Source of the DNA: a virus
Direction: 5' to 3' (one strand)
Length of the DNA stretch: 59,071 bases
Virus record (IMG/VR): IMGVR_UViG_3300048589_000569
Location: 1 to 59,071 of that record
Made by a program: the position numbers and the translations under genes. The notes beneath the pieces were generated by a model. The model did no database searches. It saw only the letters and a program-made list of their open reading frames with translations, and was not told the DNA's origin. Positions 1-59,071 of the stretch are shown one piece after another (within the stretch, counting starts at the first letter, position 1; each line of letters opens with the position of its first letter).

Positions 1-3
1 CCA

Positions 4-129
4 AATATCAACATGTTGAATCACTTCAGGGCTGACCAATCCTAGAAATCCAAACAAAATCCTCGCTACCCCCGTCGGCCCCCTCGTCCGCGGGTGAAAG
101 GGGGGGTCAAAGGCCTTTTTCCCCTACTA
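4..129. repeat. Left copy of 126-bp terminal direct repeat
   Basis: Bases 4-129 are identical to 58946-59071. The copy contains the palindrome CAACATGTTG and C/G runs. It is either a true direct terminal repeat of the virion DNA or the overlap of a circular assembly. The three bases before it (cca) do not match those before the right copy (ggt), which a simple end-overlap would not produce. Confidence 0.95.
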
Positions 130-373
130 AAACCTAACAACCCCTTGTTCCCCCCTCATTTCCCCACCTCCTCCCCCCTCTTTTCCCCACGTAACCCCCT
201 TACGGCCCCTCCTGACCCCAAAAACCGCCCTCACCCCCTCCCTTTCCCTCCAATCGGCCCCTCTCTATGACCACTTACTTCCTTTTAGTACTTCTAACAA
301 CAACATATATATATATATACACACAATAGGAGCGTGCGTAAGACTTCATACCCTCCCGTGCCTACAATACCCC
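130..373. other. Left non-coding region, C-rich, with alternating AT tract
   Basis: No convincing gene. The stretch is strongly C-rich on the + strand up to about 250. It then becomes AT-richer and holds an alternating AT tract at about 305-319, running into ACACACA. Such an AT-rich island between the genome end and the first gene could be an origin or an early promoter region. I see no clean -10/-35 pair that I would call. Confidence 0.5.
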
Positions 374-910
374 ATGACCAAGCCCGACCCCTACATCCAG
401 CCGCCCCTCTCCTTCTCCCACCCCACCCTCATCCGGATGCCCAACATCGACGCCGCCTACATCATCCCCTACCACCTCCTCTCCCTCTACTTCCTCCGCG
501 TCCACGGCTCCTACGACGCCGCAGCCGCCGCCCTCTGCATCACCCGTCCCGCCCTCATCTCCCGCGTCCAAACCATCTTCGGCAAGATCTCCATCTCCCA
601 CACCCTCCACGAGGGTGCCTACGACGACGAACTCCGCCCCCTCATGTACCTCCCCTTCGCCCTCGCCCACCAAATCCCCGTCCTCTCCGACGGCAACGTC
701 GTCTGGACCCCCTACAACTGGATCCCCGGCTGCCCCATCCCCCCCCACTTCTACTCCCTCGACCCCTCCTACATCTTCTCCGACGACGACCCCCGCATCC
801 AATCCATCGCCAACTTCATCGCCCCCGAGTTCGCCATCAACGCCGGAGCCATCCCACCCCACCCCGACCTCCGCCTCCGCTCCGAACCCCACACTCCCCC
901 CAATGCCTAA
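374..910 (+). CDS. Hypothetical protein with HTH-like segment
   Basis: 178 aa, first gene of the + block. Residues about 46-68 (from GSYDAAAAAL through ISRVQTIF) read like a helix-turn-helix, where a helix rich in Ala precedes a T-R-P-A-L-I-S-R recognition-type helix. This suggests a DNA-binding or regulatory role, but no family was recognised. Third codon positions are almost all C, as in the helicase that follows. Two overlapping ORFs in other frames are shadows. The ATG at 374 has no clear Shine-Dalgarno sequence. Confidence 0.7.
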   Translation: MTKPDPYIQPPLSFSHPTLIRMPNIDAAYIIPYHLLSLYFLRVHGSYDAAAAALCITRPALISRVQTIFGKISISHTLHEGAYDDELRPLMYLPFALAHQIPVLSDGNVVWTPYNWIPGCPIPPHFYSLDPSYIFSDDDPRIQSIANFIAPEFAINAGAIPPHPDLRLRSEPHTPPNA

Positions 911-930
911 CCCCACCCCAAACCCATTAG

Positions 931-945
931 ACCTCGCGGTCGCTT
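931..945 (+). repeat. Dispersed 15-mer, exact copy
   Basis: Exact ACCTCGCGGTCGCTT in the 82-bp gap between the HTH-like gene and the helicase gene, followed by AAA. See the finding on the dispersed repeat. Confidence 0.9.
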
Positions 946-992
946 AAACTCCCCTCTCCTTCTCCGGCCTTCGCTCTCGCATAGGAAACCTC

Positions 993-2360
993 ATGGCAAC
1001 AAACTTCCCCGAACTCGCTGAACGCTTCATCGAGGAGCACTACACCCTCGGCGAAACCTCCACCCTCCGTCGCTACGAGGGCAACTGGTGGGTCTGGCGT
1101 CATCACCACTACACCCCCGTCCTCAACGATGTCATTCGCGCCGAACTCTACGACTTCTTCCGCGACAGTCTCGTCCTCTCCAAGTCCGCCATCGACAACC
1201 TCATGGACTCTCTCAAGGCCGCGGTCCAGGTCCGTTCCCCCTCGATGCCTTGCTGGGTCGCCTCCGGTTCCCACTACCCCCGGCCCGAAGATGTTCTCGC
1301 CTTCACCAACGGTTGGCTCTCCATCCCCGAACTCCTCGAACGCAAGCCCCGCCTCAACCCTCCCACCCCCCTGTGGTTCTCCTCCGAACACTGTGCCTTC
1401 AACTACCGCCCCAACGACGAGTGCCCCACGTGGCTCCGCTGTCTCAACGACTGGTTCCCTGACGACCCCGACTCCCAGAACCTCCTCCAGGAATGGTTCG
1501 GCTACTGCCTCACCTCTGACACCGCCCACCACAAGTTCCTCTTCCTCATCGGTCCACCCCGAACAGGCAAGTCCACCATCCTCAACGTCCTCCAAACCCT
1601 CCTCGGCGGAACTGAGCAGGTCGCCTCCACCACCCTCCAATCCCTCGGCGGCGAGTTCGGCCTCCAACCCCTCATCGGCAAGAACCTCGTCCAGATGGGT
1701 GAGTTCCGCATCTCCAACACCAAGGACCACTCCGAAGGCCTCCAACGCATGATCTCGATCATCGGCGAGGACCCCATGTACGTCCGCCGCAAGCGCATTG
1801 ACGACCTTGCCTCCTACAAGTTCACCACCCGCTTCATGGTCGCCGGAAACATGGTCCCCCGTCTCTCCGACTCCTCGGGCGCCCTCCTCGAACGAATGCT
1901 GCTCCTCGACCTCGAGTACGCCCGCCCCATCATCGACTGTCCGGACACCGGCCTCTATCCCAAACTCATCTCGGAGGCCTCCGGCATCCTCAACTGGGCC
2001 ATCGAGGGCCTCATCCGCCTTCGCACCAACGGACGCTTCTCCCAGCCCCAGACTTCCACAGATCGCCGCAACGAGTTCGAACTCGAACTCAACCCCCTCT
2101 CCGAGTTCGTCCGCGAATGTCTCACCGTCTCCCCCAATGTCGGCGACATTCCCGCCGCCGACCTCTACTACGTGTACACCAAGTGGCACGAGAAGTACAG
2201 AGCCGGTCGCTCTCCCTTCACCTCCCTCATCTTCGGTCGTTACCTCACAGGCGCCGCGTCCGGACGCATCCGTCTCCGTCGCGCTACCCGCGTCAATCCC
2301 GAGCCTCACTTCGTCGGCTGTCGCTTAACTCCGAGTTGGGCTGGACTCGTCAAGCCCTGA
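993..2360 (+). CDS. SF3/D5-type (P4-like) replicative helicase
   Basis: 455 aa. Walker A GPPRTGKST lies at residues 187-195 (K193), and the segment after it resembles the D5/P4-alpha helicase core of phage and plasmid 'primase/helicase' proteins, including an N-M-V-P-R-L-S-D sensor-like stretch. No primase catalytic domain is visible in the N-terminal 150 residues, so this is probably the helicase part alone. It would unwind DNA for phage replication, although most replication genes are in the opposite block. AGGAAACCTC precedes the ATG. A 460-aa antisense ORF here is a shadow. Confidence 0.88.
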   Translation: MATNFPELAERFIEEHYTLGETSTLRRYEGNWWVWRHHHYTPVLNDVIRAELYDFFRDSLVLSKSAIDNLMDSLKAAVQVRSPSMPCWVASGSHYPRPEDVLAFTNGWLSIPELLERKPRLNPPTPLWFSSEHCAFNYRPNDECPTWLRCLNDWFPDDPDSQNLLQEWFGYCLTSDTAHHKFLFLIGPPRTGKSTILNVLQTLLGGTEQVASTTLQSLGGEFGLQPLIGKNLVQMGEFRISNTKDHSEGLQRMISIIGEDPMYVRRKRIDDLASYKFTTRFMVAGNMVPRLSDSSGALLERMLLLDLEYARPIIDCPDTGLYPKLISEASGILNWAIEGLIRLRTNGRFSQPQTSTDRRNEFELELNPLSEFVRECLTVSPNVGDIPAADLYYVYTKWHEKYRAGRSPFTSLIFGRYLTGAASGRIRLRRATRVNPEPHFVGCRLTPSWAGLVKP

Positions 2361-2375
2361 CCAGTACAATCAAAC

Positions 2376-2873
2376 ATGGGGCCCCCCGAAGAAAACTTCG
2401 TCGCCAATGACGACCGCAACCTCATCGAGACCTTCGACGCCACGAAGGAACACTCCATCGTTCACGTTCCCTCCGAACAGAACTCCCTCACCCTCTCGAA
2501 GGAGTTCTTCTCGTGGGAAGCCATCGAACGGGCCCTCCGCGAACTGGGCTTCTCCGCCTTCGAAGAGGTCGAGATGGTCGTCAGGGGGATGCAGGACACC
2601 TACCGCAAAGGCGACTATCACAACTGCCTCCGCTTCATGAACCAACTCAACTCCCTGTTCTCCCGACGTATGCAGGCCAACGCTCAGAAGGTAGTCACCC
2701 GTGCAACACGAGTATCCGACGACGGAAACGATTCAGTTGTTATGGAAAGGCATTCCACTGACGCATTCATGGAGCGATTCCTTGATGCCCCGTCTCCAAA
2801 GCCTTCAACTGAAGCATACCGGAGTCATCTGCGGGCACCAGTGGAAAGAGATCTTCCGAGCCCGAGCGAATGA
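2376..2873 (+). CDS. Hypothetical protein, 165 aa
   Basis: Acidic, mostly helical protein of unrecognised family, 15 bp after the helicase. Its segment of about residues 55-95 is Glu/Arg-rich and helical (VEMVVRGMQDTYRKGDYH). Its 3' end overlaps an alternative upstream extension of the next gene in another frame, but the likely start of the next gene lies downstream, so no real overlap is needed. Position before the terminase pair could mean a packaging role; no motif shows this. Confidence 0.7.
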   Translation: MGPPEENFVANDDRNLIETFDATKEHSIVHVPSEQNSLTLSKEFFSWEAIERALRELGFSAFEEVEMVVRGMQDTYRKGDYHNCLRFMNQLNSLFSRRMQANAQKVVTRATRVSDDGNDSVVMERHSTDAFMERFLDAPSPKPSTEAYRSHLRAPVERDLPSPSE

Positions 2874-2955
2874 CTTCCTCTCCACCCCTCCCCACAAACG
2901 CCCCCTTCTTCCCGTCATCAAAGAACCGTCACGTCTGAAAGGAGTCCCTATCCCC

Positions 2956-3417
2956 ATGCGTTCGAAGATCAAGAATCCCTGCAACCTCGACCCCCTCTTC
3001 CTCCAAGAGTTCGACGAACACTTCCGTTCCAAGTACGATCCCGTCTACAAGTCCGATTACCTCGTCGAGATCCTCCGCTCTATGGGATTCGACTCTCGCA
3101 CCATCTGGTCTCGCATCCTCAACGGCGACCGAGTCCAGTCCACCCTCACCATCCGCTCCGACATCATCCTCAACAACGACGACGACTACCAGGACTGGGT
3201 TTACGCCCTCCTCTCGTGGATGTTCGCCGAGAACGGTTTCATCCCCTCTCCCGAAGTCGCCGCCCTCCGCGTCTTCTCCACCGCCTGCGTCCGTTGGCTC
3301 AACTTCAAACTCGCCCTCGACGAACCCCTCCCCACCGCCCCCCTTTCCCCCGTTCCCTACAAGCCCGAAGCACCCCCCACCAAGAGAGGTCGTCCGCGTA
3401 AGAACCCCATTCAATGA
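2956..3417 (+). CDS. Putative terminase small subunit
   Basis: 153 aa ending in a basic AT-hook-like tail (K-R-G-R-P-R-K-N). It lies directly upstream of, and overlaps by 4 bp, the large terminase, the usual place for the small subunit that recognises the packaging site. The ORF is open upstream to 2701, but that part overlaps the previous gene and lacks a ribosome site, whereas AAAGGAG lies 11 bases before the ATG at 2956. The role is inferred from position and the DNA-binding tail; no HTH was recognised with certainty. Confidence 0.6.
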   Translation: MRSKIKNPCNLDPLFLQEFDEHFRSKYDPVYKSDYLVEILRSMGFDSRTIWSRILNGDRVQSTLTIRSDIILNNDDDYQDWVYALLSWMFAENGFIPSPEVAALRVFSTACVRWLNFKLALDEPLPTAPLSPVPYKPEAPPTKRGRPRKNPIQ

Positions 3418-5357
3418 AAGTCGTTCGGATCGAGAAAGAAGGCAACCCCAACTTTCCGCTGCCCGCGAACTACGCTGACATTCTCAAGCGTAACTCGCAG
3501 GCCGCGGCCTTCTTTCGTTTCAATGCCCTCTGTCAGTGGAACCTCGAAGACCTCTCCCCCGAGAAGAAGGCCGAGTACTTCAACGACTGCCTCCGCTTCC
3601 TCGACACCTTCTACCTCCAGAATCCCCAAGGCCGCTTCTATCCCCCCGGCGAATTCCGTCGCTCCCCCGAGTTCCACAACGACATCCTCCAATCCCTCAT
3701 CCTCTACAAGTACACCGCCGTAGCCGCCCCTCGTGGTCACGCCAAGTCGTACTTGATGCTCAAGATCTGCCTCCTCATCCTCCTCACCTGCGTCGACTTC
3801 GAAATCACCTACATGACGGCGACCGCGAGGTTGGTGAAGCGATTCTTCACCAAACTCATCCGCACCCTCGCCCACAACGAACTCCTCAAGTCCGACTACG
3901 AACGCTTCTACTCCAAACCCATCAAGCCCACCCGAGGCGACGGCGCTTGGTCTTCTCAGGGCCTCCTGCAACTCTCCAACGGCGCCGTGATCACCGGCTC
4001 CTCCCCCGGCTCAACCAACCGAGGCGATCGTCCCAACCTCATGATCGTCGACGACATCGAAGACGACTACGAGGACACCACCGATTCGCAGAAGGCCCGC
4101 GACGACGTGTTGGAGACCATCTTCCGCGTCATCATCCCCATGGTCTCCATGGGCGATCGCAAACTCCTCTGGATCGGCACCCTCATCTCCCGTCGTCACG
4201 TCCTCACGGGCGTCATGTCCGACGACAACAACGACTCCGAATTCCGCGACCGCCGCTTCGACCATTGGTCCCGCCTCTCCTTCAAGGCCCGCTACGAACT
4301 CCCCTCCGGTGGATTCGAGATTCTGTGGCCTGACCTCTACACCGAAAAGCGCCTGAAAGAGATCGAGCAGGAAGTCGGTTCCGACATCTTCCGTGCCGAA
4401 TACCTCAACGAGCCCGGTCACGAAGGCGACAAGTCCTTCTTCCTCGACGAGAAGAAGCACGCCTATCAACTGGATGACCTGGACGCTTTCACCGCCGCCA
4501 ACCCCCTCCTCTCCGAATCCAACATCACCTACTTCGACCGCAAGTTCGAGAAGCGAACCCTCCCCCTCAAGGACTTCCTCAACAACAGCCTACGCTTCAT
4601 CACTGTGGACTGGGCCCTCTCCGTCGGCCCCTCCTCCGACTTCTCGGTCGCCACCGTGATGTGCCTCACCCCCCACAACGAACTCTTCGTCCTCGACCTC
4701 TTCGTCGGTCGCGTCACCCTTTCCGACCTCACCACCCAGATCATGCGTCTGGTCGACAAGTGGCGCATCTCCATCGTCGGCGTCGAAGCCCCCTCGGTCC
4801 ACGGCGAACTGATGCATCTCGTCCGCACCGCTATGGACAACTACGCGGAGGCCAACGGCAGGAAGCCCAAACTCATCAAGATCCCCCAGCACAAGGGCAT
4901 GGCCAAGGAACGCTACATCGAAGGTCTGATGTGGCGGTTCGGCGACCGCAACGACGAGAAGAGTCCAGGCTACATCAAACTCCCCTTCTTCAACCGCTCC
5001 AAGTCCCCATGGCGCCAACTGTTCCAGCAGATCCAGGACTTCTCCCCCCTCGTCAAGGGCGGAGGTCTGGAGCACGACGACATCCTCGAAACCATCTCGA
5101 TGTCCCACCGTGTCATCCCCGGCAAGCCCATCCTTCGCCCCTCCGACATCACCGGCGAGGAGACCGAGTGGGACCGTATGCTGGCGGGCGAGTTCACCGA
5201 CCCCACCACCGGAGACTCCTACCTCTCGGGCGCCGACTTGCTGCGAATTAACCCCGAAGCACTCCAGAAGTTGCTTGATATCGCAAGAGAGAAGCACTAC
5301 GATCATAAGGAGACCAACTATGGCAAAGACCCCCTCAACCCGCGTTCGCGGTTCTAA
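3414..5357 (+). CDS. terL: Terminase large subunit
   Basis: 647 aa DNA-packaging motor. The ATPase domain has a Walker A-like APRGHAKS (residues 105-112) and Walker B LMIVDDIED (210-218). The DIFRAEYLNEP motif (about 325-335) typical of phage terminases and an RNase H-like nuclease start at I-T-V-D-W-A-L-S (D400) follow. It pumps DNA into the procapsid through the portal encoded just downstream and cuts the concatemer. A partial dispersed repeat lies at 3819-3832. The start overlaps the preceding gene (ATGA). Confidence 0.95.
   Translation: MKVVRIEKEGNPNFPLPANYADILKRNSQAAAFFRFNALCQWNLEDLSPEKKAEYFNDCLRFLDTFYLQNPQGRFYPPGEFRRSPEFHNDILQSLILYKYTAVAAPRGHAKSYLMLKICLLILLTCVDFEITYMTATARLVKRFFTKLIRTLAHNELLKSDYERFYSKPIKPTRGDGAWSSQGLLQLSNGAVITGSSPGSTNRGDRPNLMIVDDIEDDYEDTTDSQKARDDVLETIFRVIIPMVSMGDRKLLWIGTLISRRHVLTGVMSDDNNDSEFRDRRFDHWSRLSFKARYELPSGGFEILWPDLYTEKRLKEIEQEVGSDIFRAEYLNEPGHEGDKSFFLDEKKHAYQLDDLDAFTAANPLLSESNITYFDRKFEKRTLPLKDFLNNSLRFITVDWALSVGPSSDFSVATVMCLTPHNELFVLDLFVGRVTLSDLTTQIMRLVDKWRISIVGVEAPSVHGELMHLVRTAMDNYAEANGRKPKLIKIPQHKGMAKERYIEGLMWRFGDRNDEKSPGYIKLPFFNRSKSPWRQLFQQIQDFSPLVKGGGLEHDDILETISMSHRVIPGKPILRPSDITGEETEWDRMLAGEFTDPTTGDSYLSGADLLRINPEALQKLLDIAREKHYDHKETNYGKDPLNPRSRF
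3819..3832 (-). repeat. Dispersed 15-mer, diverged copy
   Basis: GCGACCGCGAGGTT inside the terminase gene (encoding T-A-R-L). It matches 13 of the 15 bases on the - strand. Confidence 0.5.
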
Positions 5358-5670
5358 CATCACCCTCTCGTTCGATCAACTGCTCGAACTCATCCGCACC
5401 ATCCAATCCCCAACCCCCAAACCCACCCCCCGCCCCATCCACCCCCTAACAGCGGAACCCCTAACCTCGCGGTCGCTTAATTCTCATGAGGGTGTGGAAA
5501 TGGATCTGGATCGGAGGTTGGGTCCTTCGAATGAACCGCCTCCCGCCGTGAGGCACCTCGGGAGACGAGCGGCGACGGACGAGGAGAGGGAGAGGATGAA
5601 GGAACTGAAGAAGGTGATGTCCGGCGAAGTCAACGACCTCATGGAGGACAGTGCTGCTGGTGGGGAGTGA
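5320..5670 (+). CDS. Small hypothetical protein between terminase and portal
   Basis: 116 aa. A perfect AAGGAGA lies 6 bases before the ATG at 5320, inside the end of the terminase gene, so the start is well supported although the open frame extends further upstream. The middle is Pro-rich (P-T-P-K-P-T-P-R-P), and the C-terminal half is a charged helix (ERERMKELKKVMSG). A dispersed repeat is translated here as LTSRSL, so the gene tolerates the element. Head-completion or packaging accessory is possible from position only. Confidence 0.7.
   Translation: MAKTPSTRVRGSNITLSFDQLLELIRTIQSPTPKPTPRPIHPLTAEPLTSRSLNSHEGVEMDLDRRLGPSNEPPPAVRHLGRRAATDEERERMKELKKVMSGEVNDLMEDSAAGGE
5455..5480 (+). repeat. 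Dispersed 15-mer, extended 26-bp copy
   Basis: Exact 15-mer at 5464-5478. The flanks GAACCCCTA before it and AA after it match the copy at 30806-30831, giving 26 identical bases at two distant sites. Confidence 0.92.
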
Positions 5671-5673
5671 TAG

Positions 5674-7692
5674 ATGGCTAATCAAGGGTTGAACTATAGC
5701 GTTCTGCCGACAAAAGCAGAGGAGTTGGTTACAGCCCTCGATTGGCACATCGACCGGGAACTCGACTTCTATTCGTGGGATCGAGTGCTCCACTGGCTCA
5801 TTCACCTCTACATCATCGGCAAGCGGGACTTCAAGGTCCTGGACTGGAAGACCGGACGCATCAAGATTTCCACCGTTGATGCGGATGGCAACTTCAACTT
5901 CCGGCACCAGAAACTCACCGCCTACCTGAACGACCTCAAGGGTCAGTTTCAGGGGGTGAATGTGTGGCCCCTCGTTGAGAAGAGAGGTGCCGGTATTGAG
6001 GCGGTCAGACGGAGGGCGTTTGCTCAGGCGGTCGCTGATTCCGTGACTGACAAGGCCAACCTCGACCGAGTCTTCGATCACGTCCTCACCAACCTCATGC
6101 AGATGGGGTGCGCTGCCATCTCTTCGGATGTGATGGATAGCGGGGCGGGGTTCCTGACGGCTGAGCATGAGTCTGTCCACCCCCACGAACTTCTCCCCTA
6201 TCCCCACATCGGGCATGATAGGGCTAGGGAGTCGGGTATCGTTCGGAGGCGGTGGGTCTCGCTGTCGTTCCTGAAGGCGAAGTTGGATGCTCGTAAGGTG
6301 GCCGCTAACATCGAGAAGATGGAGTTGGCCGAAGTCAACTTCGGCGATGAGCCCATCGACCGGGATGGGTGGCGTGACTTTGACAACTCCTCGGGTACGG
6401 GCGGGTGGACGTACTCGAACAGCAAGAAGAGGCGGATCGGGAATGAGATTCCGAAGGGTTCGGAGATCAAGGCCCTCCTCGAAGAGGTGTGGCTGTATGG
6501 GCCCGGCAGGAATGTCGCTCGGTACATTGTGAAGTGTGGGGGTTGGATCGCGAAGGACATGTCGTATGGGACGGAGGAGAATCCAGGCCTGTACCCCTGT
6601 CCGATCTCCATGGAGAGGTTCCTCGACGACAATACGTGGTATGGGCAGGGGCCCGGCCACCTCCTCCTGCATGCCAACCGCGAAGCCGAACTCCTCCTTA
6701 GCCGTCTGTTTGAGAACGTGAGGGAGATTGAGCAGTCGTCGGTGTTGGTGATGCCCCGTGACACGGTCGATTATCGGAATGGGCTGCACAACATCGGGAA
6801 GGGGATGAAGTTGCTCCAGGCGGAGATTGATCCGTCGCTGGACACGTTCAAGCCCTTCCTCATTCAGCCCCACAACAGCGGAGACTTCCCCGGCAAGGTG
6901 GCAGAGTTCGCCAACCGGATGATGATTGACATCGTGCCCCTGTCTCCCATGGCGTACGGAGAGGCGCCGGGTAGAGTGGACTCAGCCTCGGGCCTCCAGT
7001 TCATTGATCAGCAGAGCAAGATTCGATTCACCAGCGCCTACAACGCCATCGAGCGGCTGTTCGGCAACGCTCACCGCTATGTCACGATGAAGACATCGGA
7101 GGAGATGGCTGATCAGGGGATGGGAATGAAACTGGTGAAGATGTCCGAGGATATGGTGGGTCTGGTGTTTGATCCTGAAACGGGCGAATTCATGGCCCGC
7201 AACAACGTGACTCCCGATCCTAGAGGGCTCGACTTCAAGATCATCATGGACGAGCCCACCTACAAGTTGTCTCTCAAGAGAGAGGCGATTGAGATGTTCA
7301 ATCTGAATCCCGACCTCATCGGACTCATCCTGTTCTGTTTGAAGAATGGGTTGGATCTGGCGATGTATACGGGCATGGAGGAAGCGGCGTACAGGAAGGC
7401 CGTGTTCAACCTCCTCGTCATGTTTGGTGACGGTGAGACTCCGGGCCGTATCAAGGACAACGTGCAGAACTACATGCCCGACATCCAGATCAGGGTCATG
7501 AACACGTTTATGGCCGGACCTGAGTTCGTATACGCTAGTGCGGCTGTTCAGACCGAGTTCAACAACTACGTGAATGATTTGAAGATGGCCAGCGGAGGCA
7601 AGTTGCCCCCCGGCCTACCCAACCCCGACGACTTGGCGATGGTCATGGGCCAGCCGCCGTCGACCCCCGAAGGAATGAGTTATGGCGGATAA
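5674..7692 (+). CDS. Portal protein
   Basis: 672 aa, the right size and place for a podovirus portal, between the terminase and a charged scaffold gene. The protein is mixed alpha/beta with long helical segments (e.g. SGLQFIDQQSKIRFTSAYNA near residues 435-455), resembling the T7-like head-tail connector group. It forms the dodecameric ring through which DNA enters and leaves. Its last codons overlap the scaffold start. GGGGAGTGATAG precedes the ATG. Codon use shifts here from the C-ending style of the first 5 kb to frequent G-ending and AGG codons. Confidence 0.85.
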   Translation: MANQGLNYSVLPTKAEELVTALDWHIDRELDFYSWDRVLHWLIHLYIIGKRDFKVLDWKTGRIKISTVDADGNFNFRHQKLTAYLNDLKGQFQGVNVWPLVEKRGAGIEAVRRRAFAQAVADSVTDKANLDRVFDHVLTNLMQMGCAAISSDVMDSGAGFLTAEHESVHPHELLPYPHIGHDRARESGIVRRRWVSLSFLKAKLDARKVAANIEKMELAEVNFGDEPIDRDGWRDFDNSSGTGGWTYSNSKKRRIGNEIPKGSEIKALLEEVWLYGPGRNVARYIVKCGGWIAKDMSYGTEENPGLYPCPISMERFLDDNTWYGQGPGHLLLHANREAELLLSRLFENVREIEQSSVLVMPRDTVDYRNGLHNIGKGMKLLQAEIDPSLDTFKPFLIQPHNSGDFPGKVAEFANRMMIDIVPLSPMAYGEAPGRVDSASGLQFIDQQSKIRFTSAYNAIERLFGNAHRYVTMKTSEEMADQGMGMKLVKMSEDMVGLVFDPETGEFMARNNVTPDPRGLDFKIIMDEPTYKLSLKREAIEMFNLNPDLIGLILFCLKNGLDLAMYTGMEEAAYRKAVFNLLVMFGDGETPGRIKDNVQNYMPDIQIRVMNTFMAGPEFVYASAAVQTEFNNYVNDLKMASGGKLPPGLPNPDDLAMVMGQPPSTPEGMSYGG

Positions 7693-8569
7693 TGTGAACA
7701 AGGAAGTCATTGATTCTCTGGTTGTCAAAGAGCCCACCGAGCAGGGTGGAGAGCCTACCTTCGAGGTGAAGGTGAATGGGAAGACCGAGACGGTCACGCT
7801 GGACGACCTGAAGAAGAACTATTCGCTGGGGAAGGGGGCTCAGGCTCGTCTCCAGCAGGCCGCTGAGTTTGAGAATGACGCGAAGACCTTCCGTCAGGTC
7901 AGGCAGGCCTTCCAAAAGTTCCAGGCGGACGGCGACGTGGATGCTTACCGCTCCTTCTTGGGTGGGCTGGGCCTCGGGCAGGAGCAGGTCGAGGAGGTTG
8001 TGAAGCAGGCCTACGGCGACGTGAACGATTGGCACGACGAGAAGGAGGCAGAGCCCCTCACGAAGGAGGATCTGTCCAAGTTCGAGAAGGATCAGTCGGA
8101 GAAGCAAAAGCGGCAGCGGGTCGCCGAGATGAACACGGAAATCGACGACGCCGTTACGGACTCGCTTGACGAGTCCGAAATCCTGCCTAGAATTCTCCAA
8201 GATCTCGACGAAGAAGCCGTCGAGTATCACAAGGGCACGCTTAAGGAGCAGATCCAGAAGCGTGTAATTGCCAGTCTCAGAGAAGAGATTCGCGGCGGTA
8301 AGAAGTACTCGCACAGGCTGCTTGACCGTATTACCCACCGCGAGACTGAGAAGGCAGTGAAGGTCCTCGAGAGGACCAGAGGCGCTACCCGAGGGAATGT
8401 CAATCTCGGACGGGCCACCGGCGGGGCAACTGAACCTTATGAGCAGGTGAAGGAGCCCAAGAAGCCGAAGCGTTCCGATTTCCAGAGGGGCGGGGACTAC
8501 GAACTCGCCATGACAAAATACTTCGTCCAGTTGGATAAGTACGAATCTCAGAGCAAAGGAAAGATCTGA
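7682..8569 (+). CDS. Capsid assembly scaffold protein
   Basis: 295 aa, very rich in Glu/Lys/Gln, almost entirely charged helix, with a short Ala/Gln-rich N-terminal part (LGKGAQARLQQAAEFEND). Such scaffolds fill the procapsid interior and leave before DNA packaging. It sits between portal and major capsid genes and overlaps the portal stop (ATGGCGGATAA). No protease motif is visible, so assembly probably does not need a fused maturation protease. Confidence 0.8.
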   Translation: MADNVNKEVIDSLVVKEPTEQGGEPTFEVKVNGKTETVTLDDLKKNYSLGKGAQARLQQAAEFENDAKTFRQVRQAFQKFQADGDVDAYRSFLGGLGLGQEQVEEVVKQAYGDVNDWHDEKEAEPLTKEDLSKFEKDQSEKQKRQRVAEMNTEIDDAVTDSLDESEILPRILQDLDEEAVEYHKGTLKEQIQKRVIASLREEIRGGKKYSHRLLDRITHRETEKAVKVLERTRGATRGNVNLGRATGGATEPYEQVKEPKKPKRSDFQRGGDYELAMTKYFVQLDKYESQSKGKI

Positions 8570-8591
8570 GGTTCTCCCAAGGGGGTGACAG

Positions 8592-10058
8592 ATGGCAGAC
8601 AGTTTTTACGATACGATTGAAGGTCGTATCGAACTCCTCTTCAACCGACAGGTGATGGAGTTCGAGTGTGAGGCTTCGCCTCTCTTCAACACCATGATCT
8701 CGAGTGAGGGCACGTTCAAGGGCGCTGGGTCCGGTGGATTCAGCCGCAACTGGTACGTCCGCAAACTCCTCGAGATGGGTGACAACGGTTACTTCGAGAT
8801 GGACGGCGCCAGCGGCACCACCATCAACGGCGATAACATCGGCAACAACGAACTCTTCTACTTCCTCGACCAGACCAACACCGAAGCGCCCGACCCCAAC
8901 CTCGCGGTCGCTGGTCTCCTCACTGTGGAGATGCAGATCCCGCTCCGGGCCGGTCGAGGCGTCCTCACTCGTTCGCTTGACGAGAAGCGTCAGCAGATGA
9001 ACGATGGGTATGTTGGTGAGGAGTATGCGAAGAAGATGATGAGAGCGGCCCGAGGCCTCACTCGTCAGCGTGCAGGTATGCTCTTTGCGGACGACGAGTA
9101 TGGTCTGATCGCGACCATCTCCTCCGTCACCAACGGCACCGGCACCCAGCCCACCTCCACCTCGGACTACACCGAGTACGAGGTCACCATCGCCGACTCC
9201 AAGATTGACGCGTTCCACACGGCGATGCCCATCCAGATCACCACGTCTGCGGGCGTGAGCAAGGGCACGTACTACGTGAAGAACGTGGACCGCGGCGACT
9301 TCACCCTTCGAGTTTACAAGAAGGGCGACCTCACCGCGACTTCGGGTGACGACCTGGAAGTGGGCGACAAGATCTACGCGAACAACGGCGCGCCGGTTTC
9401 GACGCAGTCGTACAGCGTGGACGGCATCAATGCCCACATCAAGGACAGCGGCACCATCTACAACGTGGATATCTCGCTGTTCCCGCAACTCCGCTCGTAC
9501 ATCAAGACTGGTCAGACGGGCCCTCTCACTGAGACCCGCCTGAATAAGTGGCTCGATCACTTCAAGTTCCAGCACGAGTGTTGGGGCAACTACATCGACA
9601 CGCTCATCCTCAACTCTGCGACCCGACGGGCGTGGGTTGAGCAGGAGCAGTCGTATTACACGAAGGAGCGAGCCCGCCAGCCGATGACCCTCGCAGGTCA
9701 GGGTGACGACGGCGTCACCACGTACGTCCACGACGGTGACACGTACAAGATCTACGTGGACAACGCCGTCAAGGACGGTCGACTGCACGGCCTGCGTCTG
9801 GGTGGTCAGAACTACACCAGATACACGCCTCCGTCGACGCCGGGCACTGACACGGCGGGTATGCCTGGGCACACGCCTGTTGAGTTCTGGGCGAGATTCG
9901 TCACGGACAACAACAGCATCTTCGTGCCCAAGTGGGGCTCCAACAACCGCCTCACCCGCGTCTCGTACGCGCCGTTTGATTACCGCATGAACGTCGTGCC
10001 GGATCAGATGGCCGCTCTCCGAATTGACGGTCTGTCTGTCAGCCGTGACTCTCTGTAA
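8592..10058 (+). CDS. Major capsid protein (HK97-fold type)
   Basis: 488 aa, preceded by AAGGGGGTG and followed at once by a strong terminator, as expected for the most abundant product. The N-terminal arm, the long helix at about residues 135-165 and a Thr/Asp-rich insertion (about 175-265) match the layout of large HK97-fold capsid proteins. The insertion could be a surface domain. Codons here are the most biased to C/G ends of the block. A dispersed repeat is read as N-L-A-V-A near residue 105. Confidence 0.85.
   Translation: MADSFYDTIEGRIELLFNRQVMEFECEASPLFNTMISSEGTFKGAGSGGFSRNWYVRKLLEMGDNGYFEMDGASGTTINGDNIGNNELFYFLDQTNTEAPDPNLAVAGLLTVEMQIPLRAGRGVLTRSLDEKRQQMNDGYVGEEYAKKMMRAARGLTRQRAGMLFADDEYGLIATISSVTNGTGTQPTSTSDYTEYEVTIADSKIDAFHTAMPIQITTSAGVSKGTYYVKNVDRGDFTLRVYKKGDLTATSGDDLEVGDKIYANNGAPVSTQSYSVDGINAHIKDSGTIYNVDISLFPQLRSYIKTGQTGPLTETRLNKWLDHFKFQHECWGNYIDTLILNSATRRAWVEQEQSYYTKERARQPMTLAGQGDDGVTTYVHDGDTYKIYVDNAVKDGRLHGLRLGGQNYTRYTPPSTPGTDTAGMPGHTPVEFWARFVTDNNSIFVPKWGSNNRLTRVSYAPFDYRMNVVPDQMAALRIDGLSVSRDSL
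8899..8912 (+). repeat. Dispersed 15-mer, 14/15 copy
   Basis: ACCTCGCGGTCGCT followed by g instead of T, in frame within the capsid gene (N-L-A-V-A). Confidence 0.7.
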
Positions 10059-10080
10059 TCCACGGGGGTTCTGAAAGGGG

Positions 10081-10117
10081 GAGCCCTCGCCTTCGAAAGG
10101 GGGCGGGGGCTTTTTTT
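10081..10117 (+). terminator. Rho-independent terminator after capsid gene
   Basis: A GC-rich hairpin (AGCCCTCGCC paired with GGCGGGGGCT around a TTCGAAAG-type loop) is followed by seven T. It ends the capsid transcript. The next ORF starts directly after the T-run. Confidence 0.92.
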
Positions 10118-10669
10118 ATGATCGACTTCCACGACTTTGCGGGTGGCCTTCGATACGACCCATCGCGCCACACTCTCCTGACCAATCACCCAGTCCTCGC
10201 CTCTCTGAGGGCCCGCTATCCTCAGTACGACCTGGGCATCTACGTCAGTAGGCGAGGCCGATTCGTCTGCTTCAATTGGCTCTCTCGTCCCTCCTCTTCC
10301 TGCTCCCCTTCAACCGGGAGGATGCTGGAGATTCACGTGTGGGACTCGCTTCCGGGCGTGGGGGAGGACATGACTCCTTCGTGGGAGTGGTGGGACAATC
10401 GGATGGTCGATTCGCATGTTGCTTACGAGCGGACGAAGAAGGCCCTCCGAGATCAGGAGACCGCCGAACGACTGAAGCAGGAACAGGCCGACGACCAGAT
10501 CAGTGAGGAAGTGCGTAGACTCAGACGCAAGGGTGATGAGGTGTCGGCGAAGGAGATGGCTTCTCTCCTGCCCCACGAGCGAGTGTGGTGTGCTCTTGAT
10601 GACGCCGACGAGCAGGTGGCCAAAGACTTCGCGAAGGAAGCCTCGAAGAAAGTGAGGGTTGCCGTATGA
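10118..10669 (+). CDS. Hypothetical protein after capsid terminator
   Basis: 183 aa, unrecognised. The C-terminal half (residues about 100-170) is charged helix with Glu/Lys/Arg repeats. The ATG at 10118 touches the terminator T-run and has no ribosome site, so it may be leaderless. A later start at 10322, preceded directly by GGGAGG, is possible. The sequence before it (YPQYDLGIYVSRRGRFVCFN) reads like real protein, so I keep the longer form. The end overlaps the next gene (ATGA), which supports co-translation. Confidence 0.65.
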   Translation: MIDFHDFAGGLRYDPSRHTLLTNHPVLASLRARYPQYDLGIYVSRRGRFVCFNWLSRPSSSCSPSTGRMLEIHVWDSLPGVGEDMTPSWEWWDNRMVDSHVAYERTKKALRDQETAERLKQEQADDQISEEVRRLRRKGDEVSAKEMASLLPHERVWCALDDADEQVAKDFAKEASKKVRVAV

Positions 10670-11568
10670 GTTTCTTGCAGACCGCCATTCGACGTATGCG
10701 ACTGTACGCGGACGAGCCCTCCGACAACGCCAAGTATACGGACGCCCGCCTCGTCAACGACTTCCTCCAACCCGCCTACAGCCGCGTCTTCAACCAGATC
10801 GCCCTCTCCGCCGACGATGTGATCGTTCTCCGTCACGTTGTCACCCTCGTCGATGGGCAGGAAACCTACCTCCTTCCCCCCAACGTCCGTAGGATTCTCC
10901 AACTCGTCCGTCTCAACGATGAGAAGTTCGTCATCGAGGACTTTAAGCCCCGCAACGAACGGTCGTGGTGGGGGCCCGGCTGGGTCATCGAGGGCAACGA
11001 GATCCGTTTCCGTCCGCTGCCCCGCGAGGCCGAAACGTGGTACCTCTTCTACATCCCCAACGGTGATTTCTTCATTCACGAGGGTTACGGAGAGGTCGGA
11101 TCTGACGACTACACCTTCATACTCGACGCGACTCCCACCCTGGGCCAACTCGACAAGCGAAATCAGGCGTACGCGGGCGGCTTCCTTCGCATCCTCGACG
11201 ATGGAGGTGCTGTTGTTCAAGAGCGAGTCATCGAGTCCTACGATCCGACCACCCGTGAAGTGACTGTTCGCACCGCCTTCGATCCCTCTCTCAACGAGCC
11301 CTCCGCGGGCGTCCACTACGAGATCGCCCCTCAATCGTTCGAGCCCCTACAGGACGCATGGACCCTCTGTGCCTTAATGAAGTTGCTGGCCATCAAGAAC
11401 GCCTCCGGTGCCCACCTCGAAGCCATCCGTCGTGAATACGCCTCAGCCCTCAAGACCGTTCGCGACACTCACTCCTTCCTCAACGCTCGCACAGGAAAGG
11501 TGTTCGAACAGGACACCCGTGACAACCGGGACCTTATGCAGAACCAGTTGTGGAGGTTCACCCGCTAA
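10666..11568 (+). CDS. Head-tail adaptor / tail tube A-like protein
   Basis: 300 aa. A helical N-terminus (residues about 1-50), a beta-rich middle and a helical C-terminal part with A-S-A-L-K-T-V-R fit the adaptor ('tail tubular A', T7 gp11-like) that docks on the portal. Position after portal-scaffold-capsid and upstream of a nozzle-like gene agrees with the T7-type order. The assignment is from layout and composition, not a clear motif. Confidence 0.6.
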   Translation: MSFLQTAIRRMRLYADEPSDNAKYTDARLVNDFLQPAYSRVFNQIALSADDVIVLRHVVTLVDGQETYLLPPNVRRILQLVRLNDEKFVIEDFKPRNERSWWGPGWVIEGNEIRFRPLPREAETWYLFYIPNGDFFIHEGYGEVGSDDYTFILDATPTLGQLDKRNQAYAGGFLRILDDGGAVVQERVIESYDPTTREVTVRTAFDPSLNEPSAGVHYEIAPQSFEPLQDAWTLCALMKLLAIKNASGAHLEAIRREYASALKTVRDTHSFLNARTGKVFEQDTRDNRDLMQNQLWRFTR

Positions 11569-12650
11569 TGTTCTCCAACTCCCCCTCCGGTGATGCCTCC
11601 CGCCTAGGTTCCTACCTCAGCGGCATCGTCAACCCCCAACTCAACCGCTTCCTCTCCTCCTCCTACGGGGACGGGTGGCAGGCCGGTTCTTCACGTGAGG
11701 GCCTCTCGTACGGCAGGAGTGGCGGTGACGTTCGCGATCACGCCTACGTGGAGTACCCCGGACAACCCCGCTTCCTCTACAACTTCGAAACTCCAACCGC
11801 CCGCCCCTTCATCTCCATCAACGGCATCAACATCCCCCCTCTCTTTGGGACGGGGGGCGGAGGTGGGACTTCGGTGGCTGGACCCGCTGGTCCCGAGGGT
11901 CCTCCTGGCTCCCCCGGCGCCCCCGGTGGCGGCTCCTCCCTCATCACCATTGAGAACTCCACGGGCGTCACCATCGAAGCAGGTGCCTACGTCACGTTGG
12001 AGGTTGGCTCCTTCGACAACGGCTCTTCCTACGACCCCTCCGACCCACTCATGACCGCCTCCCTCGAAATCACCACCCCAGCCTCCACAGGCGTCGCTCA
12101 GTTTCGTCCTGTCGCTATCGCCGCCGAAGAAATCGTTAATGGGGCCACGGGCTATGCGATGACGGGGGGGACTGCGTGGGCGTGGGTGGACTTCTCCGAG
12201 GCAATCGCCGCATCTTATGCGGTGGAACGAGTCCCATTCGCCGCACAAGGAGGTGGGGCCTCTGGCATCCTCGTCAACTCGTGGGTCTCCTCCCCCTGCC
12301 GAATCCTCTCAGTCACCTCTATCGAGTACGACGGCGACACCGACATCCGCCTCTGCCTCGTCGAAATTGACAATCAACGAAATCCCATCACCCTCGTCCA
12401 GTTGGTTGAGGACTCAGGCTCCGCCGACCCGGAGCGTCCCGACTACATCGCCGTCGACGTGAATACAGGCCTCGAGATTCCCAACCCCACTCCTTACACC
12501 CCCGACAACCGAATTGAGGGTCTGGGGTATGATCCTGCAACTCACGGATTCTTGTCCGCCTACAAAGGCGGCACCCCTGGAACCGGAGGCATCAAATTTG
12601 GTTACCTGACTTGGTGCAACGAAGTGCCCCTCCGTTACGAGTGCTCTTGA
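11568..12650 (+). CDS. Structural protein with collagen-like Gly-X-Y segment
   Basis: 360 aa, started at the ATG overlapping the previous stop (TAATG) with GGAGG 11 bases upstream. Residues about 105-120 are collagen-like (GPAGPEGPPGSPGAP) after a G-G-G-G-G linker. Before it lies a Tyr/Ser-rich domain and after it a beta-rich domain. Short collagen triplets trimerise phage fibres or head decorations, so a virion surface or fibre role is likely. It lies inside the structural operon between adaptor and nozzle genes. Confidence 0.72.
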   Translation: MFSNSPSGDASRLGSYLSGIVNPQLNRFLSSSYGDGWQAGSSREGLSYGRSGGDVRDHAYVEYPGQPRFLYNFETPTARPFISINGINIPPLFGTGGGGGTSVAGPAGPEGPPGSPGAPGGGSSLITIENSTGVTIEAGAYVTLEVGSFDNGSSYDPSDPLMTASLEITTPASTGVAQFRPVAIAAEEIVNGATGYAMTGGTAWAWVDFSEAIAASYAVERVPFAAQGGGASGILVNSWVSSPCRILSVTSIEYDGDTDIRLCLVEIDNQRNPITLVQLVEDSGSADPERPDYIAVDVNTGLEIPNPTPYTPDNRIEGLGYDPATHGFLSAYKGGTPGTGGIKFGYLTWCNEVPLRYECS

Positions 12651-12651
12651 T

Positions 12652-14454
12652 ATGGCAGGAAGAGTTGTCATCAAAGACGGAAGACTGGTGTTCAAGAGGC
12701 CGGGTGACACTGATCCCCAGCCCCTAGTCATCGTTCCCGAATCAACCTCAGACGAATGCACCGAAGCCATCTGTGAAGACTGCTGCGACGGCTGCCCCGA
12801 CGCCTTCGATCCACAAGATGTTTTTCAGGATGGCGACGACCTCCTCTGGCCTCGATCGCACGTCTTCCCACTCCGCCAAAACCCCGATGGTTCCTACTCC
12901 CTCACCACCACCATCACCTCCTACATCTACTTCGACGAAGACTTCTCTTTCAGCAGTGGAACTTACACTAAATCAGCCAATGTGGATGTTACCGCCTCTA
13001 TAGACCTCAATTTTGCTGACAATCTAGAAGTCGAGTGTCGAAGGGTACTTGCAGCATTGGGCTTTCCAGCCACCGAAGAATCGACGGTGACCGGGACTGT
13101 CTCGATCTCTATGGAGGGAGATTACACGGACAGCGACGGATTTACTGGTTCTAGAACTGCAACTTTTTCTTTGGATGATTTGGTGGGTTATTTAGGGTGG
13201 CACTATTTCTTCCCGTCAGCCACTTCAAGATTGAGTCTTCAATTTGAAAAGGACAGTGGACTTTCAGGGGCTTTTGACAAGGACGAATTTAAATTAAGCA
13301 TAGAACTTTTTGAAGACTCAGACGGGAATGTGTGTGCTTACTTTGGAGTTTCCTATCGGTTAAACCTCCAAACCACCGACGGCACGGATACTCTTTCTCA
13401 GGCTGTCGGAGAAGGTGCTATCAGGGGGGTGTTGGGGGAAAGCGTCTCAGATACCTTTTCTTCAACTACGGTGCCTGACTCGTGGGACTTCACGGCTACT
13501 CGCACACTCACAACGGCAGGACCCCCCTTTGATATTGAAAGGGGTCTGACCATTGCTGCCTCTTATTCGCAAGACACTCCTGTTTTGAAGTGTGTGTGGG
13601 GTACAGAGGCTCCAACGGCGGTTCTTGGGTCTGAGTGTGCAGATGCCGCGTGCGTGGACGAGAACGGGAATGTTGTTGATCCAAGGTGTTGTACTGGTGA
13701 GTTGTCCCCTGACGATCCTCTGTGTGGAGTCACCGAGCCTTCAGGTTGCTGTCCCACCGCTGGTGAGTGGTTCTTCGGGGAGGAGACGAACACCAGTTTC
13801 ACTGCCCAATGGAACGTGGGTCGCTACAATACGGCTGGTCGTCTTTTGCGTAGGTGGGAAGGATCCATCCCCTCTGTAGTTCGCCCCAGTCCTCCCACAC
13901 AACTCGACTGCGAACAATTGAGAACGGGCCTCACCTCCACACAGGCGGCTGGGATCCCAGGGGTGTACGCGGTCGCTTACGACTTCAACCCAACCATTCC
14001 CACCCTCCAAAATACGGCTTGGTCCTTCACGGTGGTCGATATGGGCTACGACAGCGCCCTTCCGGGAGTGGCCCGCTTCAACTTCGAATGCTACAAGCCC
14101 TCCTCCTCCGCCATCCTCTTCTCTGTGTCGAACATCTTCAATGGGCCCACCTGCTCCTTCGTGTTCTCCTCCACAGACACGTCAGGCGCCAACACCACGC
14201 ACTTTGATCAGACCGTGTGTGATCGGATCATCGCCGACCCCGTCTCCTCCGAAAACTTCTACATCGGGGGGACCACCACCTACACCGCGAATGATGTGTC
14301 TGATAGGACGCTGGGTGTGATTACTGTGGGTGTGTCAGCGACAAACTACGCCCTCTGCGATATGATGGGCGGTATGGGCGCCGCTTCGTGGCGGGGCTGC
14401 GGTTGCGTCGAGAAAGACCAGATCAGTAGCGATTTCGAAGGAGATCTCCTGTGA
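12652..14454 (+). CDS. Large cysteine-rich structural protein
   Basis: 600 aa with two Cys clusters: one near residues 36-49 (C-T-E-A-I-C-E-D-C-C-D-G-C) and one near 330-365 (several C-x-x-C and CC pairs). Beta-rich, Ser/Thr-rich stretches lie between. No family was recognised. Bases about 12955-13350 are visibly AT-richer with T/A-ending codons (ttt, gaa, ttg), unlike the C-ending flanks. This suggests that a beta-rich domain (about residues 100-230) was acquired separately. Probably a virion surface protein stabilised by disulfides or metal. Confidence 0.75.
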   Translation: MAGRVVIKDGRLVFKRPGDTDPQPLVIVPESTSDECTEAICEDCCDGCPDAFDPQDVFQDGDDLLWPRSHVFPLRQNPDGSYSLTTTITSYIYFDEDFSFSSGTYTKSANVDVTASIDLNFADNLEVECRRVLAALGFPATEESTVTGTVSISMEGDYTDSDGFTGSRTATFSLDDLVGYLGWHYFFPSATSRLSLQFEKDSGLSGAFDKDEFKLSIELFEDSDGNVCAYFGVSYRLNLQTTDGTDTLSQAVGEGAIRGVLGESVSDTFSSTTVPDSWDFTATRTLTTAGPPFDIERGLTIAASYSQDTPVLKCVWGTEAPTAVLGSECADAACVDENGNVVDPRCCTGELSPDDPLCGVTEPSGCCPTAGEWFFGEETNTSFTAQWNVGRYNTAGRLLRRWEGSIPSVVRPSPPTQLDCEQLRTGLTSTQAAGIPGVYAVAYDFNPTIPTLQNTAWSFTVVDMGYDSALPGVARFNFECYKPSSSAILFSVSNIFNGPTCSFVFSSTDTSGANTTHFDQTVCDRIIADPVSSENFYIGGTTTYTANDVSDRTLGVITVGVSATNYALCDMMGGMGAASWRGCGCVEKDQISSDFEGDLL

Positions 14455-14822
14455 ACCTCACCGTATTCATCCTGTCCATCCTCGCAGCGGTTGGATTGGC
14501 GACCGCCATCAGCGAGATGCCCTTCGGCCCCCTCCGCTGGTTCCGCACCAAAGTATCCACCCTCATCGAGAAGGATTGGTGGCGTCAGTTCTGGCACTGC
14601 CCCACCTGCCTCTCTTTCTGGTTCGCCCTCTTCTTCGTCCTCTTCGGTCAGGTGTGGCCCCACCTCCTCCTCTACTCTCTGTTTGGAGGCCTCACCGCCG
14701 TCTTCGTCGTTCGCTACCTCAAAGCCCTCACTCACCCCCGCCCCACCCCAACCATGCCACAACTCCCCATGAACATTGGACCAGTAACCTCGCGGTCGCT
14801 TGAGGATCAGTCGAATGGCTGA
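14451..14822 (+). CDS. Small membrane protein, DUF1360-like
   Basis: 123 aa with a GTG start and AAGGAG 7 bases upstream. It has a membrane helix at residues 3-20, a second segment around H-C-P-T-C-L-S-F-W-F-A (about 49-65) and further hydrophobic stretches to about 90. The C-P-x-C-x-x-F-W pattern is typical of the DUF1360 group of phage and Bacillus membrane proteins of unknown function. The Pro-rich tail carries a dispersed repeat translated as V-T-S-R-S-L. It may act at the host membrane, for example in lysis or exclusion. Confidence 0.72.
   Translation: MNLTVFILSILAAVGLATAISEMPFGPLRWFRTKVSTLIEKDWWRQFWHCPTCLSFWFALFFVLFGQVWPHLLLYSLFGGLTAVFVVRYLKALTHPRPTPTMPQLPMNIGPVTSRSLEDQSNG
14787..14801 (+). 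repeat. Dispersed 15-mer, exact copy
   Basis: Exact ACCTCGCGGTCGCTT at the 3' end of the membrane protein gene, 14 bases before the next start codon. Confidence 0.9.
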
Positions 14823-15483
14823 GGTGAAGCCCCCGCAGATTCCCGAACATAAGACGGCGATTGTTGCCTGCCCCGGCCATGATTTTGATCGGGTGAGGGA
14901 GGAAGTTGAATGGGCGCGACAAGAGAGAGGCGTTCCTGTCGTTGGAATCAACCGAGCGTACCAGTTGACCTCGCTGGATTACTGGTGCGGGGTGGATGTG
15001 CAGAAGTTTTTCGACTCAGCATTCTTGTCGAAGGAGGTTCCCAAGTTCATCTGTCAAGGAAACGCAAGCAACTACCGCGCCTACCCGAACGTCGTAGGGT
15101 TGCCTTACGCAGGCGGACCAAAAGACGCAAGTAGTAGGTTCTGCGATGGGAAGTTACCCATCTGTCGCTCCTACAATAGAGGGTTGTTGTTCGGGCTCCA
15201 CGTCTGCTCGTGGATGGGCTTCAAGAACCTCCTCATTGTGGGGTCGGACTTCAAGATGCCCGACATGAAACTCTACCCCTTCTCGAAGGACAAGATCTCC
15301 GAGGCCCATAAGACCAAACGCGAGGTGACGATCTTCGCACGAGTGATCCAGGGGTTGAGAGAAGGGACACCCACTGCGTCGAAGTTTGGGGTGCGACTCA
15401 TCAACTGTTCGAAGGGTGGACCCCTCGACGAGTTTATGGAGACGAAGGGTGTGCGGGAAGCAGTCGAGGAGTTGGTGCGATGA
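14815..15483 (+). CDS. DUF115-like Rossmann-fold protein
   Basis: 222 aa. AIVACPG (residues 15-21), V-V-G-I-N-R-A-Y (42-49), D-Y-W-C-G-V-D (55-61) and LLIVGSDF (139-146) follow the pattern of the DUF115 / MptE-like / GT-42-like fold. That fold is found in enzymes that handle nucleotide sugars or pterins. In phages such genes often modify surface glycans or virion proteins. ATG at 14815 is preferred over an in-frame TTG at 14800, with GAGG upstream. It overlaps the membrane protein gene by a few bases. Confidence 0.65.
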   Translation: MAEVKPPQIPEHKTAIVACPGHDFDRVREEVEWARQERGVPVVGINRAYQLTSLDYWCGVDVQKFFDSAFLSKEVPKFICQGNASNYRAYPNVVGLPYAGGPKDASSRFCDGKLPICRSYNRGLLFGLHVCSWMGFKNLLIVGSDFKMPDMKLYPFSKDKISEAHKTKREVTIFARVIQGLREGTPTASKFGVRLINCSKGGPLDEFMETKGVREAVEELVR

Positions 15484-17855
15484 GAGGAAGAGTCGTCGAT
15501 CAAACTTGGAACTACCGCACCAGCGAAATCAGCCAATCGAAGCGGACTCGTCGCGTCGGTATGGAGAGGGGGTTCTGCCCCGAACTCGTCGGCATTGATG
15601 GTAGGGTTCAAGGGGGCGTTCGTGTGTTCGGAGGTTTCAAGCGAGAGGGCCAGTTGGGTGCGATGACTCCCCTCTCGTCGGATAGCACGGGCTACACCAT
15701 CGACACTCTGCACAACGTCTTCCCCATCAGTTTTCAGGTCGGCTCCTCCGACATCTACCACGGCTACGTCGTTCGCTACACAAACGGCTCCACCGACTAC
15801 ATTGTGGTGGAGTACTTTGATGGGAGCGAGTGGCACATCCAGCAGATCACCAGTGGCTCTTCGGTCGCCGATCAGCCGATGGATGTGGCTGTTGTTGGGC
15901 GACTCGTGTACATCTTCCGAGAGGGGTTTCAGCCCGTCCTCTTCTACGTCGACCCCGACGCCACCGATGAGAGCGTGGTTGTTGCTGACACTGGGCCGGG
16001 CAAGGCCCCCAACACCGATCACGGTTCGGGCATCGTCGGCGAACTCACCGTCACTGTCGTCGACACCCTCCCCTCCGGCGAAGAGGGAGTCCTTCTACCT
16101 CCCGGTTCGTATGCGTTCACTTACCAACTGAGGGATTCGATCACCGGCAGACTCAGTGCGTTGGCCGAACCTGTCCAGATCACCTCGTCTGACTTTCCTG
16201 TTGTGGGATCGGCGCCTGATGAGGCTGCAACCAGCGGCTACATCAAGTTGGAGATCACGAACGCGACGAACTTGGCCAACCGATTCGATCAGATCCGCGT
16301 CTACCGCTCCCTCGAGGTGACTACGGCGGGTGGCTCTTTTGCAAGCAGCATCTACAACCTCGACAAGGTGGACGACTTCATTCTTGACGGAGGCACCTAC
16401 ACCCACTTCTTCGAGTTGGAGGACTACCCCCTCAGCATCCAACCTCTGTACGACAATTCGGCTCAGTTTCTCGAGGACATCCCCTTCGGTAGGGCAGCCG
16501 CCCACTACCAGGGGATGCTCGTTGTGTCCTCGCAGGATCAGGTGGGAGACGACGTGACCGCCATTGGCGAGATTCGTTATAGTTCGCCCACCACCATCAG
16601 CCCCGAACTGTTCCCCCCAGACAACCGCTTCCCTATGGAGGACAGTTCCGATGTGCCCCTCGCGTTTGCGAGGGTCGGTGGCTTCCTCTATGGGTTCAGT
16701 AAGAACCGAATCTACCTTGTCATCAAGAGCGGCATTCAGGTGATCGCGGAGGGGATGCATGAGGGATTTGGGGTGGTTGGGCAGTTCGCCGTCGGCACCG
16801 CCGAGAACTCCGCCTACTACCTCAGCAAGAACGGTTTCCTCCGCGTCGATCGTCAGGGTAACGTCGAGCCCCTCAACGCCATCGACCGCCTCGTCTACGA
16901 GGACTGGGCCGACTCTCTCGAAGAATGCTACGTCACCTTCGACCCCTCAATGAACGCTATCTTCATCCTCAATCCCATCGAGGAGAAGATGGTGTGCTTC
17001 TGGTTCTCCACCTCCTCTGTGTCGGAGATCTGGGACACGAACTTCGCGGTCGCTTCTTATGGCGTTGTTCCTTCGTCAGGGAACGAACTGAAGAGAGCCC
17101 AGTTCTTCAGCAACAAGGGCATCGTCTACCGCTTCGATGACAAGAGGGAGAAGGATCGCGTCGATCTGCTTGACCACTCTGGCCCGGCGATCACCACTGT
17201 CGACTTCACGGCGACCGCCACCTCCTCCGTTCGTGTCGTTGATGAAGGGTACGACACTGACGACATTGTGGGGTGCAAGATCGTGTTCATGAATGGGGAT
17301 TCGGAGTGGCAGATGAGGGAGATTACTGGGATCGTCGAGTCGGCGACCTCCGCTGGACCCACCACCTTCACTGTGGACTCTCCCGTCACCATTGATGAGG
17401 GGGACACGGTTGTTATCAGCCCGGTGAGATTCAGATGGGTGGGTTGGGAGATTGGCCTCGAATCGGAGTTCGGAGGAGCCGATTCGTATAGGGGGGCCGG
17501 TCAGGATTACTTCCGCAGACGCACAATTAAATCTCTAGGGTGCCACTTTATTAGCGTTGACGGGGACGCCTCCGATAACGCGAATGTGGCGGTGTTCAAG
17601 GCGTCCGTTCTGAGCGGCCTGTCGGAAGATCCTGTGGTGGAGAGGGTGGTGAGGTCGTATCAGGACAGGGAGACGGCTGTGGTGGCCGTGGCGGACAATC
17701 CCGGCAGATACCACGCGCCGCTTGGGGAGTTTGGAGTGGCAGGGTCGCTCCTGTTCCCGGTGGTGGAGGTGATGGCGGCAGACTTGGATTTCGTGTTGAT
17801 TTCGGTCACCGTCAATGGTAATATTGAGAGGACGTATAATCCAGAGGGGGCTTAA
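15480..17855 (+). CDS. Tail nozzle / tail tube B-like protein
   Basis: 791 aa, close to T7 gp12 (about 794 aa), beta-rich with blocks of the kind V-G-R-L-V-Y-I-F and A-R-V-G-G-F-L-Y-G-F seen in the beta-propeller fold of podovirus nozzle proteins. It would form the tail tube end through which DNA and ejection proteins pass. It overlaps the preceding gene (ATGA) and is followed by the internal virion protein set, as in T7-like phages. A near-copy of the dispersed repeat is in frame at 17041 (N-F-A-V-A). Confidence 0.75.
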   Translation: MRGRVVDQTWNYRTSEISQSKRTRRVGMERGFCPELVGIDGRVQGGVRVFGGFKREGQLGAMTPLSSDSTGYTIDTLHNVFPISFQVGSSDIYHGYVVRYTNGSTDYIVVEYFDGSEWHIQQITSGSSVADQPMDVAVVGRLVYIFREGFQPVLFYVDPDATDESVVVADTGPGKAPNTDHGSGIVGELTVTVVDTLPSGEEGVLLPPGSYAFTYQLRDSITGRLSALAEPVQITSSDFPVVGSAPDEAATSGYIKLEITNATNLANRFDQIRVYRSLEVTTAGGSFASSIYNLDKVDDFILDGGTYTHFFELEDYPLSIQPLYDNSAQFLEDIPFGRAAAHYQGMLVVSSQDQVGDDVTAIGEIRYSSPTTISPELFPPDNRFPMEDSSDVPLAFARVGGFLYGFSKNRIYLVIKSGIQVIAEGMHEGFGVVGQFAVGTAENSAYYLSKNGFLRVDRQGNVEPLNAIDRLVYEDWADSLEECYVTFDPSMNAIFILNPIEEKMVCFWFSTSSVSEIWDTNFAVASYGVVPSSGNELKRAQFFSNKGIVYRFDDKREKDRVDLLDHSGPAITTVDFTATATSSVRVVDEGYDTDDIVGCKIVFMNGDSEWQMREITGIVESATSAGPTTFTVDSPVTIDEGDTVVISPVRFRWVGWEIGLESEFGGADSYRGAGQDYFRRRTIKSLGCHFISVDGDASDNANVAVFKASVLSGLSEDPVVERVVRSYQDRETAVVAVADNPGRYHAPLGEFGVAGSLLFPVVEVMAADLDFVLISVTVNGNIERTYNPEGA
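17041..17055 (+). repeat. Dispersed 15-mer, one mismatch
   Basis: ACTTCGCGGTCGCTT (C to T at position 3) inside the nozzle-like gene. Confidence 0.65.
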
Positions 17856-17856
17856 C

Positions 17857-19095
17857 ATGGCATTCGGACCTGACAATCGAGGGTTCTCTGGGGGCGGTCA
17901 ATCCTTCACCAGAGGCCTAGCCGCCCTCAGCGGGGCTGCTCGTGGCAACATGGGCGGCGGCGCCATCAATCGGAGGGCCAAAGGCTCTCAGATGCAGGTG
18001 GTTCCCCCCTCCAACCTTCCGTCGAACTCTAGAGATGGTGGGAGGTCGCTTTACAACGCGAACGGGCTGCCTCGCGTCAACAACCCCAACATGTCGTTTG
18101 GGGAGTACGTGGACAATCGCACTCTCGCTCGTCCAGCGACCGCGAGGCCCGGTGCATTCACTCCGGACGCCACGTTCGGTCAGATGCAGAGGGACTACAT
18201 GAGTAGGGGTGGGGATCAGATCTCCACTTATGGGGGCGAGGGTGGTGAGATGTCCACGATGGACATGCTCAGGGAGGCTGTCGATAGCGACTATGAGCGG
18301 ATGCAGGGGGCTGCTGATCGACAGTGGCAACGGTTGGATCTGGTGAATCAGGAGTTCGCCGGTCGCATTGATCCCGCTGCCGACAGAGCCCGCAATGTTG
18401 GGTTCGAGCAGGCTGACGAACTGACGAGACTGGCCGAGGAGGACAGGGCGTTCTTCGAGCAGAAGAGTGACGAGATTCTCGGTGAGTACAAGAATCTCAG
18501 CGCTCAGCAGACGATGGCTCAGATCACCGGCATGAGACGGAATGTTGAGCAGAGTCTCTTCGAGATTGAGAGTGATCCCAACCTCACTCCCGCTCAGAAG
18601 ATGGCCCAGAAGGAACGCATCCGGTTGGGAGTCAACGAGCAGACGAGTGCCGTGGCCGCTCAACTGGGGGCCCAGTACAACGAAGCGAGGGCGACTCTCG
18701 GTCTCAACCTCAACCAGCAGCGACTCGGAAGCCAGCAGATGAGGCAGGGGATGTATGCTCAGGCTGCGTCGATGCGGATGGCGGCTGAGGCGGCTGCGAC
18801 CGAACTGGAGTTGGGGGGCCTCGTCACCCTCAGCAATCTCATCCGGTCGAACCCGGAGACTGTTGTTAGTCAGGTGACAGGACTCGCCCAACTGATGGCC
18901 ATCGAGTCCAGCGGTGGCGGCGGAGGTGTCTTTAGTCCGTCCGGCTTTATGGGCGGGGGTGGGAGTGAGTCGGCCCCCTTCGGACCTCAGTGGAACTGGG
19001 GATCGCAGGGCGACGAGGCTAGGGACTACGTGAGGGCCAATAGGGGGGGCGAGGACGAAGAGTTTGAGCCCGCCTCCGAGGGGATGCAGCGATGA
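17857..19095 (+). CDS. Putative internal virion (ejection) protein 1
   Basis: 412 aa. It has a Gly/Asn-rich disordered N-terminus (about 1-115), a long helical region rich in Gln/Ala/Glu/Arg (about 125-330, with QQRLGSQQMRQGMYAQAASM), and a Gly-rich acidic tail. This is the style of T7-like internal core proteins that leave the head with the DNA and cross the envelope. The true start is the ATG at 17857, one base after the previous stop. AGG and AGA codons for Arg are frequent. No enzyme motif was seen. Confidence 0.6.
   Translation: MAFGPDNRGFSGGGQSFTRGLAALSGAARGNMGGGAINRRAKGSQMQVVPPSNLPSNSRDGGRSLYNANGLPRVNNPNMSFGEYVDNRTLARPATARPGAFTPDATFGQMQRDYMSRGGDQISTYGGEGGEMSTMDMLREAVDSDYERMQGAADRQWQRLDLVNQEFAGRIDPAADRARNVGFEQADELTRLAEEDRAFFEQKSDEILGEYKNLSAQQTMAQITGMRRNVEQSLFEIESDPNLTPAQKMAQKERIRLGVNEQTSAVAAQLGAQYNEARATLGLNLNQQRLGSQQMRQGMYAQAASMRMAAEAAATELELGGLVTLSNLIRSNPETVVSQVTGLAQLMAIESSGGGGGVFSPSGFMGGGGSESAPFGPQWNWGSQGDEARDYVRANRGGEDEEFEPASEGMQR
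18135..18147 (-). repeat. Dispersed 15-mer, 13/15 copy
   Basis: AGCGACCGCGAGG on the + strand (reverse orientation of the word), inside the internal virion protein gene. Confidence 0.55.
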
Positions 19096-20516
19096 GTCAG
19101 TTTCCTCAGCCCAATAGTGTGAGTCCTGGTGTGAACTTCGTCGATCCGTCGACGCAGAGCACGGGTTTCGCGGTGCAGCAGATCGCCGAGAACCGCAATC
19201 AGTCCGCCGAGCGTGGGGTTCGGGCGATGCAGGCGGAGATGGAAGCCCAGACGAAGATGAGGATGGCGGAAATGGACGCCAAACTCGCCCGCGAACAGAT
19301 GCAGCAGGAAGTTGCCCTTACTCAGCAGGGGATGGAGTTCCAGGGGGCGGAGGCCGAGAAGGACCGCACTCTTGAGCGTGAGGGGATGACGCAGGAGGCC
19401 TCCACCCAAGAGAGAGGTCTTCTGTTTCAGCAGGAGCAGTTCGAACGAGATAGGGAGATTGACCAGAAGCGGTATCAGGACAACGCCCGGCTTGAGGCTG
19501 CAAAGGCTGCCGCCGCCAACAAGAGAGCGGAGGCCTTGCTGCAAGGTCTCGACACCGACGACAATGAGTGGGAGGCGGCTAGAACCGCCAAGAGACAGGC
19601 TGACGCACAAACGTCCGCTGCGGCTGCCGCTTATCAAGCCCTCAAGGGGAAGAGTGACGTTGAGATTGAGGCGTTCAAGACTCGAATGCAAAGGGCGATG
19701 GACGAGCAGGTCCAACTCCGCGAACGCCTCGCCACCGACATCTCTGAGTCCCTGGGCAAGTTCCTCAGCACCACGGAAGACCCTAAAATTGGTGTTCCGT
19801 GGCGTGAAGTGTTTGGTGTTGAGCGGATGACCAAGAGTCTCGTCAGCATTGATGCTGTTCCTCTGGATTCGGCTGATGAGTTTGAGAAGTGGCACAAGGC
19901 CGCTCGTAAGGCCACCGCTGTTCGCAAGGAGGGATTGTCGGGGGATGCGGAGGACGCGGAGTTGGCTCAGGCCACCAAGCGTCTTCAGCAGAGCATGACC
20001 CCCCTTCAGTTTGATGCATTGATGGATTCGCTGGAGGCCTTTGCCACCTCTTCGCAAGAGACCGCCTCTAATGACTGGTGGAGCGATCACTCTGACGATG
20101 TTCGTGGGCTTCGGACGATGATTACGCTCACGAAGAAGCACTACGACAGTTCGATTGGGGATCGGAAGTTCGCCGAAGAGTTCGGCATCGCCATGGACAG
20201 GATCACCGCCGGTACTGGCAGAACCTCTCGAGACCAGTTGATGCAGGAGCCCGGCATCGCGGACTTCATTGAGAACCGAGAGTTGTTCGGATTGGAGGAG
20301 GATCAGGTCTACCAGTTGGTTGACGCCCTCACCGAACTCCGCAATCAAGGCTTCGACCTTGAGGAAGCCCAGCGGATGGCGGAGGAGGCCGGTTTCGCGA
20401 TGGAGGATGCCGAGGGCGAGGTTCTCAAGAAGGGCGTTCGTTCCAACCTCATTGGTCAGATGCAGGGCGACGAGGACTACATCCGCACGCTTGAAGAGAT
20501 CGCGGGAGGTGGATAA
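19092..20516 (+). CDS. Putative internal virion (ejection) protein 2
   Basis: 474 aa. From about residue 30 to 200 it is an almost unbroken charged coiled coil (Q, E, A, R, K), followed by mixed helical segments and an acidic C-terminus. It overlaps its neighbours by 4 and 1 bases, so the ejection-type proteins are probably made together. It could be a tape-like or core protein. Function is inferred from position and composition. Confidence 0.58.
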   Translation: MSQFPQPNSVSPGVNFVDPSTQSTGFAVQQIAENRNQSAERGVRAMQAEMEAQTKMRMAEMDAKLAREQMQQEVALTQQGMEFQGAEAEKDRTLEREGMTQEASTQERGLLFQQEQFERDREIDQKRYQDNARLEAAKAAAANKRAEALLQGLDTDDNEWEAARTAKRQADAQTSAAAAAYQALKGKSDVEIEAFKTRMQRAMDEQVQLRERLATDISESLGKFLSTTEDPKIGVPWREVFGVERMTKSLVSIDAVPLDSADEFEKWHKAARKATAVRKEGLSGDAEDAELAQATKRLQQSMTPLQFDALMDSLEAFATSSQETASNDWWSDHSDDVRGLRTMITLTKKHYDSSIGDRKFAEEFGIAMDRITAGTGRTSRDQLMQEPGIADFIENRELFGLEEDQVYQLVDALTELRNQGFDLEEAQRMAEEAGFAMEDAEGEVLKKGVRSNLIGQMQGDEDYIRTLEEIAGGG

Positions 20517-21085
20517 TGGCCGCTCAACTTGCAATCCCCGTCCTTATGGCCGCTCTCTCCCTTCTGGGGAGACCCGCCGCCAAGAAAGCCATCGCAGGCG
20601 CCGTTGGGAAAGCCGGTGGAGCCGCCGCTCGCTCAGGCATCAAGGGTGTCGCGAAGCGAGGGGCAGCCGCCAACGTCAAGAGTCGCTGGTACACGAAGTC
20701 GATGCAGGATCGTGTCGCTCGTGGCGAACTGAAGGCGGGAGAACGTCGACTGGATCCGCTGTGGGCGGGTCTCGCAGGTCTCAACGTCGTCCCCATCATG
20801 GGGGCTCTTGGAGGGGAGGGGGCTGAGGAAGAGGCGTTGATGGGGGCCGGTCAGTTCCGAGAGGTCTTCGACCAAGAGATGTATATGGACGACATTCTCG
20901 ACACCAACCAGCGACTCAAAGGCCAGATGAGTCTGTATAGAGGGCTTGAGGGGGCGAGAAGTCCTACGATGGCTGATGTGCAGGCGTCCGAGATCATCGG
21001 AAATAAGATGGAGACTCTTAGACAGAAGGCCGTGCGTCCCACGCCGTCGTTCGCTGAACTGTATATGATGGCTAGCGGAGGTTAA
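20516..21085 (+). CDS. Small Ala/Gly-rich virion protein with hydrophobic N-terminus
   Basis: 189 aa. GGAGGTGGATA precedes the ATG. Residues about 2-60 are hydrophobic and Ala/Gly/Lys-rich (amphipathic or membrane-inserting), followed by a helical part. In T7-like phages a small internal protein (gp14-like) inserts in the outer membrane during ejection. This size and N-terminus fit such a role, but no sequence match was established. Confidence 0.55.
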   Translation: MAAQLAIPVLMAALSLLGRPAAKKAIAGAVGKAGGAAARSGIKGVAKRGAAANVKSRWYTKSMQDRVARGELKAGERRLDPLWAGLAGLNVVPIMGALGGEGAEEEALMGAGQFREVFDQEMYMDDILDTNQRLKGQMSLYRGLEGARSPTMADVQASEIIGNKMETLRQKAVRPTPSFAELYMMASGG

Positions 21086-21086
21086 T

Positions 21087-22073
21087 ATGGCCAAGCGTCG
21101 CCCCGTCGAAAAACTGAAGGTCAGACGAGTTCCTCGGGACCCCCAAGAGGAACTGGCTCGCATTCTCTCCGCCGCTCTTATGGAGCGGTCGGAGGAGGGC
21201 GGCGTCGAGGGTAGCCTTCGATCCCTCGAGAGTGCGTTGGGCGAGAACATCCTTGGCGCCAAGGCTCCGAAGGCCACGAAGACTGGACGATCGAGGGGGA
21301 AAGCGACCGCGAGGTCAACTGGGCCGAAGGTGTCGAAGGATAAGGCGATGGCTGCTTTGGCGGCTATGCTCGCTCAGGGGCAGCAGCGTCAGTTGCCTGC
21401 CGGGAGTGGGAAGAAGCCCTATAGGGCCGGGCCGACGGCTGCATTCCGGGCTGAGCAGGCGGCTGAGGCTGAGAGGATTCAGCAACGGTCGGGCGCGTTC
21501 CAGAAGATGACGAAGAAGGAGCAGGCCGAGGCCCTCCGCCTCATCAATCAGGAGCAGGCCGTCCGCGATCGCACCACTCGTGTCGCCGGAGCCTCCCGAG
21601 GCACTACGGCGGCGGGCAACTCCCCCATTCCTGTGAGAGGGAGAGAACCCAAACTGCTCACCGGAAGAGTCGCTTCCTCTGCGGCTGATGTGGCGGATGC
21701 CGCCGTTGATGCCCCCGTTAAGAAGGGTGGGGGAAGGGGGTTGCTGAAAGGGGCGGGGGTGGTTGGAGGTGCGTTGGCGATCGCGTCGGCCATCAACCCC
21801 AACATCTTCAGGGACGTGGACAACTTCTTCTCCGGCGGAAATCAGAGGGCTGCGAGGCGTCGGTTGGAGGGGCCGACAGGGGTGGCGATGCAGTTGAGGC
21901 AGCAGAGATTGCAGCGGGCGATGATGGAAAACGAGGCGATGCTGGCTACAATGGATCCTCATCTGTACGCAGAGTTGAATGCCGGTGAGAAGTTGGCTCC
22001 CGGCGCAAGAGTGTTTGGGGGTAGCCCCAATAGGGATGTGGTTGAACAAGCAATCCTTGAGATGATGCGCTGA
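21087..22073 (+). CDS. Basic, disordered protein of the ejection module
   Basis: 328 aa with GGAGGTTAAT before the ATG. The N-terminal 200 residues are Lys/Arg/Ala/Gln-rich and probably disordered (GRSRGKATARSTGPK). A short hydrophobic Gly/Ala segment (about residues 215-245, KGGGRGLLKGAGVVGGALAI) could enter membranes. The C-terminal helix is Met/Arg/Gln-rich. An exact reverse copy of the dispersed repeat lies at 21301. Likely an internal or DNA-binding virion protein. Confidence 0.55.
   Translation: MAKRRPVEKLKVRRVPRDPQEELARILSAALMERSEEGGVEGSLRSLESALGENILGAKAPKATKTGRSRGKATARSTGPKVSKDKAMAALAAMLAQGQQRQLPAGSGKKPYRAGPTAAFRAEQAAEAERIQQRSGAFQKMTKKEQAEALRLINQEQAVRDRTTRVAGASRGTTAAGNSPIPVRGREPKLLTGRVASSAADVADAAVDAPVKKGGGRGLLKGAGVVGGALAIASAINPNIFRDVDNFFSGGNQRAARRRLEGPTGVAMQLRQQRLQRAMMENEAMLATMDPHLYAELNAGEKLAPGARVFGGSPNRDVVEQAILEMMR
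21301..21315 (-). repeat. Dispersed 15-mer, exact copy, reverse
   Basis: AAGCGACCGCGAGGT on the + strand, in frame as K-A-T-A-R in the basic virion protein gene. Confidence 0.9.
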
Positions 22074-22083
22074 GGAGTTAGAG

Positions 22084-22503
22084 ATGGCTGAATATTCGAA
22101 GAGAGATCCGGCAATGCTGCCGCGTTCGTGGTGGAGAGATGTGAAGTCGATCGGTTCGACCGACGGCGTCTATACGGCGCTTGTTGTGGCGAACAAGGCC
22201 GCTCGTGTCGAGGACGTGGAGGTCCTGCTGCGAGGTTGGGCCTCCGGTGATAACGCGACGATCAGCATCGTGAAGTCTCCGGCTGCCACCCCCACCCCCG
22301 CTGGTGGTTCGGTGGTTGCGACTCTCGCCGTGACTGATTCGAACGAAGGGACTGTGGTCGCGTTTGACCTGAGCGCGTTGGAGGACCATTCGGTATTGCT
22401 CGCTGACGGAGATGTGCTGTATGCGTTGCTGGATCTCGGGACCAGCGATACGATCACGAGCCCTGTTGAGATCGCGTTCACCGTGAGAACTTGGGTTCAG
22501 TGA
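22084..22503 (+). CDS. Small beta-rich virion-type protein
   Basis: 139 aa with GAGGAGTTAG before the ATG. Beta-rich, with alternating Val/Ala/Thr strands, acidic loops and a central T-P-T-P-A-G-G turn. It resembles small head-decoration or tail-accessory proteins in composition, and a similar 185-aa protein is encoded at 38800. No family was recognised. Confidence 0.6.
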   Translation: MAEYSKRDPAMLPRSWWRDVKSIGSTDGVYTALVVANKAARVEDVEVLLRGWASGDNATISIVKSPAATPTPAGGSVVATLAVTDSNEGTVVAFDLSALEDHSVLLADGDVLYALLDLGTSDTITSPVEIAFTVRTWVQ

Positions 22504-22510
22504 TTAGAGG

Positions 22511-22942
22511 ATGGACACACACATCGACTACTTGGTCGCTGGTCACCCAGGGCCCACGCGGGATTCGATAGTTTCCGCCCTTCGCAAAGGGGGCCACGAT
22601 GCGTCGTCGTTTGACGGGCGCATTAGCAAGCGAGTGATGAGGGGTCAGGTGAATAATCTGGTCCTCGTCGTGCATCGGTTGAACGAGCAAGAGACCGACT
22701 GTGACCCCCGATTGGTGGCACAGTCGGTCTTTCTCGCTGTGAATACCCTCGATGCCCCGGTCTGGATTGTCACGATTGAGGGGTTTGAGGAGGAGAAGGG
22801 GGAGTTGGAGAGGGCGTGGGGGGTGGACATTCAACGGAAGAAGCCTATCCTCATGCGTGTCGACTACGTGAAGAGCGAGTCGACTAATTGGTATGAGGAG
22901 GTGTTCGGCGACCTGATCAATGAGCCAGTTTCCGACGAGTAA
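22511..22942 (+). CDS. Hypothetical protein, 143 aa
   Basis: Predicted alpha/beta protein with hydrophobic strands (VNNLVLVVHRL at about 46-56; APVWIVTIEGFEEE at about 81-94). AGAGG precedes the ATG. It ends inside the start of the next large gene (23-bp overlap). The layout could fit a small nucleotide-binding or peptidase-like fold, but I see no catalytic motif and cannot name it. Confidence 0.6.
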   Translation: MDTHIDYLVAGHPGPTRDSIVSALRKGGHDASSFDGRISKRVMRGQVNNLVLVVHRLNEQETDCDPRLVAQSVFLAVNTLDAPVWIVTIEGFEEEKGELERAWGVDIQRKKPILMRVDYVKSESTNWYEEVFGDLINEPVSDE

Positions 22943-25900
22943 TCTCGGTGGCGAAGATCTCTTCCCAACCAAGCCCCCGCCCGTCTACGAGAGGGTGGGT
23001 GCTTTCGATTACCCCGAGATCCTCTTCTACAACCTGATTGACCGAGAGTTGGGGTCGGGCTTCGTTCCTATCACCGGACGAACGGCCCAAGAGAACTCAA
23101 CGCTCGCCTCCCGCATCAGGCAGGAACTCGACGGGAACCCCTTCAAAGACCTCGCGGTCGCTTTATTGACAGACCCTCTCTTCATGGCGTCTGTGGGGTT
23201 CGAGTTCGCGTTCAAGTTGCCCGGCCTGTCTCGTCAGATGAGAAGAGGGGCTGGAGAGTTCTTTAGGGTGTCCGATGCGTACAACCCCATCCTCCGCAAG
23301 GGTGGGAACATGTACCTCGGGTTCATGGGGAAGTTGAATCCGAAGACCGGCAACAACATCCTCGAGGACGAGACGACTATTCGTGTCCTCGACATGCTCA
23401 ACAAGAACAGACTGGACTTTCTCAAGAAGCACGGCGATGACGTTGCCTCTGAGATGTTCAAGGTGAAGCGGCTCTCGAATAAGGCCCAAGGTCAGGAGGA
23501 CTCCGCTCTCATCTATGCGTGGTTGTCGGGTAGGCACGTCGATCACACGTCGAAGATCGCCCGGCTCAATAAGGCGGGGGAGCGGATGGTTGTGGAGTTT
23601 GACGAGGCTCCCGCTCGCGCCATCCTTGATGCCTCTCGCCTCGAAGGGGAGATGAAGAAGAGAGGAGTCTACGACCTCGCGGTCGCTATGAGGTCTAAGT
23701 ATGATGAGTTGCTTCTCGACGTCTTTGGTGTGGACAAGGCCAGTGGCGTTGTTGATGAGAAGAAGTTGGAGAGGATTTATAGGGGGATAGCGAGCGGGTC
23801 GTTGGCGAGCAATCGGAATGTGAACACCTCGAATGTGGGTGTCGCGATGATCGGGAAGTTGCTCGGCAACGAGACGATGGACAATGTGAGGGCCGGGGCG
23901 ATGTCGATGGACAACTTCAAGGAGTTGATCCGCGAGTCGTTCGTGGCTCAGCCCTTCTACGCACCCAGGAACACCGCCCGCTACTACAGCAGAGGGATGA
24001 ACGGAATCAGAGAGGTGTCTCTTGATGAGGTGCGGAGATTGAGGGAAGGTGGTAGGGATGTACCGAGGCAGTTCAAGGCCGGAGCGAACGCTGTGGGCCG
24101 GGAGGTTCATGAGTCCCTCTGGGATGATGTGGAACTGAACCTGTTCGATCGGTTGGGGCTCGTCCGCAACGATCGGAGGGAGGAGTTTGGACTACTGAGG
24201 GATCAGGGGGCGGCGGTCAAGCGGAAGATGCAGTCCGGTCTCGTCGATGCGGATGTGGTGAGGCTGCACAAGATGGACGCGTTCGAGGCCATGAGTTCGT
24301 ATCTGGATGATACGAGTCGGCTGCGGACGATGTTTGTCGATGAGGTGGATGGGAGCGTGAGGGCCGCGATGAAGCGGCAGAAGAGCGTCCTCGACAAACT
24401 CAAGGAGGTCAATCCTGTTCGTTATGAGCAGTTGATGAAGACCTCCAGTTCGAGCGGGGCCGGGAGTGTTCTGGATACGTTTGATGATTTGCCCGAGCCC
24501 GTGGGGGGTTGGACGAACTTCGATGTGGTGCATCGGGCGTTCCACCTGTTTGACAAGGGGAATGATGCGTACTCTCAGTACGCGAGGGATGCCCTGACAG
24601 AGGTGTATCTGCCTCTAGCGATGGGGTCGCAGAGGTTGCAGCAAGGCCTCATGACCTCGATGGTGAACCAGATGAAGGCCTGGACTAAGAGCGTGTTTGA
24701 CGACACGAATCTTGGAGGGCCTATGAATAAGGCCGGTCTTGGCTCGTTCGTGAGTCACATGCGGAACTTTGCGGATGAGCCCCTCACTGGGAAGTCCGCT
24801 GACTATGCGGTGACGAAGTGGTTCTACGCGTCGACCCTAGGTGCGAATGTGCCGTCGGCTCTCGTGAACCTGACGCAGCCTTGGGCCACCACCGTCCGAG
24901 TGACGGGGCTGAAGAATCTTCTGAAGGGGTATGGAGAGGCGTTCAAGGATGCGGCTGCGTACGCGTCTGAGAGGTCGAAGGTGCCTTCGCTGGGGGTGGG
25001 GAGAGCGGGGCAGCGAGCGATCAGTCCAGCGACGCAGCGGGCGTTCCGGATGGCGGATGATGCGGACATCGCTCCCAACATTGATCAGATGGTCGAGCAG
25101 TTGGACGCCCCGTCGAGGATTCTGAGGGATGAATCGGGGCTCAGCAGGTTCAACGAGTTCCTCCTTAAGGGGTTCTCGTTTGCTGAGTGGTTTAATAGGA
25201 GTGTGTCGGCTCATGCGGCTCGCTTCAAGGCCATTGAGGATGGGTTGGATGGGACGCTTGATGCTGCGGGGCAGTTGAGGAATGCGGACACGAAGGGGTT
25301 CGTGAGGCGGTTGGTTCAGGAATCTCAGTTCACGCCTGACCTCATGAACACGCCGATGCTGTTCCTCAATCCGAGCAGTCCCTTTAGCCAGCCCCTCTTG
25401 AGGCAGTTTCTCACGTTCCCCCTGAGAACGGCTATCAGCCCGTGGGAATACCGTAAGTACGGCGGGTCCAACTCGATGCTCAACTTCGCCGTGGATGCGA
25501 ACAGGATGATCCTGTATTCGTCCCTGTTGAATGAGGCGGGGAAACAGGCGGGCCTGGATCTGTTTGATACGACGGCGGTGGGGACGGTGACGGAGTTGAT
25601 GACGGGGCTGGGGACGGAAGGGCTGAATAGGGTGCTGCCCCCCGTGATTGATATTCCGTTGAAGTTCACGTCGGGCATCATGAGCGGGGAGAGGGATGCG
25701 ATCGCGAGGAGTTTGCCCCTGTTCGCGCCGGGCGGGTTGGCGCTGAGTAGGGTGGCGGGGATTCTGCCTCCGGCCAAGTTTGACAACTTCTATGCGACCA
25801 CTCATGCGGGGTGGGACGAGATGACCCCGGACGGACAGGTGCCCCTTTATGATTCGACGGGTAGGCTCATCACGTACGAGAGCAAGATGAGGCTCCTTCT

Positions 25901-26405
25901 GAAGGGGTTGGGGTTTAGCCGGTTCGGTCTGTACAACAGCGAAGGTGAGATCATCAAGCAGTTGCAGAAGGACCGGGAGAAGATGACCAGTTATAGGCAG
26001 GAGTACATGCGTGCGATCGCCGCGAACGATCTGCGTAGGGCTTCTGATCTGGAGAAGGCGTTCTACGACAAGTTCGGCTTTCGTCTCAGTGTGGACAAGC
26101 AGAACCTTAAGACTTTCCTTGACAACAGAACCGTCCCCCGCGTGGAGCGCACGTTGAATTCGATGCCCGAAGAGTTGAGGGCTCGAATGACTGAGTGGGT
26201 TGCACAAGGCATGGGACCGCAGTTGGGCATTGACGCTCAGACGTTCTCGCAGTTTGACACGGCGACGCAACGGATGGCGGCAAGAACCTCAGGTCAGCCC
26301 TCGAACGAGGAGTTGATGAAGAGGTTGGAGCAACTGCAACGGGAGAACCGCTTTGAGCAGCCAGTCAACCAAACGAGAGTCTTCGGCCCCCTCGGCGGGT
26401 TCTAA
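22920..26405 (+). CDS. Very large internal virion / ejection-type protein
   Basis: 1161 aa, last large gene of the structural module, the same relative place and near the size of T7 gp16. The sequence is almost wholly helical, with basic and Met-rich stretches and a moderately hydrophobic part at about residues 640-760. I see no lysozyme-like catalytic motif at the N-terminus (gp16 has one), so it may only build the ejection channel. Arg codons AGG/AGA are frequent, matching the phage tRNA-Arg(TCT). Two dispersed repeats are in frame as D-L-A-V-A. Confidence 0.7.
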   Translation: MSQFPTSNLGGEDLFPTKPPPVYERVGAFDYPEILFYNLIDRELGSGFVPITGRTAQENSTLASRIRQELDGNPFKDLAVALLTDPLFMASVGFEFAFKLPGLSRQMRRGAGEFFRVSDAYNPILRKGGNMYLGFMGKLNPKTGNNILEDETTIRVLDMLNKNRLDFLKKHGDDVASEMFKVKRLSNKAQGQEDSALIYAWLSGRHVDHTSKIARLNKAGERMVVEFDEAPARAILDASRLEGEMKKRGVYDLAVAMRSKYDELLLDVFGVDKASGVVDEKKLERIYRGIASGSLASNRNVNTSNVGVAMIGKLLGNETMDNVRAGAMSMDNFKELIRESFVAQPFYAPRNTARYYSRGMNGIREVSLDEVRRLREGGRDVPRQFKAGANAVGREVHESLWDDVELNLFDRLGLVRNDRREEFGLLRDQGAAVKRKMQSGLVDADVVRLHKMDAFEAMSSYLDDTSRLRTMFVDEVDGSVRAAMKRQKSVLDKLKEVNPVRYEQLMKTSSSSGAGSVLDTFDDLPEPVGGWTNFDVVHRAFHLFDKGNDAYSQYARDALTEVYLPLAMGSQRLQQGLMTSMVNQMKAWTKSVFDDTNLGGPMNKAGLGSFVSHMRNFADEPLTGKSADYAVTKWFYASTLGANVPSALVNLTQPWATTVRVTGLKNLLKGYGEAFKDAAAYASERSKVPSLGVGRAGQRAISPATQRAFRMADDADIAPNIDQMVEQLDAPSRILRDESGLSRFNEFLLKGFSFAEWFNRSVSAHAARFKAIEDGLDGTLDAAGQLRNADTKGFVRRLVQESQFTPDLMNTPMLFLNPSSPFSQPLLRQFLTFPLRTAISPWEYRKYGGSNSMLNFAVDANRMILYSSLLNEAGKQAGLDLFDTTAVGTVTELMTGLGTEGLNRVLPPVIDIPLKFTSGIMSGERDAIARSLPLFAPGGLALSRVAGILPPAKFDNFYATTHAGWDEMTPDGQVPLYDSTGRLITYESKMRLLLKGLGFSRFGLYNSEGEIIKQLQKDREKMTSYRQEYMRAIAANDLRRASDLEKAFYDKFGFRLSVDKQNLKTFLDNRTVPRVERTLNSMPEELRARMTEWVAQGMGPQLGIDAQTFSQFDTATQRMAARTSGQPSNEELMKRLEQLQRENRFEQPVNQTRVFGPLGGF
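23149..23163 (+). repeat. Dispersed 15-mer, exact copy
   Basis: Exact ACCTCGCGGTCGCTT in frame (K-D-L-A-V-A-L) in the 1161-aa protein gene. Confidence 0.9.
23674..23687 (+). repeat. Dispersed 15-mer, 14/15 copy
   Basis: ACCTCGCGGTCGCT followed by a; read as Y-D-L-A-V-A. It lies only 511 bases from the previous copy, in the same frame, although the flanking protein sequences differ. Confidence 0.75.
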
Positions 26406-27201
26406 GTGGGCCCGTTACGTCATCCTGAGTGATAGGCACCACCCGCTGGTGCATTGGCCCTCGCTGAGGAAGGTGGCCGCGTTCATCCGGGAGTATCGGC
26501 CCCACTACGTCATTGACGGAGGGGATTGGCTGGAGGCGTCGGCGCCGAGTGTGTGGCCCAACGAGGACCCCTGGACGCTCGAGGACGAGTTTGAGTCCTG
26601 CAACGAGGGGGATGAGTTGCTGCTGGACGCCGCCCCGGACGCTGAGCATTGGCGGGTTGAAGGGAATCACGACTTCCGCATCAGAGCCCCTAACAGATTC
26701 CCAAAGAACATCAGGGACTCCCTCGATTATCGGACCAGACTGAAGCACTTTCATCACTTCAAGTTTGTTCCGTACAACTTCCAAACAGGCAACGCTTTGA
26801 GGTTGGGCCAACTGACGGTGATTCATGGATATCGTCAGGGGGCCAACGGACCCAAGTACGACTGCCTAGAATTCGGTGTGGACAATGGCTTGTTCGTCAG
26901 CGGGGACAGCCACAAACCTCACGCCGTCCGACAGGTAAGGGTGAACACGTCCGGACCCTACCTCCCCCGCTTCTACGCCAACACGGGCACCCTAGGCCCG
27001 CTCAATCCTACCTTCATGAACAAGAAGAGTAAGCAGGAGTGGGGTCGGGCATTCGCGTACGGGGAAGTCCGCCTTGGAAGACGATTGAGGGCCTCACGCG
27101 ATTGGACGTGCAAGGTCGAGATCCTCCAAGCGGCAGACGGGACAGTGGCCCATGACTTCGAACCAACCGAACGACCCCAGGCTTGGCGGAATCAGTCGTG
27201 A
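26353..27201 (+). CDS. Calcineurin-like metallophosphoesterase
   Basis: 282 aa with all motifs of the family in order: S-D-R-H (26-29), D-G-G-D-W (55-59), G-N-H-D (104-107), a metal-binding His in VIHGY (158) and G-D-S-H-x-P-H (184-190). These bind two metal ions and cleave phosphoesters, such as nucleic acid ends or cyclic nucleotides; the substrate is unknown. TTG start at 26353 has GGGAG upstream and overlaps the previous gene by 53 bp. Phage members of this family are often near DNA repair or RNA-ligase genes, not seen here. Confidence 0.85.
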   Translation: MSSQSTKRESSAPSAGSKWARYVILSDRHHPLVHWPSLRKVAAFIREYRPHYVIDGGDWLEASAPSVWPNEDPWTLEDEFESCNEGDELLLDAAPDAEHWRVEGNHDFRIRAPNRFPKNIRDSLDYRTRLKHFHHFKFVPYNFQTGNALRLGQLTVIHGYRQGANGPKYDCLEFGVDNGLFVSGDSHKPHAVRQVRVNTSGPYLPRFYANTGTLGPLNPTFMNKKSKQEWGRAFAYGEVRLGRRLRASRDWTCKVEILQAADGTVAHDFEPTERPQAWRNQS

Positions 27202-27466
27202 GAAGATGGTCGAGAGTGTCCTCTGTCACCTCACTGAGCAGCACGAGGAAGTCTACGTCTTGCGGTTCTGGAGGGACGAGAACGGAGTGGGCCACCTCGC
27301 CTCCCACTACCGAGGTGAGGGTGTTCTGCCCTGCCTAGCCCTCGATCAGTCGTGGCCTGCTGAGCACTGCCTCACCTTCGGCCCTCACGACCTGGACATG
27401 GAGATCCGCGAGATCACCACCATCCTCAAAACCCTCACCCCGGACGACGACGAGGACGAACAATGA
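27152..27466 (+). CDS. Hypothetical protein, 104 aa
   Basis: Acidic C-terminus (T-P-D-D-D-E-D-E-Q) and a mixed alpha/beta core (EEVYVLRFWRDENGVGH). No family was recognised. The ATG at 27152 overlaps the phosphoesterase gene by 50 bp and has no clear ribosome site; an internal ATG at 27206 is an alternative start. It overlaps the next gene by 4 bases. Confidence 0.6.
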   Translation: MTSNQPNDPRLGGISREKMVESVLCHLTEQHEEVYVLRFWRDENGVGHLASHYRGEGVLPCLALDQSWPAEHCLTFGPHDLDMEIREITTILKTLTPDDDEDEQ

Positions 27467-27708
27467 CTAACAAAAACCGCATGGTGTCCATGGAAGGCCT
27501 CAGTCCTCGCCTTCGGGCTGAACTGACTTCAAACCTCCAAGCCTTCTTGTTGGTCGGCTACGACACACAAGGGGCCCCCATCGTTTGCGAGTACGCCCCC
27601 TCCCAAGTACACAGGGATGGTCTTGCTCGACGTTGGGAAGCGTTGAAGTTCGCCACCGAGGACCACAAGAAGGGACTCTTTGGCATCCAAGACGACGAAG
27701 ATGACTAA
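27463..27708 (+). CDS. Hypothetical protein, 81 aa, last gene of the + block
   Basis: Small protein ending in an acidic tail (Q-D-D-E-D-D). Its stop codon TAA shares a base with an exact copy of the dispersed 15-mer. Start overlaps the previous gene (ATGA). No domain was recognised. Confidence 0.65.
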   Translation: MTNKNRMVSMEGLSPRLRAELTSNLQAFLLVGYDTQGAPIVCEYAPSQVHRDGLARRWEALKFATEDHKKGLFGIQDDEDD

Positions 27709-27722
27709 CCTCGCGGTCGCTT
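27708..27722 (+). repeat. Dispersed 15-mer, exact copy at the end of the + block
   Basis: Exact word starting on the last base of the final + stop codon and followed by AAA, at the junction of the two convergent blocks. Confidence 0.92.
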
Positions 27723-27725
27723 AAA

Positions 27726-27756
27726 CCCCGGTCGCCGCGTCTCCGAGACGCCGGGG
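27726..27756 (-). terminator. Strong GC hairpin between convergent blocks
   Basis: CCCCGG pairs with CCGGGG around an inner GCGTCT/AGACGC stem. On the - strand it is followed by TTTAA, so it may end the - block transcript after the tRNA region; on the + strand no T-run follows. A blocking structure between converging transcripts is plausible. Confidence 0.55.
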
Positions 27757-27774
27757 CACAATCCGGTGCTGAAT

Positions 27775-27849
27775 CCAGACGGGCGGGATTTGCACCCGCT
27801 GGGTGTCGCCTGTTGTCCAGGTGCGTGTTCCTACCACGCCGCCGTCTGG
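27775..27849 (-). other. tRNA-like structured element
   Basis: On the - strand an 8-bp outer stem (CCAGACGG / CCGTCTGG) encloses a D-arm-like hairpin (GCGT/ACGC), a central hairpin CCTG/CAGG and a perfect T-arm-like stem-loop GCGGG-TGCAAAT-CCCGC, 75 nt in all. The central loop has no U33 and no plausible anticodon with a paired 5-bp stem, and the T-loop has TGC instead of TTC. It is therefore a degenerate tRNA or a tRNA mimic, not a normal tRNA. Located just 3' of tRNA-Arg and the RNR gene. Confidence 0.4.
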
Positions 27850-27948
27850 AAACCTCCCCGCCGCTGTGGGCGAGGGGGAGGGTGCGAGTGTTCGACAAAC
27901 CGCCGTTGGCGGTAGTTGCAGGATCTCCCTGCACTCTATTCCCGCGAA
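27850..27948 (-). other. Hairpin-rich spacer between tRNA-like element and tRNA-Arg
   Basis: Three strong stems on the - strand: TGCAGG/CCTGCA, ACCGCC/GGCGGT with a 3-nt loop, and CCTCCCC/GGGGAGG. No ORF. With its neighbours this makes about 300 nt of continuous structured RNA downstream of the RNR gene. Confidence 0.45.
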
Positions 27949-28021
27949 TGCTCGGGGTGGGAGTCGAACCCACAACAGGGGGTTTAGAAGACCCCTACTC
28001 TATCCATTGAGTTACCCGAGC
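27949..28021 (-). tRNA. tRNA-Arg (anticodon TCT)
   Basis: 73-nt cloverleaf. The 7-bp acceptor is GCTCGGG/CCCGAGC, the D-arm ACTC/GAGT, the anticodon stem GGGGT/ACCCC with loop CTTCTAA (anticodon TCT), and the T-arm GTGGG-TTCGACT-CCCAC. Discriminator base is A and CCA is not encoded. It reads AGA and AGG, codons frequent in the virion genes at about 5.7-26.4 kb. It lies 19 bp 3' of the RNR gene. Confidence 0.95.
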
Positions 28022-28040
28022 GTCAAGTCACGAGTCGAGA

Positions 28041-30668
28041 TTAGGATCCGCAGTGGCCTCCCTTCCCTGAGATGTCACAGATGTCAGAGTGCTGAATGAT
28101 GGTTTCGGTGAATTCTTTTCCGACATTCTTGAGGGCCTCGCTGTAGGGGACCGGGGTGAGAGGTTGCCCGCCGCGTGCTGCGTCGGGATAGACGGTCATG
28201 CCACGGAGACGTGGGGCGTACTTGGCGAGGATGCTCGCGAAGTGAGGCACTCGCATCTTACTGTTGAGGGGGGTGCCCCACGCGGGCATGTTGATGGTGG
28301 AGGAGATGGCCATGTCGACGTAGTCCTGCATGTCCGCCTGGAACGAGATGCGTCGTTCGGGGTCGGAGGCAAGGGACAGAGCCGTTTCGATGTCGTCGGG
28401 CTGGCAGCCTGTCGTGGCCATCATTTCTCGAGCGGCTGATTCGACGACATACTGGTAGTGGTAGACGTTGTTCTTGAGGTAGATGCGCTTGAAGGAGACT
28501 GCGAAGATCGGTTCGATGCCTGTGGTCGTTCCGGCGAGCATACCGATGGTGCCCGTGGGGGCGATCGCTCGGCAGGCGACAGGTCGGCTGATTGATAGGC
28601 GGGCGGCGTATTCATCAGCGGCCCTCCGAGAGCCGTCTCGGTAGACCTCCATCCACGAACGCAACTCGTCGTTCATCTGGTAGCGGTAGCCACGAGTGAC
28701 GAGCCACTCATGGACTCCCATGAGGCCCAGGCCCAGACGACGGTTCTTCTCACGGACGATGTACATCTTCTGAGTGGGCAACTGGGCCTTGAGTGTGCCG
28801 CAGATGAGGAAGGCGGTGGCCAGTTCGACGCATTGGGTGAACTCCTCCAACGTCTCGATGCGTGAGAGGTTGAGGGATCCGAGGTTGCAGATGTCACTGT
28901 CGTCCTCGGAGGTCACCTCGCAGCAGTTGGAGATGATGACTCCCTCAGCCATGAACGTGTGCTCATCAACACCCACGTCGCAACAGAACACATCCTGCGT
29001 CTCCCCCTCGCTGACAGAGAGGACTCGAACGGAAGACTTACGGTAGGCGTCGTGCTCGGTTGGGGACAGCCGACGGGTGGGGATGAGTGAACGGAAGAGG
29101 TTGTTATACTCGCGGCAGATCACCAACTGGTAGACCTCAGAGCCTCCGTAGGTAGACGAGCCGTTCTTGGAGACATTGGAGAGGATGCCCATGCACTCCA
29201 AGGCTCGTCGGATGTCGTGGAGGAACCCTTCGTGCTTGGAGCAAAGACGGATCGCGTTCTGGCTGGCGTCGTAGTTGCCATCAGCGTCGAACAGCCCTGC
29301 GATGAAGGATTCATTCAACGCTTCGTCCCCGACCGTTTCTTTCGAGCGAGGGTAGCCGAACACGTCCTTCGAGAAGTACACCCTCGTATAGCCACGAGAG
29401 TCATCCCAGTTTACTGTTCCATAGGTGTTGAAGAAGGCGGCTAGACCTCTGGCGATTTCCTTGGACTCCGGAGAGCAGAACGTGATTTCACAGCGCCCCC
29501 CCCTCGAGAAGGATCCATCTCCGTAGGCATAGCCAAGGACGTACATGTAGTCGGAGGTGTTTGGCGACCCGTAGGTGGGCAGAGAGACGTGGAGGATGTC
29601 GTCCTCTTGGAGGTCCTTAGCGGGCACCCTCTCGATCGTGTCGAGAGTTCGAGACTTGCCCTTACCTGACCAGCGTTCGACTAGGAACTCGTGATCGGGG
29701 TCGCAGACGATCTGGCGTCCACCAGTCATGTTGACGGAGATGGTGGAAGTGTTCTCCTTCGTGCAACGGAACACCACGTCGGAGGCCCACTGCTTGCCGG
29801 TCCAGAGGGTGACAGGGGTGTTGACGATGTCGATCACCTGACGGATGCCCTCGGAGGTGTAGACGTGGGTGGAGCCAGCGACCGGGGCGTTACGAAGGGT
29901 TTCGCGGGCCTTGTCGCCGAAGTTGAACGAGAAGCCGGGCTCGCCGTTGCGAAGGGCGTACTCGCAGTTCTTGAGGAACACCTCGTCGGAGGCGGGATCG
30001 GGAAGGGAGAGCCACTTGTCGGAGTAGTTGACGGAGACGTTGGTGTTGTCGAGGGGGCAGGGGAAGGAGAAGTCGGCACGCTTGAGGTCGCCGTACGACT
30101 TGTCAGTGCCTGCGATCTTGCGGTTGTCCCAATCCTTCTCAGCCATGAACTCCATCACATCGTCGTGTTCGCGGTCGAGGGAGGCGTAGATGGCGGAGCG
30201 ACGGGAGCCGCCCTGCATGACGCGTCGACCAATCTCGTTGACCATCCCCATCGCGGGGAGGGGTCCGGAGGCGACTCCGCCCGTACGCGAGAGAGAGCGA
30301 CCGCGAGGTCTGTAGATTGAGTAGTCGAAGCCTAGGCCCATGCCGGTCATGAGCCACGAGGTGGTTTTGTAGGTGAGGTGGGACCAGTCTTCTCGGCTGT
30401 CCTCCTCGCAGCGACCGAGGGCGCAGTTGTTGTAGAACTTCGCTTCGCGGCCAGCATAGTAGAGGTAGCGACCCCCAGGGATGAACTTCATCTGGGCGAT
30501 CATCTGCTCGATCGCTTCGACGGTGTCTCGGGGGAGGAGGTCACCGCACACTTCCCACGTGAGGGTGTGGGCCAGTTTCTCCCACGTCTCACAACCTTCG
30601 TGGCTGTACTTGGCGTAGAAGATGTCGCGTCCGATGTTATTACGGAAGATCCCGTCGATCAGTTTCAT
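28041..30668 (-). CDS. nrdJ: Class II (B12-dependent) ribonucleotide reductase with intein
   Basis: 875 aa, including an intein of 320 aa (residues 262-581). The exteins form an adenosylcobalamin-dependent reductase that makes deoxynucleotides for phage DNA. Visible are the N-N-C redox Cys (about residue 82), the long GMGLGFDYSIYRP segment, and, once the intein is removed, the active-site N-A-C-C-E (N-x-C-x-E) with the thiyl Cys, followed by D-S-D-I-C-N-L-G-S. A C-terminal Cys lies in the final G-G-H-C-G-S. ATG at 30668 has AAGGAGG 4 bases upstream; an upstream in-frame extension is not needed. It overlaps the 5' gene by 29 bp. Confidence 0.92.
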   Translation of the reverse strand: MKLIDGIFRNNIGRDIFYAKYSHEGCETWEKLAHTLTWEVCGDLLPRDTVEAIEQMIAQMKFIPGGRYLYYAGREAKFYNNCALGRCEEDSREDWSHLTYKTTSWLMTGMGLGFDYSIYRPRGRSLSRTGGVASGPLPAMGMVNEIGRRVMQGGSRRSAIYASLDREHDDVMEFMAEKDWDNRKIAGTDKSYGDLKRADFSFPCPLDNTNVSVNYSDKWLSLPDPASDEVFLKNCEYALRNGEPGFSFNFGDKARETLRNAPVAGSTHVYTSEGIRQVIDIVNTPVTLWTGKQWASDVVFRCTKENTSTISVNMTGGRQIVCDPDHEFLVERWSGKGKSRTLDTIERVPAKDLQEDDILHVSLPTYGSPNTSDYMYVLGYAYGDGSFSRGGRCEITFCSPESKEIARGLAAFFNTYGTVNWDDSRGYTRVYFSKDVFGYPRSKETVGDEALNESFIAGLFDADGNYDASQNAIRLCSKHEGFLHDIRRALECMGILSNVSKNGSSTYGGSEVYQLVICREYNNLFRSLIPTRRLSPTEHDAYRKSSVRVLSVSEGETQDVFCCDVGVDEHTFMAEGVIISNCCEVTSEDDSDICNLGSLNLSRIETLEEFTQCVELATAFLICGTLKAQLPTQKMYIVREKNRRLGLGLMGVHEWLVTRGYRYQMNDELRSWMEVYRDGSRRAADEYAARLSISRPVACRAIAPTGTIGMLAGTTTGIEPIFAVSFKRIYLKNNVYHYQYVVESAAREMMATTGCQPDDIETALSLASDPERRISFQADMQDYVDMAISSTINMPAWGTPLNSKMRVPHFASILAKYAPRLRGMTVYPDAARGGQPLTPVPYSEALKNVGKEFTETIIQHSDICDISGKGGHCGS
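28926..29885 (-). other. Intein in RNR, LAGLIDADG type, Pro at position 1
   Basis: 320-aa intein. It begins PVAGSTHVYTSEG, matching block A spacing with Pro in place of the usual Cys/Ser, and ends G-V-I-I-S-N followed by Cys +1. Block B has C-D-P-D-H (H326 of the precursor). Block F is V-F-C-C-D-V, with Cys at the position usually Asp. Two LAGLIDADG motifs (VLGYAYGDG and FIAGLFDADG) show a homing endonuclease. Removal rebuilds the N-x-C-x-E motif, with Cys +1 as the radical cysteine. Confidence 0.9.
30296..30309 (-). repeat. Dispersed 15-mer, 14/15 copy, reverse
   Basis: AGCGACCGCGAGGT on the + strand within the RNR N-terminal extein. Confidence 0.75.
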
Positions 30669-31116
30669 AAGCCTCCTTCTCCATCCGAGCCGTCTCAAGT
30701 GCGAGTGCTTGTTCGTCGTTGATCAGTTGTTGAGCCGCCCTCAGTCGACCCATCCTCATGTTGTACTCGTACTCCGTCTCTCCGCTCCTCCGAGGATGCT
30801 CAACCGAACCCCTAACCTCGCGGTCGCTTAAGTGCGTGAGTTCGACGGCGAAAAGGAGACGACAGGAGGCGTTGATGAGTTCGGCGGGGTCGTTGTTGGC
30901 GAGGTTCTCGAAGATGTGCTTGAGGGCATGGTCGAGGTGGTCGCGAACTGGGATGTTGCGCCAGTTGTCAACGCCGTACTTCTCGGCGCCCGCTTTGAGG
31001 ATGCGACCGATTTCCAGGACGGCTATTGGGGGGAGGAGAGAGGGCGCCGTGTTGATGCGGGAGTGCTTGCCCCCACCAGCGGTCACCTCGATCTCCCCAT
31101 TCTCATATTTGCTCAT
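30640..31116 (-). CDS. dATP/dGTP diphosphohydrolase-like protein (DUF5664 / MazG-like)
   Basis: 158 aa. The segment G-A-E-K-Y-G-V-D-N-W-R (43-53), then H-L-D-H-A-L-K-H and N-A-S-C-R-L-L-F-A, is the pattern of the small phage dATP/dGTP diphosphohydrolase N-terminal family (DUF5664), helical MazG-like enzymes that remove pyrophosphate from dNTPs. It overlaps the RNR start, so both may tune the dNTP pool together. GGAG precedes the ATG. A dispersed repeat is translated as L-S-D-R-E-V. MazZ of 2-aminoadenine phages is related, but no PurZ gene is present here. Confidence 0.72.
   Translation of the reverse strand: MSKYENGEIEVTAGGGKHSRINTAPSLLPPIAVLEIGRILKAGAEKYGVDNWRNIPVRDHLDHALKHIFENLANNDPAELINASCRLLFAVELTHLSDREVRGSVEHPRRSGETEYEYNMRMGRLRAAQQLINDEQALALETARMEKEAYETDRRDLP
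30806..30831 (+). repeat. Dispersed 15-mer, extended 26-bp copy
   Basis: 26 bases identical to 5455-5480, with the exact 15-mer at 30815-30829. It lies within the DUF5664 gene, antisense to it. Confidence 0.92.
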
Positions 31117-31145
31117 TGGGACTCCGTAATGCTTGGGTGCGGAGA

Positions 31146-31182
31146 GAAGAAAAGCCCCCTTACTCTTTCGGGCAAGAGGGCT
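31146..31182 (-). terminator. Rho-independent terminator after ssDNA-binding gene
   Basis: On the - strand AGCCCTCTT pairs with AAGGGGGCT and is followed by TTTCTTC. It lies between the candidate ssDNA-binding gene and the DUF5664-RNR pair. Confidence 0.8.
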
Positions 31183-31200
31183 GGCGTGGGACGGGTGTGG

Positions 31201-31704
31201 TTAGGCGTTGAGGTTCTTGTTGATGTAGAGGGACTCGTAACGGGCGAACGAGCCGTCGGGCTTCTTCTTCTCGTTGACCGAGCCGTTGATCTCGAGGAGG
31301 AGACGACCCCCGGCCTCGGCGATCATCTGGTCGACGATGATGGCCGCGTCGACGAAGTTCTCGACCTCACTGCCGATGATGGTGTTGAAGTTGGCGGAGG
31401 TCACGCGGGAGGCGATCTCCTTGGCCTTCGCAACACCAGAGGATTGGCCCTCTTCGGGGCCGAAGTCGAGGAAGGTGGTCGTGGTGAAGGTGCGACCCTC
31501 GTTGACGCCGTCGGCGATCTCGTACTTGAGGGTGAGTTTCGGGACCACCTTGCCGCTGGAGGGAAAGGTGAAGTCCTCGAGGTTGAGTTCCACGAGGTAA
31601 GCGTTGTGCTTACCGACGGGGAAGAACCGCTCGTTGGTGGCCTTCTGGTCGAAGGGCTGCTCAGCAGCGGCGCGACGCATGTTCTCGGACACATTGATAG
31701 GCAT
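31201..31704 (-). CDS. Candidate ssDNA-binding protein
   Basis: 167 aa. The central beta-rich part (HNAYLVELNLEDFTF, then PKLTLKYEIADG and R-T-F-T-T-T-T-F-L-D-F) reads like an OB-fold of phage ssDNA-binding proteins (DUF669-like). It lies 11 bp after a Sak4-like recombinase gene, the usual partner. AAAGGAAAG precedes the ATG and a terminator follows. The product class is inferred from fold impression and context. Confidence 0.55.
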   Translation of the reverse strand: MPINVSENMRRAAAEQPFDQKATNERFFPVGKHNAYLVELNLEDFTFPSSGKVVPKLTLKYEIADGVNEGRTFTTTTFLDFGPEEGQSSGVAKAKEIASRVTSANFNTIIGSEVENFVDAAIIVDQMIAEAGGRLLLEINGSVNEKKKPDGSFARYESLYINKNLNA

Positions 31705-31715
31705 ACTCTTTCCTT

Positions 31716-32630
31716 TCAGTCACTCGACATAGATGCGAGTTCTTCTTGGGCACGCTCAAACTCTTGCTTGAGACTTTGGAAACCACTAAACAATTCGATG
31801 TTCTCGATGTTCTGCATCGGACCTTCGGGACGCACGATCTTCGAGAATGGGTGAGTGGGGTTGTCGTTGAAGTTGAGGCGGAAGAGACGGCTGGTCTTCT
31901 TGCGACCAGTGGCCTTCATCTTAGGCGTCTTCACGACAGGGAGAAGGACTGGTTGGCCGGTTTTCTCGTCGATGACGGGTTCCATCTCGTCGATGACCTT
32001 GCTTTCGAGCACGCCGACGATGTTCATCATCTTGGAGAGGGATCGCCAGCAGGAGTCAGGGACGCCCACCGAGTCGACGAGGAGAGTGTTGTCACCTTGG
32101 CGGATGGTCTTCGTGTCGATGTGGGCGAGTAGACAGACGCCGTAGCCTGCGTTGATGAGGGACCAAAGCCACGCGACGATCTGCTGATTGACGTGGTTGT
32201 AGGAGGTGCGAGGGTCGATCTCGTGGAACTCACGGCCTTTGTCGAGGGCGACCTTGCCCATCGCATGGCCTACGAGTTCCCACGCACTGTCGACGACGAC
32301 CATCTTGGGTCGGTCGGGGGTGTTCTTCTTGGCAAGGTCGACGAGACGATCGCGGACCTTGCAGAGCCATTCCCAGTTGATGCCTGAGAAGTCTTGGTCT
32401 GGAACGCGACCGCACTTTTCGTGGCCCGGAGGGGCGGCGCCTTTGCGGTCGAGGTCGATTTTGAGGAGGTTGGGGTCAGTTCCGACGAACGTGGATTTGC
32501 CCGCGCCCGTGTGACCGAAAATGGTGATTCGGCGTCTGTAGAAGTCGGGACTATCGACGCCGGACGGCTTCCCCCGTAGGTCGGCAAACAGATCGCTCGA
32601 CCCCTTAGAGAGGACTTCGGTGGTTGGCAT
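31716..32630 (-). CDS. Sak4-like RecA-fold ATPase (recombinase)
   Basis: 304 aa. Walker A GHTGAGKST (39-47, K45), Walker B M-V-V-V-D-S (110-115), and L-L-A-H-I-D-T-K, equivalent to the motif after strand 4 in Sak4/RecA-type phage ATPases. It would promote strand annealing or exchange during recombination-dependent replication, together with the ssDNA-binding gene downstream and the nuclease gene upstream. GGAG precedes the ATG. Confidence 0.82.
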   Translation of the reverse strand: MPTTEVLSKGSSDLFADLRGKPSGVDSPDFYRRRITIFGHTGAGKSTFVGTDPNLLKIDLDRKGAAPPGHEKCGRVPDQDFSGINWEWLCKVRDRLVDLAKKNTPDRPKMVVVDSAWELVGHAMGKVALDKGREFHEIDPRTSYNHVNQQIVAWLWSLINAGYGVCLLAHIDTKTIRQGDNTLLVDSVGVPDSCWRSLSKMMNIVGVLESKVIDEMEPVIDEKTGQPVLLPVVKTPKMKATGRKKTSRLFRLNFNDNPTHPFSKIVRPEGPMQNIENIELFSGFQSLKQEFERAQEELASMSSD

Positions 32631-32660
32631 TCAGATCTCCATCTAAAGAACTAGTGTGAA

Positions 32661-32693
32661 ACTCCCCCGCCACTTTTCAGCAGCGGGGGGAGT
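32661..32693 (-). terminator. Hairpin between nuclease and recombinase genes
   Basis: ACTCCCCC(C)GC pairs with GCGGGGGAGT. On the - strand it is followed by TTCACAC, a weak T-run, so attenuation more than full termination is likely. Confidence 0.5.
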
Positions 32694-32748
32694 GTCCGAC
32701 TCAACTCACCTCTGGAATGGCCCCCGTCGCTTACGGGCGAATCGGGGG

Positions 32749-32763
32749 ACCTCGCGGTCGCTT
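32749..32763 (+). repeat. Dispersed 15-mer, exact copy in intergenic gap
   Basis: Exact word in the 163-bp gap between the Sak4-like and nuclease genes, close to a second short GTCGCTTACGGGC stretch. The rest of the gap holds only the hairpin. Confidence 0.9.
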
Positions 32764-32793
32764 GAGAGATCATACCTCTTCGCCAAGGGGAGT

Positions 32794-33942
32794 TCAACTG
32801 GTGGTGAAGAGGAAAGTGGGGGTGGGGGTGGTTTTGGCGGGGTGGGGTTGGTCGCGGAAGTGGATGGTGAAGTTTCGCATGAGGTCGCGCCACTCTCGGG
32901 GGTGGGAGGTGTAGAAGGGGGCGTAGTGGGAGACCTTGCCGAAGTTGCGAATGCCGTCGTCGGAACGCCAGAAGTAGGACATGTTGGTGGAGACGCAGTA
33001 TTGGGCGTGACGGAGGAGGCGTGTGAGGAATTGAGGGTCGGCGATGGGTTCGCTCTTGGCCCAACGGGTGATGTGCAGGAGGACGGGGGGTTCGAGTTCG
33101 AACTGGATGGAGTTCTTGGCGAATTCGCCTGTGGCTTGGTACCACTCACGGCAGCGTTGGCGGTAGACCTCACGGGCATAGCCGAAGCCTTCGACCATCT
33201 CGGCTTTGCGGTCGGCCTCTCGGATGCGGATGCCAGGGATCTGCCAGATGTAGTGCATGATCCCGCCGAAGGAGGCGTCGGGGGGGAGGTTGTAGACGGA
33301 TTGGATGACGCCTTGGTCGAGGAGGACGAGGGCGAGGAGGCGGTAGAGGAGGGTCTGGTATTCCCAGGGGATGGTGGAGAAGCGGGCCACCGGGGACATG
33401 GAGGTGGTCTTGGCGTCGAGGATATAGACTTCGTTCTTGTTCTCGTCATAGAGGAGGGCGTCGAAGCGGCCCGCAATGTCGATGGAGTTGGGGTCGTAGG
33501 ATCCGAGGAGGTCGGAAAGGGTGGAGAGAGCGAGGGCTTCGCAGGAGAGGAGGGAGAGGTGAGGGGGGAGGGGGAGGATGCGGTTGGCCTCCTCTTGGCA
33601 GATGAAGCCTACCTCCATCCAGTGGGCGTTGTCCTCGTTGAAGGACTGAGCGAAGTGAGGCGTTAGGGCTGTGTTGGCCTTCTTCGTGTCCTCTCGAAGG
33701 GCGTCTTCGAGGAAGCGGGTCTTTTCCTGCCCCTCAAGGCCTCGCAGGGAGCATTCAAGGGAGCGGTGGGACCAAGTGCCTAGGCCGAGGGCGGGGGCCG
33801 TGGAGAGGGGCTGAGAGATGCCTAGGCGGTGCTTGAGGAGGTAGAGGAAGGGGCATTCGCAGAGGGTGTGCCAGTCGGATGAGCGAATGACGGCGGGGCG
33901 GGGTTCGAAACCCGCTTTCGAGAGGTCGCTGAATTGGAACAT
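32794..33942 (-). CDS. PD-(D/E)XK nuclease (Cas4/RecB-like)
   Basis: 382 aa. G-R-F-D-A-L-L-Y (D161) followed by YILDAKT (D176, K178) is the PD-(D/E)XK core, with His59 in G-T-W-S-H-R upstream, the arrangement of RecB/Cas4-type exonucleases. An early C-E-C-P segment (28-31) is present, but the four-Cys Fe-S site of Cas4 is not obvious. It would resect DNA ends for the Sak4-like recombinase. AAGGAG precedes the ATG. Confidence 0.82.
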   Translation of the reverse strand: MFQFSDLSKAGFEPRPAVIRSSDWHTLCECPFLYLLKHRLGISQPLSTAPALGLGTWSHRSLECSLRGLEGQEKTRFLEDALREDTKKANTALTPHFAQSFNEDNAHWMEVGFICQEEANRILPLPPHLSLLSCEALALSTLSDLLGSYDPNSIDIAGRFDALLYDENKNEVYILDAKTTSMSPVARFSTIPWEYQTLLYRLLALVLLDQGVIQSVYNLPPDASFGGIMHYIWQIPGIRIREADRKAEMVEGFGYAREVYRQRCREWYQATGEFAKNSIQFELEPPVLLHITRWAKSEPIADPQFLTRLLRHAQYCVSTNMSYFWRSDDGIRNFGKVSHYAPFYTSHPREWRDLMRNFTIHFRDQPHPAKTTPTPTFLFTTS

Positions 33943-33956
33943 GAGACTCCTTGGGG

Positions 33957-36851
33957 TTAGCGTCGGCGGTAGCGACGGGAGCGGGATCTTATTCCACCGG
34001 TGGACGCGATTGCCTCGGATCGGTTCTCAACGAACGTCGCCGAGAGTTCGGCGCTCGCGTGGTCGTAGTCAACGATCGCGCCCGCCGCCGCTTCGAGCGT
34101 GAGTTCGGCGCCGGGCAGGATGACCGGGGAGAGCGAGTAGAACAGCGTCGCGGCGTCTCCTTCGATCGTCACGGAACTGAACGCCGTGAGCGTGCGCGGC
34201 GATCCGTCGACGTTGAGGGTGAGCGATCCAACCTGCTGCACATCGAAGGGCGTGTCGGTGAACGTGACGGGGACGCTGAGCACGTTCCCGGCTTCGTTGA
34301 CGCTGCCTGCGACCAGTCCGTTGCCGATCGTGCATTCGAGAAGGTCGGTCACGCTCTGCGCGAACGAGAGCGACTTGAGCGCGGTGATCGCCGTCGCGTC
34401 GGCGACGGTCGTGTCGTCGATGACCTGCGCGTCGGAGATCAGCATCTCCGTCGTCGCGTCGGCGCTCGTGCGCCAGCCGATGCGGAGCGAGTCGGGCGCG
34501 AACCCCGACGCGAGCGAAGTGATCTGTCCGGTGGCGAGGGGCAGACCTCCCGCTGACGCGGAGCACGCGAGTCGCCCGGTTCCCCCGTTCCACGTGAGGC
34601 ATCCGACGACCTGCATGTTGCGCGCCGGGTACGCCTTGCCGATGTTGACCGTTGAAGGGGTGCCCCCGCGCACCGAGCGAAGCACGAGGTTTTCCCCGGC
34701 CATGTCGATCTCGACGGCGGCGTAGTTGCTGTCATCCTCGTAGAGGCAGACGAGCGGGAGCGTGGTCTGGCCGAACGATTGGTCCCATCCGTCGCGCGGG
34801 AGTTTGACCGCGAAGTAGGCCGAGCACGCGTCGGCGGCGGCGTCGGTCCAGTCGAGCGAGGCCCGCTCGTCGGACGCCGCAGCGCCGCTCGCGGGCGAAT
34901 ACCCGGGCATCGTGAGCGAGTCGTACAGCGCATCGAGCGCGATCGAGACATCGAGCGCGTTGTTGGCCTGCGAGAACAGCGAGAGCACGAAATCGCCCGT
35001 CGCGGTGCGCGTGCCCGAGAAGGTCAGCGGCACCCACTCGCGTTGGAGGGCCATCGAGCCGCCCGCCGACGACACGCTGTCGAGGTCGCCGGCGCCGTTG
35101 ACGATCTCCTCGGACATGGAGAACTGGAACGAGCCGTCGCCGTGGTTGTACACCCACACGCGACCGGCGACGGGTCCGGCGGGGAAGCCGCCGCTCGACA
35201 TGGTGAACGCCGCGACCTCCACGAAGTCATCGACGGCGGTGGGCGTGCGCGTCACGCGATAGACGGGACACGACGCGGGCAGGTTGTCCGGCGGAGATTC
35301 TTCGAGCGTGACGCTCGCCGAGTTGAGCGCCGACGCCGACACGCTGGATGCGCGAAGGTTCTCGTCTGCCGATCCCACGCGAAGAGCACGACGCTTGACC
35401 GGCGTGTATCGCGGTCGCCAGCCGCCGCCCGTGTTGCTCGCATCGACGTTGTTGTTGCGGAGCGAAGTGAGGTGCGTCAGGTCCATCATCACGGCGGTGT
35501 TGCCGGTGGAGTTGAAGTTCCAGCCGGTGAGCGTTTCGCTCCACGTCATGCCGTCATCAGAGAAATACATCGGCCCGTAGGTGTACTTGTTGTTTCCGGG
35601 CGATTGAGCAGACACGCTGGGCTGCGAGCGAGCGACCCATCCGAGCAGCGGCGGGTTGTGCCACGACGCGCAGCGGATCGAGAACGCTTCGGCGCCGCCG
35701 GGATTCGCGCGGATGCCCAGCAGCGTCGTCGAGTGGACGATCGCCTTGTCGCCGGTGCAATCGACGATCGCGACGCCCTCCATGCCCAGGTCCGATCCCA
35801 TGAGGAGCGTGTCGTGGTCGGGGCCGGGGGCCATGCCCACGGGCTGAAAGCCGCGAACGCTGATGTCGTCGAGGTCGGCGTCGGCCTGACCGTGGAACTC
35901 GTCGTCTTTGGTCCAGTTGCCGAGCGTGGTCCAGTCGCCGTTGTCGATCGACGCGATGGGGATCGTGAGCGCCGAGAGGCCGGACTTGCCCATGCTGTCG
36001 CCGCGCGCGACGACGACGCGAGCGTGCGTGATCGTGCCCCCCGAGTCGCGCAGGAAGATCATGCCCGCCGAGTGCGTGTGGTCGCACGGGAACGGCGCCT
36101 CCCACTCGCCGATGCGCGCGGCGGTGAACGTCCAGCCGGTCGACGTGTCCGGTCGCGTCGCGCGCACGAGCAGGCAGACGCCGCCCGTTGCCTCCGGCGA
36201 ACCGCCCTTGAATCGGTAGTCCACCATCGGAAAGAAGAACTCCAGCGGCGCATCGCTGGAGTAGTTTCGGACGTAGGCGCCACCAACGGCCCATTCACGC
36301 AGGCGATCAACGCCGACCTGCACCGTGGCGTCGTCGAGGAGCAGGTTCCACGTCGCGCCGTCGTCGGTCGAGGTGATGACCGAGATGCCCTGCACCGTGC
36401 CGTTGAGGGTTCGGCGGCAGAGCAGGATGATGGCGCCGTGCGCGATGACCGACGCGTTCGGGAATCGGGCAGTGGTGTCGGGCCCGTCCACCACGCGAAA
36501 CGGCGCGACGCCGGTGGACGAACTCACGTTGGTCGTCGTGATCGCGGTGCCGTTGACGCGGCCCGACGTGATGACGACGTTGAGGGCCGAATTGTTGACG
36601 ATGACCGTGCGGTTGGCGGTCCCGTCGGCGGCGTACCCGGCGGACGAGCGGATTCGCTGGCCCGATGTGACGCTCCCGATGTCGGCGGACTCGTAGCCCG
36701 GCGCGAAGGCGTGGAGCGTGTCGAAGCGCGGGTCGTCGGCTCCGCGTGCGCGTCCGATCGGCTCGAAGGTCGTCTGTCCTCGCGTGAGCGAGAGCGAGAG
36801 CCCGGCGTCGGCGACGAGTCGTCGGTGGAATGTGGCGTTGCGCGTCGCCAT
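33957..36851 (-). CDS. Tail spike / receptor-binding protein with Asp-box repeats
   Basis: 964 aa. Two Asp-boxes, S-T-D-D-G-A-T-W (161-168) and S-D-D-G-M-T-W (431-437), suggest a sialidase-like beta-propeller in the N-terminal half. The rest is beta-rich with repeated immunoglobulin-like stretches and a basic C-terminal tail (R-S-R-S-R-R-Y-R-R-R). It would bind or cut a surface glycan of the host. It lies in the - block, far from the other tail genes. It uses GCG/CGC-rich codons unlike the flanking genes, a sign of recent acquisition. Starts at TAATG after the M64 gene. Confidence 0.72.
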   Translation of the reverse strand: MATRNATFHRRLVADAGLSLSLTRGQTTFEPIGRARGADDPRFDTLHAFAPGYESADIGSVTSGQRIRSSAGYAADGTANRTVIVNNSALNVVITSGRVNGTAITTTNVSSSTGVAPFRVVDGPDTTARFPNASVIAHGAIILLCRRTLNGTVQGISVITSTDDGATWNLLLDDATVQVGVDRLREWAVGGAYVRNYSSDAPLEFFFPMVDYRFKGGSPEATGGVCLLVRATRPDTSTGWTFTAARIGEWEAPFPCDHTHSAGMIFLRDSGGTITHARVVVARGDSMGKSGLSALTIPIASIDNGDWTTLGNWTKDDEFHGQADADLDDISVRGFQPVGMAPGPDHDTLLMGSDLGMEGVAIVDCTGDKAIVHSTTLLGIRANPGGAEAFSIRCASWHNPPLLGWVARSQPSVSAQSPGNNKYTYGPMYFSDDGMTWSETLTGWNFNSTGNTAVMMDLTHLTSLRNNNVDASNTGGGWRPRYTPVKRRALRVGSADENLRASSVSASALNSASVTLEESPPDNLPASCPVYRVTRTPTAVDDFVEVAAFTMSSGGFPAGPVAGRVWVYNHGDGSFQFSMSEEIVNGAGDLDSVSSAGGSMALQREWVPLTFSGTRTATGDFVLSLFSQANNALDVSIALDALYDSLTMPGYSPASGAAASDERASLDWTDAAADACSAYFAVKLPRDGWDQSFGQTTLPLVCLYEDDSNYAAVEIDMAGENLVLRSVRGGTPSTVNIGKAYPARNMQVVGCLTWNGGTGRLACSASAGGLPLATGQITSLASGFAPDSLRIGWRTSADATTEMLISDAQVIDDTTVADATAITALKSLSFAQSVTDLLECTIGNGLVAGSVNEAGNVLSVPVTFTDTPFDVQQVGSLTLNVDGSPRTLTAFSSVTIEGDAATLFYSLSPVILPGAELTLEAAAGAIVDYDHASAELSATFVENRSEAIASTGGIRSRSRRYRRR

Positions 36852-37663
36852 TACTCGCTTCTCCCGTAGTTGCTCAGCACGTCGTTCACCTGGTCAAAGT
36901 CTCCGTCGCGAAGCGCGAGGTTGAGGTCGTCGAAGTCCACGCGCCCGTCGCCATTCAGGTCGCCTTCCAATGGCGGGATGAACCGCGCGGCGGCGAGCAT
37001 GATCGCTTCGGCGTTCACCGGGCCCCACGGCTTGCCGAGTTGACGCATCCGGCTCGTGCGTGTCGGTCGGAAGATGCCGCGCGAGTAGTCGCCGCCGCCT
37101 CCCTCGAACACGCCCACGGTCCCGCCCATGCCGTCGTCGCGACCGATCAGGTGCGACCACTTCACAAGCGCGGGGTCGCTCTCGGTGTCAAGGTTCGGCG
37201 CGGACGGCCCGCCGCCGGTGTAGACGCCGCTGCGCCCGTACTCGTCGCCGAGCCCGCCGATCGCGTGGCCGAGGAACTCGTGCTTGAGCATCTCCGCGAA
37301 GTGGACGTTGTTCGCCGCGACGTACGCAACGTTCGCCATGCCGTTGTACGCGCCGCCGTAGTGCGACGAGTTGACGAGCAGGAGGACGATGTCGTGATAG
37401 CCGACGCCCTTCGCCGTGCGCCACGAAAGCACCTTGCCGACATTCAGCCGGAGGTTCCCGTTCGAGTGAACGTACGCGCCGAACGCGGTGTCGCCGCTGA
37501 GTTGGTCGGTCGCCGATTCGGTGTAGAGCGTCCGTGTCTGCATCCGGCGCACGACGTGCCCGACCTCGGGATCGCTCGCGAGCACGTTCATCGCTCGCGT
37601 CGCGTCGTCGAGGAACGCGGCCTCATCGGTGTATCCGTCGCCGGTGATCCAGACGGTGTTCAT
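36851..37663 (-). CDS. M64-type metallopeptidase with dockerin-like C-terminus
   Basis: 270 aa. I-T-G-D-G-Y-T at the N-terminus and H-E-F-L-G-H-A-I-G-G-L-G-D-E-Y (128-142) match the IgA-protease family M64, though the zinc motif has one extra residue compared with HExxH. Residues 234-268 (GDLNGDGRVDFDDLNLAL) form a dockerin/EF-hand-like calcium repeat common in Planctomycetota exoproteins. No signal peptide. It sits between tiny membrane proteins and the tail spike, so it may cut a protein wall or surface layer during lysis or entry. ATG at 37663 overlaps the previous stop. Confidence 0.78.
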   Translation of the reverse strand: MNTVWITGDGYTDEAAFLDDATRAMNVLASDPEVGHVVRRMQTRTLYTESATDQLSGDTAFGAYVHSNGNLRLNVGKVLSWRTAKGVGYHDIVLLLVNSSHYGGAYNGMANVAYVAANNVHFAEMLKHEFLGHAIGGLGDEYGRSGVYTGGGPSAPNLDTESDPALVKWSHLIGRDDGMGGTVGVFEGGGGDYSRGIFRPTRTSRMRQLGKPWGPVNAEAIMLAAARFIPPLEGDLNGDGRVDFDDLNLALRDGDFDQVNDVLSNYGRSE

Positions 37664-37785
37664 TGGCCGCTCCCCACAAACGCGATCCACGCGACGGCAA
37701 CACCCACAGTGACGATAAGAAGCCGCAAGATGAACTCGCGGCCATCGTTAGACACGATCCAGCGAGCGGGTCGCCGGAGTTTCAC
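37660..37785 (-). CDS. Tiny membrane protein, 41 aa (holin-like)
   Basis: GTG start overlapping the previous stop (GTGA) and stop overlapping the M64 start (ATGA). Basic N-terminus (V-K-L-R-R-P-A-R-W) then one membrane helix (residues about 18-37, FILRLLIVTVGVAVAWIAFV). Tight coupling to its neighbours supports it. A longer frame running upstream overlaps the 52-aa gene and is not needed. Confidence 0.65.
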   Translation of the reverse strand: MKLRRPARWIVSNDGREFILRLLIVTVGVAVAWIAFVGSGQ

Positions 37786-37940
37786 TTCACCTTGCCGTCG
37801 ATCTTGTCGGCGAGGTTCTTGATCTCCGACATCACTTTCGAGAGAAGGAAGTGACCAGCCAGAACTCCGAGAGCGAAGATGCCGACCTGCGAGAACGCGA
37901 ATGTCCACACGTCCATGAAGAAGAGAGAAAGTCCGTTCAT
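37782..37940 (-). CDS. Small membrane protein, 52 aa (holin-like)
   Basis: AAGGAG 8 bases before the ATG. Hydrophobic residues 4-37 (one long or two short membrane helices), then a charged helix (SEIKNLADKIDGK). Its frame is continuous with the N-terminal frame of the upstream lipoprotein gene, but its own ribosome site and ATGA overlap show a separate gene. Likely a lysis-cassette protein. Confidence 0.7.
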   Translation of the reverse strand: MNGLSLFFMDVWTFAFSQVGIFALGVLAGHFLLSKVMSEIKNLADKIDGKVK

Positions 37941-38519
37941 GAGTGATTCTCCTTGTTGACTTGGGCTTTTTTCTCGGCCTTGTAAGCCGCGTTGAAGGCC
38001 GGGTCCGTTCTGAGGGCCGCGACCACTTCGGTCTCCGGCCTCCCCTTGGCGACTAGACGAGCCGCCGACTTCGTTGACGGGGGAATCAGGAAGGTCACGC
38101 CCGCTTTGATGAGCATGAACAGGCCCGTTCTCCACGCGATGATTATAACCGCCACCAACCCCACGACCAGCGCTAGTCGACCCAAAAGACTCGCCCACCA
38201 AGGCACCCTGTCCTGCGTTCGAGGCAGTTGGGCCTGTACGTTCTTGGCGGACGCCTCTGAGTTCTCCGACAGCGAATGGATCCGGCGAAGACCGTCCGTC
38301 ACGAAAGGCGTCGGTCTCGCCGACCTCCGAACGGCGATCTTCGATGGCGACCACGGTTTCCTGAATGTCACGCTGGTCAGCCCTAACGGACTCGGCGGCG
38401 GCGTTGATCTCCTTGGTGGCTGAACAGCCAGTGAGGGCTGATAGGAGCAGGAACACGACCAAGCACACCGAAACGGTGAACACGGCGAATCCAATGTCCG
38501 TCTTTGCTCTACTGTTCAT
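37937..38519 (-). CDS. Spanin-like lipoprotein gene read in two frames (frameshift)
   Basis: The first 70 codons in one frame give a signal helix with lipobox L-S-A-L-T-G-C (Cys near 32) and a coiled coil. From about base 38305 the other frame continues the coiled coil (SENSEASAKNVQAQL) and adds a membrane helix (LALVVGLVAVIIIAW) and a basic tail. The start overlaps the upstream gene (ATGA) and the stop overlaps the next start (ATGA). The total is 583 nt, one base more than a multiple of three, so a +1 shift (programmed, near C-C-T-T-T-C, or an error) would make one protein of about 194 aa. Confidence 0.6.
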
Positions 38520-38800
38520 TGGGATCCCAGTGCGTCCACCTTTTGCTCCAACCTCTCGATTCTTCTACGAAAGTCTTCGAGGGTGTGAGCCTCCAGTGAT
38601 TCCATTGTGTTTCGAGCCACGTTAAGATCACCTCTGATTTGGGTGATCTCGACTTGGATGGCTGACAGTCTCCGCTCCATCATGTTCGTGAACTTCCAAG
38701 CAGCCGTCAGGAAGGTCACGCAGAGAGCGGCAGCGAACAGGCCCACTCGGACCCACTCCCCAGACGCCTCCGACGAAGCCAGCAGGAGCAACAGTTCCAT
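38516..38800 (-). CDS. Membrane-anchored coiled-coil protein, 94 aa
   Basis: Hydrophobic start, a membrane helix at about 18-37 (GLFAAALCVTFLTAAW), then a charged coiled coil to the end (MERRLSAIQVEITQIRGDL, IERLEQKVD). This architecture is like inner-membrane spanin components or class III-type holin partners. It overlaps both neighbours by 1-4 bases, the first gene of the lysis-like set. Confidence 0.68.
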   Translation of the reverse strand: MELLLLLASSEASGEWVRVGLFAAALCVTFLTAAWKFTNMMERRLSAIQVEITQIRGDLNVARNTMESLEAHTLEDFRRRIERLEQKVDALGSQ

Positions 38801-39357
38801 CAGATGGTGGTGATGATTCGCCCGGTGATGTTGGAGTTGGCGAAGGTCGAGTCCCCCGACGAGGCGGTCTGGGGGAGTACGGCCACATAGGAAACGCCGG
38901 TGAGGTCGAACAGTTTGTCCTCGGAGAAGTTGGTCGTCCCGTCGGTGCCTGCGATGGCCGAGAACTCCGCGTCAAGCGTGTTGTCCGTGTCTCGTTGGGG
39001 AAGGGCGGTCCACCACCCATCCACATCGGCGGTGATCCCCTTCCTACGGTCGTCTAGGTTGTTCTTGACGAACCCAAACACCCTAACGGTGGGTTGGGTA
39101 GAGACCAGACCTTCCCATTCGTGACGGATGGACAACCACCCAGCCATCATATCTGTGGGGAGGACGGCGATCTGCCCATCAAACTCGGTCGAGGAACGAA
39201 CCTCAGCCACATCAAGGGTGTCGAGGTCGGAAGGAATGGTCGTGTCAACGTCGGTGACCAGCGTGTAGTAGGGGGTGGTGCTGGTGACCAGTCGTTGGCT
39301 ACCGGCAGCCTCAGTCCACCTGATGCTGGTGATCGTTGCAGTCGGCGTCGTTCCCAT
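38800..39357 (-). CDS. Beta-rich virion-type protein, 185 aa
   Basis: Thr/Ser/Asp-rich with alternating hydrophobic strands (VTSTTPYYTLVTDVDT, QPTVRVFGFVKNN). It resembles the small virion-type protein at 22084 in composition and may be a decoration or fibre-associated protein. It precedes the lysis-like genes and the spike. The start overlaps the ERCC4 gene by 47 bp. Confidence 0.55.
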   Translation of the reverse strand: MGTTPTATITSIRWTEAAGSQRLVTSTTPYYTLVTDVDTTIPSDLDTLDVAEVRSSTEFDGQIAVLPTDMMAGWLSIRHEWEGLVSTQPTVRVFGFVKNNLDDRRKGITADVDGWWTALPQRDTDNTLDAEFSAIAGTDGTTNFSEDKLFDLTGVSYVAVLPQTASSGDSTFANSNITGRIITTI

Positions 39358-39865
39358 TCGATTTCCCCCGGATGTCGTGAACCAACGCCGCGTTGATGAG
39401 CGTCCGCACGACCCATTCCCCGGCTGCCCGCCTCATGACGGGGGTATAGCCCGGAATCAGCATAAGTTCGATACCCCTTATTCTACACTCACGCTGGAGG
39501 GAGTCAACCACCACGAAGGGGTGGTCCGTGTAGGTCGTTTCCCGTTGGACGGTGATGGGACTGCCCTCCAGCATGAGGATGGGGTGGGTGCATTCGTCCC
39601 GTAGTCGGTCGAGGGTTCCCAGGAACCGCTTCCGGTCTTTTGTCATGAGGTTCTTGCTGATCTCCCTCATATCGAACTTTCGTTCGATGAGGCAGACACC
39701 CTCGTACCCTTCGAGGGCATAGTCGCCCGTGCGGAGGCGGCGTCTCACCATGTTGACACTGGCGAGATCGGGCTTCAAATGCCAATTAGCGACCGCGAGG
39801 TTGTTAGGGAGGGGGAAGGGGGCCTGCTCCCGATCGTCGATGATGAGGGTGAATTCTCGTTTCAA
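39311..39865 (-). CDS. ERCC4-type nuclease
   Basis: 184 aa. I-D-D-R-E-Q (9-14), T-G-D-Y (46-49) and C-L-I-E-R-K-F-D (58-65, with the E-R-K at 61-63) form the XPF/ERCC4 catalytic set. It cuts branched or structured DNA, fitting the recombination genes in this block. TTG start overlaps the stop of the tiny upstream gene (TTGA). It reads a dispersed repeat as N-N-L-A-V-A near residue 22. Confidence 0.85.
   Translation of the reverse strand: MKREFTLIIDDREQAPFPLPNNLAVANWHLKPDLASVNMVRRRLRTGDYALEGYEGVCLIERKFDMREISKNLMTKDRKRFLGTLDRLRDECTHPILMLEGSPITVQRETTYTDHPFVVVDSLQRECRIRGIELMLIPGYTPVMRRAAGEWVVRTLINAALVHDIRGKSNGNDADCNDHQHQVD
39788..39801 (-). repeat. Dispersed 15-mer, 14/15 copy, reverse
   Basis: AGCGACCGCGAGGT on the + strand, in frame within the ERCC4 nuclease gene. 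Confidence 0.75.
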
Positions 39866-39957
39866 ACCTTCCTTTCCGCATATAGCGACGAGATGTATTG
39901 GGATTCGTCGCTCAGAAGTATAGAGGCCAGTTCCAGGTTGGTCAGCCTCTTGTTCAC
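39862..39957 (-). CDS. Tiny gene, 31 aa, between HTH and ERCC4 genes
   Basis: GTG start overlaps the stop of the upstream gene (GTGA), and its stop overlaps the ERCC4 start (TTGA), so coupling is the main support. The peptide (M-N-K-R-L-T-N-L-E-L, then S-I-L-L-S-D-E-S-Q-Y) is an amphipathic helix with no known family. A longer frame covering it from 40443 is mostly a shadow of the HTH gene. Confidence 0.45.
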   Translation of the reverse strand: MNKRLTNLELASILLSDESQYISSLYAERKV

Positions 39958-40286
39958 CGGGGGCTCAAAAGCGGCTCTCTTGAAGGAGACGAAGAAGGTG
40001 GTGAGGGTGGGCGTCGGGTGAGGAAGTTCTTGATCTCTCCCACCGTGCGTAGGGTCGAGACCGCAATCTCCTCGAACGACATTCCCAGGCGACGCATCGT
40101 CACGATCTGTAGGCATTCTTCTGTTCCTTCGGGCAGGGGGGTGCGTGGGAGGAGGCCGGAACTCTTCATCACCTTGATGATGTCGAGGGGGTCGGCGTCG
40201 AGGGCGGCGGCTATCTCGATGACGGACAACTTTTGCGACCAAAGGTGGCTGATCTTGTCCGCAAACGTCAGGTGGGGGGTATTCAT
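39954..40286 (-). CDS. HTH protein, sigma-like double helix-turn-helix
   Basis: 110 aa. Two HTH-like stretches, residues about 19-43 (L-S-V-I-E-I-A-A-A-L-D) and 66-90 (L-G-M-S-F-E-E-I-A-V-S), followed by a Ser/Pro-rich tail. It resembles sigma region 4 or small phage regulators; a role in transcription timing is possible. Its start overlaps the end of the polymerase gene (4 bp). Confidence 0.62.
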   Translation of the reverse strand: MNTPHLTFADKISHLWSQKLSVIEIAAALDADPLDIIKVMKSSGLLPRTPLPEGTEECLQIVTMRRLGMSFEEIAVSTLRTVGEIKNFLTRRPPSPPSSSPSREPLLSPR

Positions 40287-43200
40287 CGTTTCTTTTCCGA
40301 CAACTCGTACTCAATCGGCACTTCGTTGCCGTAGTGAGTCTGCACTTTCGACCAATAGTCGTTCTTCTGCACCTCAACCACACAATCATGGAAGAGGTCT
40401 TTGACTGCCTGCTCCTCCCCCGGATACACGTCAATGCCCACACAGTCGTAGATGTTGAGGACTTGGAGGGACCGGAGTTTCCTTTCCCGAAGGAGGTGGC
40501 GAACGTGGTGCTGAATGTTGAGGAGGGTGAGGGCGGCGGTCGATTGGACGGGGAAGTTGACGACTGTAGACTTGACTTTCTCGATGTCCATCGCGTGGCC
40601 AGGAAACCACCGACTCACCCCGACGAAGGGCAACTCGAGAATGTTCTTGGTCTTCGCCTCCATCAACAGTTGGGCCTGCCAATCCATGAGACGGGGACGA
40701 ACCTTGTGGCGGGAGTTGGCCACCCCCTCAAAGAAGGAGAGGGGCAGGTCTATGCCCAACTTTCCCATGACAGTGTCTCGCATGGTTCCGGGCGAGGAGA
40801 GGAAGAGGTCGGCGAAGTTGATGGTGTTGTGGGTCAGGAGGTAGTCGCGGGTGGCATACAAACGGTCGCCAGCATCTACAGAGATGCAAACGCATTCTGA
40901 CTCACCCGCTGGTTCGATTCCCACGATCTTTCTGAACATTCTGAAGGGAGACCACCTATCGGCTTTCCTCTTCAAATGGAAGCAATTCATTGGAGTCCTA
41001 ATGGTCACACACCAAGCAAAGCCTTCCTTTTTCACCCCTCGATAAGTGTGAGAGGTTGGACGCTTGCGGACTTTTGCGACTCCGCCCAGACTACGGACTA
41101 GTTCGCAAACATCTAAGGCGAGTTGCTTAGAAACAGTCGTGTAGGAGGCAGATCCTCGTGGGGTGATAGTTCCGTCTGTATCCATGAGCCCCCGAAGGAG
41201 ATCTACCCGTTGGGGGACGCTAGCAGCCAAGTATCTCAAGGGGATTCTTTTAGAGTGGGCGTTCTTTCCCCAGCAATCCAACGAACCCAAAGCACCCTTC
41301 AAAGGGTTGATTTTGGTTCTGCCCCGTGTCCCCATCGAGAAACAGACGGCGTGACGAAACTTCCGTTCGATCACTAACCCCCAACCATCCAATTCCTCGG
41401 CGATACGTTCAACGATTTCGTTGTCCTTTTCATCGTTGACAAGGATGGGTGTCCCACAAGTTATAGATCCGTCACCCAAAAAGGCTCCTAACGTGTACGG
41501 CGGGATGTCCAGATCCAACTCAGAGGTCTCGAAGGGCTGCCCTACGGGAATCTCGTATCGCCAACCCTTTTGCCACGAAAGATCGCGAGTTCTGAGGGTG
41601 TCCAACGAGATCACCTCTTCCTTGCCTTGTGTGTCAGTTACCTTCCAAAGGTGTTCACCACAGCAGCGAGTCCACGACCCGTCGTAGAAGGAGATCTTGT
41701 AGATTGGTTTAACCCCTTGCGGGTAAATTCCAGTAACGGATGTGATCCCGTTTGACCCGTAGATCTTGTCACCCACCTTCAAACTACCGATAGTCTTCGG
41801 CCCTTCTGGGGTCATGACAGGTTCATCAACAGGCTGCGCCTTCCCGACCTGTCTGTACTGCGACTTGAAGTAGGGGTCCCTAACGATGTCCTCGCCGAAC
41901 ATCTGGATGGTTCGTTGGGTGTGGAGGTCGCCTCCCCTTTGGTAGTTCTCGATGAGGGAGGGTTCGCCGGAGAGAAGACCGGCGACGCGGAGTTCGATCT
42001 GCGAGAGGTCGAACATGAACATCGAGCCTCCCAACCACCGGGACGTGATGGTCGACTTGATGGAGTAGGGGAGAGTTTGGATGGCCGGACCCTTGCAGGT
42101 GATGCGGGCCTGCAACGTACCGCCTTCGGAGCCTTCGCCGTCCTTGATGGCGCCTGGGATGGGGTACCACGTGGGGTAGGCGATCGTGGCCACCTCACCG
42201 TCGACGCGGATGGGGATGAGACGGGAGGCCTGCTTCTTCTCGTTCTTGGGAGAGTGACGAAGGAGGGGGAAGGTGTAGGAGGAGACCAACTTCGACGCCT
42301 TTTGGTACAGGTCGAAGTAGTGAGTCAACTTCTCCAGTCGGTGGCCTTCGGGGAGGAGGGTAGAGAGGTAGTTGCGGTTGGCGTCCTTTGCGGACACCTT
42401 CTTCGCCGCCTCCGTCAATTCCACCTGCCCCCCATTGAAGTCCGGATGGGTTTTAGCGACCGCGAGGAGTTTGGCCATGAAGCGGTCTTTCGAGCGGACG
42501 GAACCCTTGCCTTCGAGGAGGAGGCCCATCCGTCGGGCTCGTTTGCGGGCCCACTTCATCTGGCGGAGATTCATGAACTCAATGCGTTCGATGGAGGGGG
42601 CGTCCATGGCGATGCCGTTGAGGGCCATGTCCACACAAGTCCAGATGGTGTCGGCGTAGAAGGAGAGGCAGTAAGGGGAAAGTTTGTCGGTATCTGGGCG
42701 GGACTCGAGACGACCGGCCAATTTCGCGAGGGCGAGAACGGTGGCCTCAGTGTCGAGGGCGTTGTACTCGATGATTTCAGGGTCGTTGGGTGAGTAGAAC
42801 TTCCCGTCCTTGATCGTTCGGTGGTACGAATGGGTGCCCAACAACGGGCCCAGATCCTTCAACGACCTCTCCTCTCTCGCCTCATTCTCCAGATAGTTCA
42901 CCACAGACAGGTCGACCAGTTGGACCTCGCGGTCGCTTGAAATCATTTTGGCGTAGTGAAGGTAGAGGAGGTCGAACTGGAGGTAGTGGCCGATGAGGAG
43001 GGTGGCGTGAGAGAGCCACGCTTTGAGCATGGAGAGGTGGGAGAGGTTGCGAGGTTTGAAGACGAGGGTGGTGATGGGGGAGAGGGAGGAGAGGGAGGAC
43101 GGCATCTCGCAGAGGGTGATGGAGACGGTTTGGATGAGATCGCGAGGGTTGACGGAGTCGGTGAAGATGGAACGGGCCGGATGGAAGACCGTTTGGTCGG

Positions 43201-43939
43201 GCAGTTCTTGGTTGAAGATGGTCTTGCGACAGGCGCCGTAGGTTTCGATGTCGACGCAGAGGATGGAGGAGTCGGAGGGGAGGGGGAAGCGAGGGCGGGA
43301 GATGGAGGGGTCGTGAGAGGGGGAGGAGCCGTTCTCGATGGTGTCGATGAGACGGGTTAGGTGTTCGGTGACGGCGTGGAGGGCGGCTGGCTTGTTCCAA
43401 GGGGCGAGGTAGGCGGGGTTGTAGGTGGAGAAGACTCGCCAGGGGGAGCCGCCGAAGGAGACTTCTTGGCCTTGGAGTTTGAAGGCGTCGGTGGTGGATG
43501 AGTTGAGGATTTGGCGGGCGGGGGTGCCGCCGGTGAGGAGGAGGAATAGGGGGGAGTTGGGGTGTGCCTTCTCGATGGAGAGGAGGTCGGCGGTGAGGTG
43601 GGCGAGGCAGGCGGTCAGTTCGTTCTTGCGGAAGGCGGGATTGCGGACGCCCACGGGGAAGCAGCGGATGGAGTTGGTGAGGTAGATGTGGGAGAGGGAG
43701 GAGAGGCCCGAGCCGTTGAGGTAGACGTTCTTGAGGTATTCGCCGGTTGAGCCGATGAAGGGTCGGGCGTTTGCGTCTTCCTCGAAGGATGGGTGGCTTC
43801 CCACGACCACGACCACCGGGGCCCGATGGTCGGGGTGGGTGTGGAAGGGAATGGTGGCGAGGCCCCGATTCTTGCAGCCGAGCAGGTGGAGGTTGCAGTC
43901 GGTGCAGTCAGGACGGGATGGGAGGATTGGCAGTTCCAT
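40283..43939 (-). CDS. Uracil-DNA glycosylase/DNA polymerase A fusion with intein
   Basis: 1218 aa. Residues 1-200 are a family-4 uracil-DNA glycosylase domain: Cys12, 15, 93 and 111 fit its Fe-S cluster and N-A-R-P-F-I-G-S-T-G (57-66) its G-R-P-F-V-G motif. A 3'-5' exonuclease follows (C-V-D-I-E, D230/E232; L-Q-F-D323; N-A-L-D396), then the polymerase palm with motif A D-L-S-Q-I-E-L-R (D644). A 338-aa intein (701-1038) splits motif B. Motif C is Y-D-C (1164-1166) instead of the usual H-D-E. It replicates phage DNA; the fused glycosylase may check for uracil. Confidence 0.9.
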   Translation of the reverse strand: MELPILPSRPDCTDCNLHLLGCKNRGLATIPFHTHPDHRAPVVVVVGSHPSFEEDANARPFIGSTGEYLKNVYLNGSGLSSLSHIYLTNSIRCFPVGVRNPAFRKNELTACLAHLTADLLSIEKAHPNSPLFLLLTGGTPARQILNSSTTDAFKLQGQEVSFGGSPWRVFSTYNPAYLAPWNKPAALHAVTEHLTRLIDTIENGSSPSHDPSISRPRFPLPSDSSILCVDIETYGACRKTIFNQELPDQTVFHPARSIFTDSVNPRDLIQTVSITLCEMPSSLSSLSPITTLVFKPRNLSHLSMLKAWLSHATLLIGHYLQFDLLYLHYAKMISSDREVQLVDLSVVNYLENEAREERSLKDLGPLLGTHSYHRTIKDGKFYSPNDPEIIEYNALDTEATVLALAKLAGRLESRPDTDKLSPYCLSFYADTIWTCVDMALNGIAMDAPSIERIEFMNLRQMKWARKRARRMGLLLEGKGSVRSKDRFMAKLLAVAKTHPDFNGGQVELTEAAKKVSAKDANRNYLSTLLPEGHRLEKLTHYFDLYQKASKLVSSYTFPLLRHSPKNEKKQASRLIPIRVDGEVATIAYPTWYPIPGAIKDGEGSEGGTLQARITCKGPAIQTLPYSIKSTITSRWLGGSMFMFDLSQIELRVAGLLSGEPSLIENYQRGGDLHTQRTIQMFGEDIVRDPYFKSQYRQVGKAQPVDEPVMTPEGPKTIGSLKVGDKIYGSNGITSVTGIYPQGVKPIYKISFYDGSWTRCCGEHLWKVTDTQGKEEVISLDTLRTRDLSWQKGWRYEIPVGQPFETSELDLDIPPYTLGAFLGDGSITCGTPILVNDEKDNEIVERIAEELDGWGLVIERKFRHAVCFSMGTRGRTKINPLKGALGSLDCWGKNAHSKRIPLRYLAASVPQRVDLLRGLMDTDGTITPRGSASYTTVSKQLALDVCELVRSLGGVAKVRKRPTSHTYRGVKKEGFAWCVTIRTPMNCFHLKRKADRWSPFRMFRKIVGIEPAGESECVCISVDAGDRLYATRDYLLTHNTINFADLFLSSPGTMRDTVMGKLGIDLPLSFFEGVANSRHKVRPRLMDWQAQLLMEAKTKNILELPFVGVSRWFPGHAMDIEKVKSTVVNFPVQSTAALTLLNIQHHVRHLLRERKLRSLQVLNIYDCVGIDVYPGEEQAVKDLFHDCVVEVQKNDYWSKVQTHYGNEVPIEYELSEKKR
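40826..41839 (-). other. Class 3-type intein in DNA polymerase motif B
   Basis: 338 aa starting A-Q-P-V-D-E-P-V-M-T-P-E-G, so position 1 is Ala, not Cys/Ser. It ends L-L-T-H-N followed by Thr +1. It has His63 and Trp65 in block B (E-H-L-W), Cys318 in block F (C-V-C-I-S-V) and Thr336 in block G, the W-C-T set of class 3 inteins. LAGLIDADG motifs are L-G-A-F-L-G-D-G and L-L-R-G-L-M-D-T-D-G. Splicing restores R-Q-V-G-K-T-I-N-F, the polymerase O-helix. The DNA is AT-richer than the exteins. Confidence 0.93.
42455..42467 (-). repeat. Dispersed 15-mer, 13/15 copy, reverse
   Basis: AGCGACCGCGAGG on the + strand in the polymerase gene, translated L-L-A-V-A. Confidence 0.55.
42924..42938 (+). repeat. 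Dispersed 15-mer, exact copy
   Basis: Exact word, antisense to the polymerase gene, translated there as S-S-D-R-E-V in the exonuclease domain. Confidence 0.9.
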
Positions 43940-44660
43940 AATTGGCTGTCAGTGCCTTCCATGAGACGGGGAAGTGGGGGTCGATGAGGTCGCAGAGGGC
44001 GGAGGCGTACTCACGAATCTCCAGTTGGGCGTGGGTAGAGGAGCGGAGGTGGTGGATTCGGGCGAGAGCGGCGAGGGATGCGGTGGTGCGAAACTCAGTG
44101 AACATGGATTGGGGAAGGACCATGCGGGCCTGCTCTGGACAGACACCCAACTCCAGCAGCCGTTCGTACGTCTCAATCGCCTTTAAAGTGGCGGATAAAT
44201 AGGCAGTGGATGCTCTATCGCCCCCAGACTGTAGGCGGTCGCCGGAGCCCTGTTTGATGGAGCCATCGGGTCGGGCACGCCAGAAGGAGGGAATGTGAAT
44301 GTCGGGTGTTTCGTCGACGTAGCGACGGGAGACTTCGTTGATGACGACGCCTACTTGGTGCTTGAACCACTGACGGGCCACGAAGAGAGGCATCTTGATG
44401 TGGAGGTGAGCGCCGACTTGAGCGAATGGAGTCCAGTGGTTGTGGCGAGCGAGGTACTGGATCAGTCGAGCGTCTGAGTCCTTGAGTCGCTTCTCTGTGG
44501 TGTCGCCGTCGCTGATGGTGTCGGGTTCGATGCGGATTTCGTCCCACTCGGATTCTTTGAGGAAGGAGACGCGGGCCGCGTTGACCACATCGAGGTCTGT
44601 ACCATCGACGCGGATGAGTCGGATGAAACCTTGGTCGAGAACAACATGGGGGTCATGCAA
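43908..44660 (-). CDS. thyX: Flavin-dependent thymidylate synthase ThyX
   Basis: 250 aa from a TTG start with GGAG 8 bases upstream; the open frame extends further but only in a Ser/Pro-rich shadow of the next gene. The signature lies at 96-114: R-Q-W-F-K-H-Q, then I-N-E-V-S-R-R-Y, where K-H-Q replaces the usual R-H-R. It makes dTMP from dUMP with FAD, NADPH and methylenetetrahydrofolate. It overlaps the polymerase by 32 bp and the glycosyltransferase gene by 8 bp. With RNR and two MazG-type enzymes it forms a dNTP supply set. Confidence 0.9.
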   Translation of the reverse strand: MHDPHVVLDQGFIRLIRVDGTDLDVVNAARVSFLKESEWDEIRIEPDTISDGDTTEKRLKDSDARLIQYLARHNHWTPFAQVGAHLHIKMPLFVARQWFKHQVGVVINEVSRRYVDETPDIHIPSFWRARPDGSIKQGSGDRLQSGGDRASTAYLSATLKAIETYERLLELGVCPEQARMVLPQSMFTEFRTTASLAALARIHHLRSSTHAQLEIREYASALCDLIDPHFPVSWKALTANYGTANPPIPS

Positions 44661-45267
44661 GGGGGGTCTCCGTGGGGGGGATGGAGCGTGAGCCTCGACC
44701 ACCAAGAAGGTGGGCTGTTTTGCGGGAGTGTTGGGTGTGGGAGATGACGGGAGTGTAGGGTGGGTTGGGGGGGTTGTTGACGATGTGGCAGTAGGAGGGG
44801 GGGAGGAGGATGGTGGAGAGGTTGGGAAAGGAGCCGATGGCGGACTGGAGGTTGGACTGGTCCCAGGTGCGGGGGTGGCGGGAGCAGACGTAGTTCCAGT
44901 GTTCAAGGAGACGGAGGGAAGTGGGGGTGGGAGAGAAGAAGAGGGTGCCAGAGAGGAGTTCTTGGCGAGTGGATCGCTGGAGATAGCGACAGGCAAAGTC
45001 GCACTCAAGAGAGTTGAAGAGGTGGGGGAAGGAGTTGAAGCGAGCGTCCGCGTCTACCCATACGACGGGCACGTTTGAGATGTGGATCACCTCGAGGATG
45101 TGGAGAGGTTTGTGGTTGGTGGCCTCAGTCCACGACTTGAATTCGTTGGGGAGGCGGAGGGCTTCGACGGTGAGGCCCACGGAGGCGGCGGAGGCGAGCA
45201 TCTCATCGAGGGTGGCGTGGTAGAGGGGGGTGGCGAAGGTGACGACTCGGAAGTCTTGAACGGTCAT
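44653..45267 (-). CDS. GT-A-type glycosyltransferase
   Basis: 204 aa. W-V-D-A-D-A-R-F (70-77) is the DxD motif that binds a metal and a nucleotide sugar, in a fold like the nucleotide-diphospho-sugar transferases. Substrate unknown: phage DNA, virion or host surface glycan are all possible. The next gene upstream is a second enzyme of this kind. Overlaps both neighbours by a few bases. Confidence 0.75.
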   Translation of the reverse strand: MTVQDFRVVTFATPLYHATLDEMLASAASVGLTVEALRLPNEFKSWTEATNHKPLHILEVIHISNVPVVWVDADARFNSFPHLFNSLECDFACRYLQRSTRQELLSGTLFFSPTPTSLRLLEHWNYVCSRHPRTWDQSNLQSAIGSFPNLSTILLPPSYCHIVNNPPNPPYTPVISHTQHSRKTAHLLGGRGSRSIPPTETPLA

Positions 45268-45929
45268 TGGAAAGGCAGTCCTTTGCGTGAACGGGTTTCG
45301 TAAAGAAGACGATCGTGTTTGTGGGCTTCGCCTCCTCCGGAAGGTTTCTGGCCACCGTTGCGAGTCCAGTGGTCATGGTATTGGGTGTACTCGGGGGCTT
45401 CCCAATAGACGCCTTTGGAGCGAGCGAGATCGGCGAGTTCACGGTCGGCGTAGTAGTGGTGGTAGCCGGAGTGGAGAGGGCCGTGGCGTCGGACGAATTC
45501 GGCGCCCACCCATGCGGAGACGGCGGCTCGTCCTGTGTCGCCGTAGGGGTCGCCGGTGGGCTGCATCACTCCGTAGAGGTCAGGGAAGCGTTTGAGGAAG
45601 GAGGCGGCGATTTCGGACGCAGGGTGGGACGGGTCAGGGGAGATATCGTCGCCACCGATCACGCAGATGGAGACGCCAGAGGCGACGGCGGCTTGGCAGA
45701 GATAGTTGGTGACAGTGGGCCAGCCGGACCACTGTTCCTTCGAGTACGTAGGCATCCACGATCCGTAAGGATTTATGTTTAGTGTCCGGAGAGGCCAAAA
45801 TCCCTCCCAACCTCTAGGGTCTCTCATGTCGAACCATGTCCAGAGTTCGTAACCGGCGTCATGCCAGAGAGGGGCCGATTGGAGGTAGCGGTCGGGGTGG
45901 CAGGTGGGGATGCAGAGGGCGACTCGCAT
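45264..45929 (-). CDS. Second GT-A-like glycosyltransferase
   Basis: 221 aa. The start M-R-V-A-L-C-I-P-T-C and the V-I-G-G-D-D-I (90-96) acidic pair resemble the GT-A fold of glycan-modifying enzymes. Trp/Tyr/His-rich later regions (H-S-G-Y-H-H-Y-Y-A-D-R-E-L) could bind sugar. It is probably paired with the DxD enzyme downstream in one modification pathway. ATG follows the stop of the tiny membrane gene directly. Confidence 0.68.
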   Translation of the reverse strand: MRVALCIPTCHPDRYLQSAPLWHDAGYELWTWFDMRDPRGWEGFWPLRTLNINPYGSWMPTYSKEQWSGWPTVTNYLCQAAVASGVSICVIGGDDISPDPSHPASEIAASFLKRFPDLYGVMQPTGDPYGDTGRAAVSAWVGAEFVRRHGPLHSGYHHYYADRELADLARSKGVYWEAPEYTQYHDHWTRNGGQKPSGGGEAHKHDRLLYETRSRKGLPFQ

Positions 45930-46079
45930 TTAGTCTTCCTTTGGGAAGAGGAGGCACCAGATGATGCCCATGAATGGAGAGGCGAGGAGAGAAAGAACGA
46001 GGATTGTAAGGAGGAGTTGAAGGTTGGACATCACCAAAGCAATGCCCACCACCGCAAGGAACCCTTTGACGAAGGACAT
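45930..46079 (-). CDS. Small membrane protein, 49 aa
   Basis: Too short for most gene callers. The peptide is almost all hydrophobic, with two membrane helices (residues about 5-17, F-L-A-V-V-G-I-A-L-V, and about 19-44, LLLTILVLSLLASPFMGII) and a charged end (F-P-K-E-D). GAGG lies directly before the ATG. Its stop is next to the glycosyltransferase ATG (TAAATG), suggesting coupling, perhaps a membrane anchor for that pathway. Confidence 0.62.
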   Translation of the reverse strand: MSFVKGFLAVVGIALVMSNLQLLLTILVLSLLASPFMGIIWCLLFPKED

Positions 46080-46112
46080 CCCTCATCATAGTCCCCCCCA
46101 GCCCTTTGTCTA

Positions 46113-46169
46113 TCACCCTTCCCCCACGATCGGGCGCCAGAACGCATACACTTCGGCGGCGGATTTCAT
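46113..46169 (-). CDS. Possible 18-aa ORF
   Basis: M-K-S-A-A-E-V-Y-A-F-W-R-P-I-V-G-E-G, overlapping the stop of the 34-aa ORF (ATGA). GAGG-like bases precede it. It has the same GC-rich style as the cassette that follows, but could be a remnant or chance ORF. Confidence 0.25.
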   Translation of the reverse strand: MKSAAEVYAFWRPIVGEG

Positions 46170-46270
46170 CGTCTCACCTTCCTCCAGATTCGCCGGGTGA
46201 GCGGGATCGCGGTCGCCCGGATGATGCGAACAGTGTCGGCCTGTTTGCGGAGCAGGGATCGGAGGGTCAT
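46166..46270 (-). CDS. Small basic peptide, 34 aa
   Basis: Arg-rich (M-T-L-R-S-L-L-R-K-Q-A and later T-R-R-I-W-R-K-V-R-R), GGAGG before the ATG and an ATGA overlap with the upstream gene. No family known. Coupling supports translation. Confidence 0.4.
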   Translation of the reverse strand: MTLRSLLRKQADTVRIIRATAIPLTRRIWRKVRR

Positions 46271-46683
46271 GCTCCCTCCTTCACCGCTTCGGCGAGCGCG
46301 AGGCAGATGGCGCGGGGGAGGGTGTCGGCGGATGCCCCGCCGTAATACTCCAGCCTGGACGTGTACGCGTCTTCGCTAAAGATGGAACCGATCGGTCGAT
46401 CAATCCCAGACAGCAGCGTGACCAAGAACTTGGGCCCGTTGCAAGGAGTCCCGATTGAATAGCACGCCTTGCCCCGACCACCATTCTGCTCGATCCACGC
46501 CTCCAGCGCCGCGAACGCCGCGTTGAGGTCGGTGAGTACTTTCGGCGCTTGGTCCGGATCAATGATCGCAGACCATGTAAGGGCCTCGCCCTTCTTTGGC
46601 GTGCCGAACATGCGAAGGTTGGGGTAGTAGGTGTAGTTGAGCACCTTCGTCAGGATCAGCACGCGGAGGTCAGTGTCGGTCAT
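46267..46683 (-). CDS. Phage ABA-sandwich domain-like protein
   Basis: 138 aa. The C-terminal L-P-R-A-I-C-L-A-L-A-E-A-V and the preceding strand-turn layout match the small 'phage ABA sandwich' family often found in accessory phage cassettes. ATG at 46683 with GGAG upstream; the longer open frame upstream overlaps another gene. It belongs to a cassette (46.1-47.9 kb) with GCG/CGC-rich codons unlike the flanks. Function unknown. Confidence 0.62.
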   Translation of the reverse strand: MTDTDLRVLILTKVLNYTYYPNLRMFGTPKKGEALTWSAIIDPDQAPKVLTDLNAAFAALEAWIEQNGGRGKACYSIGTPCNGPKFLVTLLSGIDRPIGSIFSEDAYTSRLEYYGGASADTLPRAICLALAEAVKEGA

Positions 46684-47009
46684 CGCAATGTCTCCTGCAC
46701 GAGCCGGGCGTGGAGGTTTATCAGGTCGGATTTGGAACCAACGTCGAGACAACCCTTGAGTTTGATGCAGTCGAGATTGCATCGAGCCAAATTCGCGCAC
46801 GCATCAATCGTCGCCAGCCGGTTGAGTTCGTCGGCGATGTCGTCGTCGAGAGCGGTATCCCAGACGGATCGGTAGTACGGCTCGCCCTCGACGGGCTCGA
46901 TGTATTTCAGCATCGGATGCACGCACGGCCACTTCACGGGGTCCAAAGGATTCGGCCCGTTTCCTTTCAATCCGGCGTTGCGGTTGAAAGGTTCGTTTCC
47001 ATCAGGCAT
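46680..47009 (-). CDS. Hypothetical protein, 109 aa
   Basis: Start M-P-D-G-N-E-P-F-N-R-N-A with AAGGAG upstream, chosen over an in-frame extension. Mixed sequence with several Cys (residues about 84-95: C-A-N-L-A-R-C-N-L-D-C-I). Part of the GC-rich accessory cassette. Overlaps the ABA-sandwich gene by 4 bases. Confidence 0.6.
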   Translation of the reverse strand: MPDGNEPFNRNAGLKGNGPNPLDPVKWPCVHPMLKYIEPVEGEPYYRSVWDTALDDDIADELNRLATIDACANLARCNLDCIKLKGCLDVGSKSDLINLHARLVQETLR

Positions 47010-47166
47010 TGCGTTGCTCCTTGTGGCGGGCGGCGATGAGGGCGGGCATGGTCTGTATGGCAATGCGGGTGTAGTCGAGCGCATCGCATGGTCCGAGGTC
47101 GTCTGCGTTGGCGACGTACTTCTCCAACCTCTCCATCTGCTCTGCGGTGAGTTCAGGCGTCGGCAT
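47002..47166 (-). CDS. Small hypothetical protein, 54 aa
   Basis: Starts M-P-T-P-E-L-T-A-E-Q-M; helical, with Ala/Glu-rich ends. Overlaps its neighbours by 8-14 bases. Member of the accessory cassette; no family recognised. Confidence 0.5.
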   Translation of the reverse strand: MPTPELTAEQMERLEKYVANADDLGPCDALDYTRIAIQTMPALIAARHKEQRNA

Positions 47167-47608
47167 GGGTGTCCTTTCCGTCGATGGCGCGCAGACTGCG
47201 TACATACTCCTCAGAGGTCATGCCGCCGGGGGTGCGAAGGTTCTTGGCGTGCAACTCGTCAATCGAGATTGGCTTGGGCGCGATCAACTCCAACGCCTCG
47301 ACGCGACATTGCAGTTCATCACGTTCCGCCTTCAACTCCGCGATGTGGGAGAGGAGGTCGGGGAGGGCGTTGACGGTCTCGCACATGAGAATGCGAGAGA
47401 CATCATCAACGTCTCCGCCCAACCAAACTGGCTCGCGACCATCGTAGTTCGAGATGGGTTCAATGCCCCCTCGCTCATCCTCGTGGGCCTGATAGTCGAT
47501 ATACGGCCCGCAGCACCCGATATCCGTTCTCCACGGGAGCGGCGGGGCTTTCGCCAGCAACTCCCGCAACTGCTCCTCGGTCATGCCGCCGTACGTCGTG
47601 GGGGTCAT
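47153..47608 (-). CDS. Ead/Ea22-like accessory protein
   Basis: 151 aa. L-P-W-R-T-D, then an acidic middle, N-A-L-P-D-L-L-S-H-I-A-E-L-K and a charged coiled coil (A-E-R-D-E-L-Q-C-R-V) match the style of Ea22/ead-type phage proteins. These sit in accessory regions and have no assigned function. Overlaps the next gene by 4 bases. Confidence 0.55.
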   Translation of the reverse strand: MTPTTYGGMTEEQLRELLAKAPPLPWRTDIGCCGPYIDYQAHEDERGGIEPISNYDGREPVWLGGDVDDVSRILMCETVNALPDLLSHIAELKAERDELQCRVEALELIAPKPISIDELHAKNLRTPGGMTSEEYVRSLRAIDGKDTHADA

Positions 47609-47868
47609 TGGGTGGGCTCCTCTGCGCCGTTTACAGCATTGAGCACTTCGTTGGCGGCGATCTCAAAGTCAGGCCACGCCTCAGAAACCGCCCACACGCT
47701 GGTGCCCTTACAAAACTTCAGCCACGCAGTCGCGAAGTTCTTGGCTGATTCGATAATCCGCTCATTGCGACTGGCTGGCGGGAAAACGCTGATCGCTCGC
47801 GGATCATCTTGCAACCGCTCGGTCTTGATCTTTCGCATCCGTTCGTAGTACTCGTGCTCATCGCTCAT
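47605..47868 (-). CDS. Small hypothetical protein, 87 aa
   Basis: Charged helical N-terminus (H-E-Y-Y-E-R-M-R-K-I) and a C-terminal helix. AAGGAG lies 6 bases upstream of ATG at 47868. Last member (5' end) of the GC-rich accessory cassette. The 59-bp gap upstream holds no gene. Confidence 0.55.
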   Translation of the reverse strand: MSDEHEYYERMRKIKTERLQDDPRAISVFPPASRNERIIESAKNFATAWLKFCKGTSVWAVSEAWPDFEIAANEVLNAVNGAEEPTQ

Positions 47869-47927
47869 CGCTTTCTCCTTGCTGCCGCGAGCAACGCGGC
47901 GAGTGGGTAAGAAGGCACGGAAACTCC

Positions 47928-48527
47928 TTAGAGGATGATGACGGAGTGGTGGGACTTGAGGTCTTTCTTGGAGTTGGTCCAATCGGGAACGGTTTGACGA
48001 TGGACGTTGGTATAGGCGTGAGAGAGGCGGGGGTGGGGGGGTTCGAGGTACTCGCCTCCCGGTGCGTCGGTATAGGCGACGAGGTAGACGGGGGTGTCGT
48101 CGGGGAAGTTGGCGAGTAATGCGATAAGTTGGGCTTTCGTCATGACGGGGGATTCCTGTGAATCGAGAGTTGAGGTGGGGGGAAAGTAACCCGGTTCACC
48201 ACCTCCGAAGCGGCGGCTTAGGTAGGAGGAGAGACGATCTTCTAAGGCTTCTAGTTCGACGATTGTTGGCGGTTGCGGCGGAGGATCAGGATCATCGAAG
48301 AAAACAGGAATAGAGATACGGGACCAACGGAGGGAATGGGGGAGTGGGAGTGCTTGGAGATTGAGGGGGGGAGGGGGAGAACTGGGATCAACTCGTGGGA
48401 GCGATGAGTCAGGGCCGATCCAATCCTCTCGTGGGAGAGGGAGACAGGACCGATTTCTTGATTCGATCGGTTCGATACGATGCTGTCCACCCAGAACGTA
48501 GTGGTGTGTGGGATTAGCATGGGTCAT
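47928..48527 (-). CDS. Hypothetical protein, 199 aa, modular
   Basis: Pro/Arg-rich N-terminus, a charged helix (V-E-L-E-A-L-E-D-R-L) near 110, and a C-terminal domain starting M-T-K-A-Q-L-I-A-L-L-A-N-F-P-D-D-T-P-V-Y. That domain is a known style in phage small genes and could also be translated on its own. GGAG precedes ATG at 48527. No function. Confidence 0.55.
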   Translation of the reverse strand: MTHANPTHHYVLGGQHRIEPIESRNRSCLPLPREDWIGPDSSLPRVDPSSPPPPLNLQALPLPHSLRWSRISIPVFFDDPDPPPQPPTIVELEALEDRLSSYLSRRFGGGEPGYFPPTSTLDSQESPVMTKAQLIALLANFPDDTPVYLVAYTDAPGGEYLEPPHPRLSHAYTNVHRQTVPDWTNSKKDLKSHHSVIIL

Positions 48528-48790
48528 GTAGACTCCGTTGGGGGGGCGATGGGTGTGGGGTGGATGAGGAGTTCGAGGTCCTCGCACGAGTCGACAATGA
48601 AGTGCTGGCCGGAGACGTGAACGAAGGTTTGGTAGATGTCGGCTTTCAGGTCCGGGTCGTAGTAGAGGTGGAAGGAGTCAGCCTTCACCGGGAACCGAGC
48701 ATTGATGAATGCCGGTGCGACGGGGAGGTAAATCTTGCAGTGGAAAGATTCGTCGCTGGAAAAGTCGGAAGGTTGACGGGACCAGAACAT
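48524..48790 (-). CDS. Hypothetical protein, 88 aa
   Basis: Aromatic-rich (F-H-L-Y-Y-D-P) with one Cys pair (residues about 18 and 69). Overlaps the downstream gene by 4 bases and follows the MazG-like stop by 0 bases. Unrecognised. Confidence 0.6.
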   Translation of the reverse strand: MFWSRQPSDFSSDESFHCKIYLPVAPAFINARFPVKADSFHLYYDPDLKADIYQTFVHVSGQHFIVDSCEDLELLIHPTPIAPPTEST

Positions 48791-49366
48791 TTATCGGTGA
48801 TCTCCGTCGCCAGTGAGGGTGCCTCGTTGCTGGCGTGAGTTGAGTTTCTGGAGGTTGCGATTGCCGATCTCATCGAAGTGCTGAGAACCGATGGTTTCAC
48901 AGAAGATTTGGTAGGCTTCGAGAGTGGTGAGGTAGATCTTGCGAAGTCGATCGGGTGTGATGCCTTCGTCGCCTGGGCGAAGAGGCTTCTTGATGATGTT
49001 GCAGAGACGTGAAGCGACCGCGAGGCAGTCCTTCATGTCGGAGCGGAAGTTGAGGGAGCGGTGGGTGGTGAGGCCTTCGAAGAGGGAAGTGGGGTCGTCG
49101 GTAGTCTTGAAGTAGAGGAGGAGAAGGGAGAAGTACCAACGGCAGTCGCCCGCCTCGTCGTATGAGTCGGCGACGGTGAGTGGGGCGTCGCCAGCGAGGA
49201 GTTCGGCCAACTCACCGACAAGGCCGAGGATGAAGTAGTCGAGACGGTTGAGGGGGAGGAGGGCGGTGAGGACGGCTTGCTGTTGATAGTCGGAAGGGTA
49301 GTCGGAGCAGATGGGGGTGATGGGGGGTTGGTCAGGAAAGGAGATGTGAGGGGTCTGTGTCGTCAT
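48791..49366 (-). CDS. MazG-like nucleotide pyrophosphohydrolase
   Basis: 191 aa from ATG at 49366. G-L-V-G-E-L-A-E-L-L (48-57; E52, E55) and D-E-A-G-D-C-R-W-Y (70-78; E71, D74) are the metal-binding ExxE and ExxD motifs of all-alpha NTP pyrophosphatases. It may clear dNTPs or ppGpp. Second enzyme of this kind in the genome (with 30640-31116). Overlaps the M20 gene by 35 bp. A near-copy of the dispersed repeat (49012) is in frame as L-A-V-A-S. Confidence 0.72.
   Translation of the reverse strand: MTTQTPHISFPDQPPITPICSDYPSDYQQQAVLTALLPLNRLDYFILGLVGELAELLAGDAPLTVADSYDEAGDCRWYFSLLLLYFKTTDDPTSLFEGLTTHRSLNFRSDMKDCLAVASRLCNIIKKPLRPGDEGITPDRLRKIYLTTLEAYQIFCETIGSQHFDEIGNRNLQKLNSRQQRGTLTGDGDHR
49012..49025 (-). 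repeat. Dispersed 15-mer, 14/15 copy, reverse
   Basis: AAGCGACCGCGAGG on the + strand (last base c instead of T), inside the MazG-like gene. Confidence 0.75.
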
Positions 49367-50450
49367 CGGGGTCTTTGTCCATTTCGAGGGCGACGGAGAG
49401 GGGGTACACCTCTTCGCCGCATGAGGGGCACACAAAGGTTTCTTCGTCGCCTTCCCAACACTGGAGTTCGTGAAACTGAAGAACGTCTCGACACTCCATA
49501 CAGACGTACTCGTCAGGGAGGTAGTTGGGGTCCAGTCCCGAGTCGACGACCGACTTTGTGGCAGGGCTGTAGGTCTTACTACGATCGTAGGCGAGGTAGT
49601 TCCAGTCGTCAGACGAGTCGTCGAAGAAATCGTGGCCGCTGAGGAGAGGAGAGGAGAGGGAGGATTTGGAGGAGCGGTAGGAGTAGCGGGGGGAGGGGAC
49701 GTGGGGGAAGACGGGGAAGGACTTTTGGGTGAGGAGTTTGGTGAGGTAGGTGTATGTGCGGTAAAAGTCGAGAAGGTCGAGGGTTTCGGAGAGGTGGTGT
49801 TCGTTGCGGTAGCCGGTCGAGATGTTGACGCCCGCTAGGTCGAGGGCGGGGGACACTACGCCTACGTCGGAGAAGGAGCCGGAGGCTTCGGAGTACTCGA
49901 AGAAGTGACGACGGAGGTAGGCGTCGAAGGCTTTGTTGGCCCCATCGTAGTAGACGAGGTCGTGACTCCCTCGCCGATCGAACTGCATACAGAAGGAGTG
50001 GTCTTTGAGGGTGTTGACGTGGAGTTCGGAGCAGTCTCCACTGCCCAGGCAACCGACCTCCTCATCGGAGACGAGGAGTAGAGAGTGGCCGGAGTTACGA
50101 ATGAGCCAGAGGATGGCGCAGCCTGCCCGATCGTCGGCGCCTAGACCACGGAAGCGTTCAGATGCTTCGGGTTTGTCGCCTTCGTAGAAGCCGGAGAAGA
50201 AAGTGTGTCCGTAACGATCGACGTAGAAGGGGTCGGCTTCGTCGAAGACGGTGTCGGTGTGGGCGATGAACAGGATGCGTCCGGAGGCGGAAGGACGATC
50301 GCCGGGGACGAAGACGGCGTCGTGTGAGGCGCTGGGGGTAGAGAGACGAACGGCGTTGTGGAGGGAGGCGAAACGATTGAGAACATCGAGTTCGGTGGAC
50401 TCGATGAATTGCTTGGCGACTTCAGCCGCTTGTTCGAATGTCGCTGCCAT
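49332..50450 (-). CDS. M20-type zinc peptidase with C-terminal zinc ribbon
   Basis: 372 aa. A-H-T-D-T (63-67), G-A-D-D-R-A-G (104-110), S-D-E-E-V-G (128-133), D158 and H218/219 reproduce the ligand and catalytic set of M20 di-zinc peptidases (peptidase T-like). C317/C320 and C341/C344 form a zinc ribbon at the end. A cytosolic peptidase in a phage is unusual; it could process a phage peptide or liberate amino acids. Start overlaps the upstream stop (TAATG). Confidence 0.75.
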   Translation of the reverse strand: MAATFEQAAEVAKQFIESTELDVLNRFASLHNAVRLSTPSASHDAVFVPGDRPSASGRILFIAHTDTVFDEADPFYVDRYGHTFFSGFYEGDKPEASERFRGLGADDRAGCAILWLIRNSGHSLLLVSDEEVGCLGSGDCSELHVNTLKDHSFCMQFDRRGSHDLVYYDGANKAFDAYLRRHFFEYSEASGSFSDVGVVSPALDLAGVNISTGYRNEHHLSETLDLLDFYRTYTYLTKLLTQKSFPVFPHVPSPRYSYRSSKSSLSSPLLSGHDFFDDSSDDWNYLAYDRSKTYSPATKSVVDSGLDPNYLPDEYVCMECRDVLQFHELQCWEGDEETFVCPSCGEEVYPLSVALEMDKDPDDDTDPSHLLS

Positions 50451-52309
50451 TAGATGGCCACCTTTGCGTTGGAGATCTTGTAAGTCTCTTCGCCATCATC
50501 ATCCTCGCAGAGGATGACTCGGCCCGTGTCGATGTCGTTTTGGTGGCAGTACTCGCCATCAGGCAACTCGACGGTTTGAGGGTGATCACGGTCGAGGGAG
50601 CCTCCTATCACCGATTGGACGAGGTTGTCGTCGTCGAGGAGGAGACGGCCTTGGCCATAGTCGAGGCGGACGAGGGTGTCATCGTCGCAGTGAACGGTTT
50701 GGCCATTGTTGGTTTCTACGGCGTTGTCTGCGCGGATGTATTCGCCCTGGTAGTCTTCGACGACTTGATGGGTCCAGAAGTAGTCGCCTTCCAACGAGGA
50801 GTAGACGGCGTCGTCCTCGTAGATCCACTCCTCATTCCACTCAGACCACCTGAAACACTCCATGCAATTTGAGCAGTAGTTGCTGTCGCTGACAGAGGTG
50901 AGGTCGTCATTGTCGAAACGGTCGCCGCAGTCGTCACAGCACGAAGAGTTGCCGACTAAGTCGTCCCACGTACAGTCGTCGATGCGCTCGTCTGAGAGGG
51001 GGGTGAATTTGCAGAGGTGTGAACGAGAGACAGTGAAGTGAGGGACAGCGGTGTCTTTAGAGAAGAGGGGGGAGGAGGGGTGCCCCATGGCGTTTGTAGG
51101 GGTGGGGGAGGGGACGTAGACTCGGGAGTAGTCGTAGTTGACGTAGACGCCCCAGATGGAAAGGGCGTAGCCGGAGGTTCGGGAGTCATGGAGGTGAGCG
51201 GTGGGTTCAGGGCCGTAAAGGGAACGATGGAGGGAGAGGATGGACTCCTCCATCAGGGAGATGAGGGTGGCGCGAGAGAGGTCTTTGGATCCACGGGTGT
51301 AGTTGTGGTTGCTGATGACGAGAGCGTCTTCGGACCAGTAGCCCCAACCGCGAGAGATGGGGTGTTTGGAGTCGAAGACAGAGGTGTCGAAGTCTTCGAG
51401 GGTAGTGAGGTCGGCGAAGTCGGAGGCCGGTCGGATCTGACAGACGAATGAGTTGGGGTGTGCCGCCAGCGAGAGGCAGTGGTGAGCGTTTTCGTGGTCG
51501 GGAGCGAAGCACGAACCATTGTCGCAACCCATGCATCCGAGTTGGAGGAAGTGGTGGGGGGCGAAGAGGATGCAAAGGACGTAGTCGGAGAAGGATTGCG
51601 GAGTCCTGATGCGATCGGCTTCGTTGACACAGCCTAGGAGGTCATCGAACTTCGACCCATAGAGGACTGTGACTCCTCCAAGCAAGTTGAACGCGTTACT
51701 GTCGACGAGGTCCACCCATCGCTTGGACATGCGGGGGATCCACGAATAGATGCTCGCCTTGCCGACGCGACGCGAGGCCATCGGCGCCGAAGCGAACACC
51801 TCCTCCCACAAGTTTTGAGGAGTGCAGCCACCCTTGTAGTATTTTGCGTATGCAGAGGCGAAAGCGTCGAGAGTGGGGTGGAACGCTTCGAGTGAACGAG
51901 AGAAGTCCCGAAGAGTTTCGGACTCAGCCATCGCCTTCTTGTAAAAGGCATAGCATTCACGACTACCAAAGGGAAGCATGTTGGGGAGGCGGGGGTCGGA
52001 GGGGTCGAGAAAGCCGGAGGCAAAGAGGATGGGGTGGAGACTGTTGATGAGTCTGGTGTTGAAGGATCCTTCCACATGGGGGGTAAGGGAGAGGTCAGGA
52101 GGGATGCGGTAGAAGTAGCCTATGTGGTTACCGAAGGTCTTGATGAGGGGTTGCTTGGCGGTGAGGCACCCCTCCACGAATCGCTTGAGGGTGGGAAGTT
52201 CGGAGCAGTCGTCGAAGCGTCGCTCCGACCACATGTCTTGGGAGAGAAGGGTGGAGTGAGTGACGGCTTCTTCGAGGGTGCGAATGTGAGTGAGGGACTG
52301 ATCGAGCAT
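50450..52309 (-). CDS. Large zinc-finger protein, 619 aa, unknown
   Basis: AGGAG precedes the ATG. The N-terminal 400 residues are mixed with many Cys/His/Asp (Q-L-G-C-M-G-C-D-N-G-S-C; about 257-268). The last third has C-C-D-D-C-G-D and C-S-N-C-M-E-C pairs and acidic repeats such as W-I-Y-E-D-D-A-V-Y-S and Y-I-R-A-D-N-A-V. These short repeats look like tandem beta motifs. No family can be named; such large zinc-binding phage proteins remain uncharacterised. Confidence 0.6.
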   Translation of the reverse strand: MLDQSLTHIRTLEEAVTHSTLLSQDMWSERRFDDCSELPTLKRFVEGCLTAKQPLIKTFGNHIGYFYRIPPDLSLTPHVEGSFNTRLINSLHPILFASGFLDPSDPRLPNMLPFGSRECYAFYKKAMAESETLRDFSRSLEAFHPTLDAFASAYAKYYKGGCTPQNLWEEVFASAPMASRRVGKASIYSWIPRMSKRWVDLVDSNAFNLLGGVTVLYGSKFDDLLGCVNEADRIRTPQSFSDYVLCILFAPHHFLQLGCMGCDNGSCFAPDHENAHHCLSLAAHPNSFVCQIRPASDFADLTTLEDFDTSVFDSKHPISRGWGYWSEDALVISNHNYTRGSKDLSRATLISLMEESILSLHRSLYGPEPTAHLHDSRTSGYALSIWGVYVNYDYSRVYVPSPTPTNAMGHPSSPLFSKDTAVPHFTVSRSHLCKFTPLSDERIDDCTWDDLVGNSSCCDDCGDRFDNDDLTSVSDSNYCSNCMECFRWSEWNEEWIYEDDAVYSSLEGDYFWTHQVVEDYQGEYIRADNAVETNNGQTVHCDDDTLVRLDYGQGRLLLDDDNLVQSVIGGSLDRDHPQTVELPDGEYCHQNDIDTGRVILCEDDDGEETYKISNAKVAI

Positions 52310-52310
52310 A

Positions 52311-52427
52311 CTAACTCCTATCTGTGAGGTTTGCGGCCTTCAATGACAGACGGGCCAGGGTGCGTGAATGGGTGAGTTCGGTGAGATGAACAAGGACCAA
52401 AGTGAGAACGACGAGAGGCCAGAACAC
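52311..52427 (-). CDS. Tiny membrane protein, 38 aa
   Basis: GTG start overlapping the upstream stop (TAGTG). A hydrophobic helix (V-F-W-P-L-V-V-L-T-L-V-L-V) is followed by a basic tail. Its stop lies between the ribosome site and ATG of the zinc-finger gene. Coupling supports it; function unknown. Confidence 0.45.
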   Translation of the reverse strand: MFWPLVVLTLVLVHLTELTHSRTLARLSLKAANLTDRS

Positions 52428-52681
52428 TAGCGACCTCGAACGAGGTCTTCGTCGGGCTCCTCGTTCAGACGTTCGGTCAGGTACGCTTCGATCCGTTCGA
52501 GTAGGCAAGCGTCGTCTACCTCCTTTCCTTCGAGGGTTACCGAGTCGACAACGGCGACATAGTTACCCGTGTAGTAGGAGTAGGCGTCGAAGCCATCGTA
52601 CCAAGGCAACGACTCCTTCTCCACCGAGAACTCCACCTCATACTCCACGTCGTCAAGGTCAATCTTCATCGAGATAATCAC
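52427..52681 (-). CDS. Small acidic protein, 84 aa
   Basis: Starts M-I-I-S-M-K-I-D-L; the ATG within, M-K-I-D-L, is an alternative. Acidic with a Tyr-rich middle (F-D-A-Y-S-Y-Y-T-G-N-Y). It overlaps the upstream gene by 23 bp. No family recognised. Confidence 0.58.
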   Translation of the reverse strand: MIISMKIDLDDVEYEVEFSVEKESLPWYDGFDAYSYYTGNYVAVVDSVTLEGKEVDDACLLERIEAYLTERLNEEPDEDLVRGR

Positions 52682-52922
52682 ACTCCACTTTGTTGTCGCA
52701 GTAGTGAAGGAGTCCTTTCAAACGAACGACGTTGAGTTCTGCGGGGATTATTACATCTTCTCCTGTCTTGAGGACAGTGGCATGGACGTGAGATCCAGTG
52801 CTATCAACGAACGACCTTCGAATGAGAGGATTTTCTGTTTCGGGGTAACGAAAGATTTCTCCTTTGACCATACGACCGACTGGAATGGTTGTGCCCGACG
52901 TGGCTACGCATTTGACTTTCAT
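52659..52922 (-). CDS. Small protein, 87 aa, beta-rich
   Basis: AAGGAG precedes ATG at 52922; a longer frame upstream is not needed. Beta-rich start (M-K-V-K-C-V-A-T-S-G-T-T-I-P-V-G) resembling SH3-like or small regulatory phage proteins. A hairpin/attenuator and a dispersed repeat lie just upstream (52945-53044). Confidence 0.6.
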   Translation of the reverse strand: MKVKCVATSGTTIPVGRMVKGEIFRYPETENPLIRRSFVDSTGSHVHATVLKTGEDVIIPAELNVVRLKGLLHYCDNKVECDYLDED

Positions 52923-52944
52923 GAGGGCTCCTTGGGAATGGAAA

Positions 52945-52976
52945 TGCCCCCGCCATCCGGGGAGGACAGCAGGGGC
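52945..52976 (-). terminator. Hairpin upstream of 87-aa gene
   Basis: TGCCCC pairs with GGGGCA on the - strand, followed by TTTCC, between the dispersed repeat and the 87-aa gene. Attenuator or terminator. Confidence 0.5.
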
Positions 52977-53029
52977 AGTCTCGGCTACGACCTGCCACTT
53001 CGGAGCAGCGAACACGAAAGGCACGAATG

Positions 53030-53044
53030 ACCTCGCGGTCGCTT
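53030..53044 (+). repeat. Dispersed 15-mer, exact copy
   Basis: Exact word followed by AA, in a non-coding gap 27 bp after the end of the next gene upstream. Confidence 0.9.
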
Positions 53045-53071
53045 AACGGTCAGGTGTGCTGAGTGGTGGGA

Positions 53072-53572
53072 TCAGCGACGACCAGCGAAGAGGTCGCGGA
53101 GTTGGTTACCCAGATTCGACAGGAACGAGTCGACCGGGTCCCCCTGCTTGCAGCAGTCATCGGAAGAACAGAGGTCGACGGTGCGACCGCGATCAGAGTC
53201 GATGGAGGGGGTGGGGGTTGGGAGGTAGTTGGGGAGGTTGAGGGCCTGCTTGATAGCCTCACCGAGAGTCTCCAGGTCGTCGAACCACGCAAACGCTTCG
53301 AGGTCGATGATGGGGTTGCCATCCTCGTCGTGGAGGTTGTCGTCGTCGATGGTGGAGCCGGTGACGGGAGTGGAGAAGGAGTAGGGGGAGGAGGAGGTGG
53401 GGCGAGAGAGGGCGAGGAAGGGGCGTCGCTTCTGGAAGTTGAAGGCGGAGTACTTGACGACGTTGGAGTCGGCGGGGATGGGCATCGAGATGATGCGCAC
53501 CTTGGCTTCGGACGAACGGAGGGTCATGAGGGCGGAGATGGCCGCGTCGATCTGAGAAACAGTGAGAGACAT
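53072..53572 (-). CDS. Hypothetical protein, 166 aa
   Basis: GGAAAGGA before ATG at 53572. N-terminal helical part (L-T-V-S-Q-I-D-A-A-I-S-A-L), then basic and acidic stretches (T-I-D-D-D-N-L-H-D-E-D-G-N-P) and two Cys near the end. Unrecognised. Confidence 0.6.
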   Translation of the reverse strand: MSLTVSQIDAAISALMTLRSSEAKVRIISMPIPADSNVVKYSAFNFQKRRPFLALSRPTSSSPYSFSTPVTGSTIDDDNLHDEDGNPIIDLEAFAWFDDLETLGEAIKQALNLPNYLPTPTPSIDSDRGRTVDLCSSDDCCKQGDPVDSFLSNLGNQLRDLFAGRR

Positions 53573-53607
53573 ACTGCAATCCTTTCCTAGGAAGGAAACA
53601 ATGAGAC

Positions 53608-53625
53608 ACTCCCTACAGCGGGAGT
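53608..53625 (-). terminator. Short hairpin between small genes
   Basis: ACTCCC pairs with GGGAGT over a 6-nt loop. On the - strand no strong T-run follows. Possibly a stability or attenuation element between the 86-aa and 166-aa genes. Confidence 0.4.
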
Positions 53626-53885
53626 TAGTCGGATGAGGGGGGTTGCTTGAGGGCTTCGGTGTAGATAGAGCCATCGAAGTCGAGGTCGGACAGTTGGTCG
53701 TTGAATGCCTGTTCGATCTCCAACAACGTAGGGTCGTCGTCGGCGAGGGGGCCGTTGGGACCGGTGATGTTGGTGATGTAGATGGTGTCGGGTTCGGAGT
53801 TGGCGATCGAAGATTGGACAGTGAAGGGGCCGCCGGGAAGGTTGACAGTGTGGTAGAAAGACAGACCGACGAACTTGAATTCCAT
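53625..53885 (-). CDS. Hypothetical protein, 86 aa
   Basis: Starts M-E-F-K-F-V-G-L-S-F-Y. Beta-rich start and an acidic helical end (L-L-E-I-E-Q-A-F-N-D-Q). No family recognised; follows the 78-aa gene with a 1-bp gap. Confidence 0.58.
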   Translation of the reverse strand: MEFKFVGLSFYHTVNLPGGPFTVQSSIANSEPDTIYITNITGPNGPLADDDPTLLEIEQAFNDQLSDLDFDGSIYTEALKQPPSSD

Positions 53886-53886
53886 G

Positions 53887-54123
53887 TTAGTGTTCCGAGT
53901 CGAGTGAGGTGAGGAGGGCGGCGACGATCTGTTGTTGCTCGGCCTTTTCGATGAGCAAGGCCAATCGCTTCACCTCCGATGAGGGGTAGGAGATGGAGTG
54001 GCCCTTGCCCGTCCGAACGGTAACGAGGTTTCTCGTCGTGTCAATGATGACGGTGGATTTGGAGGCGGTGCGGGGGCGAGAATGGAAACGATGCTCTTTG
54101 AGTTGGGTGGTGGTCTTAGCCAA
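53887..54123 (-). CDS. Small basic protein, 78 aa
   Basis: Likely TTG start (GGAGTTACC upstream) overlapping the end of the 59-aa membrane gene. Basic (K-T-T-T-Q-L-K-E-H-R-F) with a helical C-terminus (E-V-K-R-L-A-L-L-I-E-K-A-E). Unrecognised. Confidence 0.45.
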   Translation of the reverse strand: MAKTTTQLKEHRFHSRPRTASKSTVIIDTTRNLVTVRTGKGHSISYPSSEVKRLALLIEKAEQQQIVAALLTSLDSEH

Positions 54124-54295
54124 AGAGGTAACTCCACGTGTCGATGACCATACGGAACAGGGCGACACTCGCGATCGCGGCGACAGCCCCCATGAAAAAG
54201 CCGACGGCCAGCATCACGAACGCCGTGCCCGCCAACGATTCGAACACCTCGTCGTCATCCTTGAGCAGGATGAGCGGCTGTTCTCCTTCTTCCAT
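54116..54295 (-). CDS. Small membrane protein, 59 aa
   Basis: AAGGAG 6 bases before the ATG. Acidic N-terminus (E-E-G-E-Q-P-L-I-L-L-K-D-D-D-E) and a hydrophobic region from about residue 21 to 52 (LAGTAFVMLAVGFFMGAVAA). Not in a long open frame, but the ribosome site and overlap with the TTG start of the next gene support it. Confidence 0.65.
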   Translation of the reverse strand: MEEGEQPLILLKDDDEVFESLAGTAFVMLAVGFFMGAVAAIASVALFRMVIDTWSYLFG

Positions 54296-54296
54296 A

Positions 54297-54569
54297 TCAG
54301 TCTCCTTCTCTGCGTTTGATGTATTCTTCGTGCTTTGCTATCTGCTCGTCGAGCAACGCTCTTCGTTCGCGTTCGAGTTGGTCAGGGTCGATGTCATAAA
54401 ACATCGAGACGAGTTGAATGTCTGACTTATGGGTTCGGAAGTATTCACCGAAGGAGTCAGTCTCGCAGATCGAATACCCTTTCGATCCAAGCCATTCGAT
54501 GAACTCTAGGACACGAGAGCCCCCATCACAAAGGGCATCTGCCCATTTGTCGATCATGTCTCTTTGCAT
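54297..54569 (-). CDS. Hypothetical protein, 90 aa
   Basis: GGGAGG precedes ATG at 54569. Charged helical protein with an acidic/basic end (Q-L-E-R-E-R-R-A-L-L-D-E-Q-I-A-K). Its start overlaps the stop of the upstream gene. Unrecognised. Confidence 0.6.
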   Translation of the reverse strand: MQRDMIDKWADALCDGGSRVLEFIEWLGSKGYSICETDSFGEYFRTHKSDIQLVSMFYDIDPDQLERERRALLDEQIAKHEEYIKRREGD

Positions 54570-54952
54570 CACGCACCTCCCTTCACGTCGGCCTGCGATG
54601 CGTCTGCGCGGCTCGCGGCCTGCGCCGTCTCGCTGGAGATGCGGGAGAGGAACGCTTCAAGCCGATTGAGGTCGCCTATCGCTGGCCGGTGGGCGACCTT
54701 GAACATCGCAAGGCACCACTTCAGTTCGTCGTACATCTCCCCCGCGTGCTTCGTGAGCGGGGTTTCGGGGATCAGGCGGTGGACGAGGGTGTCGGGATTG
54801 AGCACCGCGCCGGCGCCGAGGCGAACGCCTGTCGCATTCCTCGATTCGACGAGTTGCGGCATACCCGCGCCCACGCGACTGCGAAGGCACACGGTCTCGC
54901 CTACGGCAAGGTCGCCGAGCGGGTGGAGGATGGGTTGGGTGGGGTCAGGCAT
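54569..54952 (-). CDS. Hypothetical protein, 127 aa
   Basis: Starts M-P-D-P-T-Q-P-I-L-H-P. Ala/Arg-rich end and a GCG/CGC-rich codon style like the 46-48 kb cassette, suggesting common origin. ATG at 54952 is chosen over a long upstream extension that overlaps the next gene. No domain recognised. Confidence 0.55.
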   Translation of the reverse strand: MPDPTQPILHPLGDLAVGETVCLRSRVGAGMPQLVESRNATGVRLGAGAVLNPDTLVHRLIPETPLTKHAGEMYDELKWCLAMFKVAHRPAIGDLNRLEAFLSRISSETAQAASRADASQADVKGGA

Positions 54953-54974
54953 TGTGTTCCTTTCGTGAGTGAGG

Positions 54975-55391
54975 TTAGTCCCATTCGTCTTCGAAGTCAT
55001 CGTCGTCGACGCGACCGCGGAGGAGATTGTGGTGACAGGAGGAGAGGACGGAGGGGGCTTCGAGATCGACAGAGGTGCGGCCAGTGGCTTTCTGGATAGA
55101 GTCGGCGATGTCGAGTTTGCGTGTGATTGCTTCGAAGAGGTATGGAGCAAGGCGCTCGACGGTCGCTCGGTACATAGTTCGATAGGATTCGACTGGCATA
55201 GTCGAAGGCCTATCCCCGTAGAGGTACTTGGCTCGACGACTCTTCTCGAGGGGGGCATTGAGGTCGCGATTGATGAGTTCGGTGGCTGCGATGAGTGGAC
55301 GAAGAATCAAGTTGATGGTGTTGATGAGGTGAGTGTCGTCCATCGCACAGACGTACATCTTTGTACCTTCAGCAGTTGTGTGAGTGTGCAT
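54975..55391 (-). CDS. Hypothetical protein, 138 aa
   Basis: AAGGAACCCC before ATG. Mostly helical (T-E-L-I-N-R-D-L-N-A-P-L-E-K), acidic C-terminus (D-D-D-D-F-E-D-E-W-D). Unrecognised. Confidence 0.6.
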   Translation of the reverse strand: MHTHTTAEGTKMYVCAMDDTHLINTINLILRPLIAATELINRDLNAPLEKSRRAKYLYGDRPSTMPVESYRTMYRATVERLAPYLFEAITRKLDIADSIQKATGRTSVDLEAPSVLSSCHHNLLRGRVDDDDFEDEWD

Positions 55392-55400
55392 GGGGTTCCT

Positions 55401-55682
55401 TTAGCGGAGGGTGGAGTGGGTGTGGAAGAGGTAGAGACCTAAGCGTTCGTAGTGGTGGATGGAGTTGGCATGGCCGACCGGGACGAATTGACGACCCCGA
55501 TCAACGTAGACGATGGCCCCGTCGATAGGTCCGCCGTGGGCGAGGAGAGGGAAACCATCGTACATGGAGCAGTTGGGGTTGTTGGAGAGGGATTCGACTG
55601 CGTAGGTGTCGAGGAGGTGGTGAGAAGTGTCGGGGTGGATGTCTTCGTCTGTGAAGTCGAGCAAGTTTGGTTCGTGCGGCAC
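55401..55682 (-). CDS. Hypothetical protein, 93 aa
   Basis: GTG start with AGGAGAATC upstream; a longer frame upstream is not needed. Acidic start (E-P-N-L-L-D-F-T-D-E-D-I) and a His-rich later part (H-A-N-S-I-H-H-Y-E-R). Unrecognised. Confidence 0.5.
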   Translation of the reverse strand: MPHEPNLLDFTDEDIHPDTSHHLLDTYAVESLSNNPNCSMYDGFPLLAHGGPIDGAIVYVDRGRQFVPVGHANSIHHYERLGLYLFHTHSTLR

Positions 55683-55695
55683 AGCGATTCTCCTT

Positions 55696-56142
55696 TCAGG
55701 CGGGGGTTGGAACGGTGAGGTTGTACTTGAGACCCAGTGCGATGAGTTGTTCAGGCGTAGTGTTGCCTGAGTCGTGCCACGACTGGAGAGCACTAAGGAA
55801 GCCTACGTCTTTGCCGAAGTCCGGGTCGTCCGGGGACATGTTGAGGTGAACGAGGATTTCACCGACGAGGCGACGCCTTTTCGATTCCATTGACTCCGGA
55901 AATCTAGTCACAACGTCGAAGATGGCGCGGACTGTGTTGCCCCCGAACTGTTGTTCGAGGCGGACGGTGAGGGGTTTGGGGAGGAGACAGGCGAAGGCGC
56001 AACCTGGATGGCCGGGGGACACCATATCTCCATCGTACGTACACCCGTTCCCCCTCGCACCGATCCTTGCGAGGGAGCGGGGGAGGGAACGGGTGACGAA
56101 GGTGTCATACACACGGTCGAAGGCGGCTTGTCTGTCGAGCAC
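55696..56142 (-). CDS. Hypothetical protein, 148 aa
   Basis: GTG start with AAGGAG 6 bases upstream. A Cys pair (C-A-F-A-C) and a helical C-terminus. No family recognised; codon use matches the right block. Confidence 0.58.
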   Translation of the reverse strand: MLDRQAAFDRVYDTFVTRSLPRSLARIGARGNGCTYDGDMVSPGHPGCAFACLLPKPLTVRLEQQFGGNTVRAIFDVVTRFPESMESKRRRLVGEILVHLNMSPDDPDFGKDVGFLSALQSWHDSGNTTPEQLIALGLKYNLTVPTPA

Positions 56143-56153
56143 GGGATTCTCCT

Positions 56154-56363
56154 TCAAAAGGGGATGATTGGCTTGAGGATGAAGATGTCGCGGTCTTTGT
56201 CGATAAAGGTTTTGTCTCCGCTTGCGAACATGACCTCGATGCTACGATCGCGGTCTCTAGTGTCAGCAATCACCAGAGCGTTGTGACCGTCTACCACAAC
56301 GGCGTCGCCATATCTTGCGTCCTTAGCCTTTGATGTGACACGAGAGGCTGCTGGGTTACACAT
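56154..56363 (-). CDS. Small beta-rich protein, 69 aa
   Basis: AAAGGA precedes ATG. Layout with V-V-V-D-G-H-N-A-L-V-I-A-D and a C-terminal F-I-L-K-P-I-I-P-F is KOW/SH3-like in style. Unrecognised; last gene before tRNA-Glu. Confidence 0.55.
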   Translation of the reverse strand: MCNPAASRVTSKAKDARYGDAVVVDGHNALVIADTRDRDRSIEVMFASGDKTFIDKDRDIFILKPIIPF

Positions 56364-56393
56364 GATGGTCCTTTCAGGAATGAGGGGGTGGAA

Positions 56394-56468
56394 TGACCTC
56401 GGCAGGATTTGAACCTGCGTCTTCCGCTTGAGAAGCGGATGTCATGAGCCGGACTAGACTACGAGGCC
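56394..56468 (-). tRNA. tRNA-Glu (anticodon CTC)
   Basis: 75-nt cloverleaf: acceptor GGCCTCG/CGAGGTC (one G-T), D-arm GTC/GAC, anticodon stem TCCGC/GCGGA with loop TTCTCAA (anticodon CTC) and T-arm GCAGG-TTCAAAT-CCTGC. It reads GAG, the prevailing Glu codon in most phage genes. CCA is not encoded. Confidence 0.95.
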
Positions 56469-56515
56469 GGAAAGACCCCAGGAAGGGTCAAGAGAGTTGA
56501 GAACGGGAACGACGA

Positions 56516-56758
56516 TCAGTTGCGGATGGTGAGAATGGAGTCAGGGAATGACTCAACAAGAATGGATGATCTGAACTGAAACAGAGTTGCGGTCTCCAAG
56601 TTGATGCAGAGGGAGTAGTTGGAGTCGACGTTGATTTTGAAGTGGTTGGGATTGACCCGCATGTAGAATAGGTTGGGGGCATCGGAGAAGCGGAAGGGAA
56701 CTCCGATGGCGAGACCACAGAGAGGCTTTGAGCCGGTGATGTTGTGTTCGATCTCCAT
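56516..56758 (-). CDS. Small protein, 80 aa
   Basis: AGGAG 7 bases before ATG at 56758. Beta-rich (F-Y-M-R-V-N-P-N-H-F-K-I-N-V). Unrecognised; lies between the tRNA-Glu and a terminator. Confidence 0.55.
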   Translation of the reverse strand: MEIEHNITGSKPLCGLAIGVPFRFSDAPNLFYMRVNPNHFKINVDSNYSLCINLETATLFQFRSSILVESFPDSILTIRN

Positions 56759-56793
56759 GAGGTGACTCCTGAGGGTGGGGGGTTGGGAAGGAA

Positions 56794-56815
56794 GAAAACC
56801 CCGCAACCCCGGGGG
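56794..56815 (-). terminator. Rho-independent terminator
   Basis: On the - strand CCCCGGGG...CCCCG-type pairing (CCCCG/CGGGG) ends in TTTTC; it separates the 114-aa gene from the 80-aa gene. Confidence 0.7.
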
Positions 56816-56851
56816 AGGGAGAGGGGGCCGGAGAAAGGGCATGAGTCGTGG

Positions 56852-57196
56852 TTATGTGTGTTTGTCTGAGAACACTGCGGTGACTCGTGCTTCGCCTGTA
56901 ACTTGCGGAAACATGCTTCGTTCGAAGATTGCAAACCTCAATGGTTTGTTGGTAGGAAGATATCCGTTTTTGGCGCAAGTCGCATACACTAGGAGGTCTA
57001 CGAGTTGGTTCACTTGTGAAGGTTCAAGTTTAGATAGAGTTTGAATCAAGTGAAGTTGAAGGTAGAGAACCATAGACCCTTTCAAGTCAAAGGCGAAGTC
57101 GATGTCGTACATCTTTGTGGTGTCATCTAAGGTGTGTGGGTAGACGACGAGATGATGAACGAGTCTGGGGTCTGGATCAAATGGTGCTTTGGACAT
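56852..57196 (-). CDS. Hypothetical protein, 114 aa
   Basis: GAAGGAG before ATG at 57196. Mostly helical with hydrophobic core residues (Y-L-Q-L-H-L-I-Q-T-L). AT-richer than most of the genome. Flanked by terminators on both sides, so it may be its own transcript. Unrecognised. Confidence 0.6.
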   Translation of the reverse strand: MSKAPFDPDPRLVHHLVVYPHTLDDTTKMYDIDFAFDLKGSMVLYLQLHLIQTLSKLEPSQVNQLVDLLVYATCAKNGYLPTNKPLRFAIFERSMFPQVTGEARVTAVFSDKHT

Positions 57197-57224
57197 ACTT
57201 GTCTCTCCTTCAAGGTGCGGATGT

Positions 57225-57259
57225 GAAAAAACCCCCATGCCCGTTAGAGCGGTGGGGGT
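57225..57259 (-). terminator. Rho-independent terminator
   Basis: CCCCCACCG pairs with CGG...TGGGGGT and is followed by TTTTTT on the - strand. It ends transcription coming from the 91-aa gene and the structured region upstream. Confidence 0.9.
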
Positions 57260-57305
57260 CGGAGAGGGATGAGGCATGATTTGGATAAGGGGGGGGGTGA
57301 AACCT

Positions 57306-57320
57306 AAGCGACCGCGAGGT
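57306..57320 (-). repeat. Dispersed 15-mer, exact copy, reverse
   Basis: AAGCGACCGCGAGGT on the + strand, preceded by CT, in the gap between a terminator and the end of the 91-aa gene. Confidence 0.9.
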
Positions 57321-57336
57321 CAGGGGGTTGAGGGGG

Positions 57337-57612
57337 TTAGGGGAGGGAGGGGCGGCAGTTGGGGGAGGGGACGTGTTTGGTGCGGCGGCGGTAGCGACGT
57401 GGGGCGCGGGAGCCGTCGAAGAGGGGGTGGTGCTTGTCGCCGGAGATGGAGTAGCGGTTGGCGGTGGCGGAGGGGGAGACGCCGATGGGGGGGTCGGTGA
57501 GGTGGGAGCGGCGACAGGCGACGCCGCGGACGCCGAGGGATTCCCGGGCGGGTTGAAGGTGGGTGGGGCCACGGTCGGGGCGAAGGACGCCGATTGAGGT
57601 CCGGTCGAGCAT
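57337..57612 (-). CDS. Small basic protein, 91 aa
   Basis: CAGGAG 8 bases before the ATG. Arg/Pro-rich with two Cys (residues about 36 and 86) and C-terminal R-Y-R-R-R-T-K-H-V-P. It may bind nucleic acid. A longer upstream frame enters the structured RNA and is not a gene. Confidence 0.5.
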   Translation of the reverse strand: MLDRTSIGVLRPDRGPTHLQPARESLGVRGVACRRSHLTDPPIGVSPSATANRYSISGDKHHPLFDGSRAPRRYRRRTKHVPSPNCRPSLP

Positions 57613-57639
57613 GGATGAAACTCCTGGGAAAGGGTGTGA

Positions 57640-58130
57640 CGAGTTGAAAGCCGGAACGACCCCCGCTGGGGAGTCGTCCGGGGTTTGTACAGCCACGGGT
57701 CGCGTTGGCTGGAACGCCCGAATCCTTCAAGGGTTGTGTTGTGTGGGTGCCCGACCGTTCGACGCTGATTCAAGCGTCCGGCGCATCCCCCGATTGGGGG
57801 ACACTTTCCCGTTGCGCAGTATCCGGAGCGGTACAGAGGGAGGGGGGGTAGCCGGATAGACCGGCGGCGCCGGGCGGATCAGTCGGCCCTGTCCACTAGG
57901 GGGAGGGGATGATCGGCCATGACGCAGCGTATGCGCGTTGGGTGGGATTCGCACTCCACCGCCGATTGGCGGTTGTCTAGGGCGGGGGTCGCTTCCGTGG
58001 ATCCCCGATCCCGGCTTTCTCGCGGCCCTAAGGCGGAGAGAGAGCGGAGAACGAGGGGAGCGACCCGTACCGAGTGCGCTCGCCCGATCCGTTGTCTAGG
58101 TCGGTGGGCGAGAGGGGGAAGGTAGGAAGC
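57640..58130 (-). ncRNA. Hairpin-rich non-coding region, putative structured RNA
   Basis: About 490 nt without a plausible gene. Strong stems include ACGAC-TCCCC/GGGGG-TCGT (57651-57675), GACGCT/AGCGTC, CCCCC/GGGGG with GATT-type loops, CCGCC/GGCGG, a long-range GGGTCGCT/AGCGACCC pair (about 57986-58067) and CTCGCCC/GGGCGAG. The motif GTTGTCTAGG occurs twice (57972, 58091). The - strand is the likely sense, between the terminator after the 173-aa gene and the 91-aa gene. It could be a large phage ncRNA of the GOLLD/ROOL kind, a packaging RNA or an origin. Confidence 0.5.
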
Positions 58131-58133
58131 ACG

Positions 58134-58154
58134 AAACCCCCGCTTTCACGGGGG
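58134..58154 (-). terminator. Rho-independent terminator after 173-aa gene
   Basis: On the - strand CCCCCG pairs with CGGGGG over TGAAAG and is followed by TTTCG. It separates the 173-aa gene from the structured region. Confidence 0.75.
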
Positions 58155-58179
58155 AGAGTGTATGTTAGCGGATGCTTAC

Positions 58180-58701
58180 TTAGAACCCTTCAGACTTGTA
58201 GGCGGACGCGAGAGCAGCACGCACGATCTTAGCGGATTCGCCCTTGTCACCGAGGACACGCAAGACGTCGGCGGGGCGGATGGTGGAGGTGTTCGGGACA
58301 CCAGCGGCTCGGGTGCCGGGGGGAAGGTCGCGGACGGATGAGCGGATGGCGGTCAACTCGCGCTCGGAATCGGCGATACGCTCGTCAACGGACGCGAGCG
58401 CAGAGCGGGAAGCAGCAGTGACAGACGCCGTTGATTCGGGGGAGGCGAAGGAAAGGATGAGAGCGGATGCGGCGTCCAGGGCGGCTCGGTCGGCCCGGGC
58501 GCGCTTGATCGAGGATTGGACGGATGCGCCGACACCGGCAAGGTAGGTGAGGGTACGCCCGTCGGTGAGGCGATCGTCGGCGATGCGCTTAGCCCAGGGG
58601 TAGGGGGAAGCGATGGGGGCGGGGGCGGGAGGGGTGTCCTGCGCCGGGGCGTCGATGGGGGCGACGGGGGCGGGGGTGGTGAGGGGGCGTGCTTTCGGCA
58701 T
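58180..58701 (-). CDS. Hypothetical protein, 173 aa, Ala/Pro-rich
   Basis: GGAG 9 bases before ATG at 58701. Pro/Ala-rich N-terminus, then a long Ala-rich helical region with periodic Ser/Arg (S-V-D-E-R-I-A-D-S-E-R-E-L) and a C-terminal domain (P-A-D-V-L-R-V-L-G-D-K-G-E). GCG/ACG-rich codons differ from the flanks. First gene of the - block; a virion or DNA-binding protein is possible. An upstream frame in the terminal non-coding region is a shadow. Confidence 0.6.
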   Translation of the reverse strand: MPKARPLTTPAPVAPIDAPAQDTPPAPAPIASPYPWAKRIADDRLTDGRTLTYLAGVGASVQSSIKRARADRAALDAASALILSFASPESTASVTAASRSALASVDERIADSERELTAIRSSVRDLPPGTRAAGVPNTSTIRPADVLRVLGDKGESAKIVRAALASAYKSEGF

Positions 58702-58945
58702 TGCAAGATACTCCGACAAGGGGTGAATGCTCCCCCTCGACGTGAAGGGGAGCGGGAATCGGACAAGGGGAGTATCGGCGCAAAGTGGGGAAGAGTCTAC
58801 TAGGGGAAACACCGGGATTGAAGAAACTGGGGGAAGCACTGGGGACACCTCGAATAGGGGGGTCTGGTTGAAAGGGGGTTGTACTGGGAGACAGGAATGC
58901 TGTGAGACAGTAATGAGGGTGGGGGGGTAATGAGGGTGGGGGGGT
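58702..58945. other. Right non-coding end
   Basis: No supported gene. It holds a CTCCCC/GGGGAG hairpin (about 58730-58752), G-rich runs and two 17-bp tandem repeats next to the terminal repeat. With bases 130-373 this would be the intergenic region of a circularised genome and the likely place of divergent promoters. Confidence 0.5.
58911..58944. repeat. Two tandem copies of a 17-bp G-rich unit
   Basis: TAATGAGGGTGGGGGGG is repeated exactly twice, then TAA starts a third unit that runs into the terminal repeat. Confidence 0.9.
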
Positions 58946-59071
58946 AATATCAACATGTTGAATCACTTCAGGGCTGACCAATCCTAGAAATCCAAACAAA
59001 ATCCTCGCTACCCCCGTCGGCCCCCTCGTCCGCGGGTGAAAGGGGGGGTCAAAGGCCTTTTTCCCCTACTA
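58946..59071. repeat. Right copy of 126-bp terminal direct repeat
   Basis: Identical to bases 4-129 over 126 bases up to the end of the window. Confidence 0.95.

Follow-up and report, generated by a model that had tools for sequence, protein, structure and literature searches.

A proline-initiated, class 3-like intein at the radical cysteine of a viral ribonucleotide reductase, and its likely descent from a class 1 intein

The DNA considered here (the window) is a virus contig of 59,071 bases. A class II-like ribonucleotide reductase (RNR) gene occupies positions 28041-30668 on the minus strand as a single open reading frame of 875 amino acids: RNR matches flank an in-frame insert of 320 amino acids on both sides, and the exteins account for the remaining 555. 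The NrdJ_Z profile is the best match of the host protein (E=4e-55), yet it stays under that profile's own cut-off; an RNR barrel Pfam match is also present, and the best solved relative is the B12-dependent RNR of Thermotoga maritima (1xje). The RNR small-subunit family (PF00268) was not found in the viral record, which is possibly incomplete. On its sequence, the host enzyme looks like a class II RNR. A tRNA-Arg gene (TCT anticodon; 27949-28021, minus strand) lies directly downstream, a second tRNA (Glu, CTC) is found at 56394-56468, and a dATP/dGTP diphosphohydrolase-like gene (30640-31116, minus strand) overlaps the start of the RNR gene.

The insert is an intein that extends from Pro1 to Asn320 (28926-29885, minus strand; the coordinates given in the earlier note are exact). 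Its stop-free translation runs PVAGSTHVYTSEG...DVFCCDVGVDEHTFMAEGVIISN. Block A, PVAGSTHVYTSEG (29847-29885), opens with Pro1 (29883-29885); block B, GRQIVCDPDHEFLV (29679-29720), contributes Asp62 (B:7), His65 (B:10) and Phe67 (B:12; 29685-29687); block F, DVFCCDVGVDEHTFMAEG (28941-28994), contains Cys301 (F:4; 28983-28985) and His309; and block G, GVIISN (28926-28943), ends the intein with Ile318 (G:5), Ser319 (G:6) and Asn320 (G:7), all of these on the minus strand. Pro at the start, Phe for Trp in block B, a block F Cys and Ile/Ser in block G had all been read off the sequence beforehand, and correctly so. The proposed pairing of block F cysteines fared less well: Cys301 is invariant in the 26 relatives described below, but Cys302 (F:5) varies (Cys, Ala or Thr), which rules out a functional Cys301-Cys302 pair.

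Between the splicing blocks lie two LAGLIDADG-type motifs, VLGYAYGDGSF (residues 116-126; 29508-29540, minus strand) and FIAGLFDADGN (residues 194-204; 29274-29306, minus strand). The two LAGLIDADG helices have acidic ends, and sequence, Pfam (LAGLIDADG_3, E=4.6e-14) and Foldseek (matches to I-DmoI and PI-SceI) concur in pointing to a homing endonuclease; the Intein_splicing profile matches the insert at 5e-5, below its cut-off. Structure prediction, which the earlier note had put forward as a check, yields a HINT-type intein fold (AlphaFold2, pLDDT 95, pTM 0.91) whose best Foldseek matches are inteins: endonuclease-bearing ones in the PDB, with RNR inteins included among the best viral matches. 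Blocks A, B, F and G, a terminal Asn, Cys+1, the predicted HINT fold and a precise in-frame insertion thus occur together in this one insert.

The insertion junction reads ...ETLRNA / intein / CCEVTSEDDSD. Among the 80 nearest intein-free relatives the corresponding join is NACTE in 61 and NACCE in 16 (77 in all), which leaves no surplus residue and makes Pro the first position of the intein. A re-alignment giving the intein a Cys or Ser start, which the earlier note had named as one outcome that would tell against it, was looked for and not found; it is ruled out by the intein-free relatives, which fix the junction and keep Pro at position 1. The +1 Cys (28923-28925, minus strand) aligns with the NPC cysteine of Thermotoga maritima NrdJ (1xje), which is well established as the thiyl-radical residue. 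Intein-free relatives and NrdJ alignment accordingly agree with the original reading that the intein splits N-A / C-C-E just before the radical Cys. The uncut precursor should be inactive, because the radical Cys stays outside any active site until Asn320 has cyclized and the extein bond has been re-formed; the suggestion that the enzyme needs splicing to work is judged right on the grounds of this disruption of the radical site. It applies to every intein at this RNR site, the class 1 NrdA inteins included. The site also imposes a constraint of its own: the radical Cys must stay Cys, and Ser or Thr at +1 is therefore no option.

The same phage carries a second intein. A gene for a DNA polymerase A fused to a uracil-DNA-glycosylase-like domain (UDG-PolA; 40283-43939, minus strand) holds a canonical WCT class 3 intein (40826-41839, minus strand) with Ala1, H-L-W, Cys F:4, T-H-N and Thr+1. 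Its matches to other WCT class 3 inteins reach E=3e-53, against a mere E=0.42 for the RNR intein, which rules out the RNR intein as a copy of its neighbor. Other genes of the same phage deserve a passing remark: a ThyX gene (43908-45008) has about 130 extra N-terminal residues, an M64 (IgA) peptidase family match (36851-37690, minus strand; Pfam 2e-15) sits among phage replication genes, and a 964-amino-acid open reading frame in the replication region (33957-36851, minus strand) has no Pfam or PHROG match.

Does the Pro1 intein stand alone? Scans of IMG/VR at the protein and DNA levels place a related intein at the identical RNR site in about 30 uncultivated viral contigs. Residues were counted in 26 complete, non-near-identical members of this Pro1 lineage, within which identity drops to about 34%. 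Pro1, His B:10, Phe B:12, Cys F:4 and Asn G:7 are each invariant (26/26), with the proviso that some members were picked up by block F patterns, which favor Cys F:4 in that subset. G:5 is Ile, Leu or Val in all 26; G:6 is Ser in 24 and Ala in 2; B:7 is Asp in 22, Glu in 2 and Ser in 2, and never Thr. Cys+1 is present in every Pro1 locus among those listed with their junction. A scan unbiased at residue 1 (its pattern was free at residue 1 and in blocks B, F and G, and constrained a few block A positions) returned 23 Pro1 loci, 7 Cys1 loci and 2 chance matches; within the reach of a pattern that constrained those few block A positions, none of the 30 RNR matches has a residue 1 other than Pro or Cys. 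Two scans of GTDB genome contigs yielded no Pro1 relatives in cellular genomes; the matches listed from cultured phages and plasmids are class 1 RNR inteins or unrelated, with none of the Pro1 type; and a search of the class I NrdA context (NL/P) for the Pro1 type gave chance matches only. No description of the lineage was found in the literature examined, and some of its members may sit among the 1701 class 3 sequences of PMC7891396. The lineage appears to be new.

Does an intein without Cys1 splice at all? Compared with the 96%-identical locus L002, dN/dS is 0.07 for the intein and 0.05-0.11 for the exteins: the Pro1 intein is under purifying selection and is as constrained as the protein that it interrupts. 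Taken with the AlphaFold2 model, this rules out a chance reading frame or a decayed intein. One might still suppose, from the missing Cys1 and the missing penultimate His, that it is a splicing-dead or cleavage-only remnant, its precursor staying uncut and its RNR inactive. We consider this very improbable: the insertion splits an essential radical site, the exteins are constrained along with the intein, and the active-site residues are kept throughout the lineage, also in copies that have shed the endonuclease. Those copies are seven small members (130-149 amino acids) and L154 (167 amino acids); that they have lost the endonuclease domain and kept the splicing residues argues that splicing itself is the retained trait. 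Retained function is likewise favored by the occurrence of intact inteins, several of them endonuclease-free, at one essential site in about 30 contigs. The fold is no guide to the manner of splicing: the L003 mini-intein (130 amino acids; AlphaFold2 model, pLDDT 97) has a mixture of class 1 and class 3 inteins as its best Foldseek matches, which leaves the class undecided.

Assignment to a class depends on which definition is applied. Class 1 inteins start with Cys, Ser or Thr, and this one starts with Pro, at a junction fixed by intein-free relatives. Of the marks of class 2 (the KlbA type), a non-nucleophilic residue 1, Ser319 at G:6 and Cys+1 are present, while Asp F:4 (Cys in 26/26) and Thr B:7 (Asp, Glu or Ser) are missing; the class 2 members known to us start with Ala. 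Of the marks of canonical class 3, Trp B:12 is replaced by Phe and Thr G:5 by Ile, Leu or Val (26/26 each), and the RNR radical Cys stands where Ser or Thr+1 would be expected, a rule to which there is one published exception, Bvi IcmO. In PMC7891396, however, class 3 (1701 inteins) is defined by the lack of Cys at N1:1 together with Cys at C2:4 (F:4), and by that definition all 26 Pro1 inteins, having no nucleophile at residue 1 and Cys at F:4, belong to it. The same paper records deviations from W in 6.1% and from T in 4.6% of the 1701, and a proven class 3 mechanism for AceL NrdHF, in which Met replaces Trp (M-C-T). Since WCT deviants with a class 3 mechanism are known, the absence of W and T alone is no sign of a new mechanism. 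Judged by its residues, then, the RNR intein is class 3 by the definition of PMC7891396 and not by the WCT definition: class 3-like, but non-canonical. The earlier note was right that W and T are missing and overstated the case in concluding that the intein fits none of classes 1, 2 or 3, given what PMC7891396 says of the definition and of WCT deviants; the Pro1 lineage, the Cys1 sisters at the same site, the departure of Cys+1 from class 3 and the PolA class 3 intein are absent from it.

The Cys1 sisters are informative. Seven Cys1 inteins (L156, L162, L173, L178, L179, L182 and L183) occupy the same LRNA/C.E junction in the same RNR subfamily. Together with 14 class 1 RNR inteins found in cultured phages and on a Nostoc plasmid, they make up the comparison set, and all 21 have Cys F:4. 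Thus the Cys1 class II-like sisters share with the Pro1 lineage its exact site, its host subfamily and its block F Cys, and differ in Cys1, in Thr or Ser at B:7 and in a TGQ or TGN end. The class 1 NrdA inteins (from Vibrio ICP1, Rheinheimera, Staphylococcus and Acinetobacter phages, L004-L009, L011-L013, L015 and L017, and from the Nostoc plasmid, L153) also sit at the radical-Cys site, and are the nearest relatives of the Pro1 inteins by profile and tree. They too are inserted before the radical Cys and have a LAGLIDADG endonuclease, Cys F:4 and a VW(N/T)G..W motif; they differ in Cys1, Thr B:7, a mostly T-G-Q end, a block F shorter by one residue, and a class I NrdA host. In the comparison set as a whole B:7 is Thr (once Ser) and the C-end is mostly T-G-Q/N.

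The W-C-T triplet does not follow residue 1 at this site. It is complete, despite Cys1, in four of the seven class II-like sisters (L156, L162, L173 and L178) and in the class Ia intein L012, whereas the Cys1-less lineage reads F-C-I/L/V in its place. WCT is thus uncoupled from residue 1 in RNR-site inteins and, as far as these sequences go, is not by itself diagnostic of class 3.

Where did the Pro1 type come from? Comparison of splicing-domain profiles gives a score of 170 (E=1.8e-29) against class 1 RNR inteins, 101 (E=4e-17) against other class 1 inteins and 57 (E=3.1e-9) against WCT class 3. In trees of the splicing domain (106 columns, with the trait columns removed) the Pro1 and class 1 RNR inteins lie on one side of a branch with support of 100/99.6; the grouping recurs with all columns, and the branch has 99/97.5 in the full-length tree. 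The alternative is that the Pro1 intein is an ordinary WCT class 3 intein minus its W and T, in which case its likeness to class 1 RNR inteins would reflect convergence or endonuclease exchange. Class 3 does share with it Cys F:4, the lack of Cys1, Asp B:7 and the additional residue in block F, and on the short splicing-only sets a Pro1+class 3 clade is not formally rejected (AU p=0.17 and 0.15). On the full-length set it is (AU p=0.0045), though endonuclease columns may contribute to that value and the endonuclease can move separately; leaving the other class 1 outgroups out of that set gives p=0.32, a value that says nothing either way, the constraint having moved one long branch only. With profile scores and trait-free tree both on the side of class 1 RNR inteins, site and host subfamily common to Cys1 inteins, and the class 3 PolA intein of the same phage barely matching (E=0.42), we hold class 3 ancestry to be quite unlikely. 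A class 1 RNR intein is the likely ancestor of the Pro1 type, which would then have an origin separate from that of WCT class 3.

Cys F:4 occurs in all the RNR-site inteins compared and in none of the other class 1 inteins compared; the simplest order of events would therefore have a class 1 RNR intein acquire Cys F:4 first and the Pro1 line lose Cys1 later. Two changes shift the Pro1 inteins away from their Cys1 sisters toward class 3: B:7 goes from Thr to Asp, and block F gains a residue. In the alignment, the block F His follows Cys F:4 after 7 steps in class 1 RNR inteins and after 8 both in the Pro1 lineage and in WCT class 3, and PMC7891396 describes the same one-residue block F insert in class 3 inteins; from Cys F:4 to the last residue there are 18 steps in Cys1 RNR inteins, 19 in Pro1 inteins and 20-21 in WCT class 3. 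Pro1 is also found in one WCT class 3 intein (L145). Otherwise, canonical WCT class 3 inteins (M. chimaera DnaB1, mycobacteriophage TerL and the PolA intein of this phage) resemble the Pro1 type in lacking Cys1, in Cys F:4, His B:10 and Asp/Ser B:7, and differ in Trp B:12, Thr G:5, His G:6, Ser/Thr+1, a longer C-end and membership in a separate clade. Such likely descent of the Pro1 type from class 1 would go against the view of a single origin and against the "cannot directly evolve" view (PMC4031507, PMC7664689).

How might such an intein splice? Lacking a nucleophile at residue 1, it is left with two of the known routes, those of class 3 and class 2. In the class 3 route, Cys F:4 attacks the N-terminal junction and the acyl group is handed to the +1 residue. 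The corresponding scheme for the RNR intein would be as follows: Cys301 (F:4), helped by His65, would attack the Ala(-1)-Pro1 bond and carry the N-extein as a thioester; the N-extein would pass to Cys+1; Asn320 would cyclize with no His preceding it; and an S-to-N shift would then restore N-A-C-C-E and with it a working radical site. The scheme is favored by Cys in place of Asp at F:4, by the replacement of the B:7 Thr by Asp and by the class 3 spacing of block F. Against it, two of the three class 3 marks, W and T, are absent, and Cys+1 is very rare in class 3 inteins. Three class 3 inteins lost the ability to splice when their Trp B:12 was changed to Ala (PMC5222942). Nor does the invariance of Cys F:4 alone prove a nucleophilic role, for it is equally invariant in the Cys1 sisters.

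Ser G:6 and Cys+1 recall the class 2 pattern instead. In the class 2 route Cys+1 attacks directly, and Asp F:4 and Thr B:7 are required (PMC4031507). Its counterpart here would have Cys+1 attack the Ala-Pro1 bond directly, with Cys F:4 activating the thiol or packing the site as Asp F:4 does in KlbA. A non-nucleophilic residue 1, Cys+1 and Ser G:6 (24/26) make up the KlbA combination (PMC4031507), and the Cys1 sisters already own Cys F:4 where a nucleophile at that position is not needed; but the two required residues are here Cys (26/26) and Asp, Glu or Ser, and every class 2 intein known so far is a KlbA orthologue. Such splicing seems to us unlikely, if still a serious contender. It is rather unlikely that the steps follow yet another, fourth order, in which for instance Cys+1 would directly attack a strained Ala-Pro bond and the F:4 thiolate would serve as base or reversible relay; if they did, the Pro1 inteins would form a natural bridge between classes 1, 2 and 3, reached from a class 1 intein already in possession of the F:4 Cys. 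On balance we think it probable, if by no means assured, that the RNR intein is active, splices in cis by a class 3-like route in which Cys F:4 acts first, and goes back independently to a class 1 RNR intein; that it splices, that its nucleophiles act in this order and that it came from class 1 are all things that we infer.

Two other RNR inteins invite comparison. The split class 3 intein AceL NrdHF (PMC7891396) is likewise a WCT deviant in a phage RNR and without His at G:6, but it is split, begins with Ala, keeps Thr G:5 and resides in the beta subunit. The split intein NrdJ-1 (PMC13123727) occupies nearly the same place in an RNR (native NPC/SEI), but one residue later, after the radical Cys and with Ser at +1.

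Three things appear to be newly seen here: a lineage of Pro1 inteins, the way it covaries with Cys1 sisters at a shared site, and evidence that it descends from class 1. Sequence rules built on WCT would overlook Pro1-type inteins or pick out class 1 inteins in error. Mini-inteins of about 130-150 amino acids that lack Cys1 and accept Cys+1 may serve as tools. Within a single gene family, and at a single codon position, Cys1 inteins already in possession of the F:4 Cys stand beside Pro1 inteins that have dispensed with Cys1; with W-C-T in some of the former and in none of the latter, the origin of class 3 and the meaning of WCT become testable in a natural series.
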